DNA from: Thermaerobacter marianensis DSM 12885
Lineage (GTDB): Bacteria; Bacillota; Sulfobacillia; Thermaerobacterales; Thermaerobacteraceae
Length of the DNA: 64,000 nt
NCBI RefSeq assembly: GCF_000184705.1
Contig: NC_014831.1
Span: 806,001 to 870,000 of the forward strand
Reading direction: 5' to 3'
The notes beneath the pieces were generated by a model. The model did no database searches, was not told the DNA's origin, and saw nothing but the letters and a program-made list of their open reading frames with translations. Made by a program: the position numbers and the translations under genes. Below, piece by piece: positions 1-64,000 of the stretch (positions within the stretch are counted from its first letter, which is position 1; the number at the start of each line of letters is the position of its first letter).

Positions 1-305
1 AGGAAACGCGAAAGGGGGTGGAACAGGGTGCCAGCCTGTCGGCCGCCCTCCGGGTGTCCGGGGTCTTCCCGGCCCTGGTGGTCGACTTGGTAGCCATCGG
101 CGAGCGGAGCGGCGCTTTGGACGAGTTGCTGGACCGGGCCGCCGCACTGGTCGAGGAGGAGACCGACAACCGGCTGGCCGCCCTTTCGTCGCTGCTGGAA
201 CCGGTGCTGGTGGTCCTCATGGGGGGCGTGGTGGGGTTCATTGCCCTGTCCGTCTTCCTGCCAATGTTCACCCTTATGTCGAGCGTTACGCAAGTGGGCT
301 GGTAA
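1..305 (+). CDS. pilC: Type IV pilus platform protein PilC/GspF, C-terminal part only
   Basis: The reading frame is already open at base 3, so the gene enters from the left edge and only about 100 C-terminal residues are present. The segment GASLSAAL, then VAIGERSGALDELL, then a long hydrophobic helix (LLEPVLVVLMGGVVGFIALSVF) near the end is the standard end of the second GspF domain. Members sit in the cytoplasmic membrane and form the platform that couples the assembly ATPase to pilin insertion. It stops 177 bases before the first prepilin gene and heads the pilus operon in this window. The assembly ATPase genes expected upstream lie outside the window. Confidence 0.9.
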   Translation, partial: ETRKGVEQGASLSAALRVSGVFPALVVDLVAIGERSGALDELLDRAAALVEEETDNRLAALSSLLEPVLVVLMGGVVGFIALSVFLPMFTLMSSVTQVGW

Positions 306-482
306 AAAGTTTTCGTTATGGGGTCCCACCGCCTTCAGGACGGAAGGAACCCGATTCGTCGCGGCGAATCCCCGTTCCGCACATCGGCCCGTTCTGCCGG
401 GCGGCGGATCCAGTGGGTGCAGATACCCGCCCGTACGGCCGGGGCGACGGGCCCGGGGGAGACCGTTGGGGGAGGGAGGAGC

Positions 483-956
483 ATGAAGGGGATGAGCCGG
501 CCGGGTGCAGGCCGGGATGCCGGTAGCCGGCAGGAGTGCCGGACTGGGCGACAGCGGGGCTTCACGTTGATCGAGCTGGGTGTGGTGTTGGCGGTTCTGG
601 CCATCCTCGTGGCCATAGCGGTGCCCACCTACCTGCGGATGGTCGCGCGAGCCCGGGAAGCCGAGGCTCAACAGGCGTGGAGCATGGTCAAGGCGGAGTT
701 ATGGAGTTACTTCCTACAAAATGGCCAGTTCCCTCAGCCATCCGGGACGTGGCCGAGCGGCATTGACCAGCCCACACCGCCCAACTGGGATTTTACGGCC
801 CGAGGGGGCGGAACGCAGATCACCGTTGTCGCACAGCCTACAACTCAGAACAGGGGTGGCGAGACGCTCTGCTGGACGCTGGATCAGAACGGGCAAGTGT
901 CGACGAATCGCGGTGACGCCTGTAATTCCGCCCAGTCTGGTGGATCTGGTTCATGA
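483..956 (+). CDS. Type IV prepilin (major-pilin-like)
   Basis: A 157-residue prepilin. After a basic leader of about 29 residues comes RGFTLIELGVVLAVLAIL, the prepilin-peptidase site: cleavage after Gly, Phe at +1 and Glu at +5, followed by the hydrophobic assembly helix. The C-terminal half is a soluble domain with two Cys residues (in ETLCWTL and DACNS) that could form the usual D-region disulfide. The ATG at 483 is chosen because it lies just after a GGGAGGAG ribosome site. The frame is open further upstream to 318, but that part is not pilin-like. It is first of four membrane-anchored pilus proteins in a row; as the simplest, it is the best candidate for the major subunit (inference). 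Confidence 0.88.
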   Translation: MKGMSRPGAGRDAGSRQECRTGRQRGFTLIELGVVLAVLAILVAIAVPTYLRMVARAREAEAQQAWSMVKAELWSYFLQNGQFPQPSGTWPSGIDQPTPPNWDFTARGGGTQITVVAQPTTQNRGGETLCWTLDQNGQVSTNRGDACNSAQSGGSGS

Positions 957-1012
957 TTCACCAGCACCCATCGCAGCACGGTGATCGGTAGGGCAGAAAG
1001 GGGGCGGTACCC

Positions 1013-1468
1013 GTGTTTCGTCGATGGCGCGGCTGGCACACGAGTCCGCCCCCCGGATTGCGGGCTTCCCAGCGGGGCATGGCCTTGATCGAGGTCCTGG
1101 TCGCCCTGCTTCTCCTCACGGTTGTCGCCACGGCCTTTTTAGCGGCGATGGCGGGATTTCGCCAGGGATCGGTCCGGTCCGACCTGCTCCAAGGAGCGGT
1201 AACCTGCGCGTCCTACGTGGTGGAGCGGGTACGCGGCGGGCTCACCCCGATTCCAGACCAGCCGGTGGACGGGAATTGTGACGCCGTAGGATGGCCCAAC
1301 CTCAGTTACCGCCTCGTGGCAATGCCGGGCGATGGCGGTGAAGGGGCGGCCACCCCCAACAGCACGTGGCGGGCCATCTCGGTTACCGTTTTCCCGTCGA
1401 GCGAGCACGGCATTGCAAGTGCGGCGATCTACGAACTGACCACCGCGGCCTCCGTCACTCTGCATTAG
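1013..1468 (+). CDS. Type IV prepilin-like minor pilin (PilV/GspI type)
   Basis: A 151-residue protein with a GTG start behind AAAGGGGG. The leader ends in SQRGMALIEVLVALLLLTVV: Gly at -1, Met at +1 and Glu at +5, followed by a hydrophobic helix with the VLVA pattern common in PilV/GspI minor pseudopilins. The mature domain has two Cys residues. It lies between two other prepilin genes, so it is probably a minor pilin that primes or tips the fibre. Assignment to PilV rather than another minor-pilin class rests only on the helix pattern and gene order. Confidence 0.82.
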   Translation: MFRRWRGWHTSPPPGLRASQRGMALIEVLVALLLLTVVATAFLAAMAGFRQGSVRSDLLQGAVTCASYVVERVRGGLTPIPDQPVDGNCDAVGWPNLSYRLVAMPGDGGEGAATPNSTWRAISVTVFPSSEHGIASAAIYELTTAASVTLH

Positions 1469-1548
1469 GTCCGAGCTCCAAGCCGGTCCCGGGGTCTGGA
1501 CCACGGAACCGCCACCAACCGTGGCGTGGGTGGTAGGGGCGATGAGCC

Positions 1549-2163
1549 GTGGGCGAACCGAGACGGCGCCTCGAGCGCGGTTTTCTCATGGTCGAAGTGG
1601 CCATCGCCATCGCCATCGCCGGTGTGATCGCCACCGGTGTCGTCGCCTTGCTCATCTGGGCGGCTACGGTGGAAACCCGTACCAGCGCCGCTACCGATTA
1701 CGCCGTGGCTTCCCATCTGGGAGCGGACACCTTGGCCCGCCTGATACGCCAGGCCGGTGGGGCGGGACAGGCTGCCATTGGCGGAGGCAACGGAAGTTCG
1801 CTGATCCTGTGCGGGGTTCGGGAAACCACCCGCACGTGGCGGGGCCGGGTTCAGGTGGACGGCACCGGGAAACTGGTCGTCGTCCCGCTCACGGCACCGG
1901 TGCCGCCAGATTGCCAGGGATCGGATCTCTCCGGTGCCCGGGTGCTGGTTGCCCAGGTGCGGATTGCCAGCGTGCAATTTCGGTATCACACTGCCCAGGC
2001 AGCGGCCCCTGCGTCCGGATGCAATGGAAACGGCCTGCCGCCGTGCGCCGACGTGGTGGCCATAGAGTTCACCCTGACCCCGGCGCTGCCCACGGGGCCG
2101 CACCAGGGTGTTCTGCGGATCGTGCCGCACCCGGTGTCACGCCTGGTCACGCTCCGCAACTGA
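1549..2163 (+). CDS. Type IV prepilin-like minor pilin (PilW type)
   Basis: A 204-residue protein. A short basic leader precedes ERGFLMVEVAIAIAIAGVIA, a prepilin-peptidase site with Gly at -1, Phe at +1 and Glu at +5. The mature domain is about 190 residues and has three or four Cys residues, typical of PilW/GspJ-like minor pilins, which are larger than the major subunit. GTG at 1549 is the start nearest the leader. The gene lies 80 bases after the previous prepilin and 48 before the PilX-like gene. Secreted and retained at the membrane until assembly. Confidence 0.8.
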   Translation: MGEPRRRLERGFLMVEVAIAIAIAGVIATGVVALLIWAATVETRTSAATDYAVASHLGADTLARLIRQAGGAGQAAIGGGNGSSLILCGVRETTRTWRGRVQVDGTGKLVVVPLTAPVPPDCQGSDLSGARVLVAQVRIASVQFRYHTAQAAAPASGCNGNGLPPCADVVAIEFTLTPALPTGPHQGVLRIVPHPVSRLVTLRN

Positions 2164-2211
2164 CGGCAAGGGCGCAGCGGGCAGCAGTGGCCGTGGAAAG
2201 GGGGAGCGGGG

Positions 2212-3579
2212 GTGGCGAGGTGCAGAAGGCGAGCGGTACGCGGTCAAGAGGGGCAGGCCCTCGTGGTGGCAGCCATCGCGCTGGTCGTCCTGAGCCTGAT
2301 CGCGTCCGTCAACATGGTCCTCTGGGCGAGACAAACCACCTTTGCCACCCAGCGGGCCCACCGCCAGACGGCTCTTTACGCGGCGGAGGCGGGTATTGCC
2401 GAAGGCTTGGATCAGCTGTTGAAGGGTAACCAGGCTTTCTTGTCCGGCCAGCCCGTTACAGGGCAGTTAGGCAGGGGCGCATACCAGGTTACGCTGGCGT
2501 CCCGGGAGACCGACGGGCAGACAACCTACGTGTTGGAGAGCACGGGGTGGTCGCTGGGCCGACCTGGGGAACGCCACACCGTTCGCCTCGCGGTCGGTTC
2601 GGCCTTCTTTCATCCAACGGTTGCCAATCGGGACCTAAAGGTCGACAACTGCTTGGATTTCATCATTACATTCTATTGTGCACCTGTAACGTTTTCCCCC
2701 GAGGCCGTTTATGGAAGATACCTAAACGTCATCCCGCAACAGCAACTGACGGGGGTTCGCCAGGGGGCCGTTCCGTTGCCCCGGCTGTCGTATGCCGCCG
2801 TCGCATCCCGGGTTCCCAATCCAGCGAATCCCATCAAGATGAGCGGTGCAGAGTGCCAAATGTCGGTATCCGGGTGGTACGACATCGGATCCAAACCCAA
2901 ATGCCGGTCCATCCACGTGACCGCTCCGTGGGTAGGGATCACCGGTGACGTCGACGTCAGCACGTTGAACGTCAGTCAGGGATCCGTTCTGGTCGTCGCG
3001 GGAAACGTGAACGTGGACCAGCTTCGGTTCGTCAATGGCGGAAGTGGAACGGGCGACGGCATCGTGGTGGCGGGCAAGGGTATCAAACTGACCAGCGTGG
3101 ACTTGGTCAACTGGAATTCAAACGGTGCCATGGCGCTTTACGCCCTGGACACGAACACGCCCGATTGCGCCCCGGTTCTACCGGGCTGTACCTACGACCA
3201 GCGGAAGCCCGATGCCGCCAACGATCCGTCCAACGACGTGCACATCAGCGAATTCAGCCTGGTCGTGCGCGGGCCGACTTCACGTACAATGTCCGTGTTC
3301 GCGGCGCCGTACCGGGTTCCCCCCCGAGAAAACCCGACGCCGGACATCCGCCTTGCGATCGGTGGGGTGGTAGGGACGGTCGGGGAGACCTCCATTGAGG
3401 GTTCTCTGGTCTCTGCAGGGGACATTGAACTTGAAGGACTCGGGTTGCTCAAGGCGCCATGGGAGATCACGACGGATCCGAGGTCGCTCCGGCCTCTCTT
3501 TCATCTGGGTGCCAACGTTCCCGGGTCCGGAGTGCTGGTGCTACTGGGCTGGACGGAGGAGGCGGGCGGAGGATCGTGA
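2212..3579 (+). CDS. PilX-like pilus assembly protein with large C-terminal domain
   Basis: A 455-residue protein with a GTG start. A basic N-terminus and GQEGQALVVAAIALVVLSLI form a pilin-like membrane helix, followed by TALYAAEAGIAEGL, the AAEAG motif shared by PilX-type proteins of Gram-positive and deinococcal pilus operons. The remaining 380 or so residues look beta-rich (repeated GDVDVSTLNV, GNVNVDQLRF, GEVxxEGSLVSAGDIELEG patterns), suggesting a beta-solenoid. There is no clear prepilin cleavage motif. The stop codon overlaps the pilM start (GTGA), indicating translational coupling. The exact role is unknown; a minor or tip component is the likeliest. Confidence 0.75.
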   Translation: MARCRRRAVRGQEGQALVVAAIALVVLSLIASVNMVLWARQTTFATQRAHRQTALYAAEAGIAEGLDQLLKGNQAFLSGQPVTGQLGRGAYQVTLASRETDGQTTYVLESTGWSLGRPGERHTVRLAVGSAFFHPTVANRDLKVDNCLDFIITFYCAPVTFSPEAVYGRYLNVIPQQQLTGVRQGAVPLPRLSYAAVASRVPNPANPIKMSGAECQMSVSGWYDIGSKPKCRSIHVTAPWVGITGDVDVSTLNVSQGSVLVVAGNVNVDQLRFVNGGSGTGDGIVVAGKGIKLTSVDLVNWNSNGAMALYALDTNTPDCAPVLPGCTYDQRKPDAANDPSNDVHISEFSLVVRGPTSRTMSVFAAPYRVPPRENPTPDIRLAIGGVVGTVGETSIEGSLVSAGDIELEGLGLLKAPWEITTDPRSLRPLFHLGANVPGSGVLVLLGWTEEAGGGS

Positions 3580-4730
3580 CCCGGCTCGGCGCAGGACGAT
3601 CTGTGGGGATCGGCGTGGATCTCGGGAGCACCGGAGTCCGCTGGGCGCGGTGGTCGCCTGAAGACGGAGTCCAGGGGGTGTCTTCCGGGAGCAAGGGACG
3701 AGTGACAGCAAACCTTCCCGTGGACGAGGCGATCCTTCGCATCATGCCGGTGCCTCCCGTTCCGCGCCGGGAACTCCCGTTGGCCCTGAAGTGGGAACTT
3801 CAGCGGATCCTTCCCTTCCCCGTGGAAGACGCCGTGTTTGACTACGTGATCTTACCGGGTAGAGGCGGAGGAACCGGTGCCGTTGATGGGTCTAGGGGCC
3901 CCTTGGATCGAGCGGGCCGGCTCGATGTTGCGGAGGGGCGGGGAGATCAGGTCGTCGTCGCCGGCGCCCCGGTCGCCGTCGTCGACGCCCGCTACCGCCA
4001 GCTGGCGCGACGGGGCATCCGGCCTATGGTTCTCGAGCCCGAATGGGTCACGTTGTGGCGTATCACCCGTTTCCTCCAGCTCCTTGCCGATCCTGGGCGT
4101 TCGTGTGCCGTCATCGACCTTGGCCACACGTCGACCCGGTTGCTAGTTACCGGGCCGGATGGGGTCCCGGTGGCCTTTCACCGCTCCGCCGCGGGCGGCG
4201 GAGATCTGGAAACGGAACTCGCCGGCCAACTGGGAGTTTCCGTCACTCAGCTGCGCCAGCTCCGTGCCACCGAACTTCGCCACGACGTCGCCGCCCTGGT
4301 CAGGACGGCGGCCGCGACGGAGCTCATCGGTGACGTGACCCGACTCTTCCGCCGGGCGCGGCAGGAAACGGGGAGCACGCCTGCCGACGTATGGGCGATC
4401 GGCGGCGGTGCAGCGTGGCCGGCCCTGGTCGCGGCGTTATCCGATACCGCCGGGACCGTGGTGATGGTGCCCGGTACGGAAGGTGTGGAACGACTCGTAT
4501 CAAGGTTCAACGTCGATCCCCGCAGCGATGCCCGGTGGGCCAGCCAGACGGCGGTGACGCTGGCTCGATGTGATGCGCGGTCGGTTCTCGCTGCGGGCCT
4601 GGCTCTTTGGCACGCCGTACGGTGGGCGGCGTCGCGGGGGCAGGCCTGGCCTGCATCGATTGGAGCAGCATCGGACGACTTCGCCGATCCCGACGTGGTG
4701 ACGGTGGGTATGCAGGAGGTGAGGCCGTGA
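3576..4730 (+). CDS. pilM: Type IV pilus assembly ATPase-fold protein PilM
   Basis: A 384-residue cytoplasmic protein of the actin/FtsA fold. The N-terminal SVGIGVDLGSTGVRWARW is the first phosphate-binding loop. LPLALKWELQRILPFPVEDAVFDY is the family's conserved PilM segment, CAVIDLGHTSTRLLV the second phosphate loop, and WAIGGGAAWPAL the adenosine loop. PilM binds the cytoplasmic N-terminus of PilN and bridges to the assembly machinery. The GTG at 3576 overlaps the upstream stop by four bases, and the end overlaps the pilN start the same way, so pilX-like, pilM and pilN are translationally coupled. Confidence 0.88.
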   Translation: MTRLGAGRSVGIGVDLGSTGVRWARWSPEDGVQGVSSGSKGRVTANLPVDEAILRIMPVPPVPRRELPLALKWELQRILPFPVEDAVFDYVILPGRGGGTGAVDGSRGPLDRAGRLDVAEGRGDQVVVAGAPVAVVDARYRQLARRGIRPMVLEPEWVTLWRITRFLQLLADPGRSCAVIDLGHTSTRLLVTGPDGVPVAFHRSAAGGGDLETELAGQLGVSVTQLRQLRATELRHDVAALVRTAAATELIGDVTRLFRRARQETGSTPADVWAIGGGAAWPALVAALSDTAGTVVMVPGTEGVERLVSRFNVDPRSDARWASQTAVTLARCDARSVLAAGLALWHAVRWAASRGQAWPASIGAASDDFADPDVVTVGMQEVRP

Positions 4731-5395
4731 AGAACGCCGCCCTTGAATCCCGGGCCACCGGGCTCCGGTCGTACCGGGCGGTACGCCGGGGTCTACCCAC
4801 CGTTCCGGCCATGAACCTCCTTCGCCCCGCTTTGCCGGCACGCCGGGCACGGGTCGCAGCGTTCCTGGTGGTCATCCTTGTCTTGGTGGCTCTGATCGAC
4901 GTTGGTTTGGTGCTGGGATGGCTGGGGATTTCCCTTCAGAATAGCCGGATTCAGGGCCAAATCGACGGCTTGCGGTCGGATGAGGCACGCTGGCAGGCCG
5001 AAGCCGCACGGTACGCAGGGATCACGCAGGACCGGGCTCGCCTGCTTCGGCAGCTCGAAGTCCTCAACGCGCTACCCACGGGATATTCGAACGTCCGAGC
5101 GCTGGCCGAGCACCTGGCGGCAGCACTTCCCGACGGGGCGGTGGTGCAGACTGCCAACCTCGGGGAAGACGGGTTCGTCTTGATCACGGGAACGGCCCAG
5201 ACGTTTGACGGGGTGGAGCGTTACGTTCGAGCCCTTGAGGCCGGGGGAATGTTCCGTTATGTCCGTGTGGCGACGGCAGGGCGGCCCGAGGCCTTGGCGG
5301 GCAATTCCCCCGATGCGGCCGGGGGTGGAGGCCTTGTAACCTTCCAGGTTGAAGGGTGGCTCGAGGAGGCGGCCGGCGATGACGGTGGGGTTTGA
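4727..5395 (+). CDS. pilN: Type IV pilus assembly protein PilN
   Basis: A 222-residue bitopic membrane protein. An N-terminal cytoplasmic segment contains MNLLRP, like the INLLP motif PilN uses to bind PilM. One transmembrane helix follows (about residues 45-70), then a coiled coil and a small alpha/beta domain with LPDGAVVQTANL. The GTG at 4727 overlaps the pilM stop and has a perfect AGGAGGTGAG upstream, so it is chosen over the ATG at 4811, which sits exactly at MNLLRP but lacks a ribosome site. If 4727 is right, the PilM-binding motif has a 28-residue extension. It pairs with PilO. Confidence 0.85.
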   Translation: MKNAALESRATGLRSYRAVRRGLPTVPAMNLLRPALPARRARVAAFLVVILVLVALIDVGLVLGWLGISLQNSRIQGQIDGLRSDEARWQAEAARYAGITQDRARLLRQLEVLNALPTGYSNVRALAEHLAAALPDGAVVQTANLGEDGFVLITGTAQTFDGVERYVRALEAGGMFRYVRVATAGRPEALAGNSPDAAGGGGLVTFQVEGWLEEAAGDDGGV

Positions 5396-6224
5396 AGAGC
5401 CGGCGCGTCCGCAGGGTTCGTCTTCGGCGCCCCTGTCCGTGGGTTTGCGATCCGGCGTCCTGAATCATCGTTCGCCGCTGGTGCGGATGGCTCCATGGCT
5501 CCTGCTCGTCGCGGTAGTCTTTGCCTTGACCTTCTTACCCCTCATGGTGATTCCGGAGTTTCAGCGGTGGACTGTGCTGCGAGAGGAGCGCGCCACAGCC
5601 CTGCAGGCGGCTCGCGACGCCCAGTCCGTTGCAAAGTCCCTCGCACAACTCGCAGGGGAAGTTCCGCAATTGCAGACCCAGGTACAGGAAAAAGAGCGCG
5701 GCCTGATCACCGTCGAGGAACTCCCAAGCGTTGTGACATGCCTCGCACAGCAGGCAGAGGCCACGGGTGCTTCCCTGACCTCCATGGTGTTTGGGCCGTA
5801 CCAGCCGGTTGAGGCCGCGGCAGCAAGTGGCGGGACTGGGAACGCGTCGGCGTCGGGGGAAGATCCAGCGGTAGGGCGAGGGACTGGCGGTGATTCAGGT
5901 CAGGCAACGCAAAACCCGGGACCTTCAACCGACACGCGGTACGGCCGAGTGACGGTCGAAGTCACCGCCACCGGCACGTGGAGCCAGCTGGCCCAATTCG
6001 CTGGTGCGGTCGTGCGTGACTCTGGCCTGCGGGTTCACGCCTGGTCGATCAGCGCCAAAACCCAGGGCGGGCCCTACCAGATGAGCCTTCGGGCTGACCT
6101 CTTCTTGAAGGGGCAGCCGCCTGTGTCCCAGGGCGCGCCCGTGACGGTCGAGGAGCTGGGGCAGGCCAGCAGCTTGTCGTCCCGTGGGAACGCGGGCAAC
6201 GCGGAGGGCGGGGCGAGCCGGTGA
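5379..6224 (+). CDS. pilO: Type IV pilus assembly protein PilO
   Basis: A 281-residue bitopic membrane protein: an N-terminal cytoplasmic tail, one transmembrane helix (WLLLVAVVFALTFLPLMVI), a coiled coil of about 60 residues, and a C-terminal alpha/beta domain with the PilO-like FAGAVVRDSGLRVHAWSI. A Gly/Ser-rich linker of about 35 residues interrupts the C-terminal domain. The start at 5379 lies inside the end of pilN, in another frame, with GAGGAGG upstream. PilO pairs with PilN in the membrane ring. This is the last pilus gene here. No pilQ or pilP follows, as expected for a cell without an outer membrane. Confidence 0.82.
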   Translation: MTVGFEEPARPQGSSSAPLSVGLRSGVLNHRSPLVRMAPWLLLVAVVFALTFLPLMVIPEFQRWTVLREERATALQAARDAQSVAKSLAQLAGEVPQLQTQVQEKERGLITVEELPSVVTCLAQQAEATGASLTSMVFGPYQPVEAAAASGGTGNASASGEDPAVGRGTGGDSGQATQNPGPSTDTRYGRVTVEVTATGTWSQLAQFAGAVVRDSGLRVHAWSISAKTQGGPYQMSLRADLFLKGQPPVSQGAPVTVEELGQASSLSSRGNAGNAEGGASR

Positions 6225-6386
6225 GTGACCGCCCTGTCGGGCCCGTCTCTTCCAGTTGACCGGGGCCACACCCTGTGTACTACCCGTGCGCGATGCCTCC
6301 TGACGCACCAGGTCCGCATGTAGGGCAGGGGGACCGTCTTACGACTTCCCGATGGTGCCCCGAGGGAGGATCGTGGAACGAAGCCC

Positions 6387-6761
6387 TCATCCGCTGATTA
6401 ACGCTTTCCATGCCCCGTCGCGTTCGGCGAGAACCAAACCATCGCGGGCCGCCGGTACCGCCATGCCCCAGCCCTCCCGCAGCATCGTTTCGACTTCAGC
6501 GACCGTGTAAGGGAAGAGTTCCACGGGTACGGGTACGGGCGGGTGCGGGATGGACCGACCGCGCTCGTGAAAGGGCAAGTCCGATTGCCTCAACACGATG
6601 AGCAAGTCGACGTCGCTATGGGCCGTTGCATCGCCCCGCGCCATGGAGCCGAAGAGCACGACGGCCTCCACCTCCGCCACGCGCCGGAGCAGGTCGTCCG
6701 CCCACCGCTTGACCTGTTCCAGGACGGCACCACGGTCAATCTTCCAGACCCTGACCTGCAC
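6387..6761 (-). CDS. MNT-type nucleotidyltransferase (MntA-like antitoxin family)
   Basis: A 124-residue protein with the minimal nucleotidyltransferase signature: VVLFGSMARGDATAHSDVDLLIV, i.e. the G-S loop and the catalytic D-x-D pair, with a probable third acidic residue in VELFPYT. Such proteins pair with HEPN partners; in MntA/HepT systems the transferase AMPylates the toxin. Start GTG at 6761 is preferred; an in-frame ATG at 6806 exists. It overlaps by 26 bases a short upstream frame (6736-6849) that resembles only the last helix of a HEPN protein, so the module may have lost its toxin. Confidence 0.82.
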   Translation of the reverse strand: MQVRVWKIDRGAVLEQVKRWADDLLRRVAEVEAVVLFGSMARGDATAHSDVDLLIVLRQSDLPFHERGRSIPHPPVPVPVELFPYTVAEVETMLREGWGMAVPAARDGLVLAERDGAWKALISG

Positions 6762-6849
6762 AGTAATCCACCACCTCGCCGGCGAGTTGGATCGCTTCCT
6801 CGGCATCCTTTATGGAATGAAAGACGTGCCACAACCTATGGCCGGCCAT
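6736..6849 (-). pseudogene. HEPN-protein remnant (last helix only)
   Basis: A 37-codon frame beginning at an ATG and ending inside the nucleotidyltransferase gene. Its sequence, SIKDAEEAIQLAGEVVDYC, matches the closing helix of MNT-associated HEPN proteins (the 'DAEEAlelAeeVvdf' pattern). About 90 upstream residues of a normal HEPN domain, including the RNase motif, are absent: the DNA upstream on this strand runs into the manC promoter region and shows no HEPN-like frame. It may be a 5'-truncated toxin gene or a small leader frame that couples translation to the transferase. Confidence 0.45.
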
Positions 6850-7079
6850 GCTAACATTGTAACCCGGTTCCCGCGGGGATCGTCGGCGACGGGATCGGTT
6901 CTCGGCCACCACCATGACGTTGCCTGTCATTCCAGGCGACGGTAAACTGGACCAGGAACGTTTCCAACGGAGCATCCCTCCAGCCGTACCTCCCGATGCG
7001 GGCCGGTCAAACCGGCGGGATCGACGCGTCGCACGACCGCCAGGTGGCGGGATGGCGTGAACCGGAAGGGAGAGGCACG

Positions 7080-8246
7080 ATGCCCGCTTTGCCACGCATC
7101 GCCGTCATCCTCGCGGGCGGTGAAGGGCGCCGGCTGTGGCCGGCCAGCACGCCCCAGCGGCCCAAGCAGTTCCTGCGGCTCTTCGGCGGGCGAACGCTGC
7201 TCGAAGCCACCTGGGAGCGGGCCCGGGCGGTGCCCGGGATCCGGGACGTGTGGGTGGTCACCGGGGCGCCCTACGCCGGCCTGACCCGTCAGGTCCTGCC
7301 GGGGCTCGCCGCCGAGCACCTGGTGATCGAGCCGTCGGGGAAGAACACGGCGCCCGCGCTCGCCCTGGTGGCGGGGCATGTCGCGCGCCGGTACGGCGAC
7401 GCCGCGGTGCTGGTTCTTCCCGCGGACCATTACGTTCCCGACGTCCGTGCCTTCGCCGAGGCGGCCGACCGCGCCCTGGACGCCGCGGCGACGACGGAGG
7501 GGCTCGTCACCTTCGGCATCGAGCCCACCCGGCCCGAAACCCAGTACGGCTACATTGAACTCGACCAACGGGCGGCGCCACCCGGCGTTCCCATCGCCAC
7601 CAGGGCCGCGGGAGTCGCCGGACCGGCTGCCGTGCCCGTTCGCCGGTTCGTCGAGAAACCGGGACCGGAACAGGCGGCGGCCTTCCTGGCCTCGGGCCGC
7701 TACCTCTGGAACAGCGGGATGTTCGCGTGGCGCAACACGGTCTTCTGCGCCGAACTGGAGCGGGTGGCGCCGGATCTCGGGCGCCTGGCGGCGAGGGTGG
7801 CCGCCGGCGAGCCGCGGCCGGCGTGGGAGGCCGACTGGCAGGCGCTCCCGTCCATCTCCGTCGACTACGCCGTCCTGGAGCGGGCGCGCCGCATCCTCTG
7901 CATCCGCGCGGGCTTCGCCTGGGACGACCTGGGCTCCTGGCTGGCCGTCGACCGCCACGGCATGCGGGACGAACACGGCAACGTGGTGCTGGGCACGGCG
8001 CCCGCGGTGGTGCAAGGTTCCTCCGGGGTCACGGTCCTGACCGAGGAACTGCCCGCGGTGGTGATGGGGGTTCGGGATCTGGTCCTGGCGGCCACCCGCG
8101 ACGGGGTCCTGGTGGCGGGGAAGGACAGCATCGAGGGGCTCCGCCAGGCCCTGGGCATCCTGGAACGGAAGCTGCAGGAGCTGGCCCGGGGTGGTGCGGG
8201 GATGCAGGCGCCGGCAGCGGCGGCCGCCGGCCGGGAGCCGCGGTAG
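7080..8246 (+). CDS. manC: Mannose-1-phosphate guanylyltransferase
   Basis: A 388-residue cytoplasmic enzyme making GDP-mannose from mannose-1-phosphate and GTP. It has the nucleotidyltransferase loop ILAGGEGRRLWPAS with PKQFL, IEPSGKNTAPA, LPADHYV, ETQYGYIE, the VRRFVEKP sugar-binding motif, YLWNSGMFAW and FAWDDLGSW. All are diagnostic of the short ManC form, without the isomerase domain found in the longer fused enzymes. The start ATG follows GGGAGAGG. Its product would feed the polysaccharide glycosyltransferases further along the window. galU lies 177 bases downstream on the same strand. Confidence 0.92.
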   Translation: MPALPRIAVILAGGEGRRLWPASTPQRPKQFLRLFGGRTLLEATWERARAVPGIRDVWVVTGAPYAGLTRQVLPGLAAEHLVIEPSGKNTAPALALVAGHVARRYGDAAVLVLPADHYVPDVRAFAEAADRALDAAATTEGLVTFGIEPTRPETQYGYIELDQRAAPPGVPIATRAAGVAGPAAVPVRRFVEKPGPEQAAAFLASGRYLWNSGMFAWRNTVFCAELERVAPDLGRLAARVAAGEPRPAWEADWQALPSISVDYAVLERARRILCIRAGFAWDDLGSWLAVDRHGMRDEHGNVVLGTAPAVVQGSSGVTVLTEELPAVVMGVRDLVLAATRDGVLVAGKDSIEGLRQALGILERKLQELARGGAGMQAPAAAAAGREPR

Positions 8247-8423
8247 CGCGGTCTACAAGATGTCACCGATGGATGAGGAAGCTTCGACTGGAAGACGCAA
8301 CATGGGCGAGAGGAACCGCTGCTTGACGCCCCGAATTGCAAGCATGTGGGATAGGAAACCAGCGGATACGCCGGCCTCGTGGGCCGGCGACACCGTCGCC
8401 GGAAGCGGGGGAGGGTTCGTCCC

Positions 8424-9377
8424 TTGCCACGTACCGTCCGCAAGGCCGTGATCCCGGCGGCCGGCCTGGGCACGCGCTTCCTGCCGGCCACCAAGGCCCA
8501 GCCCAAGGAGATGCTGCCCGTCGTCGACAAGCCCATCATCCAGTACGTGGTCGAAGAGGCGGTGGCCGCCGGCATCGACGACATCCTGATCGTCACCGGG
8601 CGCGGCAAGCGCGCCATCGAAGACCACTTCGACCGCTCCATCGAACTGGAGTGGCACCTGGAGCGCGGCCACAAGGACGAGATGCTGGAGTGGGTGCGCT
8701 ATATCGCCGACCTGGCGGACGTGCACTTCGTCCGGCAGAAGGAGCCCCTGGGCCTGGGCCACGCCGTCCTGCAGGCCCGCCGCCACGTGGGCGACGAGCC
8801 CTTCGCCGTCCTCCTGGGCGACGAGATCTTCATCGGGGAAGAACCGGCCCTGGCTGAGCTCATCGACTGCTACCGTGAGACGGGGGCCAGCGTGGTGGCG
8901 GTGCGGGAGGTGCCCCGGGAGCAGGTGCGCCGCTACGGCGTGGTCGACGGGGAGCCGGCCGGCCAGCGGCTCTTCCGGGTCCGGGACATGGTGGAGAAGC
9001 CCGACCCCGCCGAGGCGCCCTCCAACCTGGCCATCGTGGGCCGGTACATCATCGAGCCGGAGATCTTCGACCTGCTGGAGCGGGTGGGGCGCGGCAAGAA
9101 CGACGAGATCCAGCTCACCGACGCCCTGCGCCTGCTGGCCCGGGACCAGGCGGTGTACGCGTACCAGACCCGGTCGCGCCGCTACGACGTGGGGGAGAAG
9201 CTGGGCTTTTTGCAGGCCACGGTGGAGTTCGCCCTGATGCGGCCCGAGCTGGCGTCCGACTTCCGCGACTACCTGGTGGGGCTGGTGGAGGAGCTCAAGG
9301 CGGGCCGCTGGCCGGGGGTCGAACGCGCCGCAGCCACGCGCCAGGCGGGCCCGGCGCCGCTCCGGCGGCCGCGGTAG
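8424..9377 (+). CDS. galU: UTP-glucose-1-phosphate uridylyltransferase
   Basis: A 317-residue enzyme forming UDP-glucose. RKAVIPAAGLGTRFLPATKA with PKEMLPVVDKP is the GalU nucleotide-binding signature; GRGKRAIEDHFD, QKEPLGLGHAV, LLGDE, DMVEKP and KNDEIQLTDAL complete the family pattern. The start is a TTG placed 10 bases after GGGGGAGG; starting there gives exactly the usual GalU N-terminus, whereas the upstream frame is Arg-rich and unrelated. UDP-glucose is the substrate of the dehydrogenase at 60614. The sequence around the stop is partly repeated 49 bases downstream. Confidence 0.93.
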   Translation: MPRTVRKAVIPAAGLGTRFLPATKAQPKEMLPVVDKPIIQYVVEEAVAAGIDDILIVTGRGKRAIEDHFDRSIELEWHLERGHKDEMLEWVRYIADLADVHFVRQKEPLGLGHAVLQARRHVGDEPFAVLLGDEIFIGEEPALAELIDCYRETGASVVAVREVPREQVRRYGVVDGEPAGQRLFRVRDMVEKPDPAEAPSNLAIVGRYIIEPEIFDLLERVGRGKNDEIQLTDALRLLARDQAVYAYQTRSRRYDVGEKLGFLQATVEFALMRPELASDFRDYLVGLVEELKAGRWPGVERAAATRQAGPAPLRRPR

Positions 9378-9452
9378 CGCCGCGGAAACCGGGGCCGATC
9401 CGGCTCTCCTCAGGCGGCCGCGGTAGAGCCCCTGATGTCGGGGGCGATCCGG
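9364..9452. repeat. Imperfect 40-base direct repeat at the galU 3' end
   Basis: Bases 9364-9403 and 9413-9452 match imperfectly with a 49-base period: both begin GGCGGCCGCGGTAG (the last galU codons and its TAG stop) and both end GGCCGATCCGG or GGCGATCCGG. The middle differs. It looks like an old tandem duplication of the gene end. Confidence 0.6.
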
Positions 9453-9513
9453 TGGCCCACGCGACCACGGTAAGGGCCGGGAAACCTGCGGGTGGGAAGG
9501 AGAGACGGCCCGC

Positions 9514-9735
9514 ATGACGCGGATTGAAGCGACGGGTGCCGTCAACATGCTGGCGATGGCGGGGTTTCTACTGGTCCGTTACCTGGCCGAAGCGAGAACG
9601 GCGACCGTTGGGGCTCAGGGGTTGACCGACACTGCCCAGCTCTTCGGCTGGGCCGTACCCCTGGGACTGGTTCTCTTCGGGGTGGCCTGGGGCGGTTACG
9701 CCATCGGCCGTGCGGCCGCCCGGTCGGACCGGTAG
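9514..9735 (+). CDS. Small two-helix membrane protein, function unknown
   Basis: A 73-residue protein with an ATG start behind GGAAGGAGAG. Two hydrophobic stretches (roughly residues 11-25 and 43-66, LFGWAVPLGLVLFGVAWGGYAIG) separated by a short polar loop predict two membrane helices. The C-terminus is basic. I do not recognise the family. It stands alone between galU and a decayed region. Confidence 0.6.
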   Translation: MTRIEATGAVNMLAMAGFLLVRYLAEARTATVGAQGLTDTAQLFGWAVPLGLVLFGVAWGGYAIGRAAARSDR

Positions 9736-9962
9736 TTTGACCCGGCGTGCTGAGCGACACGGCCATACCGCGGGGACGCCTGAACAACATCAACCGGTGT
9801 AAAAACCGGCTCCTCTTCGGGTCGTTTGGATTATCATTCCCTTGCCTCGGCAGGTGCCTGGTGTCGAACGGTTTCACCCCCTTCGGACGGGGGGAAGCTT
9901 GGCCATCGACTCGGAGCTGAAGTCGTGACGGGAGGCCAGCCGCTCCTCGTGTTTGCTCCTGT

Positions 9963-10008
9963 GTCCAACCCGAAGGGGAACCACCGGTGACCTCTTTTGT
10001 CAAGGGTC
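9963..10008 (-). repeat. IS256-type element end, solo copy
   Basis: This 46-base stretch matches 10899-10944 at 43 positions, in the same orientation. Both contain CCAACCCGAAGGGGA and CCGGTGACCTCTTTTGTC. The second copy lies just ahead of the transposase remnant, so this one is probably the corresponding end of another, now deleted, copy. Confidence 0.65.
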
Positions 10009-10169
10009 ACCAGGGCCAGCCGGTCCGGCCCCGAGCATTTACACCACCACGAGGGACTCTAACGTGGAGGGGGTCGTCGCCCTGAAGGGATACGTTGAGC
10101 CCAGCCGCCTAGATGATGTCCAAGGGAGTAGTGACGTGTATCTTGCAGACTTCAGCGGGGTGCTTTAGG

Positions 10170-10190
10170 GCGGGGGCAGTGCGCCCCCGC
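10170..10190 (+). terminator. Hairpin terminator
   Basis: Perfect 8-base arms GCGGGGGC and GCCCCCGC around a 5-base loop, followed by TCATTGCT, a weak T tract. It lies two bases after a TAG at the end of a short open frame and upstream of the small membrane protein at 10226. Confidence 0.6.
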
Positions 10191-10225
10191 TCATTGCTAT
10201 GTTCCAACAAGGAGGCCAGGGGCAA

Positions 10226-10540
10226 ATGCGGGCATTCATGCACTGGTTTCTGTATGTGGTCTGGGCCGTAAGTCTAGACCTGATGGCTGCCGCCCTAGGA
10301 CTCTTGCAGCGGTTGACCACCGAAGCAGAACTGCAGGTTCGTGTTGACGGGGACGGGATGGGCTACTACTTTTTCCCCTTTGTCGCATGGGAGTACGTAC
10401 CCTCGGACCAAATCATTCCGCACGTGATACGCCTGGTCCGGGCCGCACTTTGGATCACCATGGTGTATGGGTTGGCACGTTTCGTGGTGGACCTGCGTCT
10501 GTTCAAGCGTGGTGCTAACCGGCCCAGTCCACCTCGATGA
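10226..10540 (+). CDS. Small membrane protein, function unknown
   Basis: A 104-residue protein. The ATG is preceded by AAGGAGG with an 11-base gap. It has a hydrophobic N-terminal helix (FMHWFLYVVWAVSLDLMAAALGLL), a polar middle with an aromatic patch (GYYFFPFVAWEYV), and a second helix (ALWITMVYGLARFVV). No family was recognised. Its last 26 bases overlap the end of the exonuclease-like/IS scar on the other strand, so the C-terminus may have been altered by that insertion. Confidence 0.55.
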   Translation: MRAFMHWFLYVVWAVSLDLMAAALGLLQRLTTEAELQVRVDGDGMGYYFFPFVAWEYVPSDQIIPHVIRLVRAALWITMVYGLARFVVDLRLFKRGANRPSPPR

Positions 10541-10601
10541 GAGCGACTTCAATGATACGGTGCCCCTTCCGGCCGAGGCCGGTGGCTTCTACGTCCAGCA
10601 A
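10515..10601 (-). pseudogene. Fragment resembling the start of a DnaQ-type 3'-5' exonuclease
   Basis: In the same frame as the 3' part of the transposase remnant, the sequence changes after KGS to LLDVEATGLGRKGHRIIEVA. This has the ExoI signature D-x-E-x-T-G-L followed by the R-I-I-E-V strand typical of DnaQ-like exonucleases. It stops after about 29 residues. The downstream strand instead encodes the small membrane protein at 10226, so the rest of the exonuclease is missing. Read as an accidental join of two gene scraps. Confidence 0.45.
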
Positions 10602-10866
10602 GGACCCTTTCCGAAGCTTGGGGATCTTCAGCTCGATGGAGCCCAGGCGGGTATCCCAGGGCCGAAGGCGATCGCCGTTGCGCTGGGTCTTCCGTGTCGC
10701 GGTGCGCCCGTAACGTCCGGCCCCGATCCCCGATCTGCTCGCGAACCTCAAGCTCCATGAGTTCCTGCGCGAGCCAGGGCAGGCCTTCGCGCAAGGCGTC
10801 GCGCTCAGGCTCGCCTTGGTGTTTGCGCAAAAGTTCGAGAAGTGCCATCCTGAACTCAGCGGTCAC
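10602..10866 (-). pseudogene. IS256-family transposase remnant, frameshifted and truncated
   Basis: Starts MTAEFRMALLELLRK and continues LREGLPWLAQELMELEVREQIG, the N-terminal region of IS256/Mutator transposases. The second half, AGRYGRTATRKTQRNG with WDTRLGSIELKIPKLRKGS, follows the same family but in another frame. The shift is explained by a 7-base tandem duplication (CCCCGAT twice at 10721-10734). Removing one copy restores QIGAGRYGRT. Only about the first quarter of a normal 400-residue transposase remains, without the DDE catalytic domain, so it cannot move itself. Confidence 0.8.
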
Positions 10867-10898
10867 CCGTGAGCGGACTTCCCTTCGGGCTGTTTTGC

Positions 10899-10944
10899 GT
10901 CCAACCCGAAGGGGAGCAGCCGGTGACCTCTTTTGTCAAGGGTC
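10899..10944 (-). repeat. IS256-type element end next to the transposase remnant
   Basis: Near-identical to 9963-10008 (43 of 46). On the minus strand it reads GACAAAAGAGGTCACCGG and lies about 35 bases before the transposase start, the position expected for the terminal repeat. It overlaps a small inverted repeat, CCCTTCGGG and CCCGAAGGG, at about 10881-10913. Confidence 0.65.
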
Positions 10945-11019
10945 CGGCCCTGATGCCTCGGTTCGGCGAATACGGCGGGGTGCATCCGCATACGTGAGAG
11001 CATCTGCGGCGGGTCACCA

Positions 11020-11574
11020 TGCAGGTCGAACCGCCTGGTGAACTGGCCCCATGTCCCGAGCGGACGGGAGAGCACCTGCGCTGGGAGGTGGAAGACGACC
11101 GGCCCCGCCGCTAGGTGCCCAATCCGGGACCGCGCACCCTGGACCGCGTACCCTGCGATCGGGCCGGGCCGAAGGGCCCATCCTGGCCCTCAACGCCGGC
11201 ACGCTGCTCCTGTTGGCGGGAACCCCCTGGTGGCCGCGGGTTGACGGTGTGATCCTCTGGTTGGAAGAAGATGAGAGCGAGCACCCCGCCACCATCGACC
11301 GCATGCTGACGCAACTGCGACATATGGGCGTGTTTTCGCGCATCGCAGGCCGGGTGCTCGGCCGGTTCCACCCGCGCGGGTGGGGTTCTCGGAAGATGAT
11401 CCCCTCGACGAAATCGTCCTGCGGGCCGTTCGCGGATACGACTTTCCGGTGGCGGCCGACTTCGACTTTGGCCACACCGACCCAATGTTCACCTTGCCTC
11501 TCGGCGTGCGGGCCCGGCTTGAGGCGGCGCCCGCGCAAGCCCGGCTTTTTCTACTGGAGGCGGCGGTGATCTGA
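11020..11574 (+). pseudogene. S66 family LD-carboxypeptidase (LdcA/MccF-like), broken
   Basis: Three frames in succession give one S66 peptidase C-terminal half. The first is PPGELAPCPERTGEHLRWEVE (11020-11112, ending at a TAG). The second is EGPILALNAGTLLLLAGTPWW, VDGVILWLEEDES and TIDRMLTQLRHMGVFSRIAG. After a shift near 11375-11385 the third is DEIVLRAVRGYDFPVAADFDFGHTDP with FTLPLGVRARLEA. The conserved Glu (ILWLEE) and His (FGHTDP) of the Ser-Glu-His triad are visible, but the N-terminal half with the nucleophile Ser is gone, replaced by the mobile-element region. In intact form it would trim peptidoglycan peptides or cleave microcin-like substrates. Confidence 0.78.
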
Positions 11575-11577
11575 CGG

Positions 11578-12828
11578 CTAGGGTTGGGGGAGTCCCCGCG
11601 ATTTTGGGATCTGCAGAAGAGGTTCACCGCTCACCACGCGCCGGGGATCCACGTTGCGCCCCGTGACCACGACCACGACCCGGCGGGGTTTGGGGCGGGG
11701 ACCCTCGGGACGCCAGGGCAACACGCCTCGGAGCGACTCGACGCGCCGGTCGGACGTTCCGCTGTCTGGCGGGGCAGCCGCCGATTCCAGAAGGGCCGCC
11801 ACGGCGGTGGCCGCACCGCCTTCCACCAGCAGTCCGTGCTCCTCCAACATGAAGGCCATGGCCCGGGCGATGGCCTCCTCAGAGACCAGGACCACGTCGG
11901 TCGCCAGGTCCCGGACCAGGCGGAAGGTCCACCGGTTGTCCAGGCCGATGCCGCCCAGCAGGCTGTCGGCCAGGCTGGGTTCTTCCGGCAGGGTGATGGG
12001 GCGGCCGGCGCGGAGGCTGTGGAACATGACCGGCCCCCGTTCCATGGAGACGCCAATGAGCTGAGGGGCCGTAACGGACTGCCTTGCGCCGGTAGCGGCC
12101 GCCGGCCGTGAGCTCGCTCGACCACCGGGTTCTGCGATGCCCTGCGGGCGAGCCACCCCGCCCGGTGCGAAGTGCCGCAGAGCCAGCCCCACGCCCGACA
12201 GCAGCCCGCCGCCGGACAGCGGGACGACCACGGCCTCCACGTCCGGCAAGTCGTCCAGGATCTCCAGCCCCACGGTGCCCTGGCCGGCGATGACGTCCGG
12301 GTCGTCGAAGGGGTGAACCGGAACCAGCCCCTGCTCGGCGGCCAGGCGGGCGCAGAGGGCCTCGGCGTCGTCCTGGGTGGGGGCGAAGACCAGCTCCGCG
12401 CCCAGGCGGCGGATGGCCTCCAGCTTGACGGGCGGGACGCCCTCGGAGACGCACACCACGGCCCGCAGGCCCAGCCGCCGGGCCACGTAGGCCACGGCCC
12501 GGCCGTGGTTGCCGGTGGAGAAGGTGACGACGCCGGGGACCCGGCTTGACTCTGAGGTTGACTCTAGAAGGCGAACCAGCTTGTTGGTGGCGCCTCGCAG
12601 CTTGAAGGAGCCGGTTGGCTGGAGGGTTTCGAGCTTCAGATACACCTCGGCTTCCGTGCGTTCCGAGAGGGCCGGCGAGGGGATCAGGGGCGTGGGCAGG
12701 GCGATGCCGGCAATTCGGCGCCGGGCGGCGAGCAGTTCTTCGCGCCAGCAGGGCTCAGCGGGCGAGCCGGTTGCCGGCCCGCCTGGCGTCTGGTCCGGGA
12801 TCCGACCGGGGTTTGCGGGGTTTCTCAT
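11578..12828 (-). CDS. Threonine/serine dehydratase-like PLP enzyme
   Basis: A 416-residue fold-type II PLP enzyme. The PLP lysine is in TGSFKLRGATNK, the substrate loop in TFSTGNHGRAVAY, and the phosphate-binding Gly loop in VVPLSGGGLLSGV. These are the marks of threonine dehydratase, serine racemase and the EutB-type dehydratases. There is no C-terminal ACT regulatory domain, so it is a catabolic-type, non-isoleucine-inhibited form. A 30-residue insert (GIAEPGGRASSRPAAATGAR) follows the glycine loop. It is transcribed away from the HepT-like gene. With peptidases and a peptide importer nearby, a role in amino-acid breakdown is likely but not proved; an ectoine-pathway EutB role is an alternative. 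Confidence 0.85.
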   Translation of the reverse strand: MRNPANPGRIPDQTPGGPATGSPAEPCWREELLAARRRIAGIALPTPLIPSPALSERTEAEVYLKLETLQPTGSFKLRGATNKLVRLLESTSESSRVPGVVTFSTGNHGRAVAYVARRLGLRAVVCVSEGVPPVKLEAIRRLGAELVFAPTQDDAEALCARLAAEQGLVPVHPFDDPDVIAGQGTVGLEILDDLPDVEAVVVPLSGGGLLSGVGLALRHFAPGGVARPQGIAEPGGRASSRPAAATGARQSVTAPQLIGVSMERGPVMFHSLRAGRPITLPEEPSLADSLLGGIGLDNRWTFRLVRDLATDVVLVSEEAIARAMAFMLEEHGLLVEGGAATAVAALLESAAAPPDSGTSDRRVESLRGVLPWRPEGPRPKPRRVVVVVTGRNVDPRRVVSGEPLLQIPKSRGLPQP

Positions 12829-12957
12829 TTCGTGACCTCCCGGGACGACCTTTCAACGGGCCCGCGTCGGGCTCCTGGCGGCCGGCGACATGCCGGCGCC
12901 TATTCCCCTGGAATCGCTTCGGGGGCAACGCCGGTACGGTGCAAAGGAGATGCGAGC

Positions 12958-13398
12958 GTGGACCTCACCTTTGCTCAGCGGCATGCGATCCGCATACGCA
13001 TTGACGTTGCTCGTCAAGAGTTGGCCGACTTGCAACGGTTTCGAGAACTCACACGGCAGCAATACCGGTCCGATCGGGACCGCCGCCGGATTGTCGAGCG
13101 CATCATTGAAACTGTTGCGGATGTGGTGGTGGACATCGCGAAGATCTTAGGATCTGCAACCGGCCATCCCATGCCTGCTGCCTGCCGTGAAACCATGCGT
13201 TCACTGGCAGGTGTGGGATTGGCATCCGAAGAACAGGCCGAGGCCCTTACGATCCTGGCGGAACTCCGGAAGACGCTGACCTATCGGTACCTTGACGACA
13301 ACTGGCAAGGTGTCCGTTGGTTTCTTGTTCAGGGTAGCCAAACCGTAGTTCAGTGGTTGAATCGATGCCACAAACTCGTGACGCCCTATCCCGAATAG
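12958..13398 (+). CDS. HepT-like HEPN domain protein with altered active motif
   Basis: A 146-residue protein with a GTG start behind AAAGGAGAT. The layout follows the HepT/DUF86 toxin family: RIVERIIETVADVVVDIAKILG, then HPMPAACRETMRSLAGVGL, then LAELRKTLTYRYLD. In active family members the last segment is the RNase motif R-x4-H-x-Y. Here it reads R104-x4-Y109-x-Y111, so the catalytic His is replaced by Tyr. No nucleotidyltransferase partner lies next to it; the only one in the window is at 6387, 6 kb away. It may be an inactive relic, a decoy, or a protein with a changed role. Confidence 0.78.
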   Translation: MDLTFAQRHAIRIRIDVARQELADLQRFRELTRQQYRSDRDRRRIVERIIETVADVVVDIAKILGSATGHPMPAACRETMRSLAGVGLASEEQAEALTILAELRKTLTYRYLDDNWQGVRWFLVQGSQTVVQWLNRCHKLVTPYPE

Positions 13399-13429
13399 TG
13401 CAGCCAGAGTGCAAGCCGGGACAAGGTAG

Positions 13430-13452
13430 GGGGGCGGTGTGGATCCGCCCCC
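13430..13452. terminator. Bidirectional hairpin between convergent genes
   Basis: Perfect arms GGGGGCGG and CCGCCCCC around a 7-base loop. It lies between the ends of the HepT-like gene (plus) and the M19 dipeptidase gene (minus), directly against the latter's stop codon, so it can serve both. Confidence 0.65.
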
Positions 13453-14715
13453 TTACCCGTGCCACACCTCCCGCAGGACCCGCAGGGTGTTGCCGCCGAT
13501 CACCTTCTTGATCTCGTCGTCGGAGTAGTTGTGCTTGACGAGCCAGCGTACGATGTTGGGCCACGCCTCGGCGATGTTCTCCATTCCCCGCACATAGGGC
13601 ACGTGGGGGAAGTCCTCGCCCTTGGCGCGGCTCTCGCCGATGGACAGATGGGCGGCGAAGGCCTTGTGCAGCGCCACGTGATCGCCAAAAAGCAGGTCGG
13701 GCCCGAAGGTCACGTGGTCGATGCCCACCAGCTCCACGCAGTACTCGAAGTGCTCCATCACCGACTCGATGCTGTGCTCGGGGTGGTTGCGGGTCAGGGT
13801 GGTGTGGGGGGCCGCCTCGATGCCGATGACCCCGCCCCGTTCGGCGCAGGCCTTGATCACCTCGTCGGGCTTGAGCCGCCGGCTGGGCCAGAGCGCCCGG
13901 GCGCCCGCGTGGGTGATGAACACCGGCTTCTTGCTGTGGCGAATGGTGTCCAGGGCCGTTTGGTCGCCCGAGTGGGAGACGTCGATGGCGATGCCCAGCT
14001 TGTTCATCCGCTCGACGGCCTGCCGCCCGAAGACGGTCAGCCCGCCGTCGCTGGGCTCCCGCAGGCCGCAGCCCAGGGCGTTCCCCTCGCTGTAGGCGAT
14101 GCCCATCATGCGGATGCCCAGCCCGTACAGCACGTCCAGCCGGTCCAGCTCGTTCTCGATGGGCGTGGCCGCCTCCAGGCTGGGGATCAAGGCCACCCGG
14201 CCCTCGGCGTGGGCGCGCAGGATGTCGTCGACCCGCTCGGCGCGGATCACGAAGTCCTGGTGCGCCAGGTCGGCAAAGCGCATGCCGATGTCGTGGATGA
14301 TGTCCGTCCACTTCCAGCCCATCTTGGAGGTGATGGTGGCGGCACCGTTGAGGAAGTTCTCGCACACCGCGTCCAGCCCCGACGCCGCCAGGCCCTCGTA
14401 CCCCGTGAAGATCCGGCCCTCCCGGATGTAGTCGAACACCTGGGAGACGTCGTCGGGGATCACCATCAGGTGCTCGTGGAGGGAGATCACCACGTTTTCC
14501 GCCAGGAGGCGCTGCACCCGTTCCTCCTGGGCCTCAGAGACCTCGACCACGTAAGGTTCGACCCGGTTGATCTCCGCCGCCAGCACGAAGGGCCGGTAGT
14601 CGACCCCCGGCTCGAGGTACTGGAACGACCGGTAGCCGTTGTAACGCTTCTTGGCCGGCATCCGGGCGCTGCGGGACGGTGCGCCCGGTGCGGGTTCGGG
14701 AGAGGGATTGCCCAT
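13453..14715 (-). CDS. M19 family membrane-dipeptidase-type peptidase
   Basis: A 420-residue protein of the renal dipeptidase family (binuclear zinc TIM barrel). Visible landmarks: VVISLHEHLMV in place of the usual D-x-H-x-D strand, ALIPSLEAA (bridging Glu), AIDVSHSGDQT (His ligand), FITHAGARAL (His ligand), HVTFGPDLLFGDH, and the C-terminal VIGGNTLRVLREVW. The canonical D-x-H-x-D N-terminal metal motif is altered to S-x-H-E-H, seen in a divergent subfamily. Start ATG at 14715 has AAGGGGAAGGAG upstream. No signal peptide is seen, so it is probably cytoplasmic. It is downstream of the iminopeptidase on the same strand, 218 bases apart, and probably in the same peptide-degradation unit. Confidence 0.85.
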   Translation of the reverse strand: MGNPSPEPAPGAPSRSARMPAKKRYNGYRSFQYLEPGVDYRPFVLAAEINRVEPYVVEVSEAQEERVQRLLAENVVISLHEHLMVIPDDVSQVFDYIREGRIFTGYEGLAASGLDAVCENFLNGAATITSKMGWKWTDIIHDIGMRFADLAHQDFVIRAERVDDILRAHAEGRVALIPSLEAATPIENELDRLDVLYGLGIRMMGIAYSEGNALGCGLREPSDGGLTVFGRQAVERMNKLGIAIDVSHSGDQTALDTIRHSKKPVFITHAGARALWPSRRLKPDEVIKACAERGGVIGIEAAPHTTLTRNHPEHSIESVMEHFEYCVELVGIDHVTFGPDLLFGDHVALHKAFAAHLSIGESRAKGEDFPHVPYVRGMENIAEAWPNIVRWLVKHNYSDDEIKKVIGGNTLRVLREVWHG

Positions 14716-14933
14716 GCTCGAAGACTCCTTCCCCTTGCTGTCGCGTGGGTCGTCAAGCCAGCGTCATGGCTCACTTCGCACGGCGGGACCGGCGGCCGTC
14801 GCACGGCCGTACCCGCGCCGCGCGGTTGGCCGCGTTACAGCGCCTTGGGGGGTACCCGGCTCGACGGGCGGCGGGACCGAAGACGGGAGATCCGACGGGA
14901 GATCCCAGGCCCGCCAGCGCTGGCGAGGGCCGG

Positions 14934-15779
14934 CTACCCCCTGAGCCCCGGCACGACCTCCAGCAGAAACTCGCGCACCACCCGCCGGAACTTCTCCGGT
15001 TCCTCCACCTGGGGCGAGTGCCCGCTGCGGTCGAACACCACCAGCCGCGCGTTGGGCAGCAGCCGGGCGATCTCCTCCGAGGCCTCCAGCGGCGTGATCC
15101 AGTCGTGCCGGCCGCAGATCACCAGCGTGGGCACCTCGATCTGGGGAAGCCGGTCCGTCAGATCGTAAGTGGGCTGGTTGCGCGAGAAGGCCCAGTTGTG
15201 GGTCTCGTGGCGGAAGCGGATGCGATCCAGCTTGGCCTGGCCTCGCTGGGGGTCGTAGTCCACCTCGTACAGGGGGAGGATGGCCGCGTAGCAGGCTCGG
15301 AAGTCGTCATCGTCGCGCACCTGGCCCGCAAAGAGGCGGGTCAACATCTCGCGGTCGACCCCGGGCAGGTTGCGGGCCAGGGCCGTCTGGATCGCCTTCT
15401 CCTGGTAGCGGTTGCTGGCGGCGGTATCCCGCAGGATCAAGGCGTACAGGTTCTCGGGGTAGCGCAGGGCGTACTCCAGGGCCAGGTGCCCGCCGTACGA
15501 GCCGCCCGCCAGGACCATCTTCCCCAGGCCCAGGTGCCGGCGCAGCCCCTCGATGTCGGCCACCCATTGCTCGTGGCTGTAGGGCGGCGCCCCTTCGGAC
15601 TCTCCCGAGCCCCGCTGGTCGAAGCACACCAGCTTCATCCCCAATGCGGTGAAGGGGAGGAAGGCTTCCCGGTCGCCGGCGCGGCTGCCCAGGCCGGGTC
15701 CCCCATGGAGGGTCATGAGGGGCACGCCTTCGCCGAAGACTTCGTAAACCAGTTCCACGCCGTTGATGCGGGCGCGCAA
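14934..15779 (-). CDS. pip: Proline iminopeptidase-type alpha/beta hydrolase (S33)
   Basis: A 281-residue cytoplasmic hydrolase. LMTLHGGPGLG is the oxyanion HGGPG motif of proline iminopeptidases, FDQRGSGESEG the DQRG-S-G-S motif, LAGGSYGGHLALEYALRYP the nucleophile elbow (Ser in GGSYGG). The Asp is in CGRHDWITP and the His in DRSGHSPQVEEP. It would remove N-terminal proline or similar residues from peptides. The start is TTG at 15779, ten bases after a perfect GGAGGTGAT. It is divergent from the iclR gene across a palindrome-rich 300-base region and is probably its target. Confidence 0.88.
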   Translation of the reverse strand: MRARINGVELVYEVFGEGVPLMTLHGGPGLGSRAGDREAFLPFTALGMKLVCFDQRGSGESEGAPPYSHEQWVADIEGLRRHLGLGKMVLAGGSYGGHLALEYALRYPENLYALILRDTAASNRYQEKAIQTALARNLPGVDREMLTRLFAGQVRDDDDFRACYAAILPLYEVDYDPQRGQAKLDRIRFRHETHNWAFSRNQPTYDLTDRLPQIEVPTLVICGRHDWITPLEASEEIARLLPNARLVVFDRSGHSPQVEEPEKFRRVVREFLLEVVPGLRG

Positions 15780-15834
15780 GCTGCATCACCTCCATGGCCT
15801 GCGGGGGCGGCGAGGCGTCCCCCACAACGCCCGT

Positions 15835-15863
15835 GGTTGACTAGATCAAACAGTTTGATCTAG
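15835..15863. promoter_or_regulatory. Palindromic operator, pip side
   Basis: Perfect arms CTAGATCAAA and TTTGATCTAG around CAG (15841-15863), overlapping the repeated GGTTGACTAGATCAA. IclR-family proteins bind short palindromes of this kind. No match was made to a published box. Confidence 0.65.
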
Positions 15864-15926
15864 CGATGTGCCGTGGATTCGGCGCCGTGGCGACGGATCC
15901 TCCTGCAGGTCGTCGGCAGCGGGCAA

Positions 15927-15944
15927 ATTTTTTTCGAAAAAAAT
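15927..15944. promoter_or_regulatory. AT palindrome in the divergent region
   Basis: A perfect 18-base self-complementary sequence, A-T7-C-G-A7-T, in a genome of about 70% GC. It lies midway between the two divergent genes. It could be an operator, a DNA-bending site, or a UP-like element feeding either promoter. Confidence 0.5.
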
Positions 15945-15996
15945 CGGGGTGCCGGCAGGAACCGGCGAGGGGGAGGCGAATCCGTAGCGACTAATC

Positions 15997-16039
15997 CGGC
16001 GGTTGATCGACCGGCGTCGGTTGACTAGATCAACCGCCG
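15997..16039. promoter_or_regulatory. Palindromic operator, iclR side
   Basis: Perfect 12-base arms CGGCGGTTGATC (15997-16008) and GATCAACCGCCG (16028-16039). Nested in the right half is TTGACTAGATCAA (16021-16033), itself a palindrome with arms TTGA and TCAA and shared with the pip-side operator. Confidence 0.65.
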
Positions 16040-16083
16040 ACATCCATCCGGTTCATCCGCACGAGGAAGGGGGGTCGGCCCAG

Positions 16084-16911
16084 GTGACCGGGGAACCGGG
16101 ACGGTTGTCGCGGCCGGGCCGGGACGGGTACCTCATCCAGGCCGTGGTCAAGGCCCTGGACGTGCTCTTCGCCTTCCGGGAGCCGCCCCACGAGCACAGC
16201 CTGGCGGACCTGGCGCGCATCACCGGGTTGGGGAAGAACCAGTGCTTTCGCTGCATCAAGACGCTGGAGGCCTACGGCCTGGTGCGGCTGGGCGACCACG
16301 GGCGGTACGTCCTGACGCCCATGCTGCTCAGCCTGGCGGTACTGGCGGCGGAGGAGCGGTCGCTGATCCGGGTGGCCCAGCCCATCCTGGACCGGCTGGC
16401 CATGGAGACCGGGGAGACGGTCCACCTCATCGCCCTGGTCGACGGGATGGCCGTGGTCATCGACCGGCGCGACGGCCCCGCGGGGCTGCGCCTGGCGACG
16501 CCGCTGGGAGCCCGCAGCCCGCTGCACGCGGGGGCGGTCCCCAAGGCCATGCTGGCCTTCCTGCCGGAGGCCGAGCAGAACCGGGTGCTGGACATGCTGC
16601 CCTTTCTTCCCCGGTACACCGAGCGAACGGTGCTGGATCCGCAGCAGCTGCGGGCGGAACTGGCGGAGATCCGCCGGCGGGGCTACGCCATCAGCGACGA
16701 GGACATCGAGCCCGGGGCCCGGGGCGTAGGGGCGCCGATCTTCGATGCCCGGGGCCGGGTGGTGGCGGGCGTCAGCGCCGGCGGACCGTCGTTGCGAATC
16801 CCGCCCGAGCGGCTCGAGCATCTGGGCGAGCTGGTCAAGCTCGCGGCCCGGGACATCTCCCGGCAACTGGGGTATGCCGGCGCGGTGGGGGCAACGGCCG
16901 GCATGCCGTGA
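16084..16911 (+). CDS. IclR family transcriptional regulator
   Basis: A 275-residue DNA-binding protein. The N-terminal winged helix-turn-helix (IQAVVKALDVLFAF, SLADLARITGLGKNQCFRCIKTLEAYGLV) is followed by the IclR effector domain (LDRLAMETGETVHLIAL, PLHAGAVPKAMLAFLP, EIRRRGYAISDEDIEPGARGVGAPIFDARGRVVAGVSAGG). Start GTG at 16084 is chosen for the upstream AGGAAGGGGGG; the frame is open to 16003. IclR proteins usually sense a small catabolite. The divergent pip gene and the downstream peptide importer suggest a peptide- or amino-acid-derived effector (inference). Confidence 0.9.
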   Translation: MTGEPGRLSRPGRDGYLIQAVVKALDVLFAFREPPHEHSLADLARITGLGKNQCFRCIKTLEAYGLVRLGDHGRYVLTPMLLSLAVLAAEERSLIRVAQPILDRLAMETGETVHLIALVDGMAVVIDRRDGPAGLRLATPLGARSPLHAGAVPKAMLAFLPEAEQNRVLDMLPFLPRYTERTVLDPQQLRAELAEIRRRGYAISDEDIEPGARGVGAPIFDARGRVVAGVSAGGPSLRIPPERLEHLGELVKLAARDISRQLGYAGAVGATAGMP

Positions 16912-16992
16912 TCCGGCCGAAGGCGGCCCTTCCTCGGTCCAGGGGACCGTTGGCGAGGGCGCGGCAGGTTTTGAAAAAGGGGGCAAGTCGCG

Positions 16993-18849
16993 ATGCGTGC
17001 ATGGGGGCATGGAGCATGGGGGCATGTCAATCCCGAGGCCAAGGCATGGCGTTCCGCCCCGGGTCGCCGCGGGGCCGGGCTCGCTGCGGGGCGCGAGCCC
17101 GGCCCCGAAACCGGGGATGAAGCCGGCGGCCGGCCCGGGCCTGCGCCGGGGCACGAACCTGGCGGTCGACGCCGGCGGTCCGGCCGCGCCCGCCGGCCGG
17201 GCCTGGCGCGGGCCGCGGCCGCCCTGCTGGTGGCCCTGGCCACCCTGCTGGCCGCCTGCGGCGGTCCCGCCGGTTCCGGCGGCGCGGGCACGGGGGCCGG
17301 CGGGACCGGCGGCACCGGCGCCGGGGGCAGCTCCGGGGGTGAGGCGGCCTACGATCCCGAGGCCACCGTCACCCTGGTGACCCCGGCCGACCCCACCTTC
17401 AACCCGTGGCATCCCAACGCCTACGCCGAATCCAACGTCATCAACGAGATGATCTTCCCCGGTCTGACCCGGTGGGACGAGAAGATGCGGCCCGTACCCC
17501 ACCTGGCCACGGAATGGAGCGTCTCCGACGACGGCTTGGTGTGGACCTTCAAGCTGCGCGAAGCCACCTGGTCCGACGGCCAGCCTTTCACCGCCGACGA
17601 CGTGGCGTTCACCTTCAACGAGATCGTCCTGAACCCGGACCTGGGCGCCAACCACAGCAGCGAGTACAAGGCCGTGGAGAAGGTGGTGGCCGTCGACCCG
17701 CACACCGTGGAGTTCCACCTGAAGGAACCCTTCGCGTCGCTGCCCTCGTACCTGGCGTACTACTCGGGCATCCTGCCCAAGCACATCTTCGAGGGCGTCA
17801 AGGACCCGTGGAGCCTCAACGAGTTCAACAAGAAGAACCCGGTGGGGACCGGGCCCTTCATGGTGGCCGAGTACGTGTCGGGCTCCCACGTGCGCCTGGT
17901 GCCCAACCCCTACTACTGGGGCGAGAAGCCCAAGGTCAAGGCCGTGGTCTTCCGCATCGTGCCCGACGTGAACGCCCAGATCGCCCAGCTGCTGGCCGGC
18001 GAGGTGGACATGCTGGCCATCGACGACCCGACCTTGCTGGACAAGCTCCAGAACAATCCGAACCTGGAGATGGAGCGGGTCCTGGCCAACGTCTACTACT
18101 TCGTCGCCCTCAACCAGGACGACCCCCGCTTCCAGGACAAGCGGGTGCGCCAGGCCCTGTCCTACGCCATCGACAAGGAGGCCATGATCCAGAGCCTGCT
18201 CAAGGGTTACGGCCAGGTGGCCACGGGGCCCATCCCGCCCCTGCAGGCGGACTATTACAACGGCGACGTGGCCCGCTACCCGTATGACCCCGAGAAGGCC
18301 AAGCAGCTCCTGGCCGAGGCCGGCTGGACCCCGGGCCCCGACGGCATCCTGCAAAAAGACGGCAAGCCGTTCCGTATCCGGATGACCGCGGCCCAGATGC
18401 GCCAGCTGGTGCCCGCCACCCTGCTGGTCCAGCAATGGTGGAAGGACCTGGGCATCCAGGTGGACGTGGACGTGCTGGACTGGAACAGCTACATCGAGAA
18501 GGCCATCGTCAACCGCGACTACGAGGCCACCCTGGCCTGGTGGTCCACCCCGGCGGACCCCGACGTGTACCCCTACTACGCCTCGGAGGCGGCGGGAAAG
18601 GGCAACAACATCCCCAACTACCGCAACCCCGAGCTGGACGATCTGCTGCGCCGTGGCCGCGCCGCCACCAGCGAGGAGGAGCGCACGGCCCTCTACGCCG
18701 AGGCGCAGCGCCTGATGGCGGACGAGCTGCCCTACCTCTACCTGTGGTGGCCGGAGAACATCGTGGTCCACAACAAGGCGCTGAAGGTGCCGCCGGGCAG
18801 CTTCGCGGTCAAGGCGCTGTACGTGGACCAGTGGTACAAGACCCGGTAA
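16993..18849 (+). CDS. Peptide ABC transporter substrate-binding lipoprotein (SBP family 5)
   Basis: A 618-residue protein. An Arg/Gly-rich stretch of about 66 residues precedes a lipoprotein signal (LARAAAALLVALATLLAACGG, lipobox L-A-A-C), then a Gly/Ser linker, then a family-5 binding domain. Landmarks are the LATEWSVSDDGLVWTFKLR segment, FTADDVAFTFNEI, PVGTGPFMVAEYV, VRQALSYAIDKEAMI and QLLAEAGWTPGPDG. It captures oligopeptides outside the membrane and delivers them to the permeases encoded next. No in-frame start lies nearer the signal peptide, so the long pre-signal extension appears real. A ribosome-site-like AAAAAGGGGGC precedes the ATG. First gene of a five-gene importer operon. Confidence 0.9.
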   Translation: MRAWGHGAWGHVNPEAKAWRSAPGRRGAGLAAGREPGPETGDEAGGRPGPAPGHEPGGRRRRSGRARRPGLARAAAALLVALATLLAACGGPAGSGGAGTGAGGTGGTGAGGSSGGEAAYDPEATVTLVTPADPTFNPWHPNAYAESNVINEMIFPGLTRWDEKMRPVPHLATEWSVSDDGLVWTFKLREATWSDGQPFTADDVAFTFNEIVLNPDLGANHSSEYKAVEKVVAVDPHTVEFHLKEPFASLPSYLAYYSGILPKHIFEGVKDPWSLNEFNKKNPVGTGPFMVAEYVSGSHVRLVPNPYYWGEKPKVKAVVFRIVPDVNAQIAQLLAGEVDMLAIDDPTLLDKLQNNPNLEMERVLANVYYFVALNQDDPRFQDKRVRQALSYAIDKEAMIQSLLKGYGQVATGPIPPLQADYYNGDVARYPYDPEKAKQLLAEAGWTPGPDGILQKDGKPFRIRMTAAQMRQLVPATLLVQQWWKDLGIQVDVDVLDWNSYIEKAIVNRDYEATLAWWSTPADPDVYPYYASEAAGKGNNIPNYRNPELDDLLRRGRAATSEEERTALYAEAQRLMADELPYLYLWWPENIVVHNKALKVPPGSFAVKALYVDQWYKTR

Positions 18850-19054
18850 CCGGGGACGGACCCGCAGGCGGGCGCCGCCGCGCGGGCGTGCGGCGGCACC
18901 GGCGGAAGTGGCGGGCCGTGCTGCCGGGGCTTGCCCGGACCGCCGGCCCGCCCGGCCTGCGGCGGGGGCGACTTGCCCCGGACGCCGCCCATCGCCGCGG
19001 CGACCGAACGGCCCGCCGGGGGGCGGACCCGGGAGGAGGGAGGTGCGACGACCG

Positions 19055-20014
19055 ATGGCGGTGGCGCGGTTTGCCGTCCGGCGGCTGCTGCAGGGGCTGG
19101 TGGTGCTGTGGGTGATCACCGTGGTGACCTTCCTGCTGGTCAACGTGGCCCCCGGTGGCCCCGGCGCCGTCCTGCGCATGGAGACGACGGCGGAACAGCG
19201 CGAGGCCCTGATCCGGCAATTGGGTCTCGACCAGCCGCTGCCCGCCCGTTACGCCCGGTGGCTGGGCGGCGCCCTGCGCGGCGACTTCGGCCTGTCCATG
19301 AACAGCCGCGAGCCGGTGATGCCCCTGGTGCTGGAGCGGCTGGGCAACACGGCGGTGCTGGCGGCGGCCACCCTGGTGCTCTCCCTGGCTGTCGGGCTGG
19401 CTCTGGGCGTCGCTGCCGCCCTGCGCCGGGGCACGTGGATCGACCACGCCGCCACCCTGATCTCCACCCTGGGGGTGTCGGTGCCCGACTTCTGGTTCGG
19501 CATCCTGCTGATCATGGCCCTGTCGGTGCAGTGGAACCTGCTGCCCAGCGGGGGCATGGCCACCGTCGGCGCCGGGTTCTCCCTGGCCGACCGGCTGCAG
19601 CACCTGGTGATGCCGGCCTTCGTCCTGATGCTGGTGATCCTGCCCAACATCCTGCGCTTCGTGCGCTCGTCGCTGTTGGAGGTCCTGCACCAGGACTTCA
19701 TCCGCACGGCGCGGGCCAAGGGCGCGGGTCCTGCCCGGGTGGTCCTGGTCCATGCCTTGCGCAACGCCCTGATTCCCGTGCTGACCATGCTGGGCCTGCT
19801 GATCCCGGCCCTGCTGGGCGGCTCGGTGATCGCGGAGAGCGTCTTCGCCTGGCCCGGCATGGGCCGGCTGGCGGTGGAGGCGGCCATGGGCCGGGACTAC
19901 CCGGTGATCATGGCGGTGACGGTGGTGGCCGGGGTCGTGGTGGTGGTGACCAATCTGGTGGTCGACCTGGCCTACTCCCTGGTCGACCCGCGGATCCGCC
20001 ACACGGCCGCGTAA
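19055..20014 (+). CDS. Peptide ABC transporter permease, DppB/OppB type
   Basis: A 319-residue membrane protein with six predicted helices. Family marks: FAVRRLLQGLVVLWVITVVTF at the N-terminus, LLVNVAPGGPG, the cytoplasmic EAA loop HQDFIRTARAKGAGPARVVLVHALRNALIP that contacts the ATPases, and the C-terminal LVDPRIRH. Start ATG at 19055 is preceded by GGGAGGAGGGAGG. It lies 205 bases after the binding-protein gene. Confidence 0.9.
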   Translation: MAVARFAVRRLLQGLVVLWVITVVTFLLVNVAPGGPGAVLRMETTAEQREALIRQLGLDQPLPARYARWLGGALRGDFGLSMNSREPVMPLVLERLGNTAVLAAATLVLSLAVGLALGVAAALRRGTWIDHAATLISTLGVSVPDFWFGILLIMALSVQWNLLPSGGMATVGAGFSLADRLQHLVMPAFVLMLVILPNILRFVRSSLLEVLHQDFIRTARAKGAGPARVVLVHALRNALIPVLTMLGLLIPALLGGSVIAESVFAWPGMGRLAVEAAMGRDYPVIMAVTVVAGVVVVVTNLVVDLAYSLVDPRIRHTAA

Positions 20015-20027
20015 GGGGGAGAAACCG

Positions 20028-20981
20028 ATGCCCGCGTCCATGCCCGAACCCGCGGCGGTGACGTCCGGGGCCGGCCGGCCCGGCGGTCCCGGCCCCGGTG
20101 GGCCCGGTGGGCCCGCAGGGCACGTCGAAAACCCGGAGGCCCTGCTGCCCGACGCCGAGGGCTTCTGGTCCCGCGCCCGGCGCCGGCCGGGCCTGCTGGT
20201 GGCCGCCGGGGTGCTGCTCCTCCTCTACGCCCTGGTGTGGGTCCTGCCGCCGCTTTTGCACCTGGACCCCGACGCCACGAATCCCCTGGCCAGCCTGGCG
20301 CCGCCCGGACCCGGCCACTGGCTGGGCACCGACGAGCTGGGCCGGGACATGCTGGCGCGGATGCTGGCGGGCGGGCGCATCACGCTGACGGTAGCCGCCC
20401 TGGCGGCCGCCATCGCCCTGAGCGTGGGGACCCTGGTCGGCGCCCTGGCCGGGTTCTACCGCGGCGGGGTCGAGACGGTGCTGATGCGGTTCGTCGATGC
20501 GATGATGGCCATTCCTTCTTATTTCTTGATCGTTGCCGAGCTGGCGGTGCTGGGCGACTCGCCGGCGGTGGTCGTGGCGGTCATCGGGCTGAACTACTGG
20601 ATGCCGGTGGCGCGGCTGGTGTATGCCGAGTTCCTCAAGTGGCGGGAGCGGGAGTTCATCGAGGCGGAGATCGCCCTGGGCGCCTCGCCGGCGCGGATCA
20701 TCTGGCGGCACCTGTTTCCCCAGGTGGTGCCGTCGCTGCTGGCCCTGCTGTCCCTGACGGTGGGGTGGGCGGTGCTGGCCGAGAGCGGCTTGAGCTACCT
20801 GGGGCTGGGGATCCAGCCGCCCGACGCCTCCTGGGGCAACATGCTGAAGAACGCCCAGACCTACATGTGGACGCAGCCCCTGCTGGCCGTGTACCCCGGC
20901 GCCGCCATCCTGGTGACCGTGTTGTGCTTCAACGTGCTGGGCAACGGCCTGCGGGACGTGCTGGACCCGCGCGATGCGTGA
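20028..20981 (+). CDS. Peptide ABC transporter permease, DppC/OppC type
   Basis: A 317-residue membrane protein. A Gly/Pro-rich 45-residue N-terminus precedes FWSRARRRPGLLVAAGVLLLLYAL, then HWLGTDELGRDMLARML, the diagnostic OppC motif (G-T-D-x-x-G-R-D), the EAA loop (FIEAEIALGASPARIIWRHLFP) and the end LGNGLRDVLDPRDA. It pairs with the DppB-type subunit encoded 13 bases upstream. Confidence 0.9.
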   Translation: MPASMPEPAAVTSGAGRPGGPGPGGPGGPAGHVENPEALLPDAEGFWSRARRRPGLLVAAGVLLLLYALVWVLPPLLHLDPDATNPLASLAPPGPGHWLGTDELGRDMLARMLAGGRITLTVAALAAAIALSVGTLVGALAGFYRGGVETVLMRFVDAMMAIPSYFLIVAELAVLGDSPAVVVAVIGLNYWMPVARLVYAEFLKWREREFIEAEIALGASPARIIWRHLFPQVVPSLLALLSLTVGWAVLAESGLSYLGLGIQPPDASWGNMLKNAQTYMWTQPLLAVYPGAAILVTVLCFNVLGNGLRDVLDPRDA

Positions 20982-21241
20982 CAGGGCGGCCAGGGGGCGG
21001 GCCCGGGGGACCGGCGCCGCGGGCATCTCGGCCGCCGCTCCCGTCCCGGTCGCATCGGCCGCCGCTGCGGGTCGATCCCGGTGGCGATATGTCCGCCGGA
21101 TCATGCAGGGCCGCGGCCGATGAACCCAAGCAGGGCGACGCCGGACGCCCCGGCGGCGCGGCGTGCCGCCGCCCACCGGGCCGGGCAGCGGCGAACCGCC
21201 GGGACGGAGGAGGACCGCGGGTACGGGAGGTGCAACGCCAC

Positions 21242-22228
21242 ATGGTGGTCCTCGAAGTGCGGGATCTGGAGGTGACCTTCCCCTCGCCGGCGGGCCCCGC
21301 CCGGGCCGTGGGCGGCATCGGCTTCGACCTGCACGCCGGCGAGATCCTCGGGCTGGTGGGCGAGTCGGGCAGCGGCAAGAGCGTCACGGCGCTGGCCCTG
21401 ATGGGCCTCCTGCCGCCCGGCGCGCGGGTGCGCGGCGAGGTGCGCCTGGGCGGGACGAACCTGCTCTCCCTGTCCGAAGCCGGATGGCGCGCCGTGCGCG
21501 GGCGGGAGATGGCCATGATCTTTCAGGAGCCCATGACCTCCCTCAACCCCGTCATGCCCGTGGGCGCCCAGATCGCCGAGGCCCTGGTGCTGCATGGCAC
21601 CCCGGTCGCCGCCGCCCGCCGGCGGGCCGTGGAGCTGCTGGAGCGGGTGGGCATCCCGGAGCCCGCGCGTCGCGCCCGCCAGTACCCCCACCAGCTTTCC
21701 GGCGGCATGCGCCAGCGGGTGATGATCGCCATGGCCATGGCCTGCCGCCCGCGGGTGCTCATCGCAGACGAGCCCACCACGGCCCTGGACGTGACGGTCC
21801 AGGCCCAGATCCTGGACCTGATGAAGACCCTCCAGGCGGAGACGGGCACGGCCATCCTGCTGATCACCCACGACCTGGGGGTGGTGGCCGAGATGTGCCA
21901 CCGGGTGGCGGTGATGTACGCAGGGCGCATCGTGGAGACGGCGCCAGCGGTGGAACTCTTCGACCGGCCGCGCCATCCCTACACCGAGGGGCTGCTGCAG
22001 TCCCTGCCCCTGGCGGCGGCGCCCAAGGCGCCCCTGCGCGCCATGGCGGGGGCGGTGCCCCACCCGGCCCTGCTGCCGCCGGGCTGCGCCTTCGCTCCGC
22101 GGTGCCCGTACGCGGTGGAGGCCTGCCACCGGGAGGTGCCGCCCCTGGCCGGCGGCGTGGCCTGCCACCGGGCCGGCGAGCTGCACCTGCAAGGGGTCGA
22201 ACGCGGCGCGGAGGTGGCGGTGCGATGA
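21242..22228 (+). CDS. Peptide ABC transporter ATPase, OppD/DppD type
   Basis: A 328-residue cytoplasmic ATPase: Walker A GESGSGKS (about residue 40), Q-loop [13 protein letters not shown], signature LSGGMRQR (about 152), Walker [13 protein letters not shown], switch His in LITHDLGVV, and the oligopeptide C-terminal domain with [17 protein letters not shown], whose Cys residues may bind an iron-sulfur cluster in this family. The ATG at 21242 starts the typical [13 protein letters not shown]; the 260 bases before it carry no gene. It ends in a 4-base overlap with the OppF gene. Confidence 0.9.
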
Positions 22229-23295
22229 ACGGTCGTTCGGATGCGACCAGGCCGGTGATCCCAGGGCATCGAGACAGCGGCGCCCACCCGGCCCGCCACC
22301 ACCGCGCCGGCGGCGGCTCCCAGGCCGGGGGATCCGAGCCCCTGGTCCGGGCCGTGAACCTGCGCAAGGAGTTTCCCCTGGCCGGGGGCTTTCCGGGGCG
22401 CCGGCTCAAGGTCCACGCCGTGGACGGCGTCAGCTTCGACATTCACCGGGGCGAGGTCTTCAGCCTGGTGGGCGAGTCGGGCTGCGGCAAGTCGACCACC
22501 GGCCGGCTGGTGCTGCGCCTTCAGGAGCCCACCGCGGGGGAAGTCTGGTTCGACGGCGAGAATCTGGCCCGCCTGCCCGCGTCCCGCCTGCGCCGGTTGC
22601 GGCGCCGCATGCAGGTGGTGTTCCAGGACCCCTTTGCCTCCCTCAACCCGCGCCTGACGGTGGGCGAACTGATCGGCGAGCCGCTGGTGATCCACGGCCT
22701 CGGCTCGAAGGCCGACCGGCAGCGCCGCGTGGCCGAGCTGCTGGAGCTGGTGGGCCTGAGCCCCCACCACGCCGCCCGCTACCCCCATCACTTCTCCGGC
22801 GGGCAGCGGCAGCGCATCGGCATCGCCCGGGCGCTAGCGTCGGAGCCCGACTTCCTGGTGTGCGACGAGGCGGTCTCGGCCCTGGACGTCTCGGTCCGCG
22901 CCCAGATCCTCAACCTGCTGCTGGACCTCCAGCAGCGGCTGGGCCTGACCTACCTGTTCATCTCCCACGACCTGGGCGTGGTGCGCCACATCAGCGACCG
23001 GGTGGGGGTGATGTACCTGGGCAAGCTGGTGGAGGTGGCGCCGGCGGCGGAGCTCTTCCGCCAGCCCCTGCACCCCTATACCCGGGCCCTGCTGGCCGCC
23101 ATCCCGCGGCCCCACCCCCTGGCGCCGGCGCGGGAGCGCATCGAGTTGCGGGGCGAGCTGCCGAGCCCCGTGAACCCGCCCCGGGGCTGCCGGTTCCACA
23201 CCCGCTGCCCCCTGGCAACCGATCGCTGCCGCCGGGAAGAACCGGCCCTGGTGGAGCAGGCGCCCGGCCACTGGGCGGCGTGCCATTACGTCTGA
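22225..23295 (+). CDS. Peptide ABC transporter ATPase, OppF/DppF type
   Basis: A 356-residue ATPase. About 35 residues of His/Gly-rich extension precede [13 protein letters not shown]. Walker A is GESGCGKST (about residue 83), the Q-loop [12 protein letters not shown], the signature FSGGQRQR and Walker [13 protein letters not shown]. The switch His is in [12 protein letters not shown], and the end [15 protein letters not shown] is the Cys-containing C-terminal domain. The ATG overlaps the upstream TGA (ATGA). Last gene of the importer operon. It faces the murJ gene on the other strand across 65 bases. Confidence 0.9.
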
Positions 23296-23360
23296 CATGG
23301 GACCCGAGCCGCGCCGCGGGTCCGGGTGGAACCTGGCCCCAGCGGATCCCGGCGCCGGGA

Positions 23361-25064
23361 TCAGTCGCCGCCCCGGGCGCCCGGCCGCGGCATCCCCAGC
23401 CGGGCCGGCGCCCCCGCCCGGCGCGCCCGGCCCAAAAGCCGCCGCCCGGCGTCCAGCAGGTCGGCGATCTCGGGGGCCCGGAGCAGCGCCAGCACCAGCA
23501 GGTAGACGGCGCATCCCAGGAGGCCCGGCCCGGCCACCAGGGCCAGCTCCACCGCTGCGCCCGCCGATCCGTCCGCCAGTTCCGCCACCGACACCTGCCA
23601 GCGGGCCGCCAGGGCCCGGTAGGCGCCGTCCATCACCACCGCCGCCAGGGCCGCCGCCGCCAGCACCCGGCCCGCCCCCGCGGCCATGCCGCCCACGTCC
23701 ACGGCGCCGTACCGCCGCTGGAGGTGGACCAGCAGCAGCACCAGGCCCGTGGTGAAGGACAGGGTGGTGGCCAGGGCCAGGCCGGTGATCCCCAGCCACC
23801 GCCCCAGCGCCAGGTCGCCCGCCACGTTGACCACCATGGCCGCCACCGCCACCAGGGCGGGGGTCCGGCTGTCCCGGGTCGCGTAGAGGGCGCGGCTGGC
23901 CAGATCCCGCAGGGCCATGGGGACCAGGCCCAGGCCGTAGCCCGCCAGGGCCAGGGCCGTCAGCCCCGCATCTTGGGCGTCAAAGCTGCCCCGCCCGTAC
24001 ACGAAGGCCACGATGGGCTCCCGCAGCACCACCAGCGCCACGGTCATGGGGGCCAGCCCCACGGTCAAGACCCCCATGCCCCGCTGCAGCAGGTGCCGGA
24101 AGGCCGCGCGGTCGCCGGTGCCCGCCACCGCGCCCAGGGACGGGTACACCGCCTGGACCAGGGCCATGGCCAGCAGCCCGTGGGGCAGGGTGACCACCCG
24201 GAAGGCGTAGTTCAGCGCCGAGATGATCCCCTCGCCCAGGGTCGACCCCACCATCCGGTCGACGAACACGTTGACCTCGTTCACCGCCGCGCTGAGGAAA
24301 AGGGGGGGCAGCAGCGCCGCGATGGCCCGCAGGCCCGGGTCGCCCAGGTCTACCACCCAGCGGTGCCGGAAGCCGATCCACCGCACCTCGGGCAGTTGCA
24401 CCAGGATCCGGAGCAGCGAGCCGGCGGTGAATCCCACCGCCAGGGCCCAGGGGCCATAGGTCGCGCCGAAGAACGCGGCCGCCGCGATCATCGCCGCGTT
24501 GAAGGGGATGCCCGTGGCGGCGGGGCCGGTGAAGCGCCGGTGGGCGTGGAGCAGCCCCGTCAGCAGGTTCATCACCGTAACGAACAGGGACGCCACCAAC
24601 AGGACGCGGGTCAGGCCGGCCGCCAGGCGGACCTGCTCCGGGCTGAAGCCCGGCGCCATGAGCCGCACCACCGGCTCGGCCAGCAGGCCCAGGACCGCCA
24701 GCCCCGGGACCACCACCAGCAGCACCACGTTGGTCAGCACGCTGAAGGTCCGGACCGCCTCGGGGCGCCGGCCGGACGCCACGTACCCTGCCAGCACCGG
24801 CGTCGCCGCGGTGGCGATGGCCGTGGAGACCAGGCCCAGGATCAAGTTGGGCACCCCCTGGGCCACCAAGAAGGCGTCCAGCGCCGGGCTGGCGCCGAAC
24901 ACCGAGGCGTACACGGCCTCGCGCAGGAACCCCAGCGCCCGGCTGCCGGCGGTCAGCAAGGCGATGATCAAGGTTGCGGCGGCAATGCCCTGGCCCCCGG
25001 CCCGGCGGGCGGGGACCTTCTGCCCCGCCACCGGGCCGGACCCGGCTTGCTCGACCTGGTGCAC
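23361..25064 (-). CDS. murJ: MurJ/MviN-type lipid II flippase (copy 1)
   Basis: A 567-residue membrane protein of the MOP superfamily with about 14 predicted helices. The family start ALLTAGSRALGFLREAVYASVFGAS-PALDAFLVAQGVPNLI is present, with the conserved Arg residues of the transport cavity. Further marks are FVYGRGSFDAQDAGLTALALAGYGLGLVPMALRDLASRALYAT, a clear MurJ segment. It would move undecaprenyl-linked cell-wall precursors across the membrane. Start GTG at 25064 after AGGGGAGGG. A second, diverged copy lies at 34411, so one of them may serve a surface polysaccharide instead. Confidence 0.87.
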   Translation of the reverse strand: MHQVEQAGSGPVAGQKVPARRAGGQGIAAATLIIALLTAGSRALGFLREAVYASVFGASPALDAFLVAQGVPNLILGLVSTAIATAATPVLAGYVASGRRPEAVRTFSVLTNVVLLVVVPGLAVLGLLAEPVVRLMAPGFSPEQVRLAAGLTRVLLVASLFVTVMNLLTGLLHAHRRFTGPAATGIPFNAAMIAAAAFFGATYGPWALAVGFTAGSLLRILVQLPEVRWIGFRHRWVVDLGDPGLRAIAALLPPLFLSAAVNEVNVFVDRMVGSTLGEGIISALNYAFRVVTLPHGLLAMALVQAVYPSLGAVAGTGDRAAFRHLLQRGMGVLTVGLAPMTVALVVLREPIVAFVYGRGSFDAQDAGLTALALAGYGLGLVPMALRDLASRALYATRDSRTPALVAVAAMVVNVAGDLALGRWLGITGLALATTLSFTTGLVLLLVHLQRRYGAVDVGGMAAGAGRVLAAAALAAVVMDGAYRALAARWQVSVAELADGSAGAAVELALVAGPGLLGCAVYLLVLALLRAPEIADLLDAGRRLLGRARRAGAPARLGMPRPGARGGD

Positions 25065-25357
25065 GGCCCGCCCTCCCCTGGGGCCCGTCCTTCCTGTTAT
25101 GGTCTGGCAAGCACCGGGAACCGGTCAACTCCCGTGGCCATCCGCGTCATCGCCCGGCCATGGCCACCCCGCGTCGACGCCCCGCCACCCCCGCCCCGCC
25201 ATCGCCGCCGCGGGCCCCGACCGCCATCGCGACACCGTCACCGCCGCCGCCACCGCTGCCGCCACCGCGGTTCCTCCGCGGCCGGCGCAGCATGGGTCAA
25301 CTCCCCGCCGCCCTGACCGATAACCGGGAATGACCAGGACGAACGGGGGAGTGGCCT

Positions 25358-26215
25358 GTGGACCTCGGAACCGTTGCCGGCTTCGTCCTCGCCATCGCCG
25401 CCGTGCTCATCGCCAACGTGATGGAAGGCGGCGAGCTGCGCCAGTTGCTGAACCCGTCCGCCAGCCTGCTGGTCTTTGGCGGCACCCTGGGCGCCACGCT
25501 GGCCAGCGCCGGTCTGGCCAACGTGCGGCTGGTGCCCGCCGCCATCCTCTACGCCCTGCGGCCGCCGCGCCTGGAGCCGCGCCAGCTGATCGAGAAGATG
25601 GTCCAGCTGGCCCAGCAGGCCCGCCGCGAGGGTCTCCTCTCCCTGGAGGAAGAGCGCAAGAACCTGGACGACCCCTTCTTCGCCAAGGGCCTGCAGTTCG
25701 TCATCGACGGCGCCGACCCCGAGATGGTGGAAGAGGTGATGGCCAACGCCATCGAGGCCGAGCAGCGCCACCACCTGGTGGCGGCGGGGGTGCTGGAGAC
25801 CGCGGGCGGCTACGCCCCCACCATGGGCATCATCGGCACCGTGCTGGGCCTGATCCACGTGCTGGGCAACCTGGAAGACACCTCGAAGCTGGGGCCCGCC
25901 ATCGCCGTCGCCTTCATGGCCACCTTCTACGGCATCGCCACCGCCAACCTGCTCTGGCTGCCCCTGGCCAACAAGATCAAGGCCAACGTCCAGGCGGAGA
26001 CCGAGGTCCGGCGCATGGTGGTGGAAGGGGTCCTCTCCATTCAGAGGGGCGACAACCCGATGATCGTCCGCGAGAAGCTGGAGGCCTTCCTGGCCGCCGA
26101 CGGCGGCAAGGGCGGCGCCGGGGCGGCGGAGGGCGCCTCGGGGGCGGGTGGCGCCGGAGCCGGCGGCACGGGAACCCGGGGCGCGGGCGCCCGGGTGGCC
26201 GGGGTGGGTGACTGA
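25358..26215 (+). CDS. motA: Flagellar motor stator protein MotA
   Basis: A 285-residue membrane protein with four helices. Marks: the N-terminal VAGFVLAIAAVLIANVMEGG, NPSASLLVFGGTLGATL, the cytoplasmic loop with RREGLLSLEEERKNLDDPFFAKGLQFVIDG (charged residues that contact FliG), ETAGGYAPTMGIIGTVLGLI and FYGIATANLLWLPLANKIK. The last 40 residues are Gly/Ala-rich and not conserved in the family. Start GTG at 25358. Its stop overlaps the motB start. With MotB it forms the proton channel that drives flagellar rotation. Confidence 0.92.
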   Translation: MDLGTVAGFVLAIAAVLIANVMEGGELRQLLNPSASLLVFGGTLGATLASAGLANVRLVPAAILYALRPPRLEPRQLIEKMVQLAQQARREGLLSLEEERKNLDDPFFAKGLQFVIDGADPEMVEEVMANAIEAEQRHHLVAAGVLETAGGYAPTMGIIGTVLGLIHVLGNLEDTSKLGPAIAVAFMATFYGIATANLLWLPLANKIKANVQAETEVRRMVVEGVLSIQRGDNPMIVREKLEAFLAADGGKGGAGAAEGASGAGGAGAGGTGTRGAGARVAGVGD

Positions 26216-27246
26216 TGGCCGGGCTCCGCGGGTTCGGCAGCGGCTTCGGCGGCGAGCGGGAAGGCTGGGATGGCCGCGACGGCCTGGGCGCCGGCGCCGG
26301 TTCGTCCGGACGAACCGGCCGCCGGCGGGCGGGCCGGGGCCTGGCAAGAGCCGGCGGCGCGGGTGGCCCGGGCGGCGGCCATGGGGGCGGCCACGGCGGC
26401 GGGGGCGGGCACGAGGGCGCCGGTTCCATGCGCTGGCTGCTCACCTACGCCGACCTCATCACGCTGCTGCTGGCGTTCTTCGTCGTCATGTACGCCATGT
26501 CCGAGGTCAACGCCACCCGCTACCGGGCCCTGGCGGCGTCCCTGCGGGCCGCCTTCGCCACCGCCGGCGAGGCGCTGATCGACACCAAGGGGATCTCCCC
26601 CGACGCCCGCAAGGTGCTGGACGGGCTGAACCAGGACACCGGCCAGCCCTTCCCGCCGTCCACCGCCCCGGGGACGAACCCGGCCCCCGAGGAGAACCCG
26701 GGCGGCCAGGGGGAGGGCCCGGGGCGCCTTCCGGTCGTCACCGGCCCGCCCGGCGAGGAAGAGCGCCTCCGGGACCTGGTGGACCAGGTCAACGCCGCCT
26801 TGCGGGATGCGGGCCTGGGCGGCCGGGCCTCCGCCCAGCTGACCGACCGGGGCGTGGCCATCATCTTCGAGGACCAGGTCTTCTTTGACCTGGGCCGGGC
26901 GGACCTGCGCCCGGAAGGGCGGGAGCTCTTGCGCCGCCTGGCGCCGATCCTCGCCAGGGTCCCCGGCACCATCCTGGTGGAGGGGCATACCGACAACCTG
27001 CCCATCCATAGCGACCGCTTCCCGTCCAACTGGGAGCTCTCCACGGCCCGGGCCACCACCGTCGTCCGCTTCCTGGCCGAACAGGCGGGCCTCGATCCCC
27101 GCCGCCTGGCCGCCGCCGGGTACGGGGAGTGGCGGCCGCGGTTCCCCAATACCAGCGAGGCCAACCGGGCCCGCAACCGGCGCGTGGAGATCGTGGTGCT
27201 GCGCCAGAGCCTTGACCCGACGGCGCGGGCCGGCGTCACCCGCTGA
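26215..27246 (+). CDS. motB: Flagellar motor stator protein MotB with OmpA domain
   Basis: A 343-residue protein. A Gly/Arg/His-rich N-terminal tail of about 70 residues is longer than usual. It is followed by the single MotB helix SMRWLLTYADLITLLLAFFVV, with the proton-carrying Asp in YADLITL. A linker and a C-terminal OmpA-like peptidoglycan-binding domain follow (FFDLGRADLRPEGRELL, ILVEGHTDNLPI, NWELSTARATTVVRFL, RNRRVEIVVL). The ATG overlaps the motA TGA by one base. The Gly-rich tail may occupy the cytoplasmic entry of the stator. Confidence 0.92.
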   Translation: MAGLRGFGSGFGGEREGWDGRDGLGAGAGSSGRTGRRRAGRGLARAGGAGGPGGGHGGGHGGGGGHEGAGSMRWLLTYADLITLLLAFFVVMYAMSEVNATRYRALAASLRAAFATAGEALIDTKGISPDARKVLDGLNQDTGQPFPPSTAPGTNPAPEENPGGQGEGPGRLPVVTGPPGEEERLRDLVDQVNAALRDAGLGGRASAQLTDRGVAIIFEDQVFFDLGRADLRPEGRELLRRLAPILARVPGTILVEGHTDNLPIHSDRFPSNWELSTARATTVVRFLAEQAGLDPRRLAAAGYGEWRPRFPNTSEANRARNRRVEIVVLRQSLDPTARAGVTR

Positions 27247-27424
27247 GTGCGTGGGATGGATCCCCGCGTCGACACCGGATGACAAGGATCGCGCGGCGGA
27301 AATGAGACCTGGGTCCCACTTCGGTCCAGATGAAGTTTGATAGCGGCAGAAGTTACACTCGTTGACGGGAGCAGCTCCATAACGGTTGACCTGATCAGGA
27401 TGGATCCCTAGCAGGGGGTTGCCG

Positions 27425-28045
27425 GTGGGCAGAACGCCAGTGCGGATGCAAGGCGACGAGATTCGGTACCTGGTGGCGGTGTTGCGACGCCACGATCTCC
27501 CCACACTTCGCCATAGTCAACGCGTCGCGTCCCTGGCCCGCGGCATCGCCCGGCTTTTGGGGTGGGATCGCGACAGCCTGCAGATGTTGACCGTCGCCGG
27601 CTTGCTCCACGACGTGGGCAAGCTGGCGGTGGACCCGGCGATCCTGAACAAGCCGGGCCGGTTGACCGATGAAGAATGGGAGGCCATCCGCCGGCACCCC
27701 GTCGTGAGTGAGGAGCTGGTATTGCGGGCCACCGGCTCCTCCCGGATCGCCGCCTGGGTGCGGTCTCACCACGAGCGCTGGGACGGTGGCGGGTATCCCG
27801 ACGGCTTGAGCGGTACCGCGATCCCGCTGGCATCGCGGTTGCTAGCGCTGGCGGACGCCTTCGACGCGATGACGGAAGGGAGGCCGTACCACCTGCAGCC
27901 GCTCACGGTGGATGCGGCCCTCGCGGAGATCGATCGCCAGTCGGCGCGCCAATTCGACCCGGAGCTGGCGCCCTTGTTCATCGCCATGATCCGGGCCAGA
28001 CCGCCGCTGCCGGGCGATCTTCCCCGCCAGTGGCCACCCCAGTAG
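27425..28045 (+). CDS. HD-GYP domain protein (probable cyclic-di-GMP phosphodiesterase)
   Basis: A 206-residue stand-alone HD-GYP protein. The metal-binding motif HDVGK is in VAGLLHDVGKLAVD and the GYP motif in SHHERWDGGGYPDGLSG; other conserved parts are RHPVVSEELV, PLASRLLALADAFDAMT and RPYH. There is no receiver or sensor domain, so input must come from a partner. Start GTG at 27425 follows a GGGGG site; a TTG two codons earlier is possible. Between motAB and the partner-switching operon, a role in motility or biofilm choice is likely, but substrate and output are not shown by sequence. Confidence 0.85.
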   Translation: MGRTPVRMQGDEIRYLVAVLRRHDLPTLRHSQRVASLARGIARLLGWDRDSLQMLTVAGLLHDVGKLAVDPAILNKPGRLTDEEWEAIRRHPVVSEELVLRATGSSRIAAWVRSHHERWDGGGYPDGLSGTAIPLASRLLALADAFDAMTEGRPYHLQPLTVDAALAEIDRQSARQFDPELAPLFIAMIRARPPLPGDLPRQWPPQ

Positions 28046-28207
28046 CCGCCCCCAGGGCCCCGGGTCCGTGGACATCGCGGCAGCCTCGTAGGGGCCGTTC
28101 CACGGGCCGTTCAGGTGAGGATGGTTGATGGGTGGGAAAGTGGAGTCTTGCCGCGTCCCCGGAATGCCGGGGCGCGGCAGAAGGATCCGCTGGAAAGGGG
28201 GGCGAAG

Positions 28208-28453
28208 ATGAAGCGCTTCGCCAAGTGGCTGGCCGGCGCCGGCCTGGCGGTCTACCTGCTGGCGGGCTTCGCCGGTACGAGCGAGGCCAAGCAGGTGTCG
28301 TCGCCCTGGCGGCCGACCTTCGGCAGCCCGGTGAACTTCTACCAGATCCAGGTGGACAAGGGCACGCCGGCGGCCACAGTGGTCCAGCCCATCCACGCGC
28401 GCCAGGAGGCGCGCTGGCCCGCTGCGGCGGACAACGCCGGTCCCAAGAAGTGA
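28208..28453 (+). CDS. Small secreted protein, function unknown
   Basis: An 81-residue protein. MKRFAKWLAGAGLAVYLLAGF followed by AGTSEAKQ is a signal peptide with a likely cleavage at T-S-E-A. The mature part (about 55 residues) contains SPVNFYQIQVDKGTPAATVVQP and a Lys end, with no Cys. The ATG follows AAAGGGGGGCG. It has its own strong terminator. I do not recognise the family. Confidence 0.7.
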   Translation: MKRFAKWLAGAGLAVYLLAGFAGTSEAKQVSSPWRPTFGSPVNFYQIQVDKGTPAATVVQPIHARQEARWPAAADNAGPKK

Positions 28454-28460
28454 CGGCGGA

Positions 28461-28492
28461 GGGTGGGGCCGCGGGAGGCCCCACCCTTGTCA
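28461..28492 (+). terminator. Rho-independent-type terminator after the small secreted protein
   Basis: Perfect 10-base arms GGGTGGGGCC (28461-28470) and GGCCCCACCC (28477-28486) with a 6-base loop, followed by TTGTCATGT. It separates the small secreted gene from the SpoIIE-type operon. Confidence 0.75.
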
Positions 28493-28518
28493 TGTCTCGA
28501 CGTCCAACGTGATTCCCC

Positions 28519-31017
28519 ATGGGAGACCCTAGGAACCGCCTTGGAACCCCGGAGGCCCTTCGCCAAGCGGAGCGAAGCGCCCATTTCGCCGCCTTCCGCC
28601 GCCTCATCGACCGCGGCATTGCGGCCCTGGAGGCCCGCGACGCCCTGGCGGCCATCGAGCATTTCACCGCTGCCTACGACTTGGCCGTGGCGTGGCGTTT
28701 TGGAGACGACGTTGTTTACGGCACCCTCTTGAACTTGTCCATTGCCCGCCGCCTGGCCGGAGATTATGAAGGGGCGCTCCATGCGTTGGAGCGGGCCCTG
28801 GCACTTGACGATCTGACGGTGGCGCAGCGGGCTGCTTTGTGGAACGAGATGGGCGTCTTTCACAGCGAACGTGGGAATTATCGCAAGGCCGCGTTCTGCG
28901 GTATTCGGGCCTACCGGCTGGCCGCGGGGTCGGCCTCCGATCCCAACCTGTGCGCCGAAGTTGCCGGCAACGTGGTGGATTCCTACCTGCATCTGGGCGC
29001 TCCCGAGCAGGCTGTCCGGTGGGCGGCCCGGGCCGCCTGGCATGCCCGGCGCGCTACGCCGTGGAGGAGGCAGCACGTGGCTGTGCAAACGGTGGCCGCG
29101 TGCCTGGCGACGGGCCGACTGCGCTTGGCAGAACGGATCCTGCGCCGCCTGGAAATGGAATCATTGGACCCGGACTTCATCAGCCAATTCCTGCGCCTGC
29201 GGGCCGAGTGGTGGTTCCGGACGGGGGACCGCCGGCAGGCCCTGGCCTGGGCCGCCCGGGCCCTGGATGCGGCGGTCCGGGATATGAGCCCCGAGGACGT
29301 CGAAGACGCTTGCCGTGCCCTTGAGCGGTTCGGGGGCCAGTGTCCGAACCCCCACTGGGAGCGCCATCTGCTGGACGCCCTGCGGAGCCACCAGGAGCTC
29401 ATCGGCGCCTTCGCCCGGGCCTGCACGGATCTCGACCTGGGAGGGGAGCCGCAGATGGCCTTGGTCCTGGCCGGCCGGGACGGGCGGATCCTGCTCCGCG
29501 CCGGCGGGAATCAGGTCCTGGACCGCCTGGCGGAGCAGGGGTACGTGGCCGGCGCCGTGGTGGCCGAAGCGGAATGGGACGCCAAGTTTGCCCGGGCGGC
29601 CGTGGCGAGCTTCCGCAACCGTTCCCATGCCCCCAACCCCGACCGCGCCATCGAACGCGACATCGAAGGCTACGTGCTCGTATGGCCTCCCCTGCCCACG
29701 CTGGCGCAAGCCATCGCCACTCTGACCGCCCGCATGCACGCCGACGAAAACGCCGCCCGGTTGCAGGCCGACAACCAGCAGGCCCTGGCCAAGCTCTCGG
29801 CTTTCCATGACGCCGCCCTGGCCCTGGGCGGCCCCCTGGAGACGGGGGAGGTTGTGACCCGACTGCTGGCCTTGACCCAGCAATTGAGCCACAGCGACGG
29901 CGTGGCGCTGTTGTTCACTGACCCCGCCCGGGGGACGTGGGCCGAAGGCCTGGACGGCGAGGCGCTGCGCCGCTCGCGCGCATTCCAGACGACGGCGGAG
30001 AAGGGGCGGCCGCAGCGCCTGATCCGGGACGATCCCCGGGCCCGGGACGACCTGCAGCAGCTCGGGGTGGCCTCCCTGATCGCGGTCCCCGTCTACTTCG
30101 GCGGCACCGAGTGCGGGGCGGTCCTGGCGGCGGCCCGCCTGGCGGGTGCGCCCTTCAGCGAAGAGGACCTGGAGCTGGTGAGCTTCATCAGCAAGCAGTT
30201 CGGCCTGGCTCTCGAGAACGCCGCCCTGCGGGACGACCTCAGCCGCCGGCTGGAAGCCCTGACCCGCGACCTGCGCATCGCCCGCCGGCTCCAGCAGGCC
30301 TTCATGCCCGGGGGCGTGATCCGGGAAGACGGCGTGGTCCTCACCGGCATGAGCGTGCCGGCCAAGTACGTGGGCGGCGACGTGTACGACATCACGCACT
30401 TTCCCGACGGTTCCTGGCGTGTCGCCGTCGGTGACGTCATGGGCAAGGGCGTCGGGGCGGCCATGCTGGGCTCCATCTTGCTGGTTCGCCTGCGCGAGAC
30501 CTGGGCGAGGGAGCCCTTCGGCCCGGACCTGGTGCGACATCTGGATGAAATTGTCGCTCCGGACTTGCGCCGGGGCCGCGCTCTCGCTACGCTCCTCCTA
30601 GCCCTGTACTGCCCGCGGAATCGCCAGCTGCGGGTGCTGACGGCGGGGCACGACGGTCCCGTTCTCTGGCGCGGCGGCTCGTGGCATCCCGTGACCCGGG
30701 GCGGCGGGACGGCCCTCGGGCTGCTGCCGGGGTACGGAACGGTGGCCGAGGCCACGCTGCCGGTCCAGCCGGGCGACGTGGTCCTGTTCTACTCCGACGG
30801 TTTCGCGGAAATCCTGCTGGACCGCAGGGGGGTCAGCGCCAGCCGGGAAGTCGCGGACGCCTTGCTGCGTCATGGCTTGAAGCCTTCCGCAGGGGACGCC
30901 CAGGCTCTGCTGGACCAGATCAGGGGGCTAACGGAAAACGGGGATCATCCCGATGATGTCACGGTGGTGGTGTTGGGTGTCCGTTCGCAGAGTGGCGGTG
31001 GAATTGATGCAACGTGA
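28519..31017 (+). CDS. SpoIIE-type PP2C phosphatase with TPR-like and GAF regions
   Basis: An 832-residue regulator. Residues about 30-290 are helical repeats of TPR type (AIEHFTAAYDLAVAW, DYEGALHALERALAL, NYRKAAFCGIRAYRL). Residues about 430-580 form a GAF-like sensor (GGPLETGEVVTRLLALTQ, GVASLIAVPVYFGG, SEEDLELVSFISKQFGLALENA). The C-terminal part (from about 590) is a SpoIIE/RsbU PP2C domain with VGGDVYDI, VAVGDVMGKGVGAAML, LTAGHDGPVLW, VLFYSDGFAEI and HPDDVTVVVL, including the metal-binding Asp residues. It would dephosphorylate an anti-anti-sigma protein such as the STAS protein two genes on. Its end overlaps the next start. Confidence 0.88.
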   Translation: MGDPRNRLGTPEALRQAERSAHFAAFRRLIDRGIAALEARDALAAIEHFTAAYDLAVAWRFGDDVVYGTLLNLSIARRLAGDYEGALHALERALALDDLTVAQRAALWNEMGVFHSERGNYRKAAFCGIRAYRLAAGSASDPNLCAEVAGNVVDSYLHLGAPEQAVRWAARAAWHARRATPWRRQHVAVQTVAACLATGRLRLAERILRRLEMESLDPDFISQFLRLRAEWWFRTGDRRQALAWAARALDAAVRDMSPEDVEDACRALERFGGQCPNPHWERHLLDALRSHQELIGAFARACTDLDLGGEPQMALVLAGRDGRILLRAGGNQVLDRLAEQGYVAGAVVAEAEWDAKFARAAVASFRNRSHAPNPDRAIERDIEGYVLVWPPLPTLAQAIATLTARMHADENAARLQADNQQALAKLSAFHDAALALGGPLETGEVVTRLLALTQQLSHSDGVALLFTDPARGTWAEGLDGEALRRSRAFQTTAEKGRPQRLIRDDPRARDDLQQLGVASLIAVPVYFGGTECGAVLAAARLAGAPFSEEDLELVSFISKQFGLALENAALRDDLSRRLEALTRDLRIARRLQQAFMPGGVIREDGVVLTGMSVPAKYVGGDVYDITHFPDGSWRVAVGDVMGKGVGAAMLGSILLVRLRETWAREPFGPDLVRHLDEIVAPDLRRGRALATLLLALYCPRNRQLRVLTAGHDGPVLWRGGSWHPVTRGGGTALGLLPGYGTVAEATLPVQPGDVVLFYSDGFAEILLDRRGVSASREVADALLRHGLKPSAGDAQALLDQIRGLTENGDHPDDVTVVVLGVRSQSGGGIDAT

Positions 31018-31789
31018 TGTGGTGGCGGCGTGCTGCTGGCAGGACGGCGAGCGGGTGGTCTGGCTGTCCTTTGCGGAAGAGCAACGGGAGGGCAGCGGTG
31101 CTCCGGGCGACCCGGGCGCGGGAGCGGCTCGGCCGGAGACGGATGACGCGGGGCAGGCAGGGCGGCTGGACCGGCTGCACCAGGCGGACGAACCGCCCAA
31201 TCAGGACGACATGCAGGTGATCGTCCTGGGGAGCCGTCACCGGCTGGGCGTGTTCTACGGGAGGCGGGGCCGGGCGCTGACCGAGGCACAAAAGGCCCTG
31301 CTGGCGGCCCTGGCGGACGGCCGCCTGAAGGTGGAGGCGGCGGCGGGTGATATGGGAAAAGATGGGTTTATAGGGGGGGGGGGGGTAAAACTTTCCAAGC
31401 CCCGATTCTCGGCGAGGTTTCGCCGGCCGTCGGGCGTGGCCACCGCCCGCCGGCGGCTGCAGCAGGTGCTGGCCGAAGACGGCTTCGACCCCTCCCTCAT
31501 CCAGCGGGTGGTGCTGGCGTCCGCCGAAGCGATGAACAACGCCGTGCTCTACGCCGGGGGCGGCCGCATCGCCGTGTACGTCGACCCTGACGAGCTGAAT
31601 GTCGTGGTCACCGACGAGGGACCGGGCATCGCCTTCGACAAGCTGGCCCGCACGCTCCTGGAACCTCGCGACCGCAAGACCGTGGGGCGGGGCCACGGGT
31701 ACTGGCTCATGGTCACCCTCTCTGCCCAGTGCCGGGTCTTCTCAGGACCCGGAGGAACCCGTGTCGAACTCGTCTTCGAACTCTCGTAG
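31007..31789 (+). CDS. HATPase-fold serine kinase/anti-sigma-type protein with G13 tract
   Basis: A 260-residue protein. The N-terminal 120 residues are an unrecognised domain with an Asp/Glu-rich loop. The C-terminal 110 residues are an RsbW/SpoIIAB-like ATPase: ASAEAMNNAVLYA (N box), VVTDEGPGIAF (G1 box), VGRGHGYWLMVTL (G2 box). Such kinases phosphorylate the STAS partner and release or bind a sigma factor. Between the two domains a run of thirteen G (31373-31385) encodes four Gly. Loss of one G would place a TAA directly after the run. The ATG at 31007 overlaps the phosphatase stop. Confidence 0.82.
   Translation: MQRDVVAACCWQDGERVVWLSFAEEQREGSGAPGDPGAGAARPETDDAGQAGRLDRLHQADEPPNQDDMQVIVLGSRHRLGVFYGRRGRALTEAQKALLAALADGRLKVEAAAGDMGKDGFIGGGGVKLSKPRFSARFRRPSGVATARRRLQQVLAEDGFDPSLIQRVVLASAEAMNNAVLYAGGGRIAVYVDPDELNVVVTDEGPGIAFDKLARTLLEPRDRKTVGRGHGYWLMVTLSAQCRVFSGPGGTRVELVFELS
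31373..31385 (+). repeat. Homopolymer of 13 G inside the kinase gene
   Basis: Thirteen consecutive G read as four Gly codons plus the first base of GTA. With 12 G the next codon is TAA; with 14 G the frame runs wrong for about 70 codons to a TGA. The surrounding 40 bases are AT-richer than the gene. Such tracts slip during replication and are typical of phase-variable loci. Confidence 0.85.
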
Positions 31790-31796
31790 CGGGGGG

Positions 31797-32138
31797 ATGG
31801 GTGTGGCCGATGAGGTCGTCCAGGTGGCCTCTCCGCAGGGGCTGAGTCTGGTGGTCACCTGTGACCTGGATTTCGAGCGTGCCGAACGGGTGGCCGAGGC
31901 CCTGGCGAGGTGCGACCGGGGTCCGGTGACGCTGGACCTGACCCGGTGCCAGTTCATCGACTCGACGGGCATCGGCGTCCTGGTCGACACCTTGCGCACC
32001 TACCAGGACCGGGGCATCGAGGTACGGGCCGTTCGGGTCCGCCCGTCAGTCTTTGAGGTGCTGGAGATCGTCGGCGCGGTCGACGTGTTCGGCCGGAACC
32101 TGTTCGCCATCGAGGACGGGACCATCGGGAGACCCTGA
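31797..32138 (+). CDS. STAS domain anti-anti-sigma factor
   Basis: A 113-residue single-domain STAS protein. TLDLTRCQFIDSTGIGVLVDTL contains D-S-T-G-I-G, the loop with the phosphorylatable Ser of SpoIIAA/RsbV proteins. RPSVFEVLEIVGAVDVF is the usual closing helix and strand. It would switch partners between the HATPase kinase encoded just upstream and a sigma factor, reset by the SpoIIE-type phosphatase. No sigma-factor gene is in the window. Starts at ATG 31797 or the GTG two codons on; 7 bases separate it from the kinase gene. Confidence 0.87.
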   Translation: MGVADEVVQVASPQGLSLVVTCDLDFERAERVAEALARCDRGPVTLDLTRCQFIDSTGIGVLVDTLRTYQDRGIEVRAVRVRPSVFEVLEIVGAVDVFGRNLFAIEDGTIGRP

Positions 32139-32153
32139 GCGGAGGCGGTTGCG

Positions 32154-34217
32154 GTGGGAACGCCCTCGGAGACGGTCGTGCTGGTGACCGCCAGGAGCGT
32201 CGACGATGCCATTGGCCGGGCTGCCCGCCTCGTCGGCCGACCCGCCGCGGGCGCCCGGGCGGAGGTGGTGGACCCCGGCCGCAGGGTGCTGTCGCGCTTC
32301 TTCCTGCGGCCGATGGTGGTCCGCGTCACCTTTCCCGATGAACCCCTCGTCGAGGAGACCGCGCCGCATGCTCGATCCCCCGGGCAAGAACCCCTCCAGG
32401 ACGGCGGCGGCCGCCGCGAACGGGAAGGCGGCGAGGCGCCGGCCGGCGCGCCCGTCACCCTGGAACGGCCCACCCTGGCCCGGGTGCGGAACGGCGCCCT
32501 CGAGATCCTGCCGGGCTCGTCCGAACAGCCGGCCATCCTGCGGCCCCACCGGGGCGTCACGTTGCGGGTCAACGGCGAGCCGGCGACCGGTCCCGTCACC
32601 GTGACCGCCGCGGACCGCGTCGAGGTGACGTTCACGGAGCCCGACCGGCCTGCGGACGACGAGGGCGAGCGGTACCGGATCCTGGTGGCCCGCGACGCCA
32701 TGAGCGCGGAGCTGGTCGTCCCCCTCCAGGAGGTCACCGTGTTGCGGGACACGGCGCCCGCGCCGGTGGTCGACCTGGAGCCCGTGACCGTCCTGCGCCC
32801 GCCCGCGGGGTTGACGGTGGAGGAGGTGCGGGCGGCCCTCCAGAGGGCGGGGGTGGTCCACGGTCTCGACCTAGAGGCGCTGGAGCAAGCGGTCCGGGAA
32901 GGCTCGCCGGCGCCCCGCATCGTGGCCCGGGGGACCCCGCCGGCGGACGGCCGGGACGGGCGGTTCCGTCCCCTGGTGCCCGCGGAACCGCGGCAGGCCC
33001 GGGACGATGAGGCCCGGCGGCGGGATCCCCGCGACCATTACCCGGTGGTCTCCGTCCGGGAGGGGGCCACCCTGGGTTTCCTCGAGCCGCCCACGCCGGG
33101 TGAGCCGGGTCGCGACGTGCTGGGCCGGGAGATTGCGCCCCGCCTCGGGCGGGCAATCCGGGTGATCTGTGGCCCCGGCGTCGTCCGCACCGGCACCCCG
33201 GACGGGCGGGAGGAATTCCGCGCCGTGCGGCCGGGCCGGCCGGTCTTCCAGAAGATCGGCCGGAACGCCTGGAACGTGGACGTGGTGCCCCTGCTGGTCC
33301 ATGAGGGGGATGTGGACGCAGAATCCGGCCACGTGCGCTTCAAGGGCGACGTGGTGGTCACGGGCAACGTGCGGGAAGGGATGAAGGTGACCGCCACCGG
33401 CCGGATTCACGTCTACGGCTACGCCGACCGGGCGTACCTGCAGGCCGATGGCGACGTCCGGGTCGACGGCGGCGTCGTCCAGTCCCGGGTGGTGGCGGGG
33501 GCCCGGGTGGGGCTGTACGCCGACCTCAAGGCCGTCCTGCCGCCGCTGCGGCAGGGGGTCGAGCGGATCTTGGAGGCCATGCGGGTGGTGGAGGGGGCCG
33601 CTTCGTTCCAGCGGAAGGACATCGCCCGCTTCGGTCCCGGCCGGCTGGTCCGCCTGCTCATCGACATGAAGTTCGGGGACGTCCGGGCCAAGGCGCGGGC
33701 CGTGCACGAGCGGCTCAGCCAGTACGAGGGCGAGCTGGACTACGACGTGGAACGGCTCCGCCAGCCCGTGGAGGCCCTGGCCACGGGCGCCATCGAGGAC
33801 CGCTTCGACATCCAGGGGCTGTCCGCGGCTCTGAAGCAGGCCGAGGAATTCCTGGGCTGGTTCGACGGCGACGGCACGGCCAAGGCCATCATCGGTTACG
33901 CCCACAATGCCGAGGTGTTCGCGACCCGCCAGGTGGTGGTCGGGTCCGAGGGGACCTACCACGCGCGGATCGCGGCCCGGGACCGGGTGATCGTCCAGGG
34001 GGCGGTGGTGGGCGGGAGCGTGGAGGCCGCGCGGTCCATCACGGTCCTGGAAGCCGGCTCGCCCGCGTTGCCGTCCACGGTCCTGGCGGTGGGGGCCGGC
34101 GGCACCATCCGGGTCGGGTACGCCTACGAGAACGTCTGGCTCCGCGTCGGCCATGTCCAGCGCCGGCTCCGGGACGCGCAGCGGAACGTGCATGTTACGG
34201 CGTCGTCCTTCCGATGA
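32154..34217 (+). CDS. FapA/DUF342 family protein with Jag-N-like start
   Basis: A 687-residue cytoplasmic protein. The first 60 residues (VTARSVDDAIGRAARLVG, EVVDPGRRVLSRFFLRP) resemble the Jag N-terminal domain. The middle is a DUF342 core: VSVREGATLGFLEPPTPGEPGRDVLGREI, followed by repeating short strands (GDVVVTGNVREGMKVTATGRIHVYG, GDVRVDGGVVQSRVVAGARV) typical of its beta-helix, then a helical hairpin and a final strand set. Family members affect flagellar assembly or polar positioning (FapA). It starts 16 bases after the STAS gene, so it belongs to the partner-switching operon and may be its output or scaffold (inference). Confidence 0.82.
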   Translation: MGTPSETVVLVTARSVDDAIGRAARLVGRPAAGARAEVVDPGRRVLSRFFLRPMVVRVTFPDEPLVEETAPHARSPGQEPLQDGGGRREREGGEAPAGAPVTLERPTLARVRNGALEILPGSSEQPAILRPHRGVTLRVNGEPATGPVTVTAADRVEVTFTEPDRPADDEGERYRILVARDAMSAELVVPLQEVTVLRDTAPAPVVDLEPVTVLRPPAGLTVEEVRAALQRAGVVHGLDLEALEQAVREGSPAPRIVARGTPPADGRDGRFRPLVPAEPRQARDDEARRRDPRDHYPVVSVREGATLGFLEPPTPGEPGRDVLGREIAPRLGRAIRVICGPGVVRTGTPDGREEFRAVRPGRPVFQKIGRNAWNVDVVPLLVHEGDVDAESGHVRFKGDVVVTGNVREGMKVTATGRIHVYGYADRAYLQADGDVRVDGGVVQSRVVAGARVGLYADLKAVLPPLRQGVERILEAMRVVEGAASFQRKDIARFGPGRLVRLLIDMKFGDVRAKARAVHERLSQYEGELDYDVERLRQPVEALATGAIEDRFDIQGLSAALKQAEEFLGWFDGDGTAKAIIGYAHNAEVFATRQVVVGSEGTYHARIAARDRVIVQGAVVGGSVEAARSITVLEAGSPALPSTVLAVGAGGTIRVGYAYENVWLRVGHVQRRLRDAQRNVHVTASSFR

Positions 34218-34283
34218 AACCGTCCCATTGAACCTCTTGGACCACGCCCCACCGAACCATTCTGCTACAACGCTCCGCTACGA

Positions 34284-34316
34284 CGCCCCCCACGGGGGAC
34301 GCGCCCCGCGGGGGCG
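34284..34316 (+). terminator. GC-rich hairpin after the partner-switching operon
   Basis: Arms CGCCCCC (34284-34290) and GGGGGCG (34310-34316) with further internal pairing. It lies 67 bases after the FapA-like gene and about 95 before the second murJ start. No clear T run, so the role is uncertain. Confidence 0.4.
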
Positions 34317-34410
34317 ACGCCGTATCCCCCGGTCATGTTGTAAAGTGGGGGGTGGATCGTCCGGACGCGGGGCGCGGCCACCCGGCGCCCGGGTGGGGAG
34401 GCACGGAGTT

Positions 34411-36036
34411 TTGTCGCGATTCGGCCTGGTGAAGTCCGTCGCCATCGTCTTCGTCCTGGGCGTGATCAGCCGGTTCCTGGGGTTCTTCCGGGAGATGGTG
34501 CTGGCGGCGGTCTTCGGGGCCAGCCAGGTGACGGACGCCTACACCATCACCTTTTCCATCCCCTTCGTGGTCTTCGCCGCCTTCGGATCGGCCATCACCA
34601 CGGTGGTGCTGCCGCTGCTGGCCCAGTACCGCGCCCGCGGCCAGGTGGAGGACCTCCAGCGGGTGGCGTGGACGCTCTTCCACGTCCTGCTCCTCCTGCT
34701 GCTGGCGTTCCTGGTGGTCCTGGTGGCCGGGGTCGACGTGGTGCTGCGCATCTTCGCGCCCGGGTTCACGGGGGAGACGCTGGACCTGGCCCGGCGGCTG
34801 GCGCTGATCCTGCTGCCCGGCATCCTGTTCATGGGGATGAACGGGTGGCTGCAGGCGGTCTACAACAGCGCCCGCAGTTTCACGGCCCCCGCCATGGTGG
34901 GAATTCCCCTGAACCTCATCATGATCGTGGGGACCTACTTCTTCGGCCGCTGGTACGGCATCGAGGCGGTGGCCTGGGCGTCCCTGGCGGCCATGGCATC
35001 CCAGGTGATCCTGCAGTGGCCGGGTCTCAAGGCGCTGGGGCTTCCGTACCGGCGCGTACTGGATTGGCGCCATCCCGACCTGCGGCTGGTCCTCAAGCGC
35101 ACCGGACCCGTGCTGCTGGGGACGGGGGCGGTGCAGCTCAGTCAGATCGTCGACAAGGCCCTGGCGTCGGGCTTGCCGGCCGGTAGCGCGGCGGCCCTGA
35201 CCTTCGCCCAGCGGATCCACGGGCTGCCGCTGGGGCTCGTGATGATTCCCATCTTGAACGTGATCTACCCCGAGCTGGCCATCCGCATTGCCCGCGGGGA
35301 GCGGCAAAGCTTCGGGGCCGCCCTGAACCGCAGCCTGCGGATGCTGACCTTCACCCTGGCGCCCATCGTCGCCGGGCTCATCCTGCTGCGGGTGGAGGTC
35401 ACCCGCCTGGTGTTCGAGCGGGGCGCCTTCGACTTCCACGACACCCAGCTGACGGCCTTCGCCCTGCTGTTCTACCAGCTGGGGCTTGTGGGTTACGCCT
35501 GGCGCGAGCTCCTGGCGAGGGCTCTCTACAGCTTGGGCGATACCTGGACCCCGGCCTCCACGGCGGCGGTGGCCATGGGGCTCAACATCGTGCTGAACCT
35601 CATCCTGGTGCGGTTCCTGGCCCACGGCGGCATCGCCCTGGCGGCGTCGGCGGCCATGTGGTGGGGCGCCCTGGTCCTGATGGTGCGGATTCGCCGGCGG
35701 GCGGGGCAGATCAGCTACCGCGCCGTGGGCAAGGGGGCGCTGCAAGCCCTGGCGGCGACCACGGTGATGGCCGTGGGCGTCGAGCTGGGCCGCCGGCTGA
35801 TCTTCGGCGACCTGGCGCGGGCCGCCCTGGCGGGTGAGCCGGTGGGGTTCGTCCCGCTGGCGGCCGAGGTGGCCGTCCTGACCCTGCTGGGAGCGGTCAT
35901 CTACCTCGCCGCACTGCGGGCCTTGCGGGTGGAGGAGTGGGCCATCCTGCAAGACCTGGCGGGCCGGGCGGTGGCCCAGGTGCGGCGGGGCCTGGCGCCG
36001 CTTGCCGCACGGCGGGGAGCCCGTAGCACGGACTAA
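34411..36036 (+). CDS. MurJ/MviN-type flippase (copy 2)
   Basis: A 541-residue membrane protein of about 14 helices. VLGVISRFLGFFREMVLAAVFGASQVTDAYTITFSIP is the MurJ N-terminal signature; FERGAFDFHDTQLTAFALLFYQLGLVGYAWRELLARALYSLGDT is the later conserved part. It differs strongly from copy 1 at 23361, so they are old paralogues or separate acquisitions. The TTG start is backed by GGGGAGG and CGGAG; a GTG six codons earlier is an alternative. Upstream of an SLH protease and polysaccharide genes, it may flip another lipid-linked glycan. Confidence 0.85.
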   Translation: MSRFGLVKSVAIVFVLGVISRFLGFFREMVLAAVFGASQVTDAYTITFSIPFVVFAAFGSAITTVVLPLLAQYRARGQVEDLQRVAWTLFHVLLLLLLAFLVVLVAGVDVVLRIFAPGFTGETLDLARRLALILLPGILFMGMNGWLQAVYNSARSFTAPAMVGIPLNLIMIVGTYFFGRWYGIEAVAWASLAAMASQVILQWPGLKALGLPYRRVLDWRHPDLRLVLKRTGPVLLGTGAVQLSQIVDKALASGLPAGSAAALTFAQRIHGLPLGLVMIPILNVIYPELAIRIARGERQSFGAALNRSLRMLTFTLAPIVAGLILLRVEVTRLVFERGAFDFHDTQLTAFALLFYQLGLVGYAWRELLARALYSLGDTWTPASTAAVAMGLNIVLNLILVRFLAHGGIALAASAAMWWGALVLMVRIRRRAGQISYRAVGKGALQALAATTVMAVGVELGRRLIFGDLARAALAGEPVGFVPLAAEVAVLTLLGAVIYLAALRALRVEEWAILQDLAGRAVAQVRRGLAPLAARRGARSTD

Positions 36037-36125
36037 GGACTTCGTCCCCTCCTATCGAATACCGGGGAAGATGGCACGTTTGCCGTTTCTTCCCGGTTGA
36101 CGGTAGGCAGGAGGAGGACGGACCG

Positions 36126-38126
36126 ATGGAGCAACGGCGGGATGGCGGACAGCGTGGCAGTGGGCGGCTCGGCTGGCGGGGACATACAGATGGCGGCCCG
36201 TGCCGGAGCCCCCGGGGCGGCCCAAATCAAAGCCCGTACCGTGCCCCGCACCCTGTCCTGCCCCGCGGCCTGCACCGCGGGCTGGGGGGCGGCCCGCACA
36301 GCGGCCCAAGGTCCGGGCGGTACGGCGGCCCGAACCCCGGCCGGTTCGTCCGGGTCCTGGCGACGGCGATCCTGCTGGCCCTGATCTGGAGCTCCGCCAT
36401 TCCCGTCGCGGCGGTCAGGGCGGCCACCCCTGGGCCTGGCGCCGGCAACTCGCAGCTCCCTCCGGATGGCGCCATCCCGCTTCCCGATGACCCCGGCTTC
36501 CCCCTCCAGTGGGGCCTGCGCAACGACGGCCAGGCCATCGCCGGCCGGCCCGGCCTCCCCGGGGTCGACGTGGGCGCCCCGGCCGCCTGGGTGCTCAGCC
36601 GCGGCGAGGGCGTCCGGGTGGCGGTGATCGACACCGGCATCCAGATCGACCACCCCGACCTGCAGGGCGCCTTCTGGACCAACCCGGCCGAGGCCGCCGG
36701 CCAGCCCGGCCGCGACGACGACGGCAACGGCTACGTCGACGACGTCTACGGCTACGACTTCGTGCACCGCGACGCCACCGTCTTCGACCCCGCCGACGGG
36801 GAAGAACACGGCACCCACGTGGCCGGCATCATCGCTGCCCGTCCCGGCAACGGCGAGGGCGTGGCCGGCCTGGCGCCTGGCGTGCAGATCATGGTGCTCA
36901 AGGTCTTCGACGCCAAGGGGCAGAGCGACAGCCTCATGGTCGCCGAGGCCATCCGCTACGCCCGGCGCATGGGTGCCCGGATCGTCAACATGTCGTGGGG
37001 GGCTCCGGGGCCTGCCGACCCCGTCCTGTGTCAGGCCATCGCCGAATCGCCCATGCTCTTCGTCGCCGCAGCGGGCAACGAAGGCAACGACCTGGAGGTC
37101 AACCCCTTCTACCCCGCGTCCTGCGACGCGCCGAACCTGATCACCGTGGCCGCTGCCGACAACGCCGGCCAGCTGGCGGTCTTCTCCAACTTCGGGCAGC
37201 GGTCGGTGGATCTGGCGGCGCCGGGCTGGTCCATCCTGAGTACCGTCCCCATGACGGACGAACGGGGCGCCAACGATCCCGACCTGCACCCCGCGCGGCG
37301 GGAGCCGGGGCTGGGGAGGGGCGCCTACGGCTGGCTCAGCGGCACGTCCATGGCCACGCCCTTCGTCACGGCCACGGCGGCCCTGGTGGCCAGCCGCTAC
37401 CCCTGGCTTACCCCCGTGCAGCTGGCCCAGCAGGTGCTGGCCACGGTGCAGCGCCTTCCCACCCTGGAGGGTTGGGTGGCGACGGGCGGCCTGGTCTCGG
37501 CCCGGAACGCCGTGTGGGCCGAGGCGGTGGCGGCGCCGCCCTTCCGGGACGTGCGCCCCAGCGCCGCCCTCTATGACGAGGTCCTGCGGGCGGCCCGGCT
37601 CGGCTTGGCCCAGGGTTACGCCATCGACCGCTTCGGTCCGGACGAACCGGTCACCCGCCACCAGTTCGCCAAGCTCTTGGTGGCCGCGGTGGAGCGGGCC
37701 ACGGGGCGGCCGCTGGCGGACCGGCCGGCGGACGGCAGCCCGCCGCCTGACTTCCCCGACGTGAACGAAGACGACGGCAACCTGGGGCCCTACGTGCGGA
37801 AGGCGGCGGCGGCCGGGTTCATCAAGGGGTATTCCGACGGCACCTTCCGGCCCCAGCAGCCCATCGCCCGCATCGAGGCGGCGCTGATGGTGGCCCGCGC
37901 CCTGGGCCTGGGAGAGGCGCCGAATCCCTTCGCCGACGTCTCGGGATTGCTGGCGGGTACCGCGGGAGCGGTGTTCGGAGCCGGGATCATGAAGGGCGTG
38001 CCGGTGAAGGTCGCCGGCTCGCAGGCGTCCGTTCTCTACTTCTACCCGCAGCGGCCCATCACCCGGGCGGAGGCGGCGGCGGTGGCGCTGCGGGCGTACG
38101 ACGCGCTGGCGCGGACGGGGCCGTGA
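36126..38126 (+). CDS. Subtilisin-type S8 protease with three SLH domains
   Basis: A 666-residue exported protease. A basic, Gly/Pro-rich stretch of about 75 residues precedes the signal helix RVLATAILLALIWSSAIPVAA. The S8 domain has Asp169 (AVIDTGIQI), His228 (EEHGTHVAGI), the oxyanion Asn in AAAGNEGND and Ser408 (LSGTSMATP). Three S-layer homology domains follow: FRDVRPSAALYDEV to about residue 528, DFPDVNEDDGNLGPY with GYSDGTFRPQQPI, and NPFADVSGLLAG with FYPQRPITRAEAAA. SLH domains bind pyruvylated cell-wall glycans, so the protease should sit on the outer wall. GGAGGAGGAC precedes the ATG. Confidence 0.92.
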   Translation: MEQRRDGGQRGSGRLGWRGHTDGGPCRSPRGGPNQSPYRAPHPVLPRGLHRGLGGGPHSGPRSGRYGGPNPGRFVRVLATAILLALIWSSAIPVAAVRAATPGPGAGNSQLPPDGAIPLPDDPGFPLQWGLRNDGQAIAGRPGLPGVDVGAPAAWVLSRGEGVRVAVIDTGIQIDHPDLQGAFWTNPAEAAGQPGRDDDGNGYVDDVYGYDFVHRDATVFDPADGEEHGTHVAGIIAARPGNGEGVAGLAPGVQIMVLKVFDAKGQSDSLMVAEAIRYARRMGARIVNMSWGAPGPADPVLCQAIAESPMLFVAAAGNEGNDLEVNPFYPASCDAPNLITVAAADNAGQLAVFSNFGQRSVDLAAPGWSILSTVPMTDERGANDPDLHPARREPGLGRGAYGWLSGTSMATPFVTATAALVASRYPWLTPVQLAQQVLATVQRLPTLEGWVATGGLVSARNAVWAEAVAAPPFRDVRPSAALYDEVLRAARLGLAQGYAIDRFGPDEPVTRHQFAKLLVAAVERATGRPLADRPADGSPPPDFPDVNEDDGNLGPYVRKAAAAGFIKGYSDGTFRPQQPIARIEAALMVARALGLGEAPNPFADVSGLLAGTAGAVFGAGIMKGVPVKVAGSQASVLYFYPQRPITRAEAAAVALRAYDALARTGP

Positions 38127-38767
38127 CGAAGGGACTGCACCGCGTCGCGTGCACGAAAAGGCGCGCCTGACCCGATTGCAGGAGACGTTACGAAGCCTGG
38201 ACGTCCGCGTCGTCGTCACCTTCGACGGACTGGAACAGGGACCTTGATGCGGCGGGCGGCATTTGGCACGCGCTCCTAAAAATTTCTCCAAAAAGTTTCG
38301 ATACCAGGAGCAGGAAGGTTCGCTCCTCCGGCGAATACACACCAGTGACGGGCGGGTTCCCGACGGGATGGGGTGCGCCCAGGGGAACCCGCCGGCCAAG
38401 GGGTGGGCAGGACCCCTGACGTGGGGCATGGGGGCTGGCGCGGCCGGGGCCGGGCCAGCCGAGGACCTGCCCGGTCCAACCGGGGCGGACCTCCGTCACG
38501 AAGGTCCGCCCCGGGCCGTTCATGGGCGGTCCACCGACAGGGCTCGGGGCGGTGGGGAGGGTCTCCACCTTGCGGACCCTGCTCCGGTGCCCGATCCGGG
38601 CCACGGCCGGGCGCCTCCCCCCGATCGGCCGGGTTGCGTTGCGCCCGGCCCGTCGGGCCTCCCCTTGGCTCGCCTTGAACCGCTCCTGGCCGGACGAATC
38701 CGGCCGTACCCGGGCCGGTCCCCGGCCCGCGGCCACGAGCCAGGCTACGGCCGGGTCGGAGGGCGCC
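38127..38767. other. 641-base spacer with structured leader candidate
   Basis: No clear gene. A short frame from GTG 38149 to TGA 38247 (32 codons, RLTRLQETLRSLDVRVVVTF) has codon use like real genes but no good ribosome site. Then comes an AT-rich patch (38270-38300), a hairpin with arms AGGAGC and GCTCCT (38306-38327), and a perfect 11-base inverted repeat (38351-38393). From there to 38767 the sequence is GC-rich and repetitive, with no convincing product. It is the 5' side of the glycosyltransferase gene. Confidence 0.45.
38351..38393 (+). promoter_or_regulatory. Strong inverted repeat in the glycosyltransferase leader
   Basis: Perfect 11-base arms GGCGGGTTCCC (38351-38361) and GGGAACCCGCC (38383-38393) around 21 bases. 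No T run follows, so it is not an ordinary terminator. It could be a leader RNA structure or a protein-binding site. Confidence 0.5.
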
Positions 38768-40411
38768 TTGGCGGTCGATGCCACCGATCCCGGCGAGGCC
38801 GCTCTCCTCCGCCGCGGCGTGGTCATGGTGATCACCCGGGCGGACCGGATCGGCGGCGCCCAAGTCCACGTCCTTCTCCTGGCCCGTGGCCTGCGGCAGC
38901 GGGGCATCCCCGTCACCGTGGCGACGGGGCGTCCAGGCCCCTTCACCGCCGTGCTGCGCCGGGCCGGCATCCCCTGCCACACCCTCCCGTCCCTCGTCCG
39001 GCCCATCCGGCCGCTGGCCGACCTGCGCGCCCTATTGGAACTGCGCCGCCTGCTAGGCCGCCTGCAGCCGGCCCTGGTCGCGGCCCACTCGACCAAGGCG
39101 ACCTGGCTCGCCCGCCTGGCGGCGGCTTGCCTCGGCATCCCGTGCGTGGTGACCGTCCACGGCTGGCCCTGGGAGACGGCGCCCGCGGCCCCACGACCGG
39201 CCCTTGCGGGGCCCCTGGCGGCGGGGAACCGTGACCACGACGCGGCCTCGCCCATCCATGGCAGGCCTCTGGAGCAGAGGAAGGCGATGGCATCGCCCGG
39301 GTGGGCCGGGCCGGGCCGGAAGCCGGGCTGGTTCCACCGCCGGGCGGCACCTTGGACCCCACCTCGGACCCCAGCGAGGACCCTGCGTGCGGCCTTCACC
39401 GGGTCCCTGGCCCGGTGGGGCGAGCGCCTGCTGGGCCGCCTGGCTGCCGCGGTGATCACCGTCTCCCGCCACGACTACCGAGAGGGCCTCCGCCGCGGCG
39501 TGCTGGATCCCCGGCGAGCGGTGGTGATCCCCAACGGCGTGCCCCAGCCCGCCGCCCACCGCGGAAGAACCAGAGGCACCACAGGAACCGAGGAGCCGGC
39601 ATGCGCCGATCCCGTGCGAATTCGCCGACCCGGCCCCGGTGGTTCCCGCCGGGAATCCTGGCCGGGCAGGCACGGGGATTCTTCGGGCCCGCTCCGGGTC
39701 GTGATGGTCGCTCGCTTCGAGCCCCCCAAGGACCACGCCACCCTGCTGCAGGCTGTCGCGTTGCTCGAGCATGGGCGCATCCGACCCCGGCGGCGCGGTG
39801 CGCCCGCCATCCAGCCCGCCGTTCCCTCCCCCGCCCCCAGCGCCCCGATCCGTCCATTGCCTCGCGACGTGCCTTGGGTGGTGGAACTGGTCGGCGACGG
39901 CCCCACGCTTCCACCTGCCACTGAACTGGCCCGTGCGCTCGGCGTCAGCCACCGCGTCCGCTTCCTGGGCGCCCGGCGGGACGGAGCCGGTGCCGTCCGG
40001 GGCGCAGCCGTGGCGGTGCTGTGCTCCCACCGGGAAGGGCTGCCCCTGGTCGTCCTCGAAGCCATGGCGGCCGGGGTGCCCGTGGTGGCGTCGGCGGTGG
40101 GCGGCGTGCCCGAGGCCGTTCAGCACGGCACCAGCGGGTTCCTGGTTCCTCCCGGCGATCCCGTCGCCCTCGCCCACCACCTGGCTCGGCTGCTGGCCAA
40201 CCCGGCCCTGCGCCAGCGGATGGGCGCGGCCGCTCGCGCCCGTTACGAGGCCCGCTTCACCGTGGACCGGATGGTGGACGCAACCCTGGCCCTCTACCAC
40301 CAGGTCTGCGGCTCCCACTGGAGTCGCGCCCCTGGTGCGCGATGGCCGCGATGGCCTGGCGGGTACAGAGGCCGTGGTACTGGCCGGCGTGGAGCGACCG
40401 CGTTACGATAA
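38768..40411 (+). CDS. GT4 family glycosyltransferase with low-complexity inserts
   Basis: A GT-B fold glycosyltransferase of about 547 residues. N-terminal marks: VMVITRADRIGGAQVHVLLLARGL and ALVAAHSTKATWLARLAA. C-terminal marks: AAVITVSRHDYREGL, VVIPNGVP, VVMVARFEPPKDHATLLQA, LVGDGPTLP, VRFLGARRD, and the nucleotide-sugar motif SHREGLPLVVLEAMAAGVPVV. Two Pro/Arg/Gly-rich inserts (residues about 138-210 and 260-307) interrupt it, making it about 150 residues longer than relatives. The TTG at 38768 has GGAGGG four bases before; ATG 38825 is the alternative. Probable role in cell-surface polysaccharide assembly. Confidence 0.82.
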   Translation: MAVDATDPGEAALLRRGVVMVITRADRIGGAQVHVLLLARGLRQRGIPVTVATGRPGPFTAVLRRAGIPCHTLPSLVRPIRPLADLRALLELRRLLGRLQPALVAAHSTKATWLARLAAACLGIPCVVTVHGWPWETAPAAPRPALAGPLAAGNRDHDAASPIHGRPLEQRKAMASPGWAGPGRKPGWFHRRAAPWTPPRTPARTLRAAFTGSLARWGERLLGRLAAAVITVSRHDYREGLRRGVLDPRRAVVIPNGVPQPAAHRGRTRGTTGTEEPACADPVRIRRPGPGGSRRESWPGRHGDSSGPLRVVMVARFEPPKDHATLLQAVALLEHGRIRPRRRGAPAIQPAVPSPAPSAPIRPLPRDVPWVVELVGDGPTLPPATELARALGVSHRVRFLGARRDGAGAVRGAAVAVLCSHREGLPLVVLEAMAAGVPVVASAVGGVPEAVQHGTSGFLVPPGDPVALAHHLARLLANPALRQRMGAAARARYEARFTVDRMVDATLALYHQVCGSHWSRAPGARWPRWPGGYRGRGTGRRGATALR

Positions 40412-40429
40412 CCGGCGGAGGCGATCTCC

Positions 40430-41251
40430 CTGAACGAGCAACTGCGAACGGATGCTTCGTGGCCGGCGGACCGCGGCCCGGACCGGCTGGACCTCAATCC
40501 GAGCCCTGGCGCGGGTACCGCCCGCGGCCGGGAGCAGCTGCGAGCCGAAGGCCTCGGCCGCCGCCTGCCCGCCACCGGCCAACAGCGGGCGCGGTGGGTG
40601 TGGCGGGGCGTGGACTTGACCCTGGCAGAAGGGGAAAGCGTCGCCGTCACCGGGCCCTCGGGGACGGGCAAGACCCTCCTCCTGCGCGCTCTGGCGGGCC
40701 TCGACCCCGTGGACGAGGGCACGGTGTTCCTGGACGGCCGGCCCCAGGCCGCCTGGCCCGCGCCGCTGTACCGGGCCCGCGTCCTCTACGTCGCCCAGCG
40801 GCCCGCCCTCTTCGACGGGACGGTGGAAGACAATCTGGTCCGGCCCTTCACCCTGGGGGTGCGGCAGGGCAGGAAGGGCAGGGACAGGATAACCGGCTGC
40901 ATTCGCGGGGGTGACGGCTCCCCCAGCGGCTGGGACCGGCAACGGGCCGTGGAACTCCTGGCGGCCCTGGGCCGGGATGCCGGCTTCCTGCAGCGCCCGG
41001 TGACCGCCCTGTCGGGCGGCGAGGCGCAGATCACGGCCCTGGTCCGGGCCCTGCTGGTGGAACCGGCCATCCTCCTGCTGGACGAACCCACCGCCCCCCT
41101 GGACGAGGCCACCGCCCGAGCGGCGGAGGACTTGATCGCCCGCTGGCGGGCGGCCGCGCCGGGCCGGGCGTGCCTGTGGACCAGCCACGACCGCGACCAG
41201 CTCCGGCGGGTGGCGGACAGGGAAGTGGCCCTGGTGCCTGCCGAGAACTGA
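40430..41251 (+). CDS. fetA: ABC transporter ATPase, FetA/YbbL type, apparent CTG start
   Basis: An ATPase with Walker A GPSGTGKT, signature LSGGEAQ, Walker B ILLLDEPTAPLD and switch His in LWTSHDRDQLRRV. The next gene is a FetB/UPF0014 permease, marking this as the iron-exporter ATPase. The only ATG/GTG/TTG in frame (GTG 40598) would remove the first strand and loop of the domain (LRAEGLGRRL and onward). The frame is open from a TAA at 40409. CTG at 40430 follows GGCGGAGGCG at good spacing and gives 273 residues, so a CTG start is proposed; otherwise the gene is 217 residues. An insert follows the Q-loop. Confidence 0.75.
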   Translation: MNEQLRTDASWPADRGPDRLDLNPSPGAGTARGREQLRAEGLGRRLPATGQQRARWVWRGVDLTLAEGESVAVTGPSGTGKTLLLRALAGLDPVDEGTVFLDGRPQAAWPAPLYRARVLYVAQRPALFDGTVEDNLVRPFTLGVRQGRKGRDRITGCIRGGDGSPSGWDRQRAVELLAALGRDAGFLQRPVTALSGGEAQITALVRALLVEPAILLLDEPTAPLDEATARAAEDLIARWRAAAPGRACLWTSHDRDQLRRVADREVALVPAEN

Positions 41252-41431
41252 AGGAACCTCTGCCCGCGGCCCGTCCGGGCAGGGGGCGGGGCGACGGGCA
41301 GGGCAAATGGGGGCGCGGCCATCCGGCATGATCCGTCCCCGGGAGGCGAAGCCAGGGCGGGGAACCGGTACGGGCCGGCCGGGAGCCGGACGAACCGGCA
41401 GTGTCAAGGGCGTGTCAAGGGAGGACCGGCG

Positions 41432-42238
41432 GTGGACGCAGGTTACGTGCAGCTGGGCTACGGCGAGGTGGCCCTGGCGGCGGGGCTGATCCTGATCAAC
41501 GGCGTTTTGTCCCTCGCCCTGGGGCTCGGCCTGGAGCGGCGGCTCCTGGTGGCGTCGGTGCGGACCGTGGTCCAGCTGCTGCTCATCGGCTACCTGCTGA
41601 AGTTCATCTTCGGGCTGCGGCACCCGCTGTGGGTGCTCCTGCTGGGTCTGGTCATGGTCGCCTTGGCCGGGCACGCGGCGGTGGGGCGGGTGAGCGGCCG
41701 GTTCCGGGGGATCTACGCCGGGAGTACCCTGTCGGTGCTGGTGTCGTCCTTCCTGGTGACCGGCCTGGCGGTGGGCGCCATCGTACGGCCGCGGCCGTGG
41801 TACGAGCCCCAGTACGTGATTCCCCTGCTGGGCATGGTGCTGGGGAACGCCCTCAACGGCGTGTCCCTGGGCCTCGACCGGTTCCTGGAAGGGCTGGCCC
41901 GCCGCCGCGATCAGGTGGAGGGGCTGCTAGCCCTGGGCGCCACCCGCTGGGAGGCGTGCCGTGACGTGATCCGGGATGCGGTGCGGACGGGCATGGTGCC
42001 GACCCTCAACAGCATGGCCGTGGTGGGCCTGGTGAGCTTGCCCGGCATGATGACGGGCCAGATCCTGGCCGGCGCCGACCCCGCCGACGCCGTCCGCTAC
42101 CAGATCGTGATCATGTTCATGATTGCCGCCGCCACGGCCCTCGGCACCCTGGGGGCCGTAGCGTATGCCTACCGGTCGCTCCTGGACGGGTTTCACCGGC
42201 TACGGCTCGACCGGCTCCAGAAGGCGGGCGCGAATTAA
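41432..42238 (+). CDS. fetB: ABC transporter permease, FetB/UPF0014 type
   Basis: A 268-residue membrane protein with seven or so helices. Marks: LERRLLVASVRTVVQLLLIGYLL, YVIPLLGMVLGNALNGVSLGLDRFL, RDQVEGLLALGATRWEACRDVIRDAVRTGMVPTLNSM, and SLPGMMTGQILAGADPADAVRYQIVIMFMI, the UPF0014 signature. With FetA it exports iron and helps against peroxide and iron stress in Escherichia coli. GTG start behind AAGGGAGGACC; 180 bases separate it from fetA. Confidence 0.88.
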   Translation: MDAGYVQLGYGEVALAAGLILINGVLSLALGLGLERRLLVASVRTVVQLLLIGYLLKFIFGLRHPLWVLLLGLVMVALAGHAAVGRVSGRFRGIYAGSTLSVLVSSFLVTGLAVGAIVRPRPWYEPQYVIPLLGMVLGNALNGVSLGLDRFLEGLARRRDQVEGLLALGATRWEACRDVIRDAVRTGMVPTLNSMAVVGLVSLPGMMTGQILAGADPADAVRYQIVIMFMIAAATALGTLGAVAYAYRSLLDGFHRLRLDRLQKAGAN

Positions 42239-42377
42239 CCTCTGCAGCACAGGGATCATGCCCCGCGTCCACGCAGGAACCAGCTGGTTACGCCTGCAAG
42301 CTGTATTCCACCCCGTAAACTACCGATCTCAGGAATATCCCGGCGAAACGGGACATCCTGGGACCCAACGGCCCCAC

Positions 42378-42400
42378 GTCCGGTCAGCCCCGGACCGGAC
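42378..42400 (+). promoter_or_regulatory. Inverted repeat before the 1706-residue fusion gene
   Basis: Arms GTCCGG (42378-42383) and CCGGAC (42395-42400) with an 11-base spacer, 52 bases before the start. It may be an operator or a leader hairpin. Nothing else in the 213-base spacer is recognisable. Confidence 0.3.
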
Positions 42401-42451
42401 GCAGGCCCGGCCACCGCCGGTGCCTGGGGGTGAGCGGAAGGAGGACGCGGG

Positions 42452-45400
42452 GTGGACGATCTTCTCACCCGACCGGCCGGCACCGGCGCCCTGGCCCTGG
42501 CCCACCTGGCGCTGGTGGCCGCCGCCTTCTGGCGTACCCGCCGCCTGCTGCTCACCGGCTTTCACGTGTTCCTGGGCCTGGAGGCTCTAGCCTACGGCTT
42601 CCGCCCGCTGCTCAACATCCTGACGGGAGGCTACTTGCTCTACGGCTTCCCCGCGGACCTGGTCCCCGGCGGTGCGCCGGTCTCCTTCCTGCCCCCGGCG
42701 CCGGTCGAACCGGCCGCCTGGGCGGCCTACAACCGCGGCCTGGCCATGCAGCTGGCCTTCGCCGCCGCCGTGGTGGCGGCGTACGGGCTGGCCACGCGGA
42801 CCTTCCACCGCGGGGCCGGCCGCGCCGGCGGGGCCGGCGGGTGGGGTGGGGGCAGCGGGTCCGGCGGATGGGGTGGGAGCAGCGGGTCCGGCAGGTGCCA
42901 CGGGGCCCGTCGCTGCGGTGGATCGCAGGATGCACCGCACCCCGGCCGGCTCGCCCGCCACTGGCACACCGCCTGGCTCCTGTCCCTGCTCGCCGGGACG
43001 GCGGCCGTGGTGGTCATGCACATGCTCTCCGGCGGTGCCTGGCTACCCGGCCACCGGGGCGGGACCACCATCACCGCGGCGGTACCCTACGGGAAGATCC
43101 TCTTCCCCCTGGCGGTGATCCCCCTGGCAGCCAGCCTGCCGCTGGCGCGAGCCGCCGCCGCCGCGCGGGCCGCTACCCCTCCCACCGGCGGGCGCCGCTC
43201 CGCCATGGCCGGCAGTGCCCGGGCCACGGCAGCCGGTGCCCCATCGCCCGGAGGAGCCGGCCCCGGCCCCGGGGGCGCCACCGGCGATGCCCCTCCGGCG
43301 CAGGGAGGGCCTGGAGGGCCGGGAGAGCGGGGCGGGCGGGGCGGGCGGCGAGGACGGAAAGGGCGAAAAGGACGAAAAGGACGGAAAGGACGGGAGGGAC
43401 GGGAAGGACGGGGCGGGCGTGAAGGGCCGGGAGGCCGGTTTGACCCCCGCCCGGCGCGGGGGTTCCCCTGGGACATGGCAGCCCTGGCGGCCGGCAGCCT
43501 TTGGGCGGTGGCCCTGCTTCTGCTCCTGTACCAGCGCGGCTACCTGCTCACCGCCCTGGTGACCACGGCCTTCGTGGACGAGCGCCTCCGCCCCTGGACC
43601 TTCCGCCGCCTGGCCGTTCTGGTCGCCGGGCTTCTCGTCGTCCTGGCCGGTGCCCGACCCCTGGCGACGGCGGTGGCCGGGGTGGTGGAATGGGGCCGTC
43701 CTGCAGCGGCCGGCCTTGCCCGGCAGAATGGGACCGCGTCCGATTCCCGCCCCGGCCGGGCTCCCGGCCCCGCCCCCGGCACGGCCGCCGGCACAGCCGC
43801 CGGCACGGCCGCCGCGGAAGGCCGGGCTGCGACCCCTGACACGCCGGTCCCCGCCTGCGCCCGGCCATGGGCCGCGCCGCCCGCCCTCGCCTCTCCGCCG
43901 CTGTCCCCTTCCAACGCCGGCAAGCCCCCTGCGCGTCCCGACGCCAGTCCGCCCCGCACCGATTTCCCCGGCAGCCCGTATGCGGCGTCACCGGTTGCCC
44001 TGGCCGCCACCCACCCCGCCGCGGTACCCGGTCCCTGGGCGGTCCCCGGGGCCGGGATCGGTGCCGGCCACTTGGCCGGCTTTGCGCCCCTCCATCAGCC
44101 CCTCGAGACCCTCCACCAGCCCCTCGATGAGCCCGTCGTCCAGGCCCTTTGGCAGGCCCTTTTGCAGCCCCTCATGCAGCCGGTCTTGCAGCCGGTCTTG
44201 CAGCCCCTCCGGTCGACCCTTCACTTCTTTGCTCGGACCCCCAGCTTCGACGGACCCGACGTCTGGGTGCTGGCCCAGGGCTTCAGCACCCGGCACGGGG
44301 AACTGAGGGGCCGGACCGTGGCCGCCATCCCGGCCCGCATCCTCACCCCTGCCGCCCGCGGCGAGCGCTGCCGGCTGACGGCGGCCGACGTGCTCAACAC
44401 CTACCGCTGGCGCCAGTTCTACTGGCAGACCGGCTTCGGCTTCAACGTCGCCCTGGCCCAGGAGGTCTACCTGAACTTCGGGCCGGAGGCGCTGCCCGCG
44501 GCGGGCGCCCTGGCAGGGCTGCTGGCCGCCGCGGGGGACCGGTTCATCACCCTGCGGCACCGGCGTCCGTTCCCGCATCCGGCGCTGCCCTCGCCCTTCC
44601 AGATCTACGCCGCCTGCGCGGTGCTGGCCGCCGCGGCCTTCACCAAGGAACCCGCCGCCACCCTGCAGTGGACCGCGGCCTACCTGCTGGTGGGGGCCGC
44701 CATCGAGGCCGGCGGCCGGCTCGTCGTCCGGCTTGGCTCCCGATTCTTCGGCGGGGATCCTGGCGATGGGGGCGGCACCGGCCGCCGGATCGCCGACGCC
44801 GGGCCTCGCCTCGTGGTCCGCCCCGTGACGGCCGATCCGGCCGGTGCCACCGCCGCCCGCCGGACGGGAGTTCCACCAACTCTCTTTCTGCGGGTGGACG
44901 TGCGCAACGTGGCCACCGGTGCCACTGCCCACCGCCGGACGGGGGCACGGACGGGGGCTTCACCGACCTCCCTCCGGCCTGCCTCGACCCGGACGCAAGA
45001 TGCGCAGTCCGCCTGCCCGCCGGTTGCCCCAGCCCGGATGCCGGCGCCGGAGCCGGCCCGCCCGCTGGCCAGTTCCGCTTCCTGCGGCCCCGTGCGGGTG
45101 GTGATCTGCCGCTCCAACCCCGTCGACCCCGACCCCCGGGTGGAGCGAGTGGCCCGCACCCTGGCCCGGGCGGGCTATGAGGTCACGGTGGTGGGGTGGA
45201 ACCGGTCCGTTTACGGCCGCGGCCTGCGCCACCTTCCCGCCTGGCTGAGCTGGCAGGTCCGCCTCCTGGGCTGGCTCCTCCGCCACCGCCGCCAGATCGA
45301 CGTGGTCCACGCCTGCGACTTCGACACCCTGCTCCCGGCCCTGATGGTCAAGGCGGTGGACCGGCTGGCCCGCTGCCTGCCGTGCCCGCGGATCCGCCGG

Positions 45401-47572
45401 GCGCCGGATCGACCCACCGGTCGGCTGCCGCACCGTTCGCCCGGCCACTCCGCCGCCCCCAAGGCCGTGATCTACGACATCTTCGACTGGTACGCCGACA
45501 CCGTGGCCGGGCTGCCCGGCCCCGCCCGCCGCCTCCTGGCCGCCCTGGACCGGCTCCTGCTCACCCGGGCCGACGCCGTGATCCTGGCGGACGAACGCCG
45601 CCTGCCCCAGCTGGGCGCCGCCCGCCCCCGCCGCCTGGCGGTGATCTACAACAGCCCGGACTGGGAGGGGGAGTACCAGGAGCAGCCGGAGGGGATGAGG
45701 CAGAGGACCACGCCATCCCTGGACCGGTCCTCATCCCACCGAGCTCACCAGGGGAAGACGCCGGAGGGCGAGCGGCCGGGGGAGAGCCGGTACGAGAGGC
45801 CGGGCCCGACTCCGCGGCACGGCAAGGACCAAGCGCCAGGGCCACGGGACGAAGCAGGGGCGGGGTGCCGGGATTGGACCCAGGGTCGGGCACAGAGGGC
45901 AAGGCCCACTCCGCACCGGGCCGCCGCGGGCAGGCCCGCCCTGCGCCTTGCCTACGTGGGCACCCTCCAGCCCGGCCGGGGCCTGCAGGAACTGCTGGCC
46001 GTCCTGGCCCGCCACCCCGAATGGCACCTGGACCTGGCCGGCTTCGGTCCGGAAGAACCGGCCCTCCGCCGGGCGGCGGAGGGCCTACCCAACGTGCGGT
46101 TTCACGGGCGGGTCTCCCACGCGGGCTGCCGGGAGCTTTACGCCCGGGCCGACGTGATCCCCGCCCTCTACGATCCCGCCATCCCCAACCACCGCTACGC
46201 CAGCCCCAGCAAGGTCTTCGAGGCCATGGCCCTGGGGAAGCCGGTGATCGTGGCCCGGGGGACGGGCATCGACCGCCGCGTCCGGCGCCACCGGCTGGGG
46301 TGGGTGGTGCCCTACGGGAGCGTCGAGGCGCTGGAGGCCGCCCTGACCGAGGCAGCGGGGTGGACCGCGGAGCGGCGCCGGGCCTTCTCGCGCCGCGCCT
46401 GGCGGCTGTACCGCCGTCGCTGGGGCTGGCCCCGGATGGAGCGGCGCCTGCTTCGGCTGTATCGCGAGGTGGTGGCGGCCCACGAGGAAGAGGTGCACCG
46501 GCCGCCCGAACCCTTCAATCCAAATGCATGGGGTTGCACCAGTGGACAGGATAGTACCGAACCCGGGGGCTGCGAACCCGCGAACCCTTGGGCCTACGAA
46601 CCCGCGGAACCCGGCGGCTACGAACCCCCGGGCTCCGTGTCCAGGCCCAACGCCGGCCTAGGCCACCCGTTCGTCAACGTTGCCCCGAATCCAAGCGCCC
46701 GACCCAAAGGGTCCAGCAACCCGCCACCGGATTCCCCGCCGCTGGTTTCCCGGTCACCCGAGCGCCGTCTTCCGGCTCCCCGAACCTCCACCCGCGTTCC
46801 CCGGGTCCTCATCGGCCGCCACGTCTCGCCGGCCGTCCGCCGCCACGTCCTGCTGTGGGCGCTGGGCAACGGCATGGCCGTCGACCTGATCCCCGACCCC
46901 TACGAGGTGCTCCTGGCCGGCGCCCGCTGGGGCCAGCTGGACGACATGCCCCTGCTCCAGGTGGGGCCCCTGGCGCCGCCTCCCGCCGCCCGCCTGGTGA
47001 AACGCATCCTGGACGTGGTGGGGAGCCTGGTGCTGCTGATCCTCTTCGCCTGGGCCTTCGCCCTGATCCCCCTGCTGATCTGGCTGGACGACCGCGGCCC
47101 CGTCCTCTACCGCCAGCAGCGCCTGGGCCTCCACGGCCGCCCCTTCACCATCCTGAAGTTCCGGACCATGGTGGTCGACGCGGAACGCACCACCGGACCC
47201 GTCTGGGCCCGGCAGGACGACCCAAGGGTGACGCGAATTGGACGACTATTGCGGGCCACGCATCTCGACGAATTGCCCCAATTGGTCAATGTGCTGCGGG
47301 GCGAGATGAGCCTGGTGGGCCCCCGGCCCGAGCGCCCGGAGCTGGCGGCCCGGTTCTCCCTGGACGAACCGGCCTTCCGGCTCCGGGAGGCCATCAAGCC
47401 GGGGCTCACCGGCCTGGCCCAGATTCGGGGGCGGTACCACACCGAACCAGGCGTCAAACTGGTCTGGGACCTTCGATATGCGCGATACGCGGCAGGACCG
47501 ATGGGGGACTTTCGCATCCTCGTGGCTAGCGTTTTCCGCCCCGTGCTATCCGATTCCAACAGGTTGCGTTAG
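42452..47572 (+). CDS. Triple fusion: polymerase-like membrane region, GT4 glycosyltransferase, polyprenyl-phosphate sugar transferase
   Basis: One uninterrupted 1706-codon frame, GTG start behind AAGGAGGA. Residues 1-~870: about ten hydrophobic helices separated by long Gly/Pro/Arg linkers, with YRWRQFYWQTGFGFNVALAQE; the layout resembles an O-antigen/exopolysaccharide polymerase. Residues ~881-1350: a GT4 enzyme (VVICRSNPVDPDPRVERVA, KAVIYDIFDWYADTV, LRLAYVGTLQPGRGLQELL, YASPSKVFEAMALGKPVIV). Residues ~1515-1706: a bacterial sugar transferase (VKRILDVVGSLVLLILF, ILKFRTMVVDAE, ATHLDELPQLVNVLRGEMSLVGPRPERPE, PGLTGLAQIRGRY) that loads the first sugar phosphate on undecaprenyl phosphate. Normally these are three genes. 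In-frame tandem repeats lie in the linkers. Confidence 0.85.
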   Translation: MDDLLTRPAGTGALALAHLALVAAAFWRTRRLLLTGFHVFLGLEALAYGFRPLLNILTGGYLLYGFPADLVPGGAPVSFLPPAPVEPAAWAAYNRGLAMQLAFAAAVVAAYGLATRTFHRGAGRAGGAGGWGGGSGSGGWGGSSGSGRCHGARRCGGSQDAPHPGRLARHWHTAWLLSLLAGTAAVVVMHMLSGGAWLPGHRGGTTITAAVPYGKILFPLAVIPLAASLPLARAAAAARAATPPTGGRRSAMAGSARATAAGAPSPGGAGPGPGGATGDAPPAQGGPGGPGERGGRGGRRGRKGRKGRKGRKGREGREGRGGREGPGGRFDPRPARGFPWDMAALAAGSLWAVALLLLLYQRGYLLTALVTTAFVDERLRPWTFRRLAVLVAGLLVVLAGARPLATAVAGVVEWGRPAAAGLARQNGTASDSRPGRAPGPAPGTAAGTAAGTAAAEGRAATPDTPVPACARPWAAPPALASPPLSPSNAGKPPARPDASPPRTDFPGSPYAASPVALAATHPAAVPGPWAVPGAGIGAGHLAGFAPLHQPLETLHQPLDEPVVQALWQALLQPLMQPVLQPVLQPLRSTLHFFARTPSFDGPDVWVLAQGFSTRHGELRGRTVAAIPARILTPAARGERCRLTAADVLNTYRWRQFYWQTGFGFNVALAQEVYLNFGPEALPAAGALAGLLAAAGDRFITLRHRRPFPHPALPSPFQIYAACAVLAAAAFTKEPAATLQWTAAYLLVGAAIEAGGRLVVRLGSRFFGGDPGDGGGTGRRIADAGPRLVVRPVTADPAGATAARRTGVPPTLFLRVDVRNVATGATAHRRTGARTGASPTSLRPASTRTQDAQSACPPVAPARMPAPEPARPLASSASCGPVRVVICRSNPVDPDPRVERVARTLARAGYEVTVVGWNRSVYGRGLRHLPAWLSWQVRLLGWLLRHRRQIDVVHACDFDTLLPALMVKAVDRLARCLPCPRIRRAPDRPTGRLPHRSPGHSAAPKAVIYDIFDWYADTVAGLPGPARRLLAALDRLLLTRADAVILADERRLPQLGAARPRRLAVIYNSPDWEGEYQEQPEGMRQRTTPSLDRSSSHRAHQGKTPEGERPGESRYERPGPTPRHGKDQAPGPRDEAGAGCRDWTQGRAQRARPTPHRAAAGRPALRLAYVGTLQPGRGLQELLAVLARHPEWHLDLAGFGPEEPALRRAAEGLPNVRFHGRVSHAGCRELYARADVIPALYDPAIPNHRYASPSKVFEAMALGKPVIVARGTGIDRRVRRHRLGWVVPYGSVEALEAALTEAAGWTAERRRAFSRRAWRLYRRRWGWPRMERRLLRLYREVVAAHEEEVHRPPEPFNPNAWGCTSGQDSTEPGGCEPANPWAYEPAEPGGYEPPGSVSRPNAGLGHPFVNVAPNPSARPKGSSNPPPDSPPLVSRSPERRLPAPRTSTRVPRVLIGRHVSPAVRRHVLLWALGNGMAVDLIPDPYEVLLAGARWGQLDDMPLLQVGPLAPPPAARLVKRILDVVGSLVLLILFAWAFALIPLLIWLDDRGPVLYRQQRLGLHGRPFTILKFRTMVVDAERTTGPVWARQDDPRVTRIGRLLRATHLDELPQLVNVLRGEMSLVGPRPERPELAARFSLDEPAFRLREAIKPGLTGLAQIRGRYHTEPGVKLVWDLRYARYAAGPMGDFRILVASVFRPVLSDSNRLR
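42840..42893 (+). repeat. 27-base tandem duplication, coding
   Basis: Two near-identical 27-base units in frame, encoding GGWGGGSGS then GGWGGSSGS, in the first linker of the fusion protein. Confidence 0.65.
43349..43420 (+). repeat. 9-base tandem repeats encoding a collagen-like G-R-K run
   Basis: About seven near-copies of GGACGGAAA encode GRKGRKGRKGRKGREGREGR, a Gly-x-y run in a loop of the N-terminal membrane region of the fusion protein (residues about 299-322). Copy changes stay in frame. Confidence 0.7.
44178..44214 (+). repeat. 12-base tandem repeats encoding Q-P-V-L
   Basis: Repeats of CAGCCGGTCTTG encode LMQPVLQPVLQPL, within a longer Leu/Gln/Pro stretch (HQPLETLHQPLDEP) of the fusion protein. 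Confidence 0.6.
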
Positions 47573-47974
47573 TGCCGATATATCCCGGAGCCATCGTGAA
47601 CGTCCCGGTTCGACCGAAGGAGTGGGGGCCCGGACCGACCGCCGGATCGGCCTGGCTTTCAGACGGGGTTCCGGCTGGCGATGGTGCCGTCACGTGGTGG
47701 ACCAGACAGGCACGGAGCAGCCGGCTGTTGGAGCTTAAGGCCAACGGGTCGAGAGGTGGTTGCTGCAGTTGGTGTTGTATATAGTCATCGCGTCCTGCGG
47801 AGGCCTGGCAGTTCAGCCACATCTTTGCCGACCAAAGGGTGTGATCCCTTCGGACACGACCGGTCCCTATTGCTGAACGCTACTCGTCGACCCGTTCCAA
47901 TGCACCAAATAACCTCATATGTCAAGTGGGTCACCGCTGGTCGCGCTCGATTGCAATCGTAAGGAGGGTCTTTG
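47573..47974. other. 402-base spacer, no gene seen
   Basis: Less GC-rich than its neighbours, with several short frames but none with a ribosome site and a recognisable product. A small inverted repeat (AAGGG and CCCTT, near 47835-47851) and a TATATA (47778-47783) are present; no matching -35 box is evident. It marks the break between the polysaccharide genes and the hydrolase. Confidence 0.4.
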
Positions 47975-49681
47975 TTGGCCTGGCTCGGCGACACCCCTAC
48001 CCCTGGTGATCCGGGTTCGGCGGCGGGTGTTTATAACGTCCGCTACGAGTTCAACGTCCGCGTCCCCATGCGGGACGGGATCACCCTTTCGGCGGACATC
48101 TACCGGCCCGACGCCCCGGGCCGCTTCCCCGTGGTCCTGGCCCGGACGCCCTATGGCAAGAACACTCAGCGGGCCTGGCATTACGGGAACTTCTTCGCCC
48201 GGCATGGCTACGTGTTCGTCTGGATGGACGTGCGGGGGCGGGGGGACTCGGAAGGGGAGTTCGTCCCCTACCGCAACGACGCCAAGGACGGCTACGACGC
48301 CATCGAGTGGCTGGCCCGGCAGCCCTGGTCCACGGGCGATGTGGCCACCTGGGGCGGGTCCTATCTCGGGCGCATCCAGTGGCTCACCGCCCTGGAGAAG
48401 CCGCCGCACCTCAAGGCCATGATCGTCCACGTGACGCCCTCCGACCCCTACGTGGAGTGGCCCACGGGCACGCCCGGGCCCATGCACGTCTGCTGGAACC
48501 GCATGACCGACGGCCGGGTTCTTCAGTACGTGGACAAGATCGACTGGATGAAGGTCTACGAGCACCTGCCCCTTGTGACCATGGACGAGGCGGCGGGGTT
48601 CGTCAGCCGCCACTGGCGGGAGGACTGCGCCCACCCCACCCTGGACGAGTGGTGGGAGCCCTTGCGCTACCAGCACCGGTTCCACGAGATCGACCTGCCG
48701 GTGCTGCACGTCTCGGGCTGGTACGACGACGAGCAGATCGGCACGCCCCTGAACTTCGCCGGTATGGTGCGCCACGCCCCCAGCGAGCGGGCCCGCCGCG
48801 GCCAGAAGCTGATCATGGGGCCCTGGGGGCACCGGGTGAACGAGAGCCGCAAGCTGGGGGAGGTGGACTTCGGGCCCGAGGCGGTGATCGACCTGGACGG
48901 GTACGAGGTCCGGTGGCTGGACTACTGGCTCAAGGGGATCGACAACGGCATCGGCGATGAGCCGCCGGTGCGCCTGTTCATCATGGGGGCCAACCGCTGG
49001 CGGGACGAGCACGAGTGGCCCCTGGCCCGCACCCGGTGGACCAAGTTCTACCTGCACAGCGGCGGCCGGGCCAACAGCCGCTTCGGCGACGGGGTGCTCT
49101 CCACCGAGCCGCCGGCCACCGACGAGCCGCCGGACGTGTACCTCTATGACCCGGCCCGGCCGGTGCCCTTCATCACCGACCCGCTCTCCAGCCAGATCGG
49201 CGGCCCCGACGACTACGCCGCCATCGAGACCCGGGGCGATGTGCTGGTCTACTCGACACCGCCCCTGGACCGGGACGTGGAGGTCACGGGGCCGGTGAAG
49301 CTGGTGCTGTATGCGTCGTCGTCGGCGGTGGACACCGACTTCATGGCCAAGCTGGTGGAGGTGCACCCCAATGGCTTCTGCCAGCGGCTCTGCGACGGCA
49401 TGGTCCGGGCGCGGTTCCGGGAGGGGATGCACAAGGAGGTCCTGATGGAACCGGGCAAGGTGTACCGGTTCGAGATCGACCTGTGGAACACGGCCCAGGT
49501 GTTCAAGCGCGGGCACCGGATTCGGCTTGAGATCGCCTCCAGCGCCTTCCCCAAGTACGACCGCAACCTGAACACCGGCGAGCCCCTGGCCACCTCCACG
49601 CGCATGGTGGTGGCGGAGAACCGGGTGTGGCACACGCCGGCGTGGCCGTCGCACCTGATCCTGCCGGTCATTCCCGAGTAG
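47975..49681 (+). CDS. CocE/NonD family hydrolase (S15-like)
   Basis: A 568-residue alpha/beta hydrolase of the CocE/X-Pro dipeptidyl-peptidase family. The N-terminal domain has VRVPMRDGITLSADIYRPD, VVLARTPYGK, VFVWMDVRGRGDSEGEF and the nucleophile elbow TWGGSYLGRIQW. The acid/base region has HVSGWYDDEQIGT and LIMGPWGHRVNE. The C-terminal jelly-roll has FITDPLSSQIGG, VLVYSTPPLDRDVEVTGPVKLVLYASSSAVDTDFMAKL and VFKRGHRIRLEIASSAFPKYDRNLNTG. It hydrolyses acyl esters or amides; the substrate is unknown. No signal peptide. Two adjacent TTG codons follow AAGGAGGG; the second, at 47975, has the better spacing. Confidence 0.88.
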   Translation: MAWLGDTPTPGDPGSAAGVYNVRYEFNVRVPMRDGITLSADIYRPDAPGRFPVVLARTPYGKNTQRAWHYGNFFARHGYVFVWMDVRGRGDSEGEFVPYRNDAKDGYDAIEWLARQPWSTGDVATWGGSYLGRIQWLTALEKPPHLKAMIVHVTPSDPYVEWPTGTPGPMHVCWNRMTDGRVLQYVDKIDWMKVYEHLPLVTMDEAAGFVSRHWREDCAHPTLDEWWEPLRYQHRFHEIDLPVLHVSGWYDDEQIGTPLNFAGMVRHAPSERARRGQKLIMGPWGHRVNESRKLGEVDFGPEAVIDLDGYEVRWLDYWLKGIDNGIGDEPPVRLFIMGANRWRDEHEWPLARTRWTKFYLHSGGRANSRFGDGVLSTEPPATDEPPDVYLYDPARPVPFITDPLSSQIGGPDDYAAIETRGDVLVYSTPPLDRDVEVTGPVKLVLYASSSAVDTDFMAKLVEVHPNGFCQRLCDGMVRARFREGMHKEVLMEPGKVYRFEIDLWNTAQVFKRGHRIRLEIASSAFPKYDRNLNTGEPLATSTRMVVAENRVWHTPAWPSHLILPVIPE

Positions 49682-49830
49682 GCCTGGGCGGGGATCGCGA
49701 TGCGGAGGGAGGAACCGGGGCGAGGGAGCGGGCGCGGCCCGGAGGCAGTGGCCCGGTGCGCGGGGGCCGGATGCGGGGCTTCAACGCCGGCCCGGTGGTC
49801 GTGAGCGGCGGGAGCCGTGAGAGCGTGGGA

Positions 49831-49863
49831 GCCCGTGGCGTGCTGTGCCACGGGCCTCTTTCG
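49831..49863 (+). terminator. Terminator after the CocE-type hydrolase
   Basis: Perfect 9-base arms GCCCGTGGC (49831-49839) and GCCACGGGC (49847-49855) with a 7-base loop, followed by CTCTTTCG. It lies 150 bases after the hydrolase stop, before the ROK regulator's control region. Confidence 0.75.
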
Positions 49864-49960
49864 TCACCGGATCCGATCTTGCCGCCCGGCACCTTCCATG
49901 GGCCTGCCGGCGCCTTCCGAAAGGAACCGGCTGCGGGGGCGCGAATTTTATCGCCACATT

Positions 49961-49984
49961 GTTTTTTAACTAACAAAAGTTAAC
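49961..49984. promoter_or_regulatory. Probable ROK-family operator
   Basis: An inverted repeat with arms TTAACT (49966-49971) and AGTTAA (49978-49983) around AACAAA, preceded by a T6 run. XylR/NagC-type repressors bind AT-rich boxes of the TTTnTTAACnAACAAA kind. It lies about 110 bases before the ROK gene, as for autoregulation and control of the transport operon. Confidence 0.6.
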
Positions 49985-50094
49985 CGATGTGAACCGATGC
50001 CTGCCGGCCTGCCGGATCCGGGTTCCTCCCCGATGTTGCCCCGGTTCCGCGTCGGTTCCGGCTCGGGTGGGGAGCCCGGGCGGGCCGGTTCGTC

Positions 50095-51333
50095 GTGAAG
50101 AGGGTGCGGGTCGTGGCGGCGATGGCGGCAGGGCGGCCGGGGCCTTCCCGGCGGGGCCACCGGTGGGCGATTCTCAACCTCCTGAGGCAGTACGGCCCCT
50201 TGTCCCGCAAGGACCTGGCGGCGCACACCGGCCTCAGCCAGCCGCGGGTGTCGGCCCTGGTCAAGGAGCTCTTCGAGGAGGGGCTGGTGCGGGAGATCGG
50301 GCCGGGAGCGTCGTCGGGAGGGCGCCGGCCGGTCCTGCTGGACCTCAATGCCGCGGCCTACCACGTGCTCGGGGCGATGGTGGAGAGTCACCGCTGCGAC
50401 TTCGTGGTGGCGGATCTGAGCGGGCGCACGGTGAGCACCTCCACCGTGGCCCTGGACCTGCCCGGCGATCCGGCGGCCGCGTCCGGCGACGCCGCCCTGG
50501 ATCGCCTGGCGGAGGCCTTGAGGGGGGTGATGGACCGCTCCGGTCTCGCGCCGGACCGCTTGCTGGGTATCGGGGTGGGCGTGCCCGGGATCGTCCAGCC
50601 GGAGACGGGCCGGGTGCGCCGTGCGCCGGGCGTCGGGTGGTGGCAGGACGCCGCCGTCCGGGCCGGGCTGGAGGAGCGGCTGGGCGTTCCCGTCGTGGTG
50701 GAGAACGACGTGAACCTCATGGCCCTGGGCGAACTCGCCCAGGGGGCCGGGCAAGGGGCCCGGTGCCTGGTGCTGGTCTACGTGGGCACCGGCATCGGGG
50801 CCGGCATCGTGGTGGACGGGCGCCTGTTCCGCGGCGCCGCCAGCGCCGCCGGCGAGATCGGTTACCTGCCCCTGGGGCCGGCGGCGGGTGCCGCCGGGGG
50901 TCGGCCGGGCTTCGGGGTCTTCGAGCAGCAGTTCTCGGCCCGGGCGGTGGCCCGCTACCTGGCCGAGCAGGGCCTGCCCCACCAACCCCGGCCGGTGGCC
51001 GCCTTGGTCCGGCTCGCCCGCCGGCGCGCCGAGCTCAGGCCCTACCTCGAGCAGCTGATCCGGCACTGGGCCTACGGGGTCGCGAGCCTGGTTGCGGTCC
51101 TGGACCCCGACCGGGTGCTTCTGGCGGGGGATGCGGCCGACATCGGGGCGGAGGGACTGGAACAGATCCGTGGCGTTCTCGGCCGGTTGCTCCCCGAGGT
51201 GCCCGCCGTGCGGTTCGCCGCCCTGGGCGACCGGGCGGGCCTGGTGGGAGCGGTGTACCGGGTCTTGAGCGACGAGGCCGGCTTGACCGGCCCCGCAGCC
51301 CGCGGCGGGCGGTCGCCGCGGGCCAGCACGTGA
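50095..51333 (+). CDS. ROK family transcriptional regulator (NagC/XylR type)
   Basis: A 412-residue regulator. The N-terminal winged helix (HRWAILNLLRQYGPLSRKDLAAHTGLSQPRVSALVKELFEEGLV) is followed by a ROK sugar-kinase-like domain (LGIGVGVPGIVQPETG, VVVENDVNLMALGE, LVLVYVGTGIGAGIVVDGRLFRGAASAAGEIGYLPLG). The Cys-rich zinc site that normally follows this segment (C-x-C-G-x-x-G-C-x-E) is absent; the region reads AAGAAGGRPGFGVFEQQ. A sugar ligand is therefore uncertain, and the transport operon it precedes does not look like a sugar system. GTG start. It probably represses the downstream importer. Confidence 0.87.
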   Translation: MKRVRVVAAMAAGRPGPSRRGHRWAILNLLRQYGPLSRKDLAAHTGLSQPRVSALVKELFEEGLVREIGPGASSGGRRPVLLDLNAAAYHVLGAMVESHRCDFVVADLSGRTVSTSTVALDLPGDPAAASGDAALDRLAEALRGVMDRSGLAPDRLLGIGVGVPGIVQPETGRVRRAPGVGWWQDAAVRAGLEERLGVPVVVENDVNLMALGELAQGAGQGARCLVLVYVGTGIGAGIVVDGRLFRGAASAAGEIGYLPLGPAAGAAGGRPGFGVFEQQFSARAVARYLAEQGLPHQPRPVAALVRLARRRAELRPYLEQLIRHWAYGVASLVAVLDPDRVLLAGDAADIGAEGLEQIRGVLGRLLPEVPAVRFAALGDRAGLVGAVYRVLSDEAGLTGPAARGGRSPRAST

Positions 51334-51405
51334 CAAGGTTCATCAAGGCGGAAGGTGGCCTGCGGATCGTTCACGGCTGCCTGTCGACCGAAGGGGGAAG
51401 ACGCT

Positions 51406-52509
51406 GTGCGCGTTTGGGGCAAGAAGCACACGGTGGCGCTGCTTATGGCCGGGACCCTGTTGCTGTCGGCCTGCGGCGCGGGCGGCGGATCGGCCCCTGC
51501 CGCGGGGAGCGGCGCTGGCGGCGGTTCCGGGAGCACGGGCGCCGAGGAGAACAAGCTGGTGATCTACACCGCCCGGTCCAATGTGTTCGAGTACGTGATT
51601 CCCAAATTCGAGGAGAAGTACCCGGAGTACAAGGGCAACGTCCAGGTCCTGAACATGGGCGCCCAGGAGATCCTGGAGCGCGTCCGGGCCGAGAAGGGCA
51701 ACCCGCAGGCTGACTTCTGGTGGGGCGGCACCCAGCAGGCCCTGGCCCAGGCCGCCGAGGAGGGGCTCCTGGAGCCGGCTCCTTCGTCCGTGGTCGAGAA
51801 GGTTCCCGAGCAGTACCGGGATCCCCAGGGCCGCTGGGTGGGCGAGATCCTGCTGCCCGAGGTGATCATGTACAACACCGACGCCCTGAAGCCGGAGGAG
51901 GCGCCGCAGGACTGGGACGACCTGCTGGATCCCAAGTGGAAGGGCAAGATCGTCATCCGCGCGGTCCCGGCTTCGGGCACCATGCGCACCATCTACTCGG
52001 CGATGATCTACCGCCAGTACAAGGCGCAGGGCTCGGTGGAGGCGGGGTATGACTGGCTCCGGCGCCTGGACGCCAACACCAAGGAGTACGTCCCCGACCC
52101 GACGACTTTGTACCTGAAGCTGGCTCGCCAGGAGGCCCTGGTCAGTCTCTGGAACCTGCAGGACATCATGATCCAGCGGGAGACCAAGGGCTTGCCCTTC
52201 GGCTACGTGATGCCGGCCAGCGGCGCGCCCGTCCTGGTGGACGGCGTGGCGCTGATCAAGGGCGCCAAGCACCCCGAGGCCGCGAAGAAGTTCATGGAGT
52301 TCCTCTTCGACGAGGACGTGCAGCTGGACCTGGCGGCGAACATGTATCAAATTCCCACCCTGGCCAATCTGGACCCCGCGAAGATGCCGAAGTGGCTTGC
52401 CGAACTGGACCTCAAGCCCATGGATCTCGACTGGAAGATGATGGGCGAGAAGGAACAGGAGTGGATCCAGTACTGGGACCAGAACATCAAGGGCAAGGGC
52501 GGCCAGTGA
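51406..52509 (+). CDS. ABC substrate-binding lipoprotein, iron/2-aminoethylphosphonate type
   Basis: A 367-residue lipoprotein: KKHTVALLMAGTLLLSACGAG (lipobox L-S-A-C), a Gly/Ser linker, then a FbpA/PotD-like binding fold (KLVIYTARSNVFEYVIPKFEEKYP, ADFWWGGTQQALAQAAEEGLLEP, VIMYNTDALKPEEAPQDWDDLLDPKWKGKIV, DGVALIKGAKHPEAAKKFMEFL). Proteins of this group bind ferric iron, polyamines, thiamine or phosphonates; the conserved iron-binding Tyr pair was not evident, so an organic ligand is likelier. GTG start after AAGGGGGAAG. First transporter gene of the operon. Confidence 0.86.
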   Translation: MRVWGKKHTVALLMAGTLLLSACGAGGGSAPAAGSGAGGGSGSTGAEENKLVIYTARSNVFEYVIPKFEEKYPEYKGNVQVLNMGAQEILERVRAEKGNPQADFWWGGTQQALAQAAEEGLLEPAPSSVVEKVPEQYRDPQGRWVGEILLPEVIMYNTDALKPEEAPQDWDDLLDPKWKGKIVIRAVPASGTMRTIYSAMIYRQYKAQGSVEAGYDWLRRLDANTKEYVPDPTTLYLKLARQEALVSLWNLQDIMIQRETKGLPFGYVMPASGAPVLVDGVALIKGAKHPEAAKKFMEFLFDEDVQLDLAANMYQIPTLANLDPAKMPKWLAELDLKPMDLDWKMMGEKEQEWIQYWDQNIKGKGGQ

Positions 52510-52749
52510 CGGCGCGCCGGGGTGGCGGGCCGGCGGCCCTGGCGCGGTGGCCGGGCCGTGCCCCGGTACGGGGCGGGCGGGTCCGGTGATGCCGGCCACG
52601 GGGCCGCGACTCGCCGCCACCCGGTGAGCGCCACCAGAGGAGCCGGCGGCAGGGGCCCGGCGCGGGTCAAGGCCGGCCCGCCCGGGCCCCTGTGCCCGCC
52701 CACGTGATGGGAGCCGACCGCCTGGCCGCTTCCCGGCAGGGAGGATGCC

Positions 52750-53826
52750 GTGACCGTGAGCGCCCTGGCGCTGGAGAACGTGTCCAAGTCCTTTGACGGC
52801 CACTGGGTGGTGCGGGGCGTCAGCCTGCGGGTGGAGAGCGGGGAGCTGTTCACCCTGCTGGGGCCGTCGGGGTGTGGCAAGACCACCCTCTTGCGCATGA
52901 TCGCGGGCTTCTATTTCCCGACCGAGGGGCGGATCTACTTCGGCGAGCGGGACATCACCGACGTGCCGCCCCACCGGCGGGGCGTCGGCATGGTGTTCCA
53001 GAACTACGCCCTGTTCCCGCACCTGACGGTCTACGAGAACGTGGCCTTCGGCCTCCGGCTGCGGCGGGTGCCCCGGGACGAGCTGGACCGGCGGGTCCGG
53101 CAGGCCCTGGCCCAGGTGCGGCTGGCCGGGTTCGAGGGGCGCCGCATCGACCAGCTTTCCGGCGGCCAGCAGCAGCGGGTGGCCCTGGCCCGGGCCCTGG
53201 TCATCCAGCCGGCGCTCCTGCTCCTGGACGAGCCCCTGTCCAACCTGGACGCCAAGCTGCGGGAGGAAACGCGGGCGGAGATCCGGCGCCTGCAGGCCTC
53301 GGCCGGCATCACTACCATCTACGTCACCCACGATCAGGCCGAGGCCATGGCCATGTCCGACCGCATCGCGGTGCTGAGCCAGGGCGAGGTCCACCAGGTG
53401 GGCACGCCGCGGGAGATCTACCACCGCCCGGCCACCCGTTTCGTCGCCGGCTTCATCGGCAAGAGCAATCTCCTGGAGGGCCGCATCACGGCCCGGCGCG
53501 CGGGGGCCGTGCTCGTCCAGGCGGGCGGATTGGAGCTGTGGTGCGACGAGCGGCAGCGCAACCCCGGCGTCTCCCCGGAAGAAGGCCGGCCGGTCACCCT
53601 GTGCATCCGGCCGGAGGCTTTCCAGCCCGCCGCCGCGGGCGATCCCAACGTGGTGCGGGGGCGGGTGGTGATGGCGGAGTACGCCGGTTCCTACACCAGT
53701 TACCGCTTGCGGGCCGGCGAGGTGGAACTGCTGGTGGACCTGGCCTCGACGGGGGACCCCGGCCCCGCGCCCGGCGACGAGCTGGCGGTGTCCGTCGACC
53801 CCGGCCGCGTCTTCATGGTGGAGTGA
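52750..53826 (+). CDS. ABC transporter ATPase, PotA/FbpC type
   Basis: A 358-residue ATPase. Walker A GPSGCGKTT (about residue 38), Q-loop VFQNYALFPHLTV, signature LSGGQQQR (about 136), Walker B LLLLDEPLSNLD, switch His in YVTHDQAEAMAMSD, then the C-terminal TOBE regulatory domain (FIGKSNLLEG, LCIRPEAFQP). It energises the fused permease encoded next. GTG start with GGGAGGA upstream; 240 bases after the binding-protein gene. Confidence 0.92.
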   Translation: MTVSALALENVSKSFDGHWVVRGVSLRVESGELFTLLGPSGCGKTTLLRMIAGFYFPTEGRIYFGERDITDVPPHRRGVGMVFQNYALFPHLTVYENVAFGLRLRRVPRDELDRRVRQALAQVRLAGFEGRRIDQLSGGQQQRVALARALVIQPALLLLDEPLSNLDAKLREETRAEIRRLQASAGITTIYVTHDQAEAMAMSDRIAVLSQGEVHQVGTPREIYHRPATRFVAGFIGKSNLLEGRITARRAGAVLVQAGGLELWCDERQRNPGVSPEEGRPVTLCIRPEAFQPAAAGDPNVVRGRVVMAEYAGSYTSYRLRAGEVELLVDLASTGDPGPAPGDELAVSVDPGRVFMVE

Positions 53827-53830
53827 GGGG

Positions 53831-55717
53831 ATGGGCATGGGCGTGGACAAGGCAAGGGCGTTTCCCGGGGCGACCTCCGGACCCGCCTCCGAGGCGCCTC
53901 CCTTGCCCGTGGAGGGGAGTGGGGGTGGCGGGAGCCCGCTCCCGGCGGGGACCGGCGGTGGTGGGGGCCTGCTGCCACCGGGCACCGGGGCGGGCGGGGG
54001 CCTCCTCCCGGCCGCGCGGCCCGGGCGGCGCGGGGCCGTGTCGCGGGCGATCCTGCCCTATCTGGCCGTGGCGCCGCTGGTGGTGATCCTCTGGGGGTAC
54101 GTGGTGTATCCCCTGTGGGCGACCTTCGCCACCAGCGCCTGGGTGGACGGGCGCTTCACCCTGGAGCATTACCGGGTCTTCTTCGACCGGACCCATACCG
54201 CCCCGCTGGAGGCCCTGGTCACCAGTCTCTGGATCTCGGTGCTGAGTGTGCTGACCTGCGGCGTGGTGGGGGTGGCCCTGGCGTTCCTCCTCAACCGGTA
54301 CGAGTTCCCGGGCCGGCGGATGTTCCAGACCCTGGTGCTGGTGCCCATGTCCCTGCCGCCCCTGGTGGGCGTGCTGTCGTTCATGTTCCTCTACGGGGAG
54401 AGCGGCATCATCCCGCGGGCGGTGCAGCACCTGCTGGGGCTGGAGCAGGTGCCCTTCGCCCTGCGGGGCCTGGCCGGGGTGCTGGCGGTGCACACCTTCA
54501 CCATGTATCCCTACTTCTACATGCCGGCCGCGGCGGCGCTGCAGGGGCTCGACCCGTCCCTGGAGGAAGCGGCCCGGAGCCTGGGCGCCAGCGGCTGGCA
54601 GGCCTGGCGCCGGGTCACCCTGCCCATGCTCACGCCGGCCCTGGTGGCGGGGGCACTGCTGGTCTTCATGCACTCGCTGGCCTCCTACACCGCGCCGCTG
54701 CTCTTCGGCGTGGACCGGACGCTGACCATGCAGATCTACGTCTCCCGGACCAACGGCGACCTGGCGCTGGCCTCGGCCCTGTCCACGGTCCTGTCCCTGG
54801 TGTCCGTCGCCTTCCTGCTCTTCATGCGCTGGTACCAGGAGCGGCGGGTCTACCGCAGCCTGTCCAAGGGGGCGGCGCACCATCGCACCGAGGTGCGCAA
54901 CCCGCTGCTGCGGTGGGTGGCGCTGGTGCTGTCGGCTCTGGGCGTGGTGCTGGTGCTGCTGCCCGTGTTCGTCCTGGTGCTGATCTCCTTCTCGGTCAAC
55001 GCCCGGTGGACGGTGCAGGTGCTGCCGCCTGCCTACACCCTGGACAACTACCGGGCGATCTTCAGCGACCCGCGGTTCTGGGAGCCGGTGGCCACCAGCC
55101 TGAAGACCAGCCTGCTGGCCACCCTGGCGGCGGCGGTCTTCAGCGTGGCGGCGGCCTACGCGGTTACGCGGCTGAACTTCTGCGGCCGCGGCCTGCTGGA
55201 TGCGGCCATCATGCTGCCCTGGGCGTTGCCGGGCACGGTGGTGGCCATCAACCTGATCGCGGCCTTCAACGAGCCCACGCCCTTCAGCCTCGGGCAGATC
55301 CTGGTGGGCACCTTCTGGATCCTGCCCCTGGCCTACTTCGTGCGCCTCATGCCCCTGGTGTTTCGCTCGTCGGCGGCCGCGCTGGCCCAGCAGGACCCGT
55401 CCCTGGAAGAGGCGGCCCGCAGCCTGGGGGCGACCTGGGGCTACACCTTCCGGCGGGTGGTGCTGCCGTTGATGCTGCCCGGGGTCCTGGGCGGGGCGCT
55501 GCTGGCCTTCGTGGAGGGCGTGGGCGAGTTCGTGGCCTCGATCCTGCTGTACACGCCCGAGAACGTGCCCATTTCCGTGGAGATCTTCCGGCGCATGTAC
55601 TCCTTTGAATTCGGGACCGCCACGGCCTACGGCGTGCTCCAGATCGTGCTGATCCTGATCGTGCTGGGCATCAGTAGCCGCCTGCACCGCGGCGGGGCCT
55701 CCCGGGTGGTGTATTGA
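53831..55717 (+). CDS. ABC transporter permease with two fused membrane domains, FbpB type
   Basis: A 628-residue protein. About 70 Gly/Pro-rich residues precede two tandem permease domains of about 270 residues each, both with an EAA loop: DPSLEEAARSLGASGWQAWRRVTLPML and DPSLEEAARSLGATWGYTFRRVVLPLM. This double-domain form is typical of iron, phosphonate and thiamine importers of the FbpB class, so one polypeptide makes the whole channel. Start ATG at 53831 or 53837, a few bases after the ATPase stop. Twelve predicted helices. Confidence 0.9.
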   Translation: MGMGVDKARAFPGATSGPASEAPPLPVEGSGGGGSPLPAGTGGGGGLLPPGTGAGGGLLPAARPGRRGAVSRAILPYLAVAPLVVILWGYVVYPLWATFATSAWVDGRFTLEHYRVFFDRTHTAPLEALVTSLWISVLSVLTCGVVGVALAFLLNRYEFPGRRMFQTLVLVPMSLPPLVGVLSFMFLYGESGIIPRAVQHLLGLEQVPFALRGLAGVLAVHTFTMYPYFYMPAAAALQGLDPSLEEAARSLGASGWQAWRRVTLPMLTPALVAGALLVFMHSLASYTAPLLFGVDRTLTMQIYVSRTNGDLALASALSTVLSLVSVAFLLFMRWYQERRVYRSLSKGAAHHRTEVRNPLLRWVALVLSALGVVLVLLPVFVLVLISFSVNARWTVQVLPPAYTLDNYRAIFSDPRFWEPVATSLKTSLLATLAAAVFSVAAAYAVTRLNFCGRGLLDAAIMLPWALPGTVVAINLIAAFNEPTPFSLGQILVGTFWILPLAYFVRLMPLVFRSSAAALAQQDPSLEEAARSLGATWGYTFRRVVLPLMLPGVLGGALLAFVEGVGEFVASILLYTPENVPISVEIFRRMYSFEFGTATAYGVLQIVLILIVLGISSRLHRGGASRVVY

Positions 55718-55720
55718 CGG

Positions 55721-56830
55721 ATGAACGCGCGTGACGAGGGCGTGACGAGCTCCCCCGGCGGACACGCAGCCGGCGCCGGCAGGAGCGCTCCTGCGGGTGC
55801 CGTCATGGGAAGGGGCGGGCCCGGGCGGCGAACGGAGCTGGTTCCTGAGGTAGAGCCGCACGCAGGGGCGAGCCAGCCCGGCTCGGAGGGCGAGCCAAGC
55901 ACGGTAGGGATGGGGCACGGCTCCGGGGAGGAGCCGGCTACGGGGGCGCTCCCGCCCGGCGCGGCGACGGAGTGGGCCGGTGCGGGCCCGGAGGCCGCCC
56001 CGCCCGGCGCCGCCGGTGCCGCCGGCCCTGCCGGTCCCGCCGGGGTGGTGCCCATCGAGCGCATCCCCGGCGGCCACCTGGCCGGGTGGATTCGCAGGGC
56101 CGACTTCGCCCTGCTGCCCCTGGCCAGCCTGGAGTGGCACGGTCCCCACATGCCGCTGGGCACCGACCTCATCCTGGCCCGGGGCCTGGCCGAGCGCCTG
56201 CGGGGCGAATTCACGGCTCTGCTCTACCCGCCCTTCGTCTACACCGCCTGCCCCGGGAAGACCCGCCACTACCCCGGTACCGTGGCTCTGCGGGCCGAGG
56301 TGGCCCTGGCCGTCCTCTGCGACGTGCTGCGGGGGATCCTGGATGCGGGGTTCGTCCGGGTGCTGCTGCTCAACGCCCACGACGCCAACATGGCCATCGC
56401 CCGCGCCGCCGCCGAGGCCGTGACGGGGGAGCGGCGCGCCAGCATCCTGCTGGTCAACTGGTGGCAGATGGTGAGCCCCGAGGAAACGGCGGGCCTGTTC
56501 CGGGGCGAGCCCGGGGACGCCCGGCCCGGCCGCGGGCACGGCGGGCCCTTCGAGGCGTCGGCCACCGCCGCCCTGGCGCCCGAGAGCGTCGACCCCGCCC
56601 TGGCGCCGGAGCTGCCGCCGCGACGGCCGCCGGAGGCGGGGCGCCCGTACGTGCTGGTGGAGAGCAACCCCGAGCCCTGGGCGGGGTATGCCGGGTTCGT
56701 CCGGGACACGTCGGTGCAGGCCGGCCGGTTCATCGTGGAGCGTACGCTGGAGCACCTGGAGCGCCTGATCGCGGCCTGGCTGCGGGCGCCCCTGCCGGGG
56801 GACCCGCCGGGGCGGGCGCGGGACGGGTAG
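55721..56830 (+). CDS. Creatininase-family metal-dependent amidohydrolase
   Basis: A 369-residue protein. The first ~108 residues are Gly/Ala/Pro-rich and unlike the family; the true domain starts at VVPIERIPGGHLAGWI. Metal-site motifs: LLPLASLEWHGPHMPLGTDLILA (Glu, His, Asp), VLLLNAHDANMAIARAA in place of the common N-G-H-G-G-N, and HGGPFEASATAAL in place of H-A-G-E-x-E-T-S. The His and Glu ligands look kept but the second-shell residues differ, so the substrate may be unusual. Family members open cyclic amides or formamides. Starts four bases after the permease stop; part of the ROK-controlled operon. Confidence 0.82.
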   Translation: MNARDEGVTSSPGGHAAGAGRSAPAGAVMGRGGPGRRTELVPEVEPHAGASQPGSEGEPSTVGMGHGSGEEPATGALPPGAATEWAGAGPEAAPPGAAGAAGPAGPAGVVPIERIPGGHLAGWIRRADFALLPLASLEWHGPHMPLGTDLILARGLAERLRGEFTALLYPPFVYTACPGKTRHYPGTVALRAEVALAVLCDVLRGILDAGFVRVLLLNAHDANMAIARAAAEAVTGERRASILLVNWWQMVSPEETAGLFRGEPGDARPGRGHGGPFEASATAALAPESVDPALAPELPPRRPPEAGRPYVLVESNPEPWAGYAGFVRDTSVQAGRFIVERTLEHLERLIAAWLRAPLPGDPPGRARDG

Positions 56831-56971
56831 GCCCACGGGTAGGTTCCGGGGGCGGTGGAGGGCCGGCAGGACGTTGGGGGCCATGGGGACCTGGGGTGCC
56901 GCAGAACGGGCGGGCGGGGCAGGCGCATCGAACTCGCATCGGACCAGAGAGGAGAACGGAGTGGAGAGGGC

Positions 56972-58492
56972 ATGGGTATTCGCGACACCATCTTGGAACG
57001 GGACGGGCGCCAATTTCCCGGCAAGAGTTACGCCGAGGCGGTGCTGGTGCCGATCTTCGAGCAGGCCAAGCGCCATCTTTTGGCCCCTATGCTGGCCATC
57101 CACCGCGCCCACCTGGTCATGCTGGTGGAACGGGGCATCGTTCCGGCCGGGCAAGGGCGGCGGATCCTGGCGGCGCTGGCGTCCATCGACCCCGCCGAGG
57201 TGGCGCGCAGCCGGTACGACGGCCGCTTCGAGGACCTGTTCTTCTACATTGAGGAACTGCTGATCCAGCGGGCCGGCGAGGTGGCGGGCAACCTGCACAT
57301 CGCCCGCAGCCGCAACGACATGGGCGTGGCCATGTACCGGATGGTCCTGCGCCGGCAGCTGCTGGACGTGCTGGACGGGATGGTGGCGCTGCACCAGACC
57401 CTGGTGCGGCTGGCCGAGGAGCACGTCGACACCCTGTGTCTCGCCTACACCCACACCCAGCCCGCCCAGCCGACCACCCTGGCCCACTACCTGCTGGCGG
57501 CCGCCGATGTGCTGGCCCGGGACATCGAGCGGTTGCAGCAGGCCTACCGGCAGGTCAACCGCTCCCCCCTGGGGGCCGCGGCCCTGACCACCTCGGGCTT
57601 CCCGGTGGACCGGCAGCGGGTGGCGGAGCTGCTGGGCTTCGACGGGCTGGTGGAGAATTCCTACGACGCCATCGCTTCGGTGGACTACCTGACCGAGGCG
57701 GCCGCCGCCCTGCAGCTGGCCTTCGTCCATACCGGGCGGATGGTCCAGGACCTGCTGGTGTGGTGCACCCAGGAGTTCGGCGCCCTGCGCCTGGCTGACG
57801 CCTACGTGCAGTGCAGCAGCATCATGCCCCAGAAGCGCAACCCCGTGGGGCTGGAGCACGCCCGGGCGCTGCTGAGCAGCGGCGCCGCCAGCGCGGCGGC
57901 CGTGGTCGCCGTGATCCACAACACCCCCTTCGGCGACATCGTCGACTCGGAGGACGACCTCCAGCCCCATCTCTGGCGGGCCGCCGAGGTGGGGGCGCGG
58001 GTGTTCCCGCTGCTGGCCAACGTGGTGGGGACCGTGGAGGTGAACCGGGAGCTCCTGGAGCGGCGGGCGCGGGCCAGCTTCGCCACCGTCACCGAGCTGG
58101 CCGACGCCCTGGTCCGGCACCACGGCCTGGACTTCCGCACCGCTCACCGGGTGGTGGCGCGGGCGGTGGCCCGGGCGACGGCGGCGGGCAGGACGGCGGC
58201 GGAGATCACGGCGGCCGACGTGGCGGCCGCCAGCGCCGAGGTGCTGGGCGCCCCGCTGGCTGTGGCGGAGGACACCGTCCGGCAGGCCCTGGATCCCGGG
58301 GTCTTCGTGCGGGTGCGGCGGGTCACTGGCGGCCCGGCGCCCGAGGAGGTGCGCCGGATGCTGGCGGCCCGGGGGCAGGTGCAGGCGTCCCTGCGCGCCT
58401 GGGTGGAGGAACGGCGGGCCGCCCTGAAGCGGGCCGAAGCGGAACTGGACCGGGCCTGCCGGGAACTGGCCACTGATGGCGCGGGAGCCTAG
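56972..58492 (+). CDS. Argininosuccinate lyase-like protein (ArgH2 type)
   Basis: A 506-residue member of the fumarase/aspartase superfamily. IARSRNDMGVAMYRM, YTHTQPAQPTTLAHYLL, and the signature SSIMPQKRNPVGLEHARAL, with the catalytic Ser loop, are typical of argininosuccinate lyases. It stands next to a transporter and a creatininase-like protein rather than arg genes, and is about 40 residues longer than ArgH at the C-terminus (charged helix EERRAALKRAEAELDRACREL). A catabolic C-N lyase acting on an imported compound is therefore proposed. ATG at 56972 follows GGAGAGGG. Confidence 0.87.
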   Translation: MGIRDTILERDGRQFPGKSYAEAVLVPIFEQAKRHLLAPMLAIHRAHLVMLVERGIVPAGQGRRILAALASIDPAEVARSRYDGRFEDLFFYIEELLIQRAGEVAGNLHIARSRNDMGVAMYRMVLRRQLLDVLDGMVALHQTLVRLAEEHVDTLCLAYTHTQPAQPTTLAHYLLAAADVLARDIERLQQAYRQVNRSPLGAAALTTSGFPVDRQRVAELLGFDGLVENSYDAIASVDYLTEAAAALQLAFVHTGRMVQDLLVWCTQEFGALRLADAYVQCSSIMPQKRNPVGLEHARALLSSGAASAAAVVAVIHNTPFGDIVDSEDDLQPHLWRAAEVGARVFPLLANVVGTVEVNRELLERRARASFATVTELADALVRHHGLDFRTAHRVVARAVARATAAGRTAAEITAADVAAASAEVLGAPLAVAEDTVRQALDPGVFVRVRRVTGGPAPEEVRRMLAARGQVQASLRAWVEERRAALKRAEAELDRACRELATDGAGA

Positions 58493-58619
58493 CAACCGGC
58501 GGAACCTGTTACCTCCCGCAACGCCCGCCGGTCACCCTCCGGCGCCATTCTCTACGATGTCCCTACGATGTCCGTGACTTACGGCTGTGGCGTGGATCCT
58601 CTGGGCAGCCGAATAGTCC

Positions 58620-59027
58620 TTACAGGTACCGGTCGCAAAAGTCACGCGCAGTGACGATCTCGATGTCCTGGTACCGGGAGAGTCGGAGGAGATGGCGGTC
58701 GCCCGACACGACGGCCCCCGCTCGGCCGGCCAGGGCGGCCTCCAGCACCCGGTTGTCCGCCGGGTCCTCACGAATGACTTGCACCCGCTCCTGGGGTACG
58801 ACCAGGTGTTCCGGGCGGTAAAGCCAGGCGAGGACCAGCGGTAGGGCGGGGTGGCTGCGGACGGGCGCCAGTTTCGGGTATCGCAACACCCGTTCCAGTT
58901 CGGCCAGGAGTTCGGCGGTGGTGATCAGCTGGTGCCGGCCTTCCCTCAGAGCGAGCAGAACGTCGCGGGGCGGGCCGGCCCAGCCGATGGCCGAGACCAG
59001 GGTGTTGGTATCGAGGACCACCCTCAC
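58620..59027 (-). CDS. PIN-domain toxin (VapC-like RNase)
   Basis: A 135-residue PIN domain. VVLDTNTLVSAIGW supplies the first Asp, LLAELERVLRYP the Glu, IREDPADNRVLEAALAGRAGAVVSGDRHLL the later Asp residues, the layout of the 'putative toxin, PIN family' group. The GTG start overlaps the stop of the upstream antitoxin (GTGA), so the pair is co-translated. Such toxins cut specific RNAs and are held inactive by the antitoxin. Confidence 0.88.
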   Translation of the reverse strand: MRVVLDTNTLVSAIGWAGPPRDVLLALREGRHQLITTAELLAELERVLRYPKLAPVRSHPALPLVLAWLYRPEHLVVPQERVQVIREDPADNRVLEAALAGRAGAVVSGDRHLLRLSRYQDIEIVTARDFCDRYL

Positions 59028-59314
59028 CGTGCGTCACGCCCGTCGCGCGCGGCCCGTACCGCTTCCTCGACGACCTCGGGGGACAACCGGGCGGCCGCGA
59101 CCGCGCTGCCGATGGCGTCGAGAGCCCGCTCGAAGGCGAGCCGGGCGTAGGCCTCTTCAATGTTCTTGAGTCGCTGGAATTCCTCGGCGGAGAGCAGGAC
59201 GGCCTCGCCTGTGCCGCGGCGCGTGAGGAGGACGGGCTCACCGGTGCGCCGGACCTCCTCCAGGAGACGGCCCAGCTCGCGCCGTGCCTCCTCGACCGTC
59301 AGGGGCTTGAGCAT
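59024..59314 (-). CDS. Phd/YefM-type antitoxin
   Basis: A 96-residue protein starting MLKPLTVEEARRELGRLLEEVRRTGEPVLLTRRGTGEAVLLSAEEFQRL, the Phd/YefM DNA-binding fold, followed by a charged helical tail that would wrap the PIN toxin. ATG at 59314 has GAGGTGA upstream. It represses its own promoter in related systems. Forms one module with the PIN gene. Confidence 0.88.
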   Translation of the reverse strand: MLKPLTVEEARRELGRLLEEVRRTGEPVLLTRRGTGEAVLLSAEEFQRLKNIEEAYARLAFERALDAIGSAVAAARLSPEVVEEAVRAARDGRDAR

Positions 59315-59619
59315 GTGGTTCACCTCTAGGTTGATCTCTAGCTCAATCTTGATGTTTTTCTGGGACCAAGTCAAGGGCGTACCATGGGGACGGTGCGGGC
59401 TGGCCACGCGTGCCGGCCAGGCAACGGGAAGTTTCCGGCCGGTTCCGTCGCACGCCCCAGCGGTCGGGTGCGACCAGCGCCCGGCCGCGCGGGTGGCGCC
59501 GAGCGGGGTGTGAATCCGTCGACCTGGTTGACTCGAGTGCGCACACCGTGGTTGACGCGTCGCCGTACACTCTATACGATAGCGTCACACACCGCACACA
59601 ACTCCGGGAGGGAGCCGGC
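59315..59619. promoter_or_regulatory. Divergent promoter region between two toxin-antitoxin modules
   Basis: A 305-base spacer. On the plus side, TTGACG (59552-59557), 17 bases, then TACGAT (59575-59580) forms a fair sigma-A promoter. A small palindrome, CTAT-ACG-ATAG (59572-59582), covers its -10 box and could be the operator of the ribbon-helix-helix antitoxin. On the minus side, TTGA and TCAA half-sites around 59331-59346 lie just upstream of the Phd-type gene. Confidence 0.6.
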
Positions 59620-59865
59620 ATGCAGACGCTGTCCGTGCGCATCCCCGACGAGCTCAAGCGGCTCTTGGAGGCCCGGGCCAGGGGGCAGCACCGTCAGTTG
59701 TCCGACCAGGTGCGGCGGTACTTGGAGATCGCCCTGGTGGCCGAAGACAATCCCGATCTTTCCTTTTCCATGATCGAGGCCATTCTCGAAGCCAAGGCGG
59801 AGCTGGAGGCCGGTTTGGCCGAGCCGTACGTCTTCGAGGACGACCATGACCCCGTACGAGGTTGA
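59620..59865 (+). CDS. Ribbon-helix-helix antitoxin (RelB/CopG-like)
   Basis: An 81-residue protein: MQTLSVRIPDELKRLLEARARGQHRQLSDQVRRYLEIAL is a ribbon-helix-helix DNA-binding domain, followed by an acidic C-terminal tail (EDNPDLSFSMIEAILEAKAELEAGL) that would bind the toxin. ATG follows GGGAGGGAGC. Its end overlaps the toxin start by 20 bases. Confidence 0.82.
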   Translation: MQTLSVRIPDELKRLLEARARGQHRQLSDQVRRYLEIALVAEDNPDLSFSMIEAILEAKAELEAGLAEPYVFEDDHDPVRG

Positions 59866-60136
59866 AGCGGCGCCGCGGTTCAACCGCGACGCCAAGCGCC
59901 TTCCGCCGGCCCTCAAGCGCGCGCTGGACGCCGAGATCCGTACGATCGCCGCCGACCCGATCCGGGGGGATCGCAAGCGCGGTTTGTTGCGCGATGTGTA
60001 TGTCGAGAAGTTCAAGGCCCAAAATGACCAGTGGCTGATTGCCTACAACATCGACGAGAACCGGCGCGTGATCCAGCTGCTGGCCTTCGGACAACACGAG
60101 AACTTCTATCGCGACCTGGGTCGCTATATTCGGTAA
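59846..60136 (+). CDS. RelE/ParE-family toxin
   Basis: A 96-residue protein: YEVEAAPRFNRDAKRLPPALKRALDAEIRTIAADP, then KRGLLRDVYVEKFKAQNDQWLIAYNIDENRRVIQLLAFGQHENFYRDLGRYI, the RelE fold with the C-terminal G-x-H-x-x-F-Y-x-D-L end of the RelE/ParE superfamily. RelE-type toxins cut mRNA on the ribosome, ParE types act on gyrase; sequence alone does not decide. Encoded with the upstream antitoxin. Confidence 0.85.
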   Translation: MTPYEVEAAPRFNRDAKRLPPALKRALDAEIRTIAADPIRGDRKRGLLRDVYVEKFKAQNDQWLIAYNIDENRRVIQLLAFGQHENFYRDLGRYIR

Positions 60137-60613
60137 GGAGGGCGCCGGTCCCTGAAGAGACAGCCCACGCCCCTTTCCGCTTCTTGGAGCACTTCGCGTG
60201 CCCGCTGGGGTTCCTGCTGTGACGTGATCTGTCAGGGTACGACACGACCCGTATGGTATCATGGAAACGCCATGGCGCTTGGTTGTTCTGGCAGGATTGT
60301 TACCTTAAATTTATCCTATCCTTCCCACCGGGTATGTGGCCCGCATGACCCCAAGGGGGACGGCTCCACGCGAATCCTGTGGTCGGGAGCGCGCATCGCA
60401 AGCACCGGTGTGAGTACGGCTGCAGCGGTCTCCTGGTGACGGTTTCGCCACAGACCGTCTCTTTGTTGACATTGCTTTGTCGACGGCGCGGGTGTGCCGA
60501 CGCGGGTGGGCTTGCGACGTGCTCACGGTGGCATACGGCGTCGTTCCGGGGGCCCGGCGGTGGCCGGCCGGCTCCGGCACCGGTGCTTCCGTCACGATGG
60601 TTCGGGGGGCGAG
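60137..60613. other. 477-base spacer, no gene seen
   Basis: Separates the toxin-antitoxin block from ugd. Contains an extended -10-like TGGTATCAT (60254-60262), an AT-rich patch (TTAAATTTATCC, near 60303-60315), and TTGACATTGC (60466-60475) without a clear -10 partner. No frame here has both a ribosome site and a recognisable product. The higher AT content fits recent insertion of the block, as an inference. Confidence 0.4.
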
Positions 60614-62068
60614 ATGTTCGTGCACATCACGGTATTGGGCTTGGGCTATGTGGGCGCGGTGGCCGCGGCGGCGCTGGCCCGGGACGGCCATCACGTGCTC
60701 GGCGTCGATGTGGACCCCGGCAAGGTGGATCGCTTTCGCCAGGGCGAGGTGCCCTTTCACGAGCCCGGCTTGGACGACCTGGTCCGGGACGGCGTGAGCA
60801 GCGGACGGCTGCGCTTCGCCCTGGCCTCGGAGGTGGAGTCCGGCCAGCTGGGCGACCTGGTCCTGGTGGCGGTGGGCACGCCGTCGCGTCCCACCGGCGC
60901 CGCCGATCTCTCCCAGGTGGAGGCGGCGATGGCGTGGGTGGTCGAGCGGGCCGGTTCGTCCGCCGGGGTGGCGGTGGCGGGTGGGCCGGGGGCGCCGGCC
61001 GTTTCGACAAGGCCCATCGTGGTCATGAAGAGCACCGTGCCCCCGGGCACCGGGCGGCGCCTGAGCCGGCGCTTCCTGGAGCCGGTGGGGCTGGCGTACG
61101 TCTCCAACCCCGAGTTCCTGCGGGAGGGCAGCGCGGTCCACGACTGGTTCCACCCGGACCGGATCGTCATCGGCAGCGAGTCGGCGGAGGCCGCGGCGCG
61201 GGTCCGTGCCCTGTATGAGGACTACGGGGCGCCTGTGCTGGTCACCGACGTCACCACCGCCGAGATGGTCAAGTACGGAGCCAACGCCTTCCTGGCCACC
61301 AAGATTTCCTTCATCAACGAGCTGGCCAACATGTGCGACCGGGTGGGGGCCGACGTGGAAGAAGTGGCCCGGGGCATCGGGCTCGACCCGCGCATCGGGA
61401 GCCAGTTCCTCCGCGCCGGTCTCGGCTACGGGGGCTCTTGCTTCCCCAAGGACGTGGCGGCCCTGGACCACCTGGCCCGGGTCTACGACTATCCCTTCGA
61501 GCTGCTGCGCGCGGTGATCGCGGTGAACGCGCGGCAGCGGCTGCTGCCCCTCTATGCGCTACGGGAGGTGTTCGGTTCTCTGGCGGGGGTACCGGTGGCC
61601 GTGCTGGGGCTCGCCTTCAAGCCCAACACCGACGACGTGCGCGAGGCGCCGGCCCTCGACCTCATCCCGCTGCTGGTCGAGGAGGGGGCCGATGTGCGGG
61701 CCGCCGACCCGCAGGCGGTGGAACGGGCGCGGGCGGTGCTGCCGGCCGATGTGAAGCTCACCACGTCGGCCCTCGAGGCCCTGGACGGTGCCCGCGCGGT
61801 AGTGCTGGCCACGGAGTGGGACCCGTTCGTCCACCTGGATTGGGAAGAGGCGGCCCGGCGGATGGAGGCGCCGCGGTACGTGTTCGACGGGCGCAACGCC
61901 CTCGATCCCGCCCGGATGGAGGCCCTGGGCTTCCGGTACCGGGGCGTGGGGCGCGGGCGGCGGGATCCGGCCGGGGTCGGCGACGGGCGGGAAGGGCGTT
62001 GGAACAATGTGGCCGTGGGTCGCGAGGTGGCCGCGGTTCATGGGGAAAGGGCTGGGGTGAGGCGATAG
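60614..62068 (+). CDS. ugd: UDP-glucose 6-dehydrogenase
   Basis: A 484-residue enzyme oxidising UDP-glucose to UDP-glucuronate. HITVLGLGYVGAVAAAALARDGHHVLGVD is the NAD-binding fold, STVPPGTGRRL and YVSNPEFLREGSAVHDWFHPDRIVIGS the substrate strand, AEMVKYGANAFLATKISFINELAN the central helix, and GLGYGGSCFPKDVAAL holds the catalytic Cys. LGLAFKPNTDDVREAPALDLI is the C-terminal domain. A Gly/Ala-rich loop is inserted near residue 115. ATG behind GGGGGGCGAG. It uses the product of galU and feeds the epimerase downstream. Confidence 0.92.
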   Translation: MFVHITVLGLGYVGAVAAAALARDGHHVLGVDVDPGKVDRFRQGEVPFHEPGLDDLVRDGVSSGRLRFALASEVESGQLGDLVLVAVGTPSRPTGAADLSQVEAAMAWVVERAGSSAGVAVAGGPGAPAVSTRPIVVMKSTVPPGTGRRLSRRFLEPVGLAYVSNPEFLREGSAVHDWFHPDRIVIGSESAEAAARVRALYEDYGAPVLVTDVTTAEMVKYGANAFLATKISFINELANMCDRVGADVEEVARGIGLDPRIGSQFLRAGLGYGGSCFPKDVAALDHLARVYDYPFELLRAVIAVNARQRLLPLYALREVFGSLAGVPVAVLGLAFKPNTDDVREAPALDLIPLLVEEGADVRAADPQAVERARAVLPADVKLTTSALEALDGARAVVLATEWDPFVHLDWEEAARRMEAPRYVFDGRNALDPARMEALGFRYRGVGRGRRDPAGVGDGREGRWNNVAVGREVAAVHGERAGVRR

Positions 62069-62092
62069 ATCCGGCTGGGGGCGGATGTCTTC

Positions 62093-63061
62093 GTGCGAGT
62101 CCTGGTGACCGGTGCGGCGGGTTTCATCGGATCGCATGTCGTGGAGCGCCTGCTGAAGACCGGGAATGGCAACACGCCCGGCATGGAGGGCCTGCCGTCG
62201 TGCGAGATCGTCGCCATCGATGACTTCTCGGCCGGTCAGGTCCGCAAGATCGGCGATCTGGCGGTCGAGCGGCTGGACGTCACCGAGGCGGCAGCGGTGG
62301 CGGCGGTGTTTCGCGACTTCGGGCCCGAGGCCGTGATCCACCTGGCGGCCCAGGTCAGCGTCGAGCGGTCCCTGGAGCGGCCGGACCGGGACGTGGAGGT
62401 CAACGTCTATGGCACCTTGAACGTCCTGCGGGCGGCGGTGGCGGCAGGGGCGCGGCGGGTGGTGTTCGCCTCGTCGGCGGCGGTGTACGGCAACCCCCAG
62501 CGGCTGCCGGTGGACGAGGAGCACCCCCTGGAGCCCCTGTCGGTGTACGGCCGGTCCAAGCTGACGGCGGAATGGTTGATCCAGCAGTACGCCCGGGGGA
62601 CGGGCCTCGAGGCGGTGATTCTCCGGCTGGGCAACGTGTACGGCCCGGGGCAACGGCCGGAGACGGGTCCGGTGGTGGCGCGGTTCTTCGTTGACGCACT
62701 GCGGGGCGAGGGGCCGCTGATCCACGGCGACGGGCGGCAGACCCGGGACTTCGTGTACGTCACCGATGTGGCCCGGGCCTTTGCCCTGGCGCTGGTGGGA
62801 CCGGCCGGGGTGGTGGCCAACATCTCCGGGGGCACGGCGACGGCCATCGCGGACCTGGCGGAGCGCATCCACCAGCTGGTGGAGGGGGCGCCCGCCCCCC
62901 GGTACGGCCCGCCGCGGCCGGGCGACATCCGCCACAGCGTGCTGGACAACCGCCGGGCTCGGGAGCTCATGGGCTGGGCGCCACGGGTGAGCCTGGACGA
63001 GGGGCTGAAGGCCACGTACCGCTGGTACCGCCAGCAGGCGGTGGAGCGGGTGGCAGGGTAG
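62093..63061 (+). CDS. NAD-dependent nucleotide-sugar epimerase (GalE-like)
   Basis: A 322-residue short-chain dehydrogenase: VLVTGAAGFIGSHVVERLL (NAD loop), HLAAQVSVERSLERP, VVFASSAAVYGNPQ with the catalytic Ser, YGRSKLTAEW with Tyr-x3-Lys, LRLGNVYGPGQRPE, RDFVYVTDVARAF. It resembles bacterial UDP-glucose 4-epimerase/UDP-glucuronate epimerase enzymes. Directly after ugd (24 bases), so UDP-glucuronate to UDP-galacturonate is a reasonable guess. An insert (GNGNTPGMEG) lies between the first helix and second strand. GTG start. Confidence 0.88.
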   Translation: MRVLVTGAAGFIGSHVVERLLKTGNGNTPGMEGLPSCEIVAIDDFSAGQVRKIGDLAVERLDVTEAAAVAAVFRDFGPEAVIHLAAQVSVERSLERPDRDVEVNVYGTLNVLRAAVAAGARRVVFASSAAVYGNPQRLPVDEEHPLEPLSVYGRSKLTAEWLIQQYARGTGLEAVILRLGNVYGPGQRPETGPVVARFFVDALRGEGPLIHGDGRQTRDFVYVTDVARAFALALVGPAGVVANISGGTATAIADLAERIHQLVEGAPAPRYGPPRPGDIRHSVLDNRRARELMGWAPRVSLDEGLKATYRWYRQQAVERVAG

Positions 63062-63069
63062 GCCATCGC

Positions 63070-63118
63070 TTCATCGGGCTCACCAGGTTCATCGGGCTCC
63101 CCCAGGCTCATCGGGACG
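63070..63118 (+). repeat. Short tandem repeat after the epimerase gene
   Basis: Two and a half units of about 18 bases: TTCATCGGGCTCACCAGG, then a near copy with one extra base, then CTCATCGGGACG. The last part runs into the end of the small membrane protein gene on the other strand. Confidence 0.55.
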
Positions 63119-63311
63119 TCCCCAGCCCCGCGAGCCACGCCACGACCGTCAGCGCCATCACGAAGGCCAGGCCGAGCAGCATGAGCAGCGTCTCGCGGAA
63201 GAGCTGCCACTGGGAGGGGTTGACCGTGGCCTCATCGGGGGTGTCGGGCGGCACCCCCATCAGGAAAACCTTCTTAAGGGAATCGAGGATGAACCGCCAG
63301 ACCTTGCGCAC
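63108..63311 (-). CDS. Small single-helix membrane protein, function unknown
   Basis: A 67-residue protein. A basic amphipathic N-terminus (VRKVWRFILDSLKKVFLMG), a short polar part, then one hydrophobic helix (FRETLLMLLGLAFVMALTVVAWLAG). GTG start with GAGGAGAT at good spacing. No family recognised. Confidence 0.6.
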   Translation of the reverse strand: MRKVWRFILDSLKKVFLMGVPPDTPDEATVNPSQWQLFRETLLMLLGLAFVMALTVVAWLAGLGTSR

Positions 63312-63433
63312 GTTCTGATCTCCTCTGCGTCCAACCTGTTGCGGTCTCTCGGACCGGAGACGGCGGCCACCGGCCGCTCGTCGAACAGTGTCAAGTTTTG
63401 TCGAACCCTAACTGAAGGAAGACGGTTCGGCAT

Positions 63434-63466
63434 ACAGGGCGGGATCCCTGTAGCCAATTTGGCTAC
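63434..63466. promoter_or_regulatory. Two adjacent palindromes in a divergent spacer
   Basis: ACAGGG and CCCTGT around six bases (63434-63451), then GTAGCCAA and TTGGCTAC around one T (63450-63466). They share bases at the join. They lie between the small membrane protein (minus) and the frameshifted gene at 63541, as a pair of operators or a terminator might. Confidence 0.45.
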
Positions 63467-63540
63467 CCCCGGGGAATTCGGTGGAAAATGCTAGGGCCGG
63501 TGGGTGTCCCCCTTGCTTCCAAGGGAAAGAGGGTGACGTG

Positions 63541-63766
63541 ATGGAGGCGGCCCCGTCCCAGGAGCCGGCTCCGCCGCCGGATGCCTGGTTCATCGTCCAG
63601 CGGCTCGAAGACCTGGGTGCCCGGATTGGGGAGGGATCTGGGGCAAGAGATCGACGCCCAGAACCGTGACCACCGAACGGTTCTTCTTGCCGTCGCGGGA
63701 ACGTGGATCACCTTCGTCGGTGCCATCCTCACGCTCTTCGGTGCCGTTGCCCGGCTTGCGCCGTAA
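63541..63766 (+). pseudogene. Small coiled-coil/membrane protein gene with a one-base frameshift
   Basis: ATG at 63541 follows AAAGAGGG. The frame reads AWFIVQRLEDLGARIG, then continues one base out as RDLGQEIDAQNRDHRTVLLAVAGTWITFVGAILTLF to the stop at 63766. Removing one G from the GGGG at about 63629-63632 rejoins the two parts into a 75-residue protein: a short coiled coil followed by one membrane helix, a common small-protein design. It is either a real lesion or a sequencing error. Confidence 0.6.
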
Positions 63767-63775
63767 TAACCTAGG

Positions 63776-64000
63776 TTAACCTAAATGAAGCCGGAAGTAC
63801 AGACCTTCGTCCCGCATGCCGGCGGAGCGGTAGAGCTGGTGGGCTACCTTCCGGTGGTAGCCCGATTCCAGGGTGATGCTCCAGCAGTTCCGCTCCCGGG
63901 CCAGCTCGAAGCCCCGCTGCAGCAGCGCCCGGCCGATGCCCAGGCCGCGGGCGGACTCCGTGACGATCAGGTCGGGGATCCACGCCTGGGGCCGCGTGTG
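63776..64000 (-). CDS. GNAT acetyltransferase, C-terminal part
   Basis: The gene enters from the right edge; 74 C-terminal residues are present. IPDLIVTESARGLGIGRALLQRGFELARERNC contains the acetyl-CoA binding loop (R-G-L-G-I-G-R-A-L), followed by ITLESGYHRKVAHQLYRSAGMRDEGLYFRLHLG, the usual GNAT ending. The acyl acceptor cannot be told. The stop overlaps a palindrome, AACCTAGGTT (63768-63777). Confidence 0.85.
   Translation of the reverse strand, partial: HTRPQAWIPDLIVTESARGLGIGRALLQRGFELARERNCWSITLESGYHRKVAHQLYRSAGMRDEGLYFRLHLG

Follow-up and report, generated by a model that had tools for sequence, protein, structure and literature searches.

A G13 tract in the linker of a partner-switching kinase gene: a probable contingency locus in Thermaerobacter

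Most described cases of homopolymer phase variation concern surface structures or modification genes in host-associated bacteria; a few concern master regulators. In partner switching, as understood from Bacillus, a missing RsbW/SpoIIAB-type kinase frees its target. Among described cases of homopolymer phase variation, the master sensor kinase gene bvgS of Bordetella pertussis carries a C6/C7 tract (PMC1891110), and reversible homopolymer frameshifts occur in flgR and flgS of Campylobacter jejuni, flhA of C. coli and fliP of Helicobacter pylori (PMC3930126). In the G-tract pilus operons of Bifidobacterium breve, replication slippage has been measured directly, with mixed tract lengths in one culture (PMC9187656). 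Our literature search, confined largely to openly accessible papers, yielded no paper linking rsbW or partner switching with phase variation. Here we describe a G13 tract within a partner-switching kinase gene of Thermaerobacter marianensis, which we consider probably a contingency locus, subjecting the kinase to phase variation by slipped-strand mispairing.

A long G tract between the domains of a kinase

The window, 64,000 nucleotides in all, comprises positions 806001-870000 of the single 2,844,696-bp chromosome of T. marianensis (G000). Its relevant features are as follows.

25358-27246, + strand: motA and motB, coding for the flagellar stator and lying upstream of the cassette
27419-28045, + strand: HD-GYP-like gene between motB and the cassette (NF053512, 6.9e-39, below cut-off; HDIG domain)
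28519-31017, + strand: TPR-GAF-PP2C phosphatase of the SpoIIE/RsbU type (Pfam SpoIIE 5.6e-33, GAF 2e-09, TPR_12 3.2e-08)
31007-31789, + strand: kinase gene, 260 aa, with an N-terminal domain (no family assigned) and a HATPase_c_2 domain of the RsbW/SpoIIAB fold (Pfam PF13581, E 3.2e-16)
31007-31372, + strand: N-terminal domain of the kinase, the sole product left in the out-of-frame state
31348-31372, + strand: AT-rich stretch just upstream of the tract, 32% GC against 71% GC for the window
31373-31385, + strand: G13 homopolymer, coding for Gly123-Gly126 and the first base of Val127 in a disordered interdomain linker
31386-31388, + strand: TAA right behind the tract, a stop codon at tract lengths divisible by 3; the relatives G001 and G002 have it behind the tract too
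31386-31786, + strand: HATPase domain, missing from the out-of-frame product
31797-32138, + strand: STAS protein of the anti-anti-sigma type, RsbV/SpoIIAA-like (Pfam STAS 3.4e-14; TIGR00377 2.1e-11, below cut-off)
32154-34217, + strand: FapA (DUF342), flagellar assembly protein A (Pfam FapA 3e-30, FapA_N 3.4e-28)

Read directly from the sequence, the G13 homopolymer is flanked by TTTATA and TAAAAC, and the kinase frame is open from the ATG at 31007, across the tract, to the TAG at 31787-31789. Simulated tract lengths of 6 to 16 fall into three classes: the full-length kinase at 7, 10, 13 and 16 G (260 aa at 13), termination at the adjoining TAA at 6, 9, 12 and 15 G (126 aa at 12), and a wrong frame of about 193 residues at 8, 11 and 14 G (194 aa at 14). 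The tract is a coding repeat with a unit that is not a multiple of three, such that a change in length causes a frameshift, as in contingency loci. The first-pass annotation had placed 13 G at 31373-31385 inside a HATPase kinase gene, with 13, 10 and 16 leaving the protein intact, 12 leading to TAA and 14 to a wrong frame; position and length were exact on re-reading, and the simulation returned the same arithmetic.

A run of this length is exceptional in its surroundings. The window contains 24 G/C runs of length 6, two of 7, none of 8-12 and this one of 13, and the expected number of runs of at least 13 per whole genome is 0.002 when the fall-off in the window is extrapolated, or 0.004-0.013 using the relatives. 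Long G runs are otherwise strongly avoided in the window, because dinucleotide shuffling predicts about 40 overlapping G8 matches and those observed come from the G13 tract only. Genome-wide pattern searches of G000 give eight runs of at least 9, of which this is the longest, and none of 14 or more. GGG makes up 26% (497/1899) of the glycine codons in the window, where GGC is the commonest, and the other glycine runs there use mixed codons. The 25 bases before the tract are unusual as well: just 0.14% of window 25-mers are as AT-rich, this is the sole such spot in the window's cassette, and the corresponding 25 bases in G001 are likewise AT-rich (36% GC, in genomes of about 70%). This stretch may be either an aid to strand opening or a relic of the linker's origin.

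The protein itself resembles the kinases of known partner-switching modules. AlphaFold, given ten sequences, predicts a confident HATPase domain at residues ~130-258, with a dip near residues 220-230, and an alpha/beta N-terminal domain of moderate confidence; linker residues 117-127, which include the tract-coded Gly123-126, have pLDDT below 50. The best Foldseek matches, SpoIIAB (1til, E 9.5e-07) and RsbW (6m36, E 1.1e-06), with TM-scores by target of 0.76-0.87, and a PDB sequence match to RsbW (E 0.001) assign the domain to the GHKL fold of the RsbW/SpoIIAB type. Its scores stay below the curated NCBIfam cut-offs for the RsbW and SpoIIAB equivalogs: NF003144 (20.7 of 145 bits), TIGR01925 (17.8 of 135) and NF041045 RsbA (41.5 of 210). 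We therefore do not file it as an equivalog member, and from the modelled fold it is predicted to work like RsbW/SpoIIAB.

The gene order is motA, motB, HD-GYP-like, a small ORF, TPR-GAF-PP2C, the tract-bearing kinase, STAS, FapA and a murJ-like gene, with the TGA of the PP2C gene overlapping the ATG of the kinase. Adjacent PP2C, HATPase_c_2 and STAS genes, each with a Pfam match above cut-off, constitute a partner-switching module. No sigma factor gene lies within the PP2C-kinase-STAS-FapA cassette. A paralogous HD and PP2C pair at ~2.243 Mb of the same chromosome (G000:C1, L080:5299-6818), with identities of 63% in the HD and 56% in the phosphatase domain, lies without kinase or STAS gene beside cheD-cheA-cheW-MCP-like genes (named by eye), so that an HD-PP2C pair is again tied to chemotaxis and motility.

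Further G tracts were noticed in these genomes. At G000:C1:2251338 (L055:1502-1522), in a poorly coding region near cheY/cheX-like genes, G9-TAGAACCTTCCA resembles G13-TAAAACTTTCCA in 19 of 21 bases, possibly by chance. At G000:C1:131553 (L035:1502-1513), a G12 tract precedes by ~9 bases the ATG of a gene whose product begins MCGRFTLT and looks SRAP/YedK-like by eye; it is a possible expression-tuning tract. A G10 tract at G000:C1:1202946 (L043:1502-1511) sits in a flagellar cluster (fliN - receiver - fliO/fliP), where it separates the receiver gene from a fliO-like ORF. G001 has a G10 tract (L041:1500-1509) right where an ArsR-like regulator gene (by eye) begins, immediately ahead of its start codon region or inside it, and G003 has tracts of G20 (L042:1490-1509) and G16 (L034:1494-1509), longer than any in the window's genome.

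The same site in related genomes

Alongside the window's genome we compared G001, G002 and G003 of the same genus and G007 from outside it. The orthologous linker site reads GTTAAC-G14-TAATTT in G001, where it is in frame (in that gene's own frame) and the protein has 281 aa. In G002 it reads GTTAAC-G7-TAATTT and is out of frame, giving a product of 149 aa that ends shortly behind the tract and lacks the kinase domain. Lengths of 13 (on), 14 (on) and 7 (off) thus place the variation expected of a contingency locus between species, not within one strain; three genomes carry the gene, two of them full-length and one off. G001 and G002 are near twins, with 96.4% identity in the block around the tract. 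The kinase has diverged to 52% protein identity, as have the flanks outside the tract, so the pure G run was kept while neighbouring sequence changed. By this comparison the tract is a feature of the genus, retained through the divergence of the protein. When the surroundings of all 29 tracts of at least 9 G in the four Thermaerobacter genomes were compared all against all, this locus was the only orthologous pair in which both members carry a tract.

G003 preserves the order of motA (89% identity to that of the window), motB, HD gene and murJ and, like the others, has flhA; the whole PP2C-kinase-STAS-FapA cassette is cleanly absent between the HD gene and murJ (L113:8717-8741), the flagellar genes being kept. 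Across the class, 154 genomes were searched and no more than four gave the full-length architecture: G000, G001, G002, where the frameshift splits it, and G007. The last is a MAG with the label Symbiobacterium thermophilum (DYFQ01000001); it has a homologous N-terminal domain and kinase and no G tract. The G007 locus (L114) is similar in having a PP2C gene in front of the kinase and fapA nearby, and differs in that the kinase is fused to STAS and the tract is missing altogether; this fusion in one protein (L067:8025-9182) amounts to an intramolecular partner-switch arrangement. A contig search returned no Thermaerobacter record beyond these genomes, its matches being the Symbiobacterium-labelled MAG contig of G007 and two distant partial ones. 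The first-pass annotation had proposed that relatives be compared, a degenerate glycine linker counting against its idea: within the genus no such linker occurs, and outside the genus the tract is absent.

The out-of-frame allele of G002 bears on whether the kinase is dying or merely switched off. Its kinase frame downstream of the tract is intact, and against G001 the downstream part has a dN/dS of 0.277 (13 synonymous and 10 replacement changes; Fisher p 0.003 versus equal rates), small numbers from a pair whose branches are not fully separable. The in-frame N-terminal part gives 0.41 for the same pair, above the downstream value. Derived replacements, polarised by the window sequence, are T>I, L>C and R>C in G001 and G>A and V>L in G002, with no excess in G002, and the kinase, PP2C and STAS genes of the two showed no further indel that breaks the frame. 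These figures indicate that the kinase domain downstream of the G002 frameshift stays under purifying selection. An internal restart would not rescue the whole domain in G002: the first start in the kinase frame, a TTG at L005:1567, lies behind the first helix and would leave the domain incomplete. G002 could also represent a recent loss instead of a reversible state, and its G7 would revert more slowly. This comparison lends strong support to the central proposal of the first-pass annotation, that a tract prone to slippage is positioned so as to switch a partner-switching kinase: the same site has 13, 14 and 7 G, one of these lengths being out of frame, and the downstream domain is under selection.

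A proposed heritable switch and its alternatives

In the model we favour, DNA polymerase slippage would add or remove G in the interdomain linker of the RsbW-like kinase, and we infer that this takes place in living populations. With n = 1 mod 3 (10, 13, 16) the full kinase would be made, the glycines forming a flexible linker that tolerates changes in length. With n = 0 mod 3 translation would end at the TAA right behind the tract and with n = 2 mod 3 it would run on in the wrong frame, both off states leaving the N-terminal domain alone. The kinase would phosphorylate its putative partner, the neighbouring STAS protein, and hold a presumed target, and the PP2C protein would reverse this. MutS usually restrains single-base slippage, and it is present in all four Thermaerobacter genomes.

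Which way the switch would act is a separate matter. The first-pass annotation had slippage switching the cascade off; the RsbW/SpoIIAB paradigm predicts the opposite, since off cells would have a partner-switching pathway without its kinase and a target freed permanently. Kinase loss need not shut the cascade, and may instead lock its output on, making it constitutive. The label of stress or sigma regulator is no more than putative for a cassette that is devoid of a sigma factor gene and has flagellar neighbours (motA, motB, fapA). Motility is the likeliest output because motA, motB and the HD gene lie in front and fapA within the cassette, and the pathway most likely concerns flagella or motility. 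We put forward more tentatively, as a possibility we hold at somewhat below even, that in free-living Thermaerobacter a homopolymer exerts heritable on/off control over an entire partner-switching pathway linked to the flagellar motor, generating mixed populations (for example motile and non-motile) without host or immune pressure. If so, signalling of the stress or motility type, usually seen as a reversible protein switch, would also be hard-wired by mutation in a fraction of the population, a case of bet-hedging in a 75-degree thermophile. The type strain of T. marianensis is reported to be non-motile, with flagellar genes in its genome (PMC3035304), and the switch would be a simple explanation for this.

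We judge it unlikely that the tract is a microsatellite, neutral or sustaining itself, which the linker tolerates, with G002 carrying a recently inactivated allele in a cassette that the cell can do without. The cassette does appear dispensable because it is cleanly absent from G003, the linker is disordered (pLDDT below 50), and homopolymers can regenerate by slippage. Yet runs of at least 8 G are rare and otherwise not positionally conserved, and where purifying selection acts on the gene a neutral tract would be expected to disappear, given that slippage disrupts the gene. A synonymous change to GGC or GGT would interrupt the tract at no cost, GGC being the commonest glycine codon.

Programmed slippage of RNA polymerase (or the ribosome), giving a fixed, non-heritable mix of full-length and truncated protein from every allele, as at the A9 run of Thermus thermophilus dnaX, is in our view quite improbable. 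It would fit the retention of a long homopolymer at a single site from which both products can arise, it has that thermophile precedent (PMC1088944), and it would also account for selection on the G002 kinase domain. However, described cases are A/T runs, the cited survey (PMC1088944) covering A and T runs only; tract length and in-frame residue vary among species (1 mod 3, 2 mod 3); and slippage at G7 would be inefficient. Some transcript slippage may occur on top of replication slippage.

It is very improbable that sequencing or assembly error hides tracts that are all truly in frame: G homopolymers are a common error type, but the run occupies the same site in three independently assembled genomes with unequal flanks, and a 7-base difference exceeds the expected errors of 1-2 bases. 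G-tract lengths in finished genomes can be wrong, as found in Bifidobacterium (PMC9187656); the T. marianensis genome was polished from 454 and 340x Illumina data (PMC3035304). In an 88.9-kb alignment of G001 and G002, the two genomes agree in 37 runs of 6 and one of 7; four further runs are off by 1-2, and large differences are otherwise absent. G002 also carries a G12 tract elsewhere, and general homopolymer undercalling in G002 is thereby dismissed. The tract itself is no artefact, even if exact lengths are wrong.

Other functions for the tract were considered and rejected. An internal promoter with the tract as spacer finds no sigma-70-like site in 31200-31900, and as a single-strand hairpin the stretch folds worse than its own shuffles (z 1.69). 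As for a G-quadruplex, the tract together with the GGG groups upstream of it matches the motif on inspection by eye. That motif turns up 33 times on this strand of the window, however, and the upstream groups are missing from G001, leaving nothing conserved beyond the tract itself.

Comparison with known systems

The three protein types of the cassette are those of RsbU-RsbW-RsbV and SpoIIE-SpoIIAB-SpoIIAA in Bacillus, and the kinase fold matches SpoIIAB and RsbW. Unlike its Bacillus counterparts, the kinase here has an extra N-terminal domain and a G-tract linker, and the cassette includes no gene for a sigma factor and has fapA and mot genes as neighbours.

As a homopolymer within the coding sequence of a regulatory kinase, where a one-base change truncates the kinase and alters a whole regulon, bvgS is similar. 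It encodes a membrane two-component kinase of a pathogen and has a short C6, whereas here the kinase is soluble and of the partner-switching type, its tract is G7-G14 and its bearer is a free-living thermophile. In flgR, flgS, flhA and fliP, too, homopolymers shift the frame of genes for flagellar regulation or export; the tracts cited for flgR are runs of A and T, and control is two-component and sigma-54-based, without a PP2C/HATPase/STAS pathway. B. breve shares a G tract of similar length in coding sequence and a GC-rich Gram-positive background, its tracts lying in surface pilin genes and ours in a regulator. The first-pass annotation knew of no described case, which holds, in the literature searched, for a partner-switching kinase as the target and does not hold for master kinases of flagella or virulence, whose phase variation by homopolymer is known from bvgS, flgS and flgR. 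What is new at this locus is the target, not the kind of mechanism.
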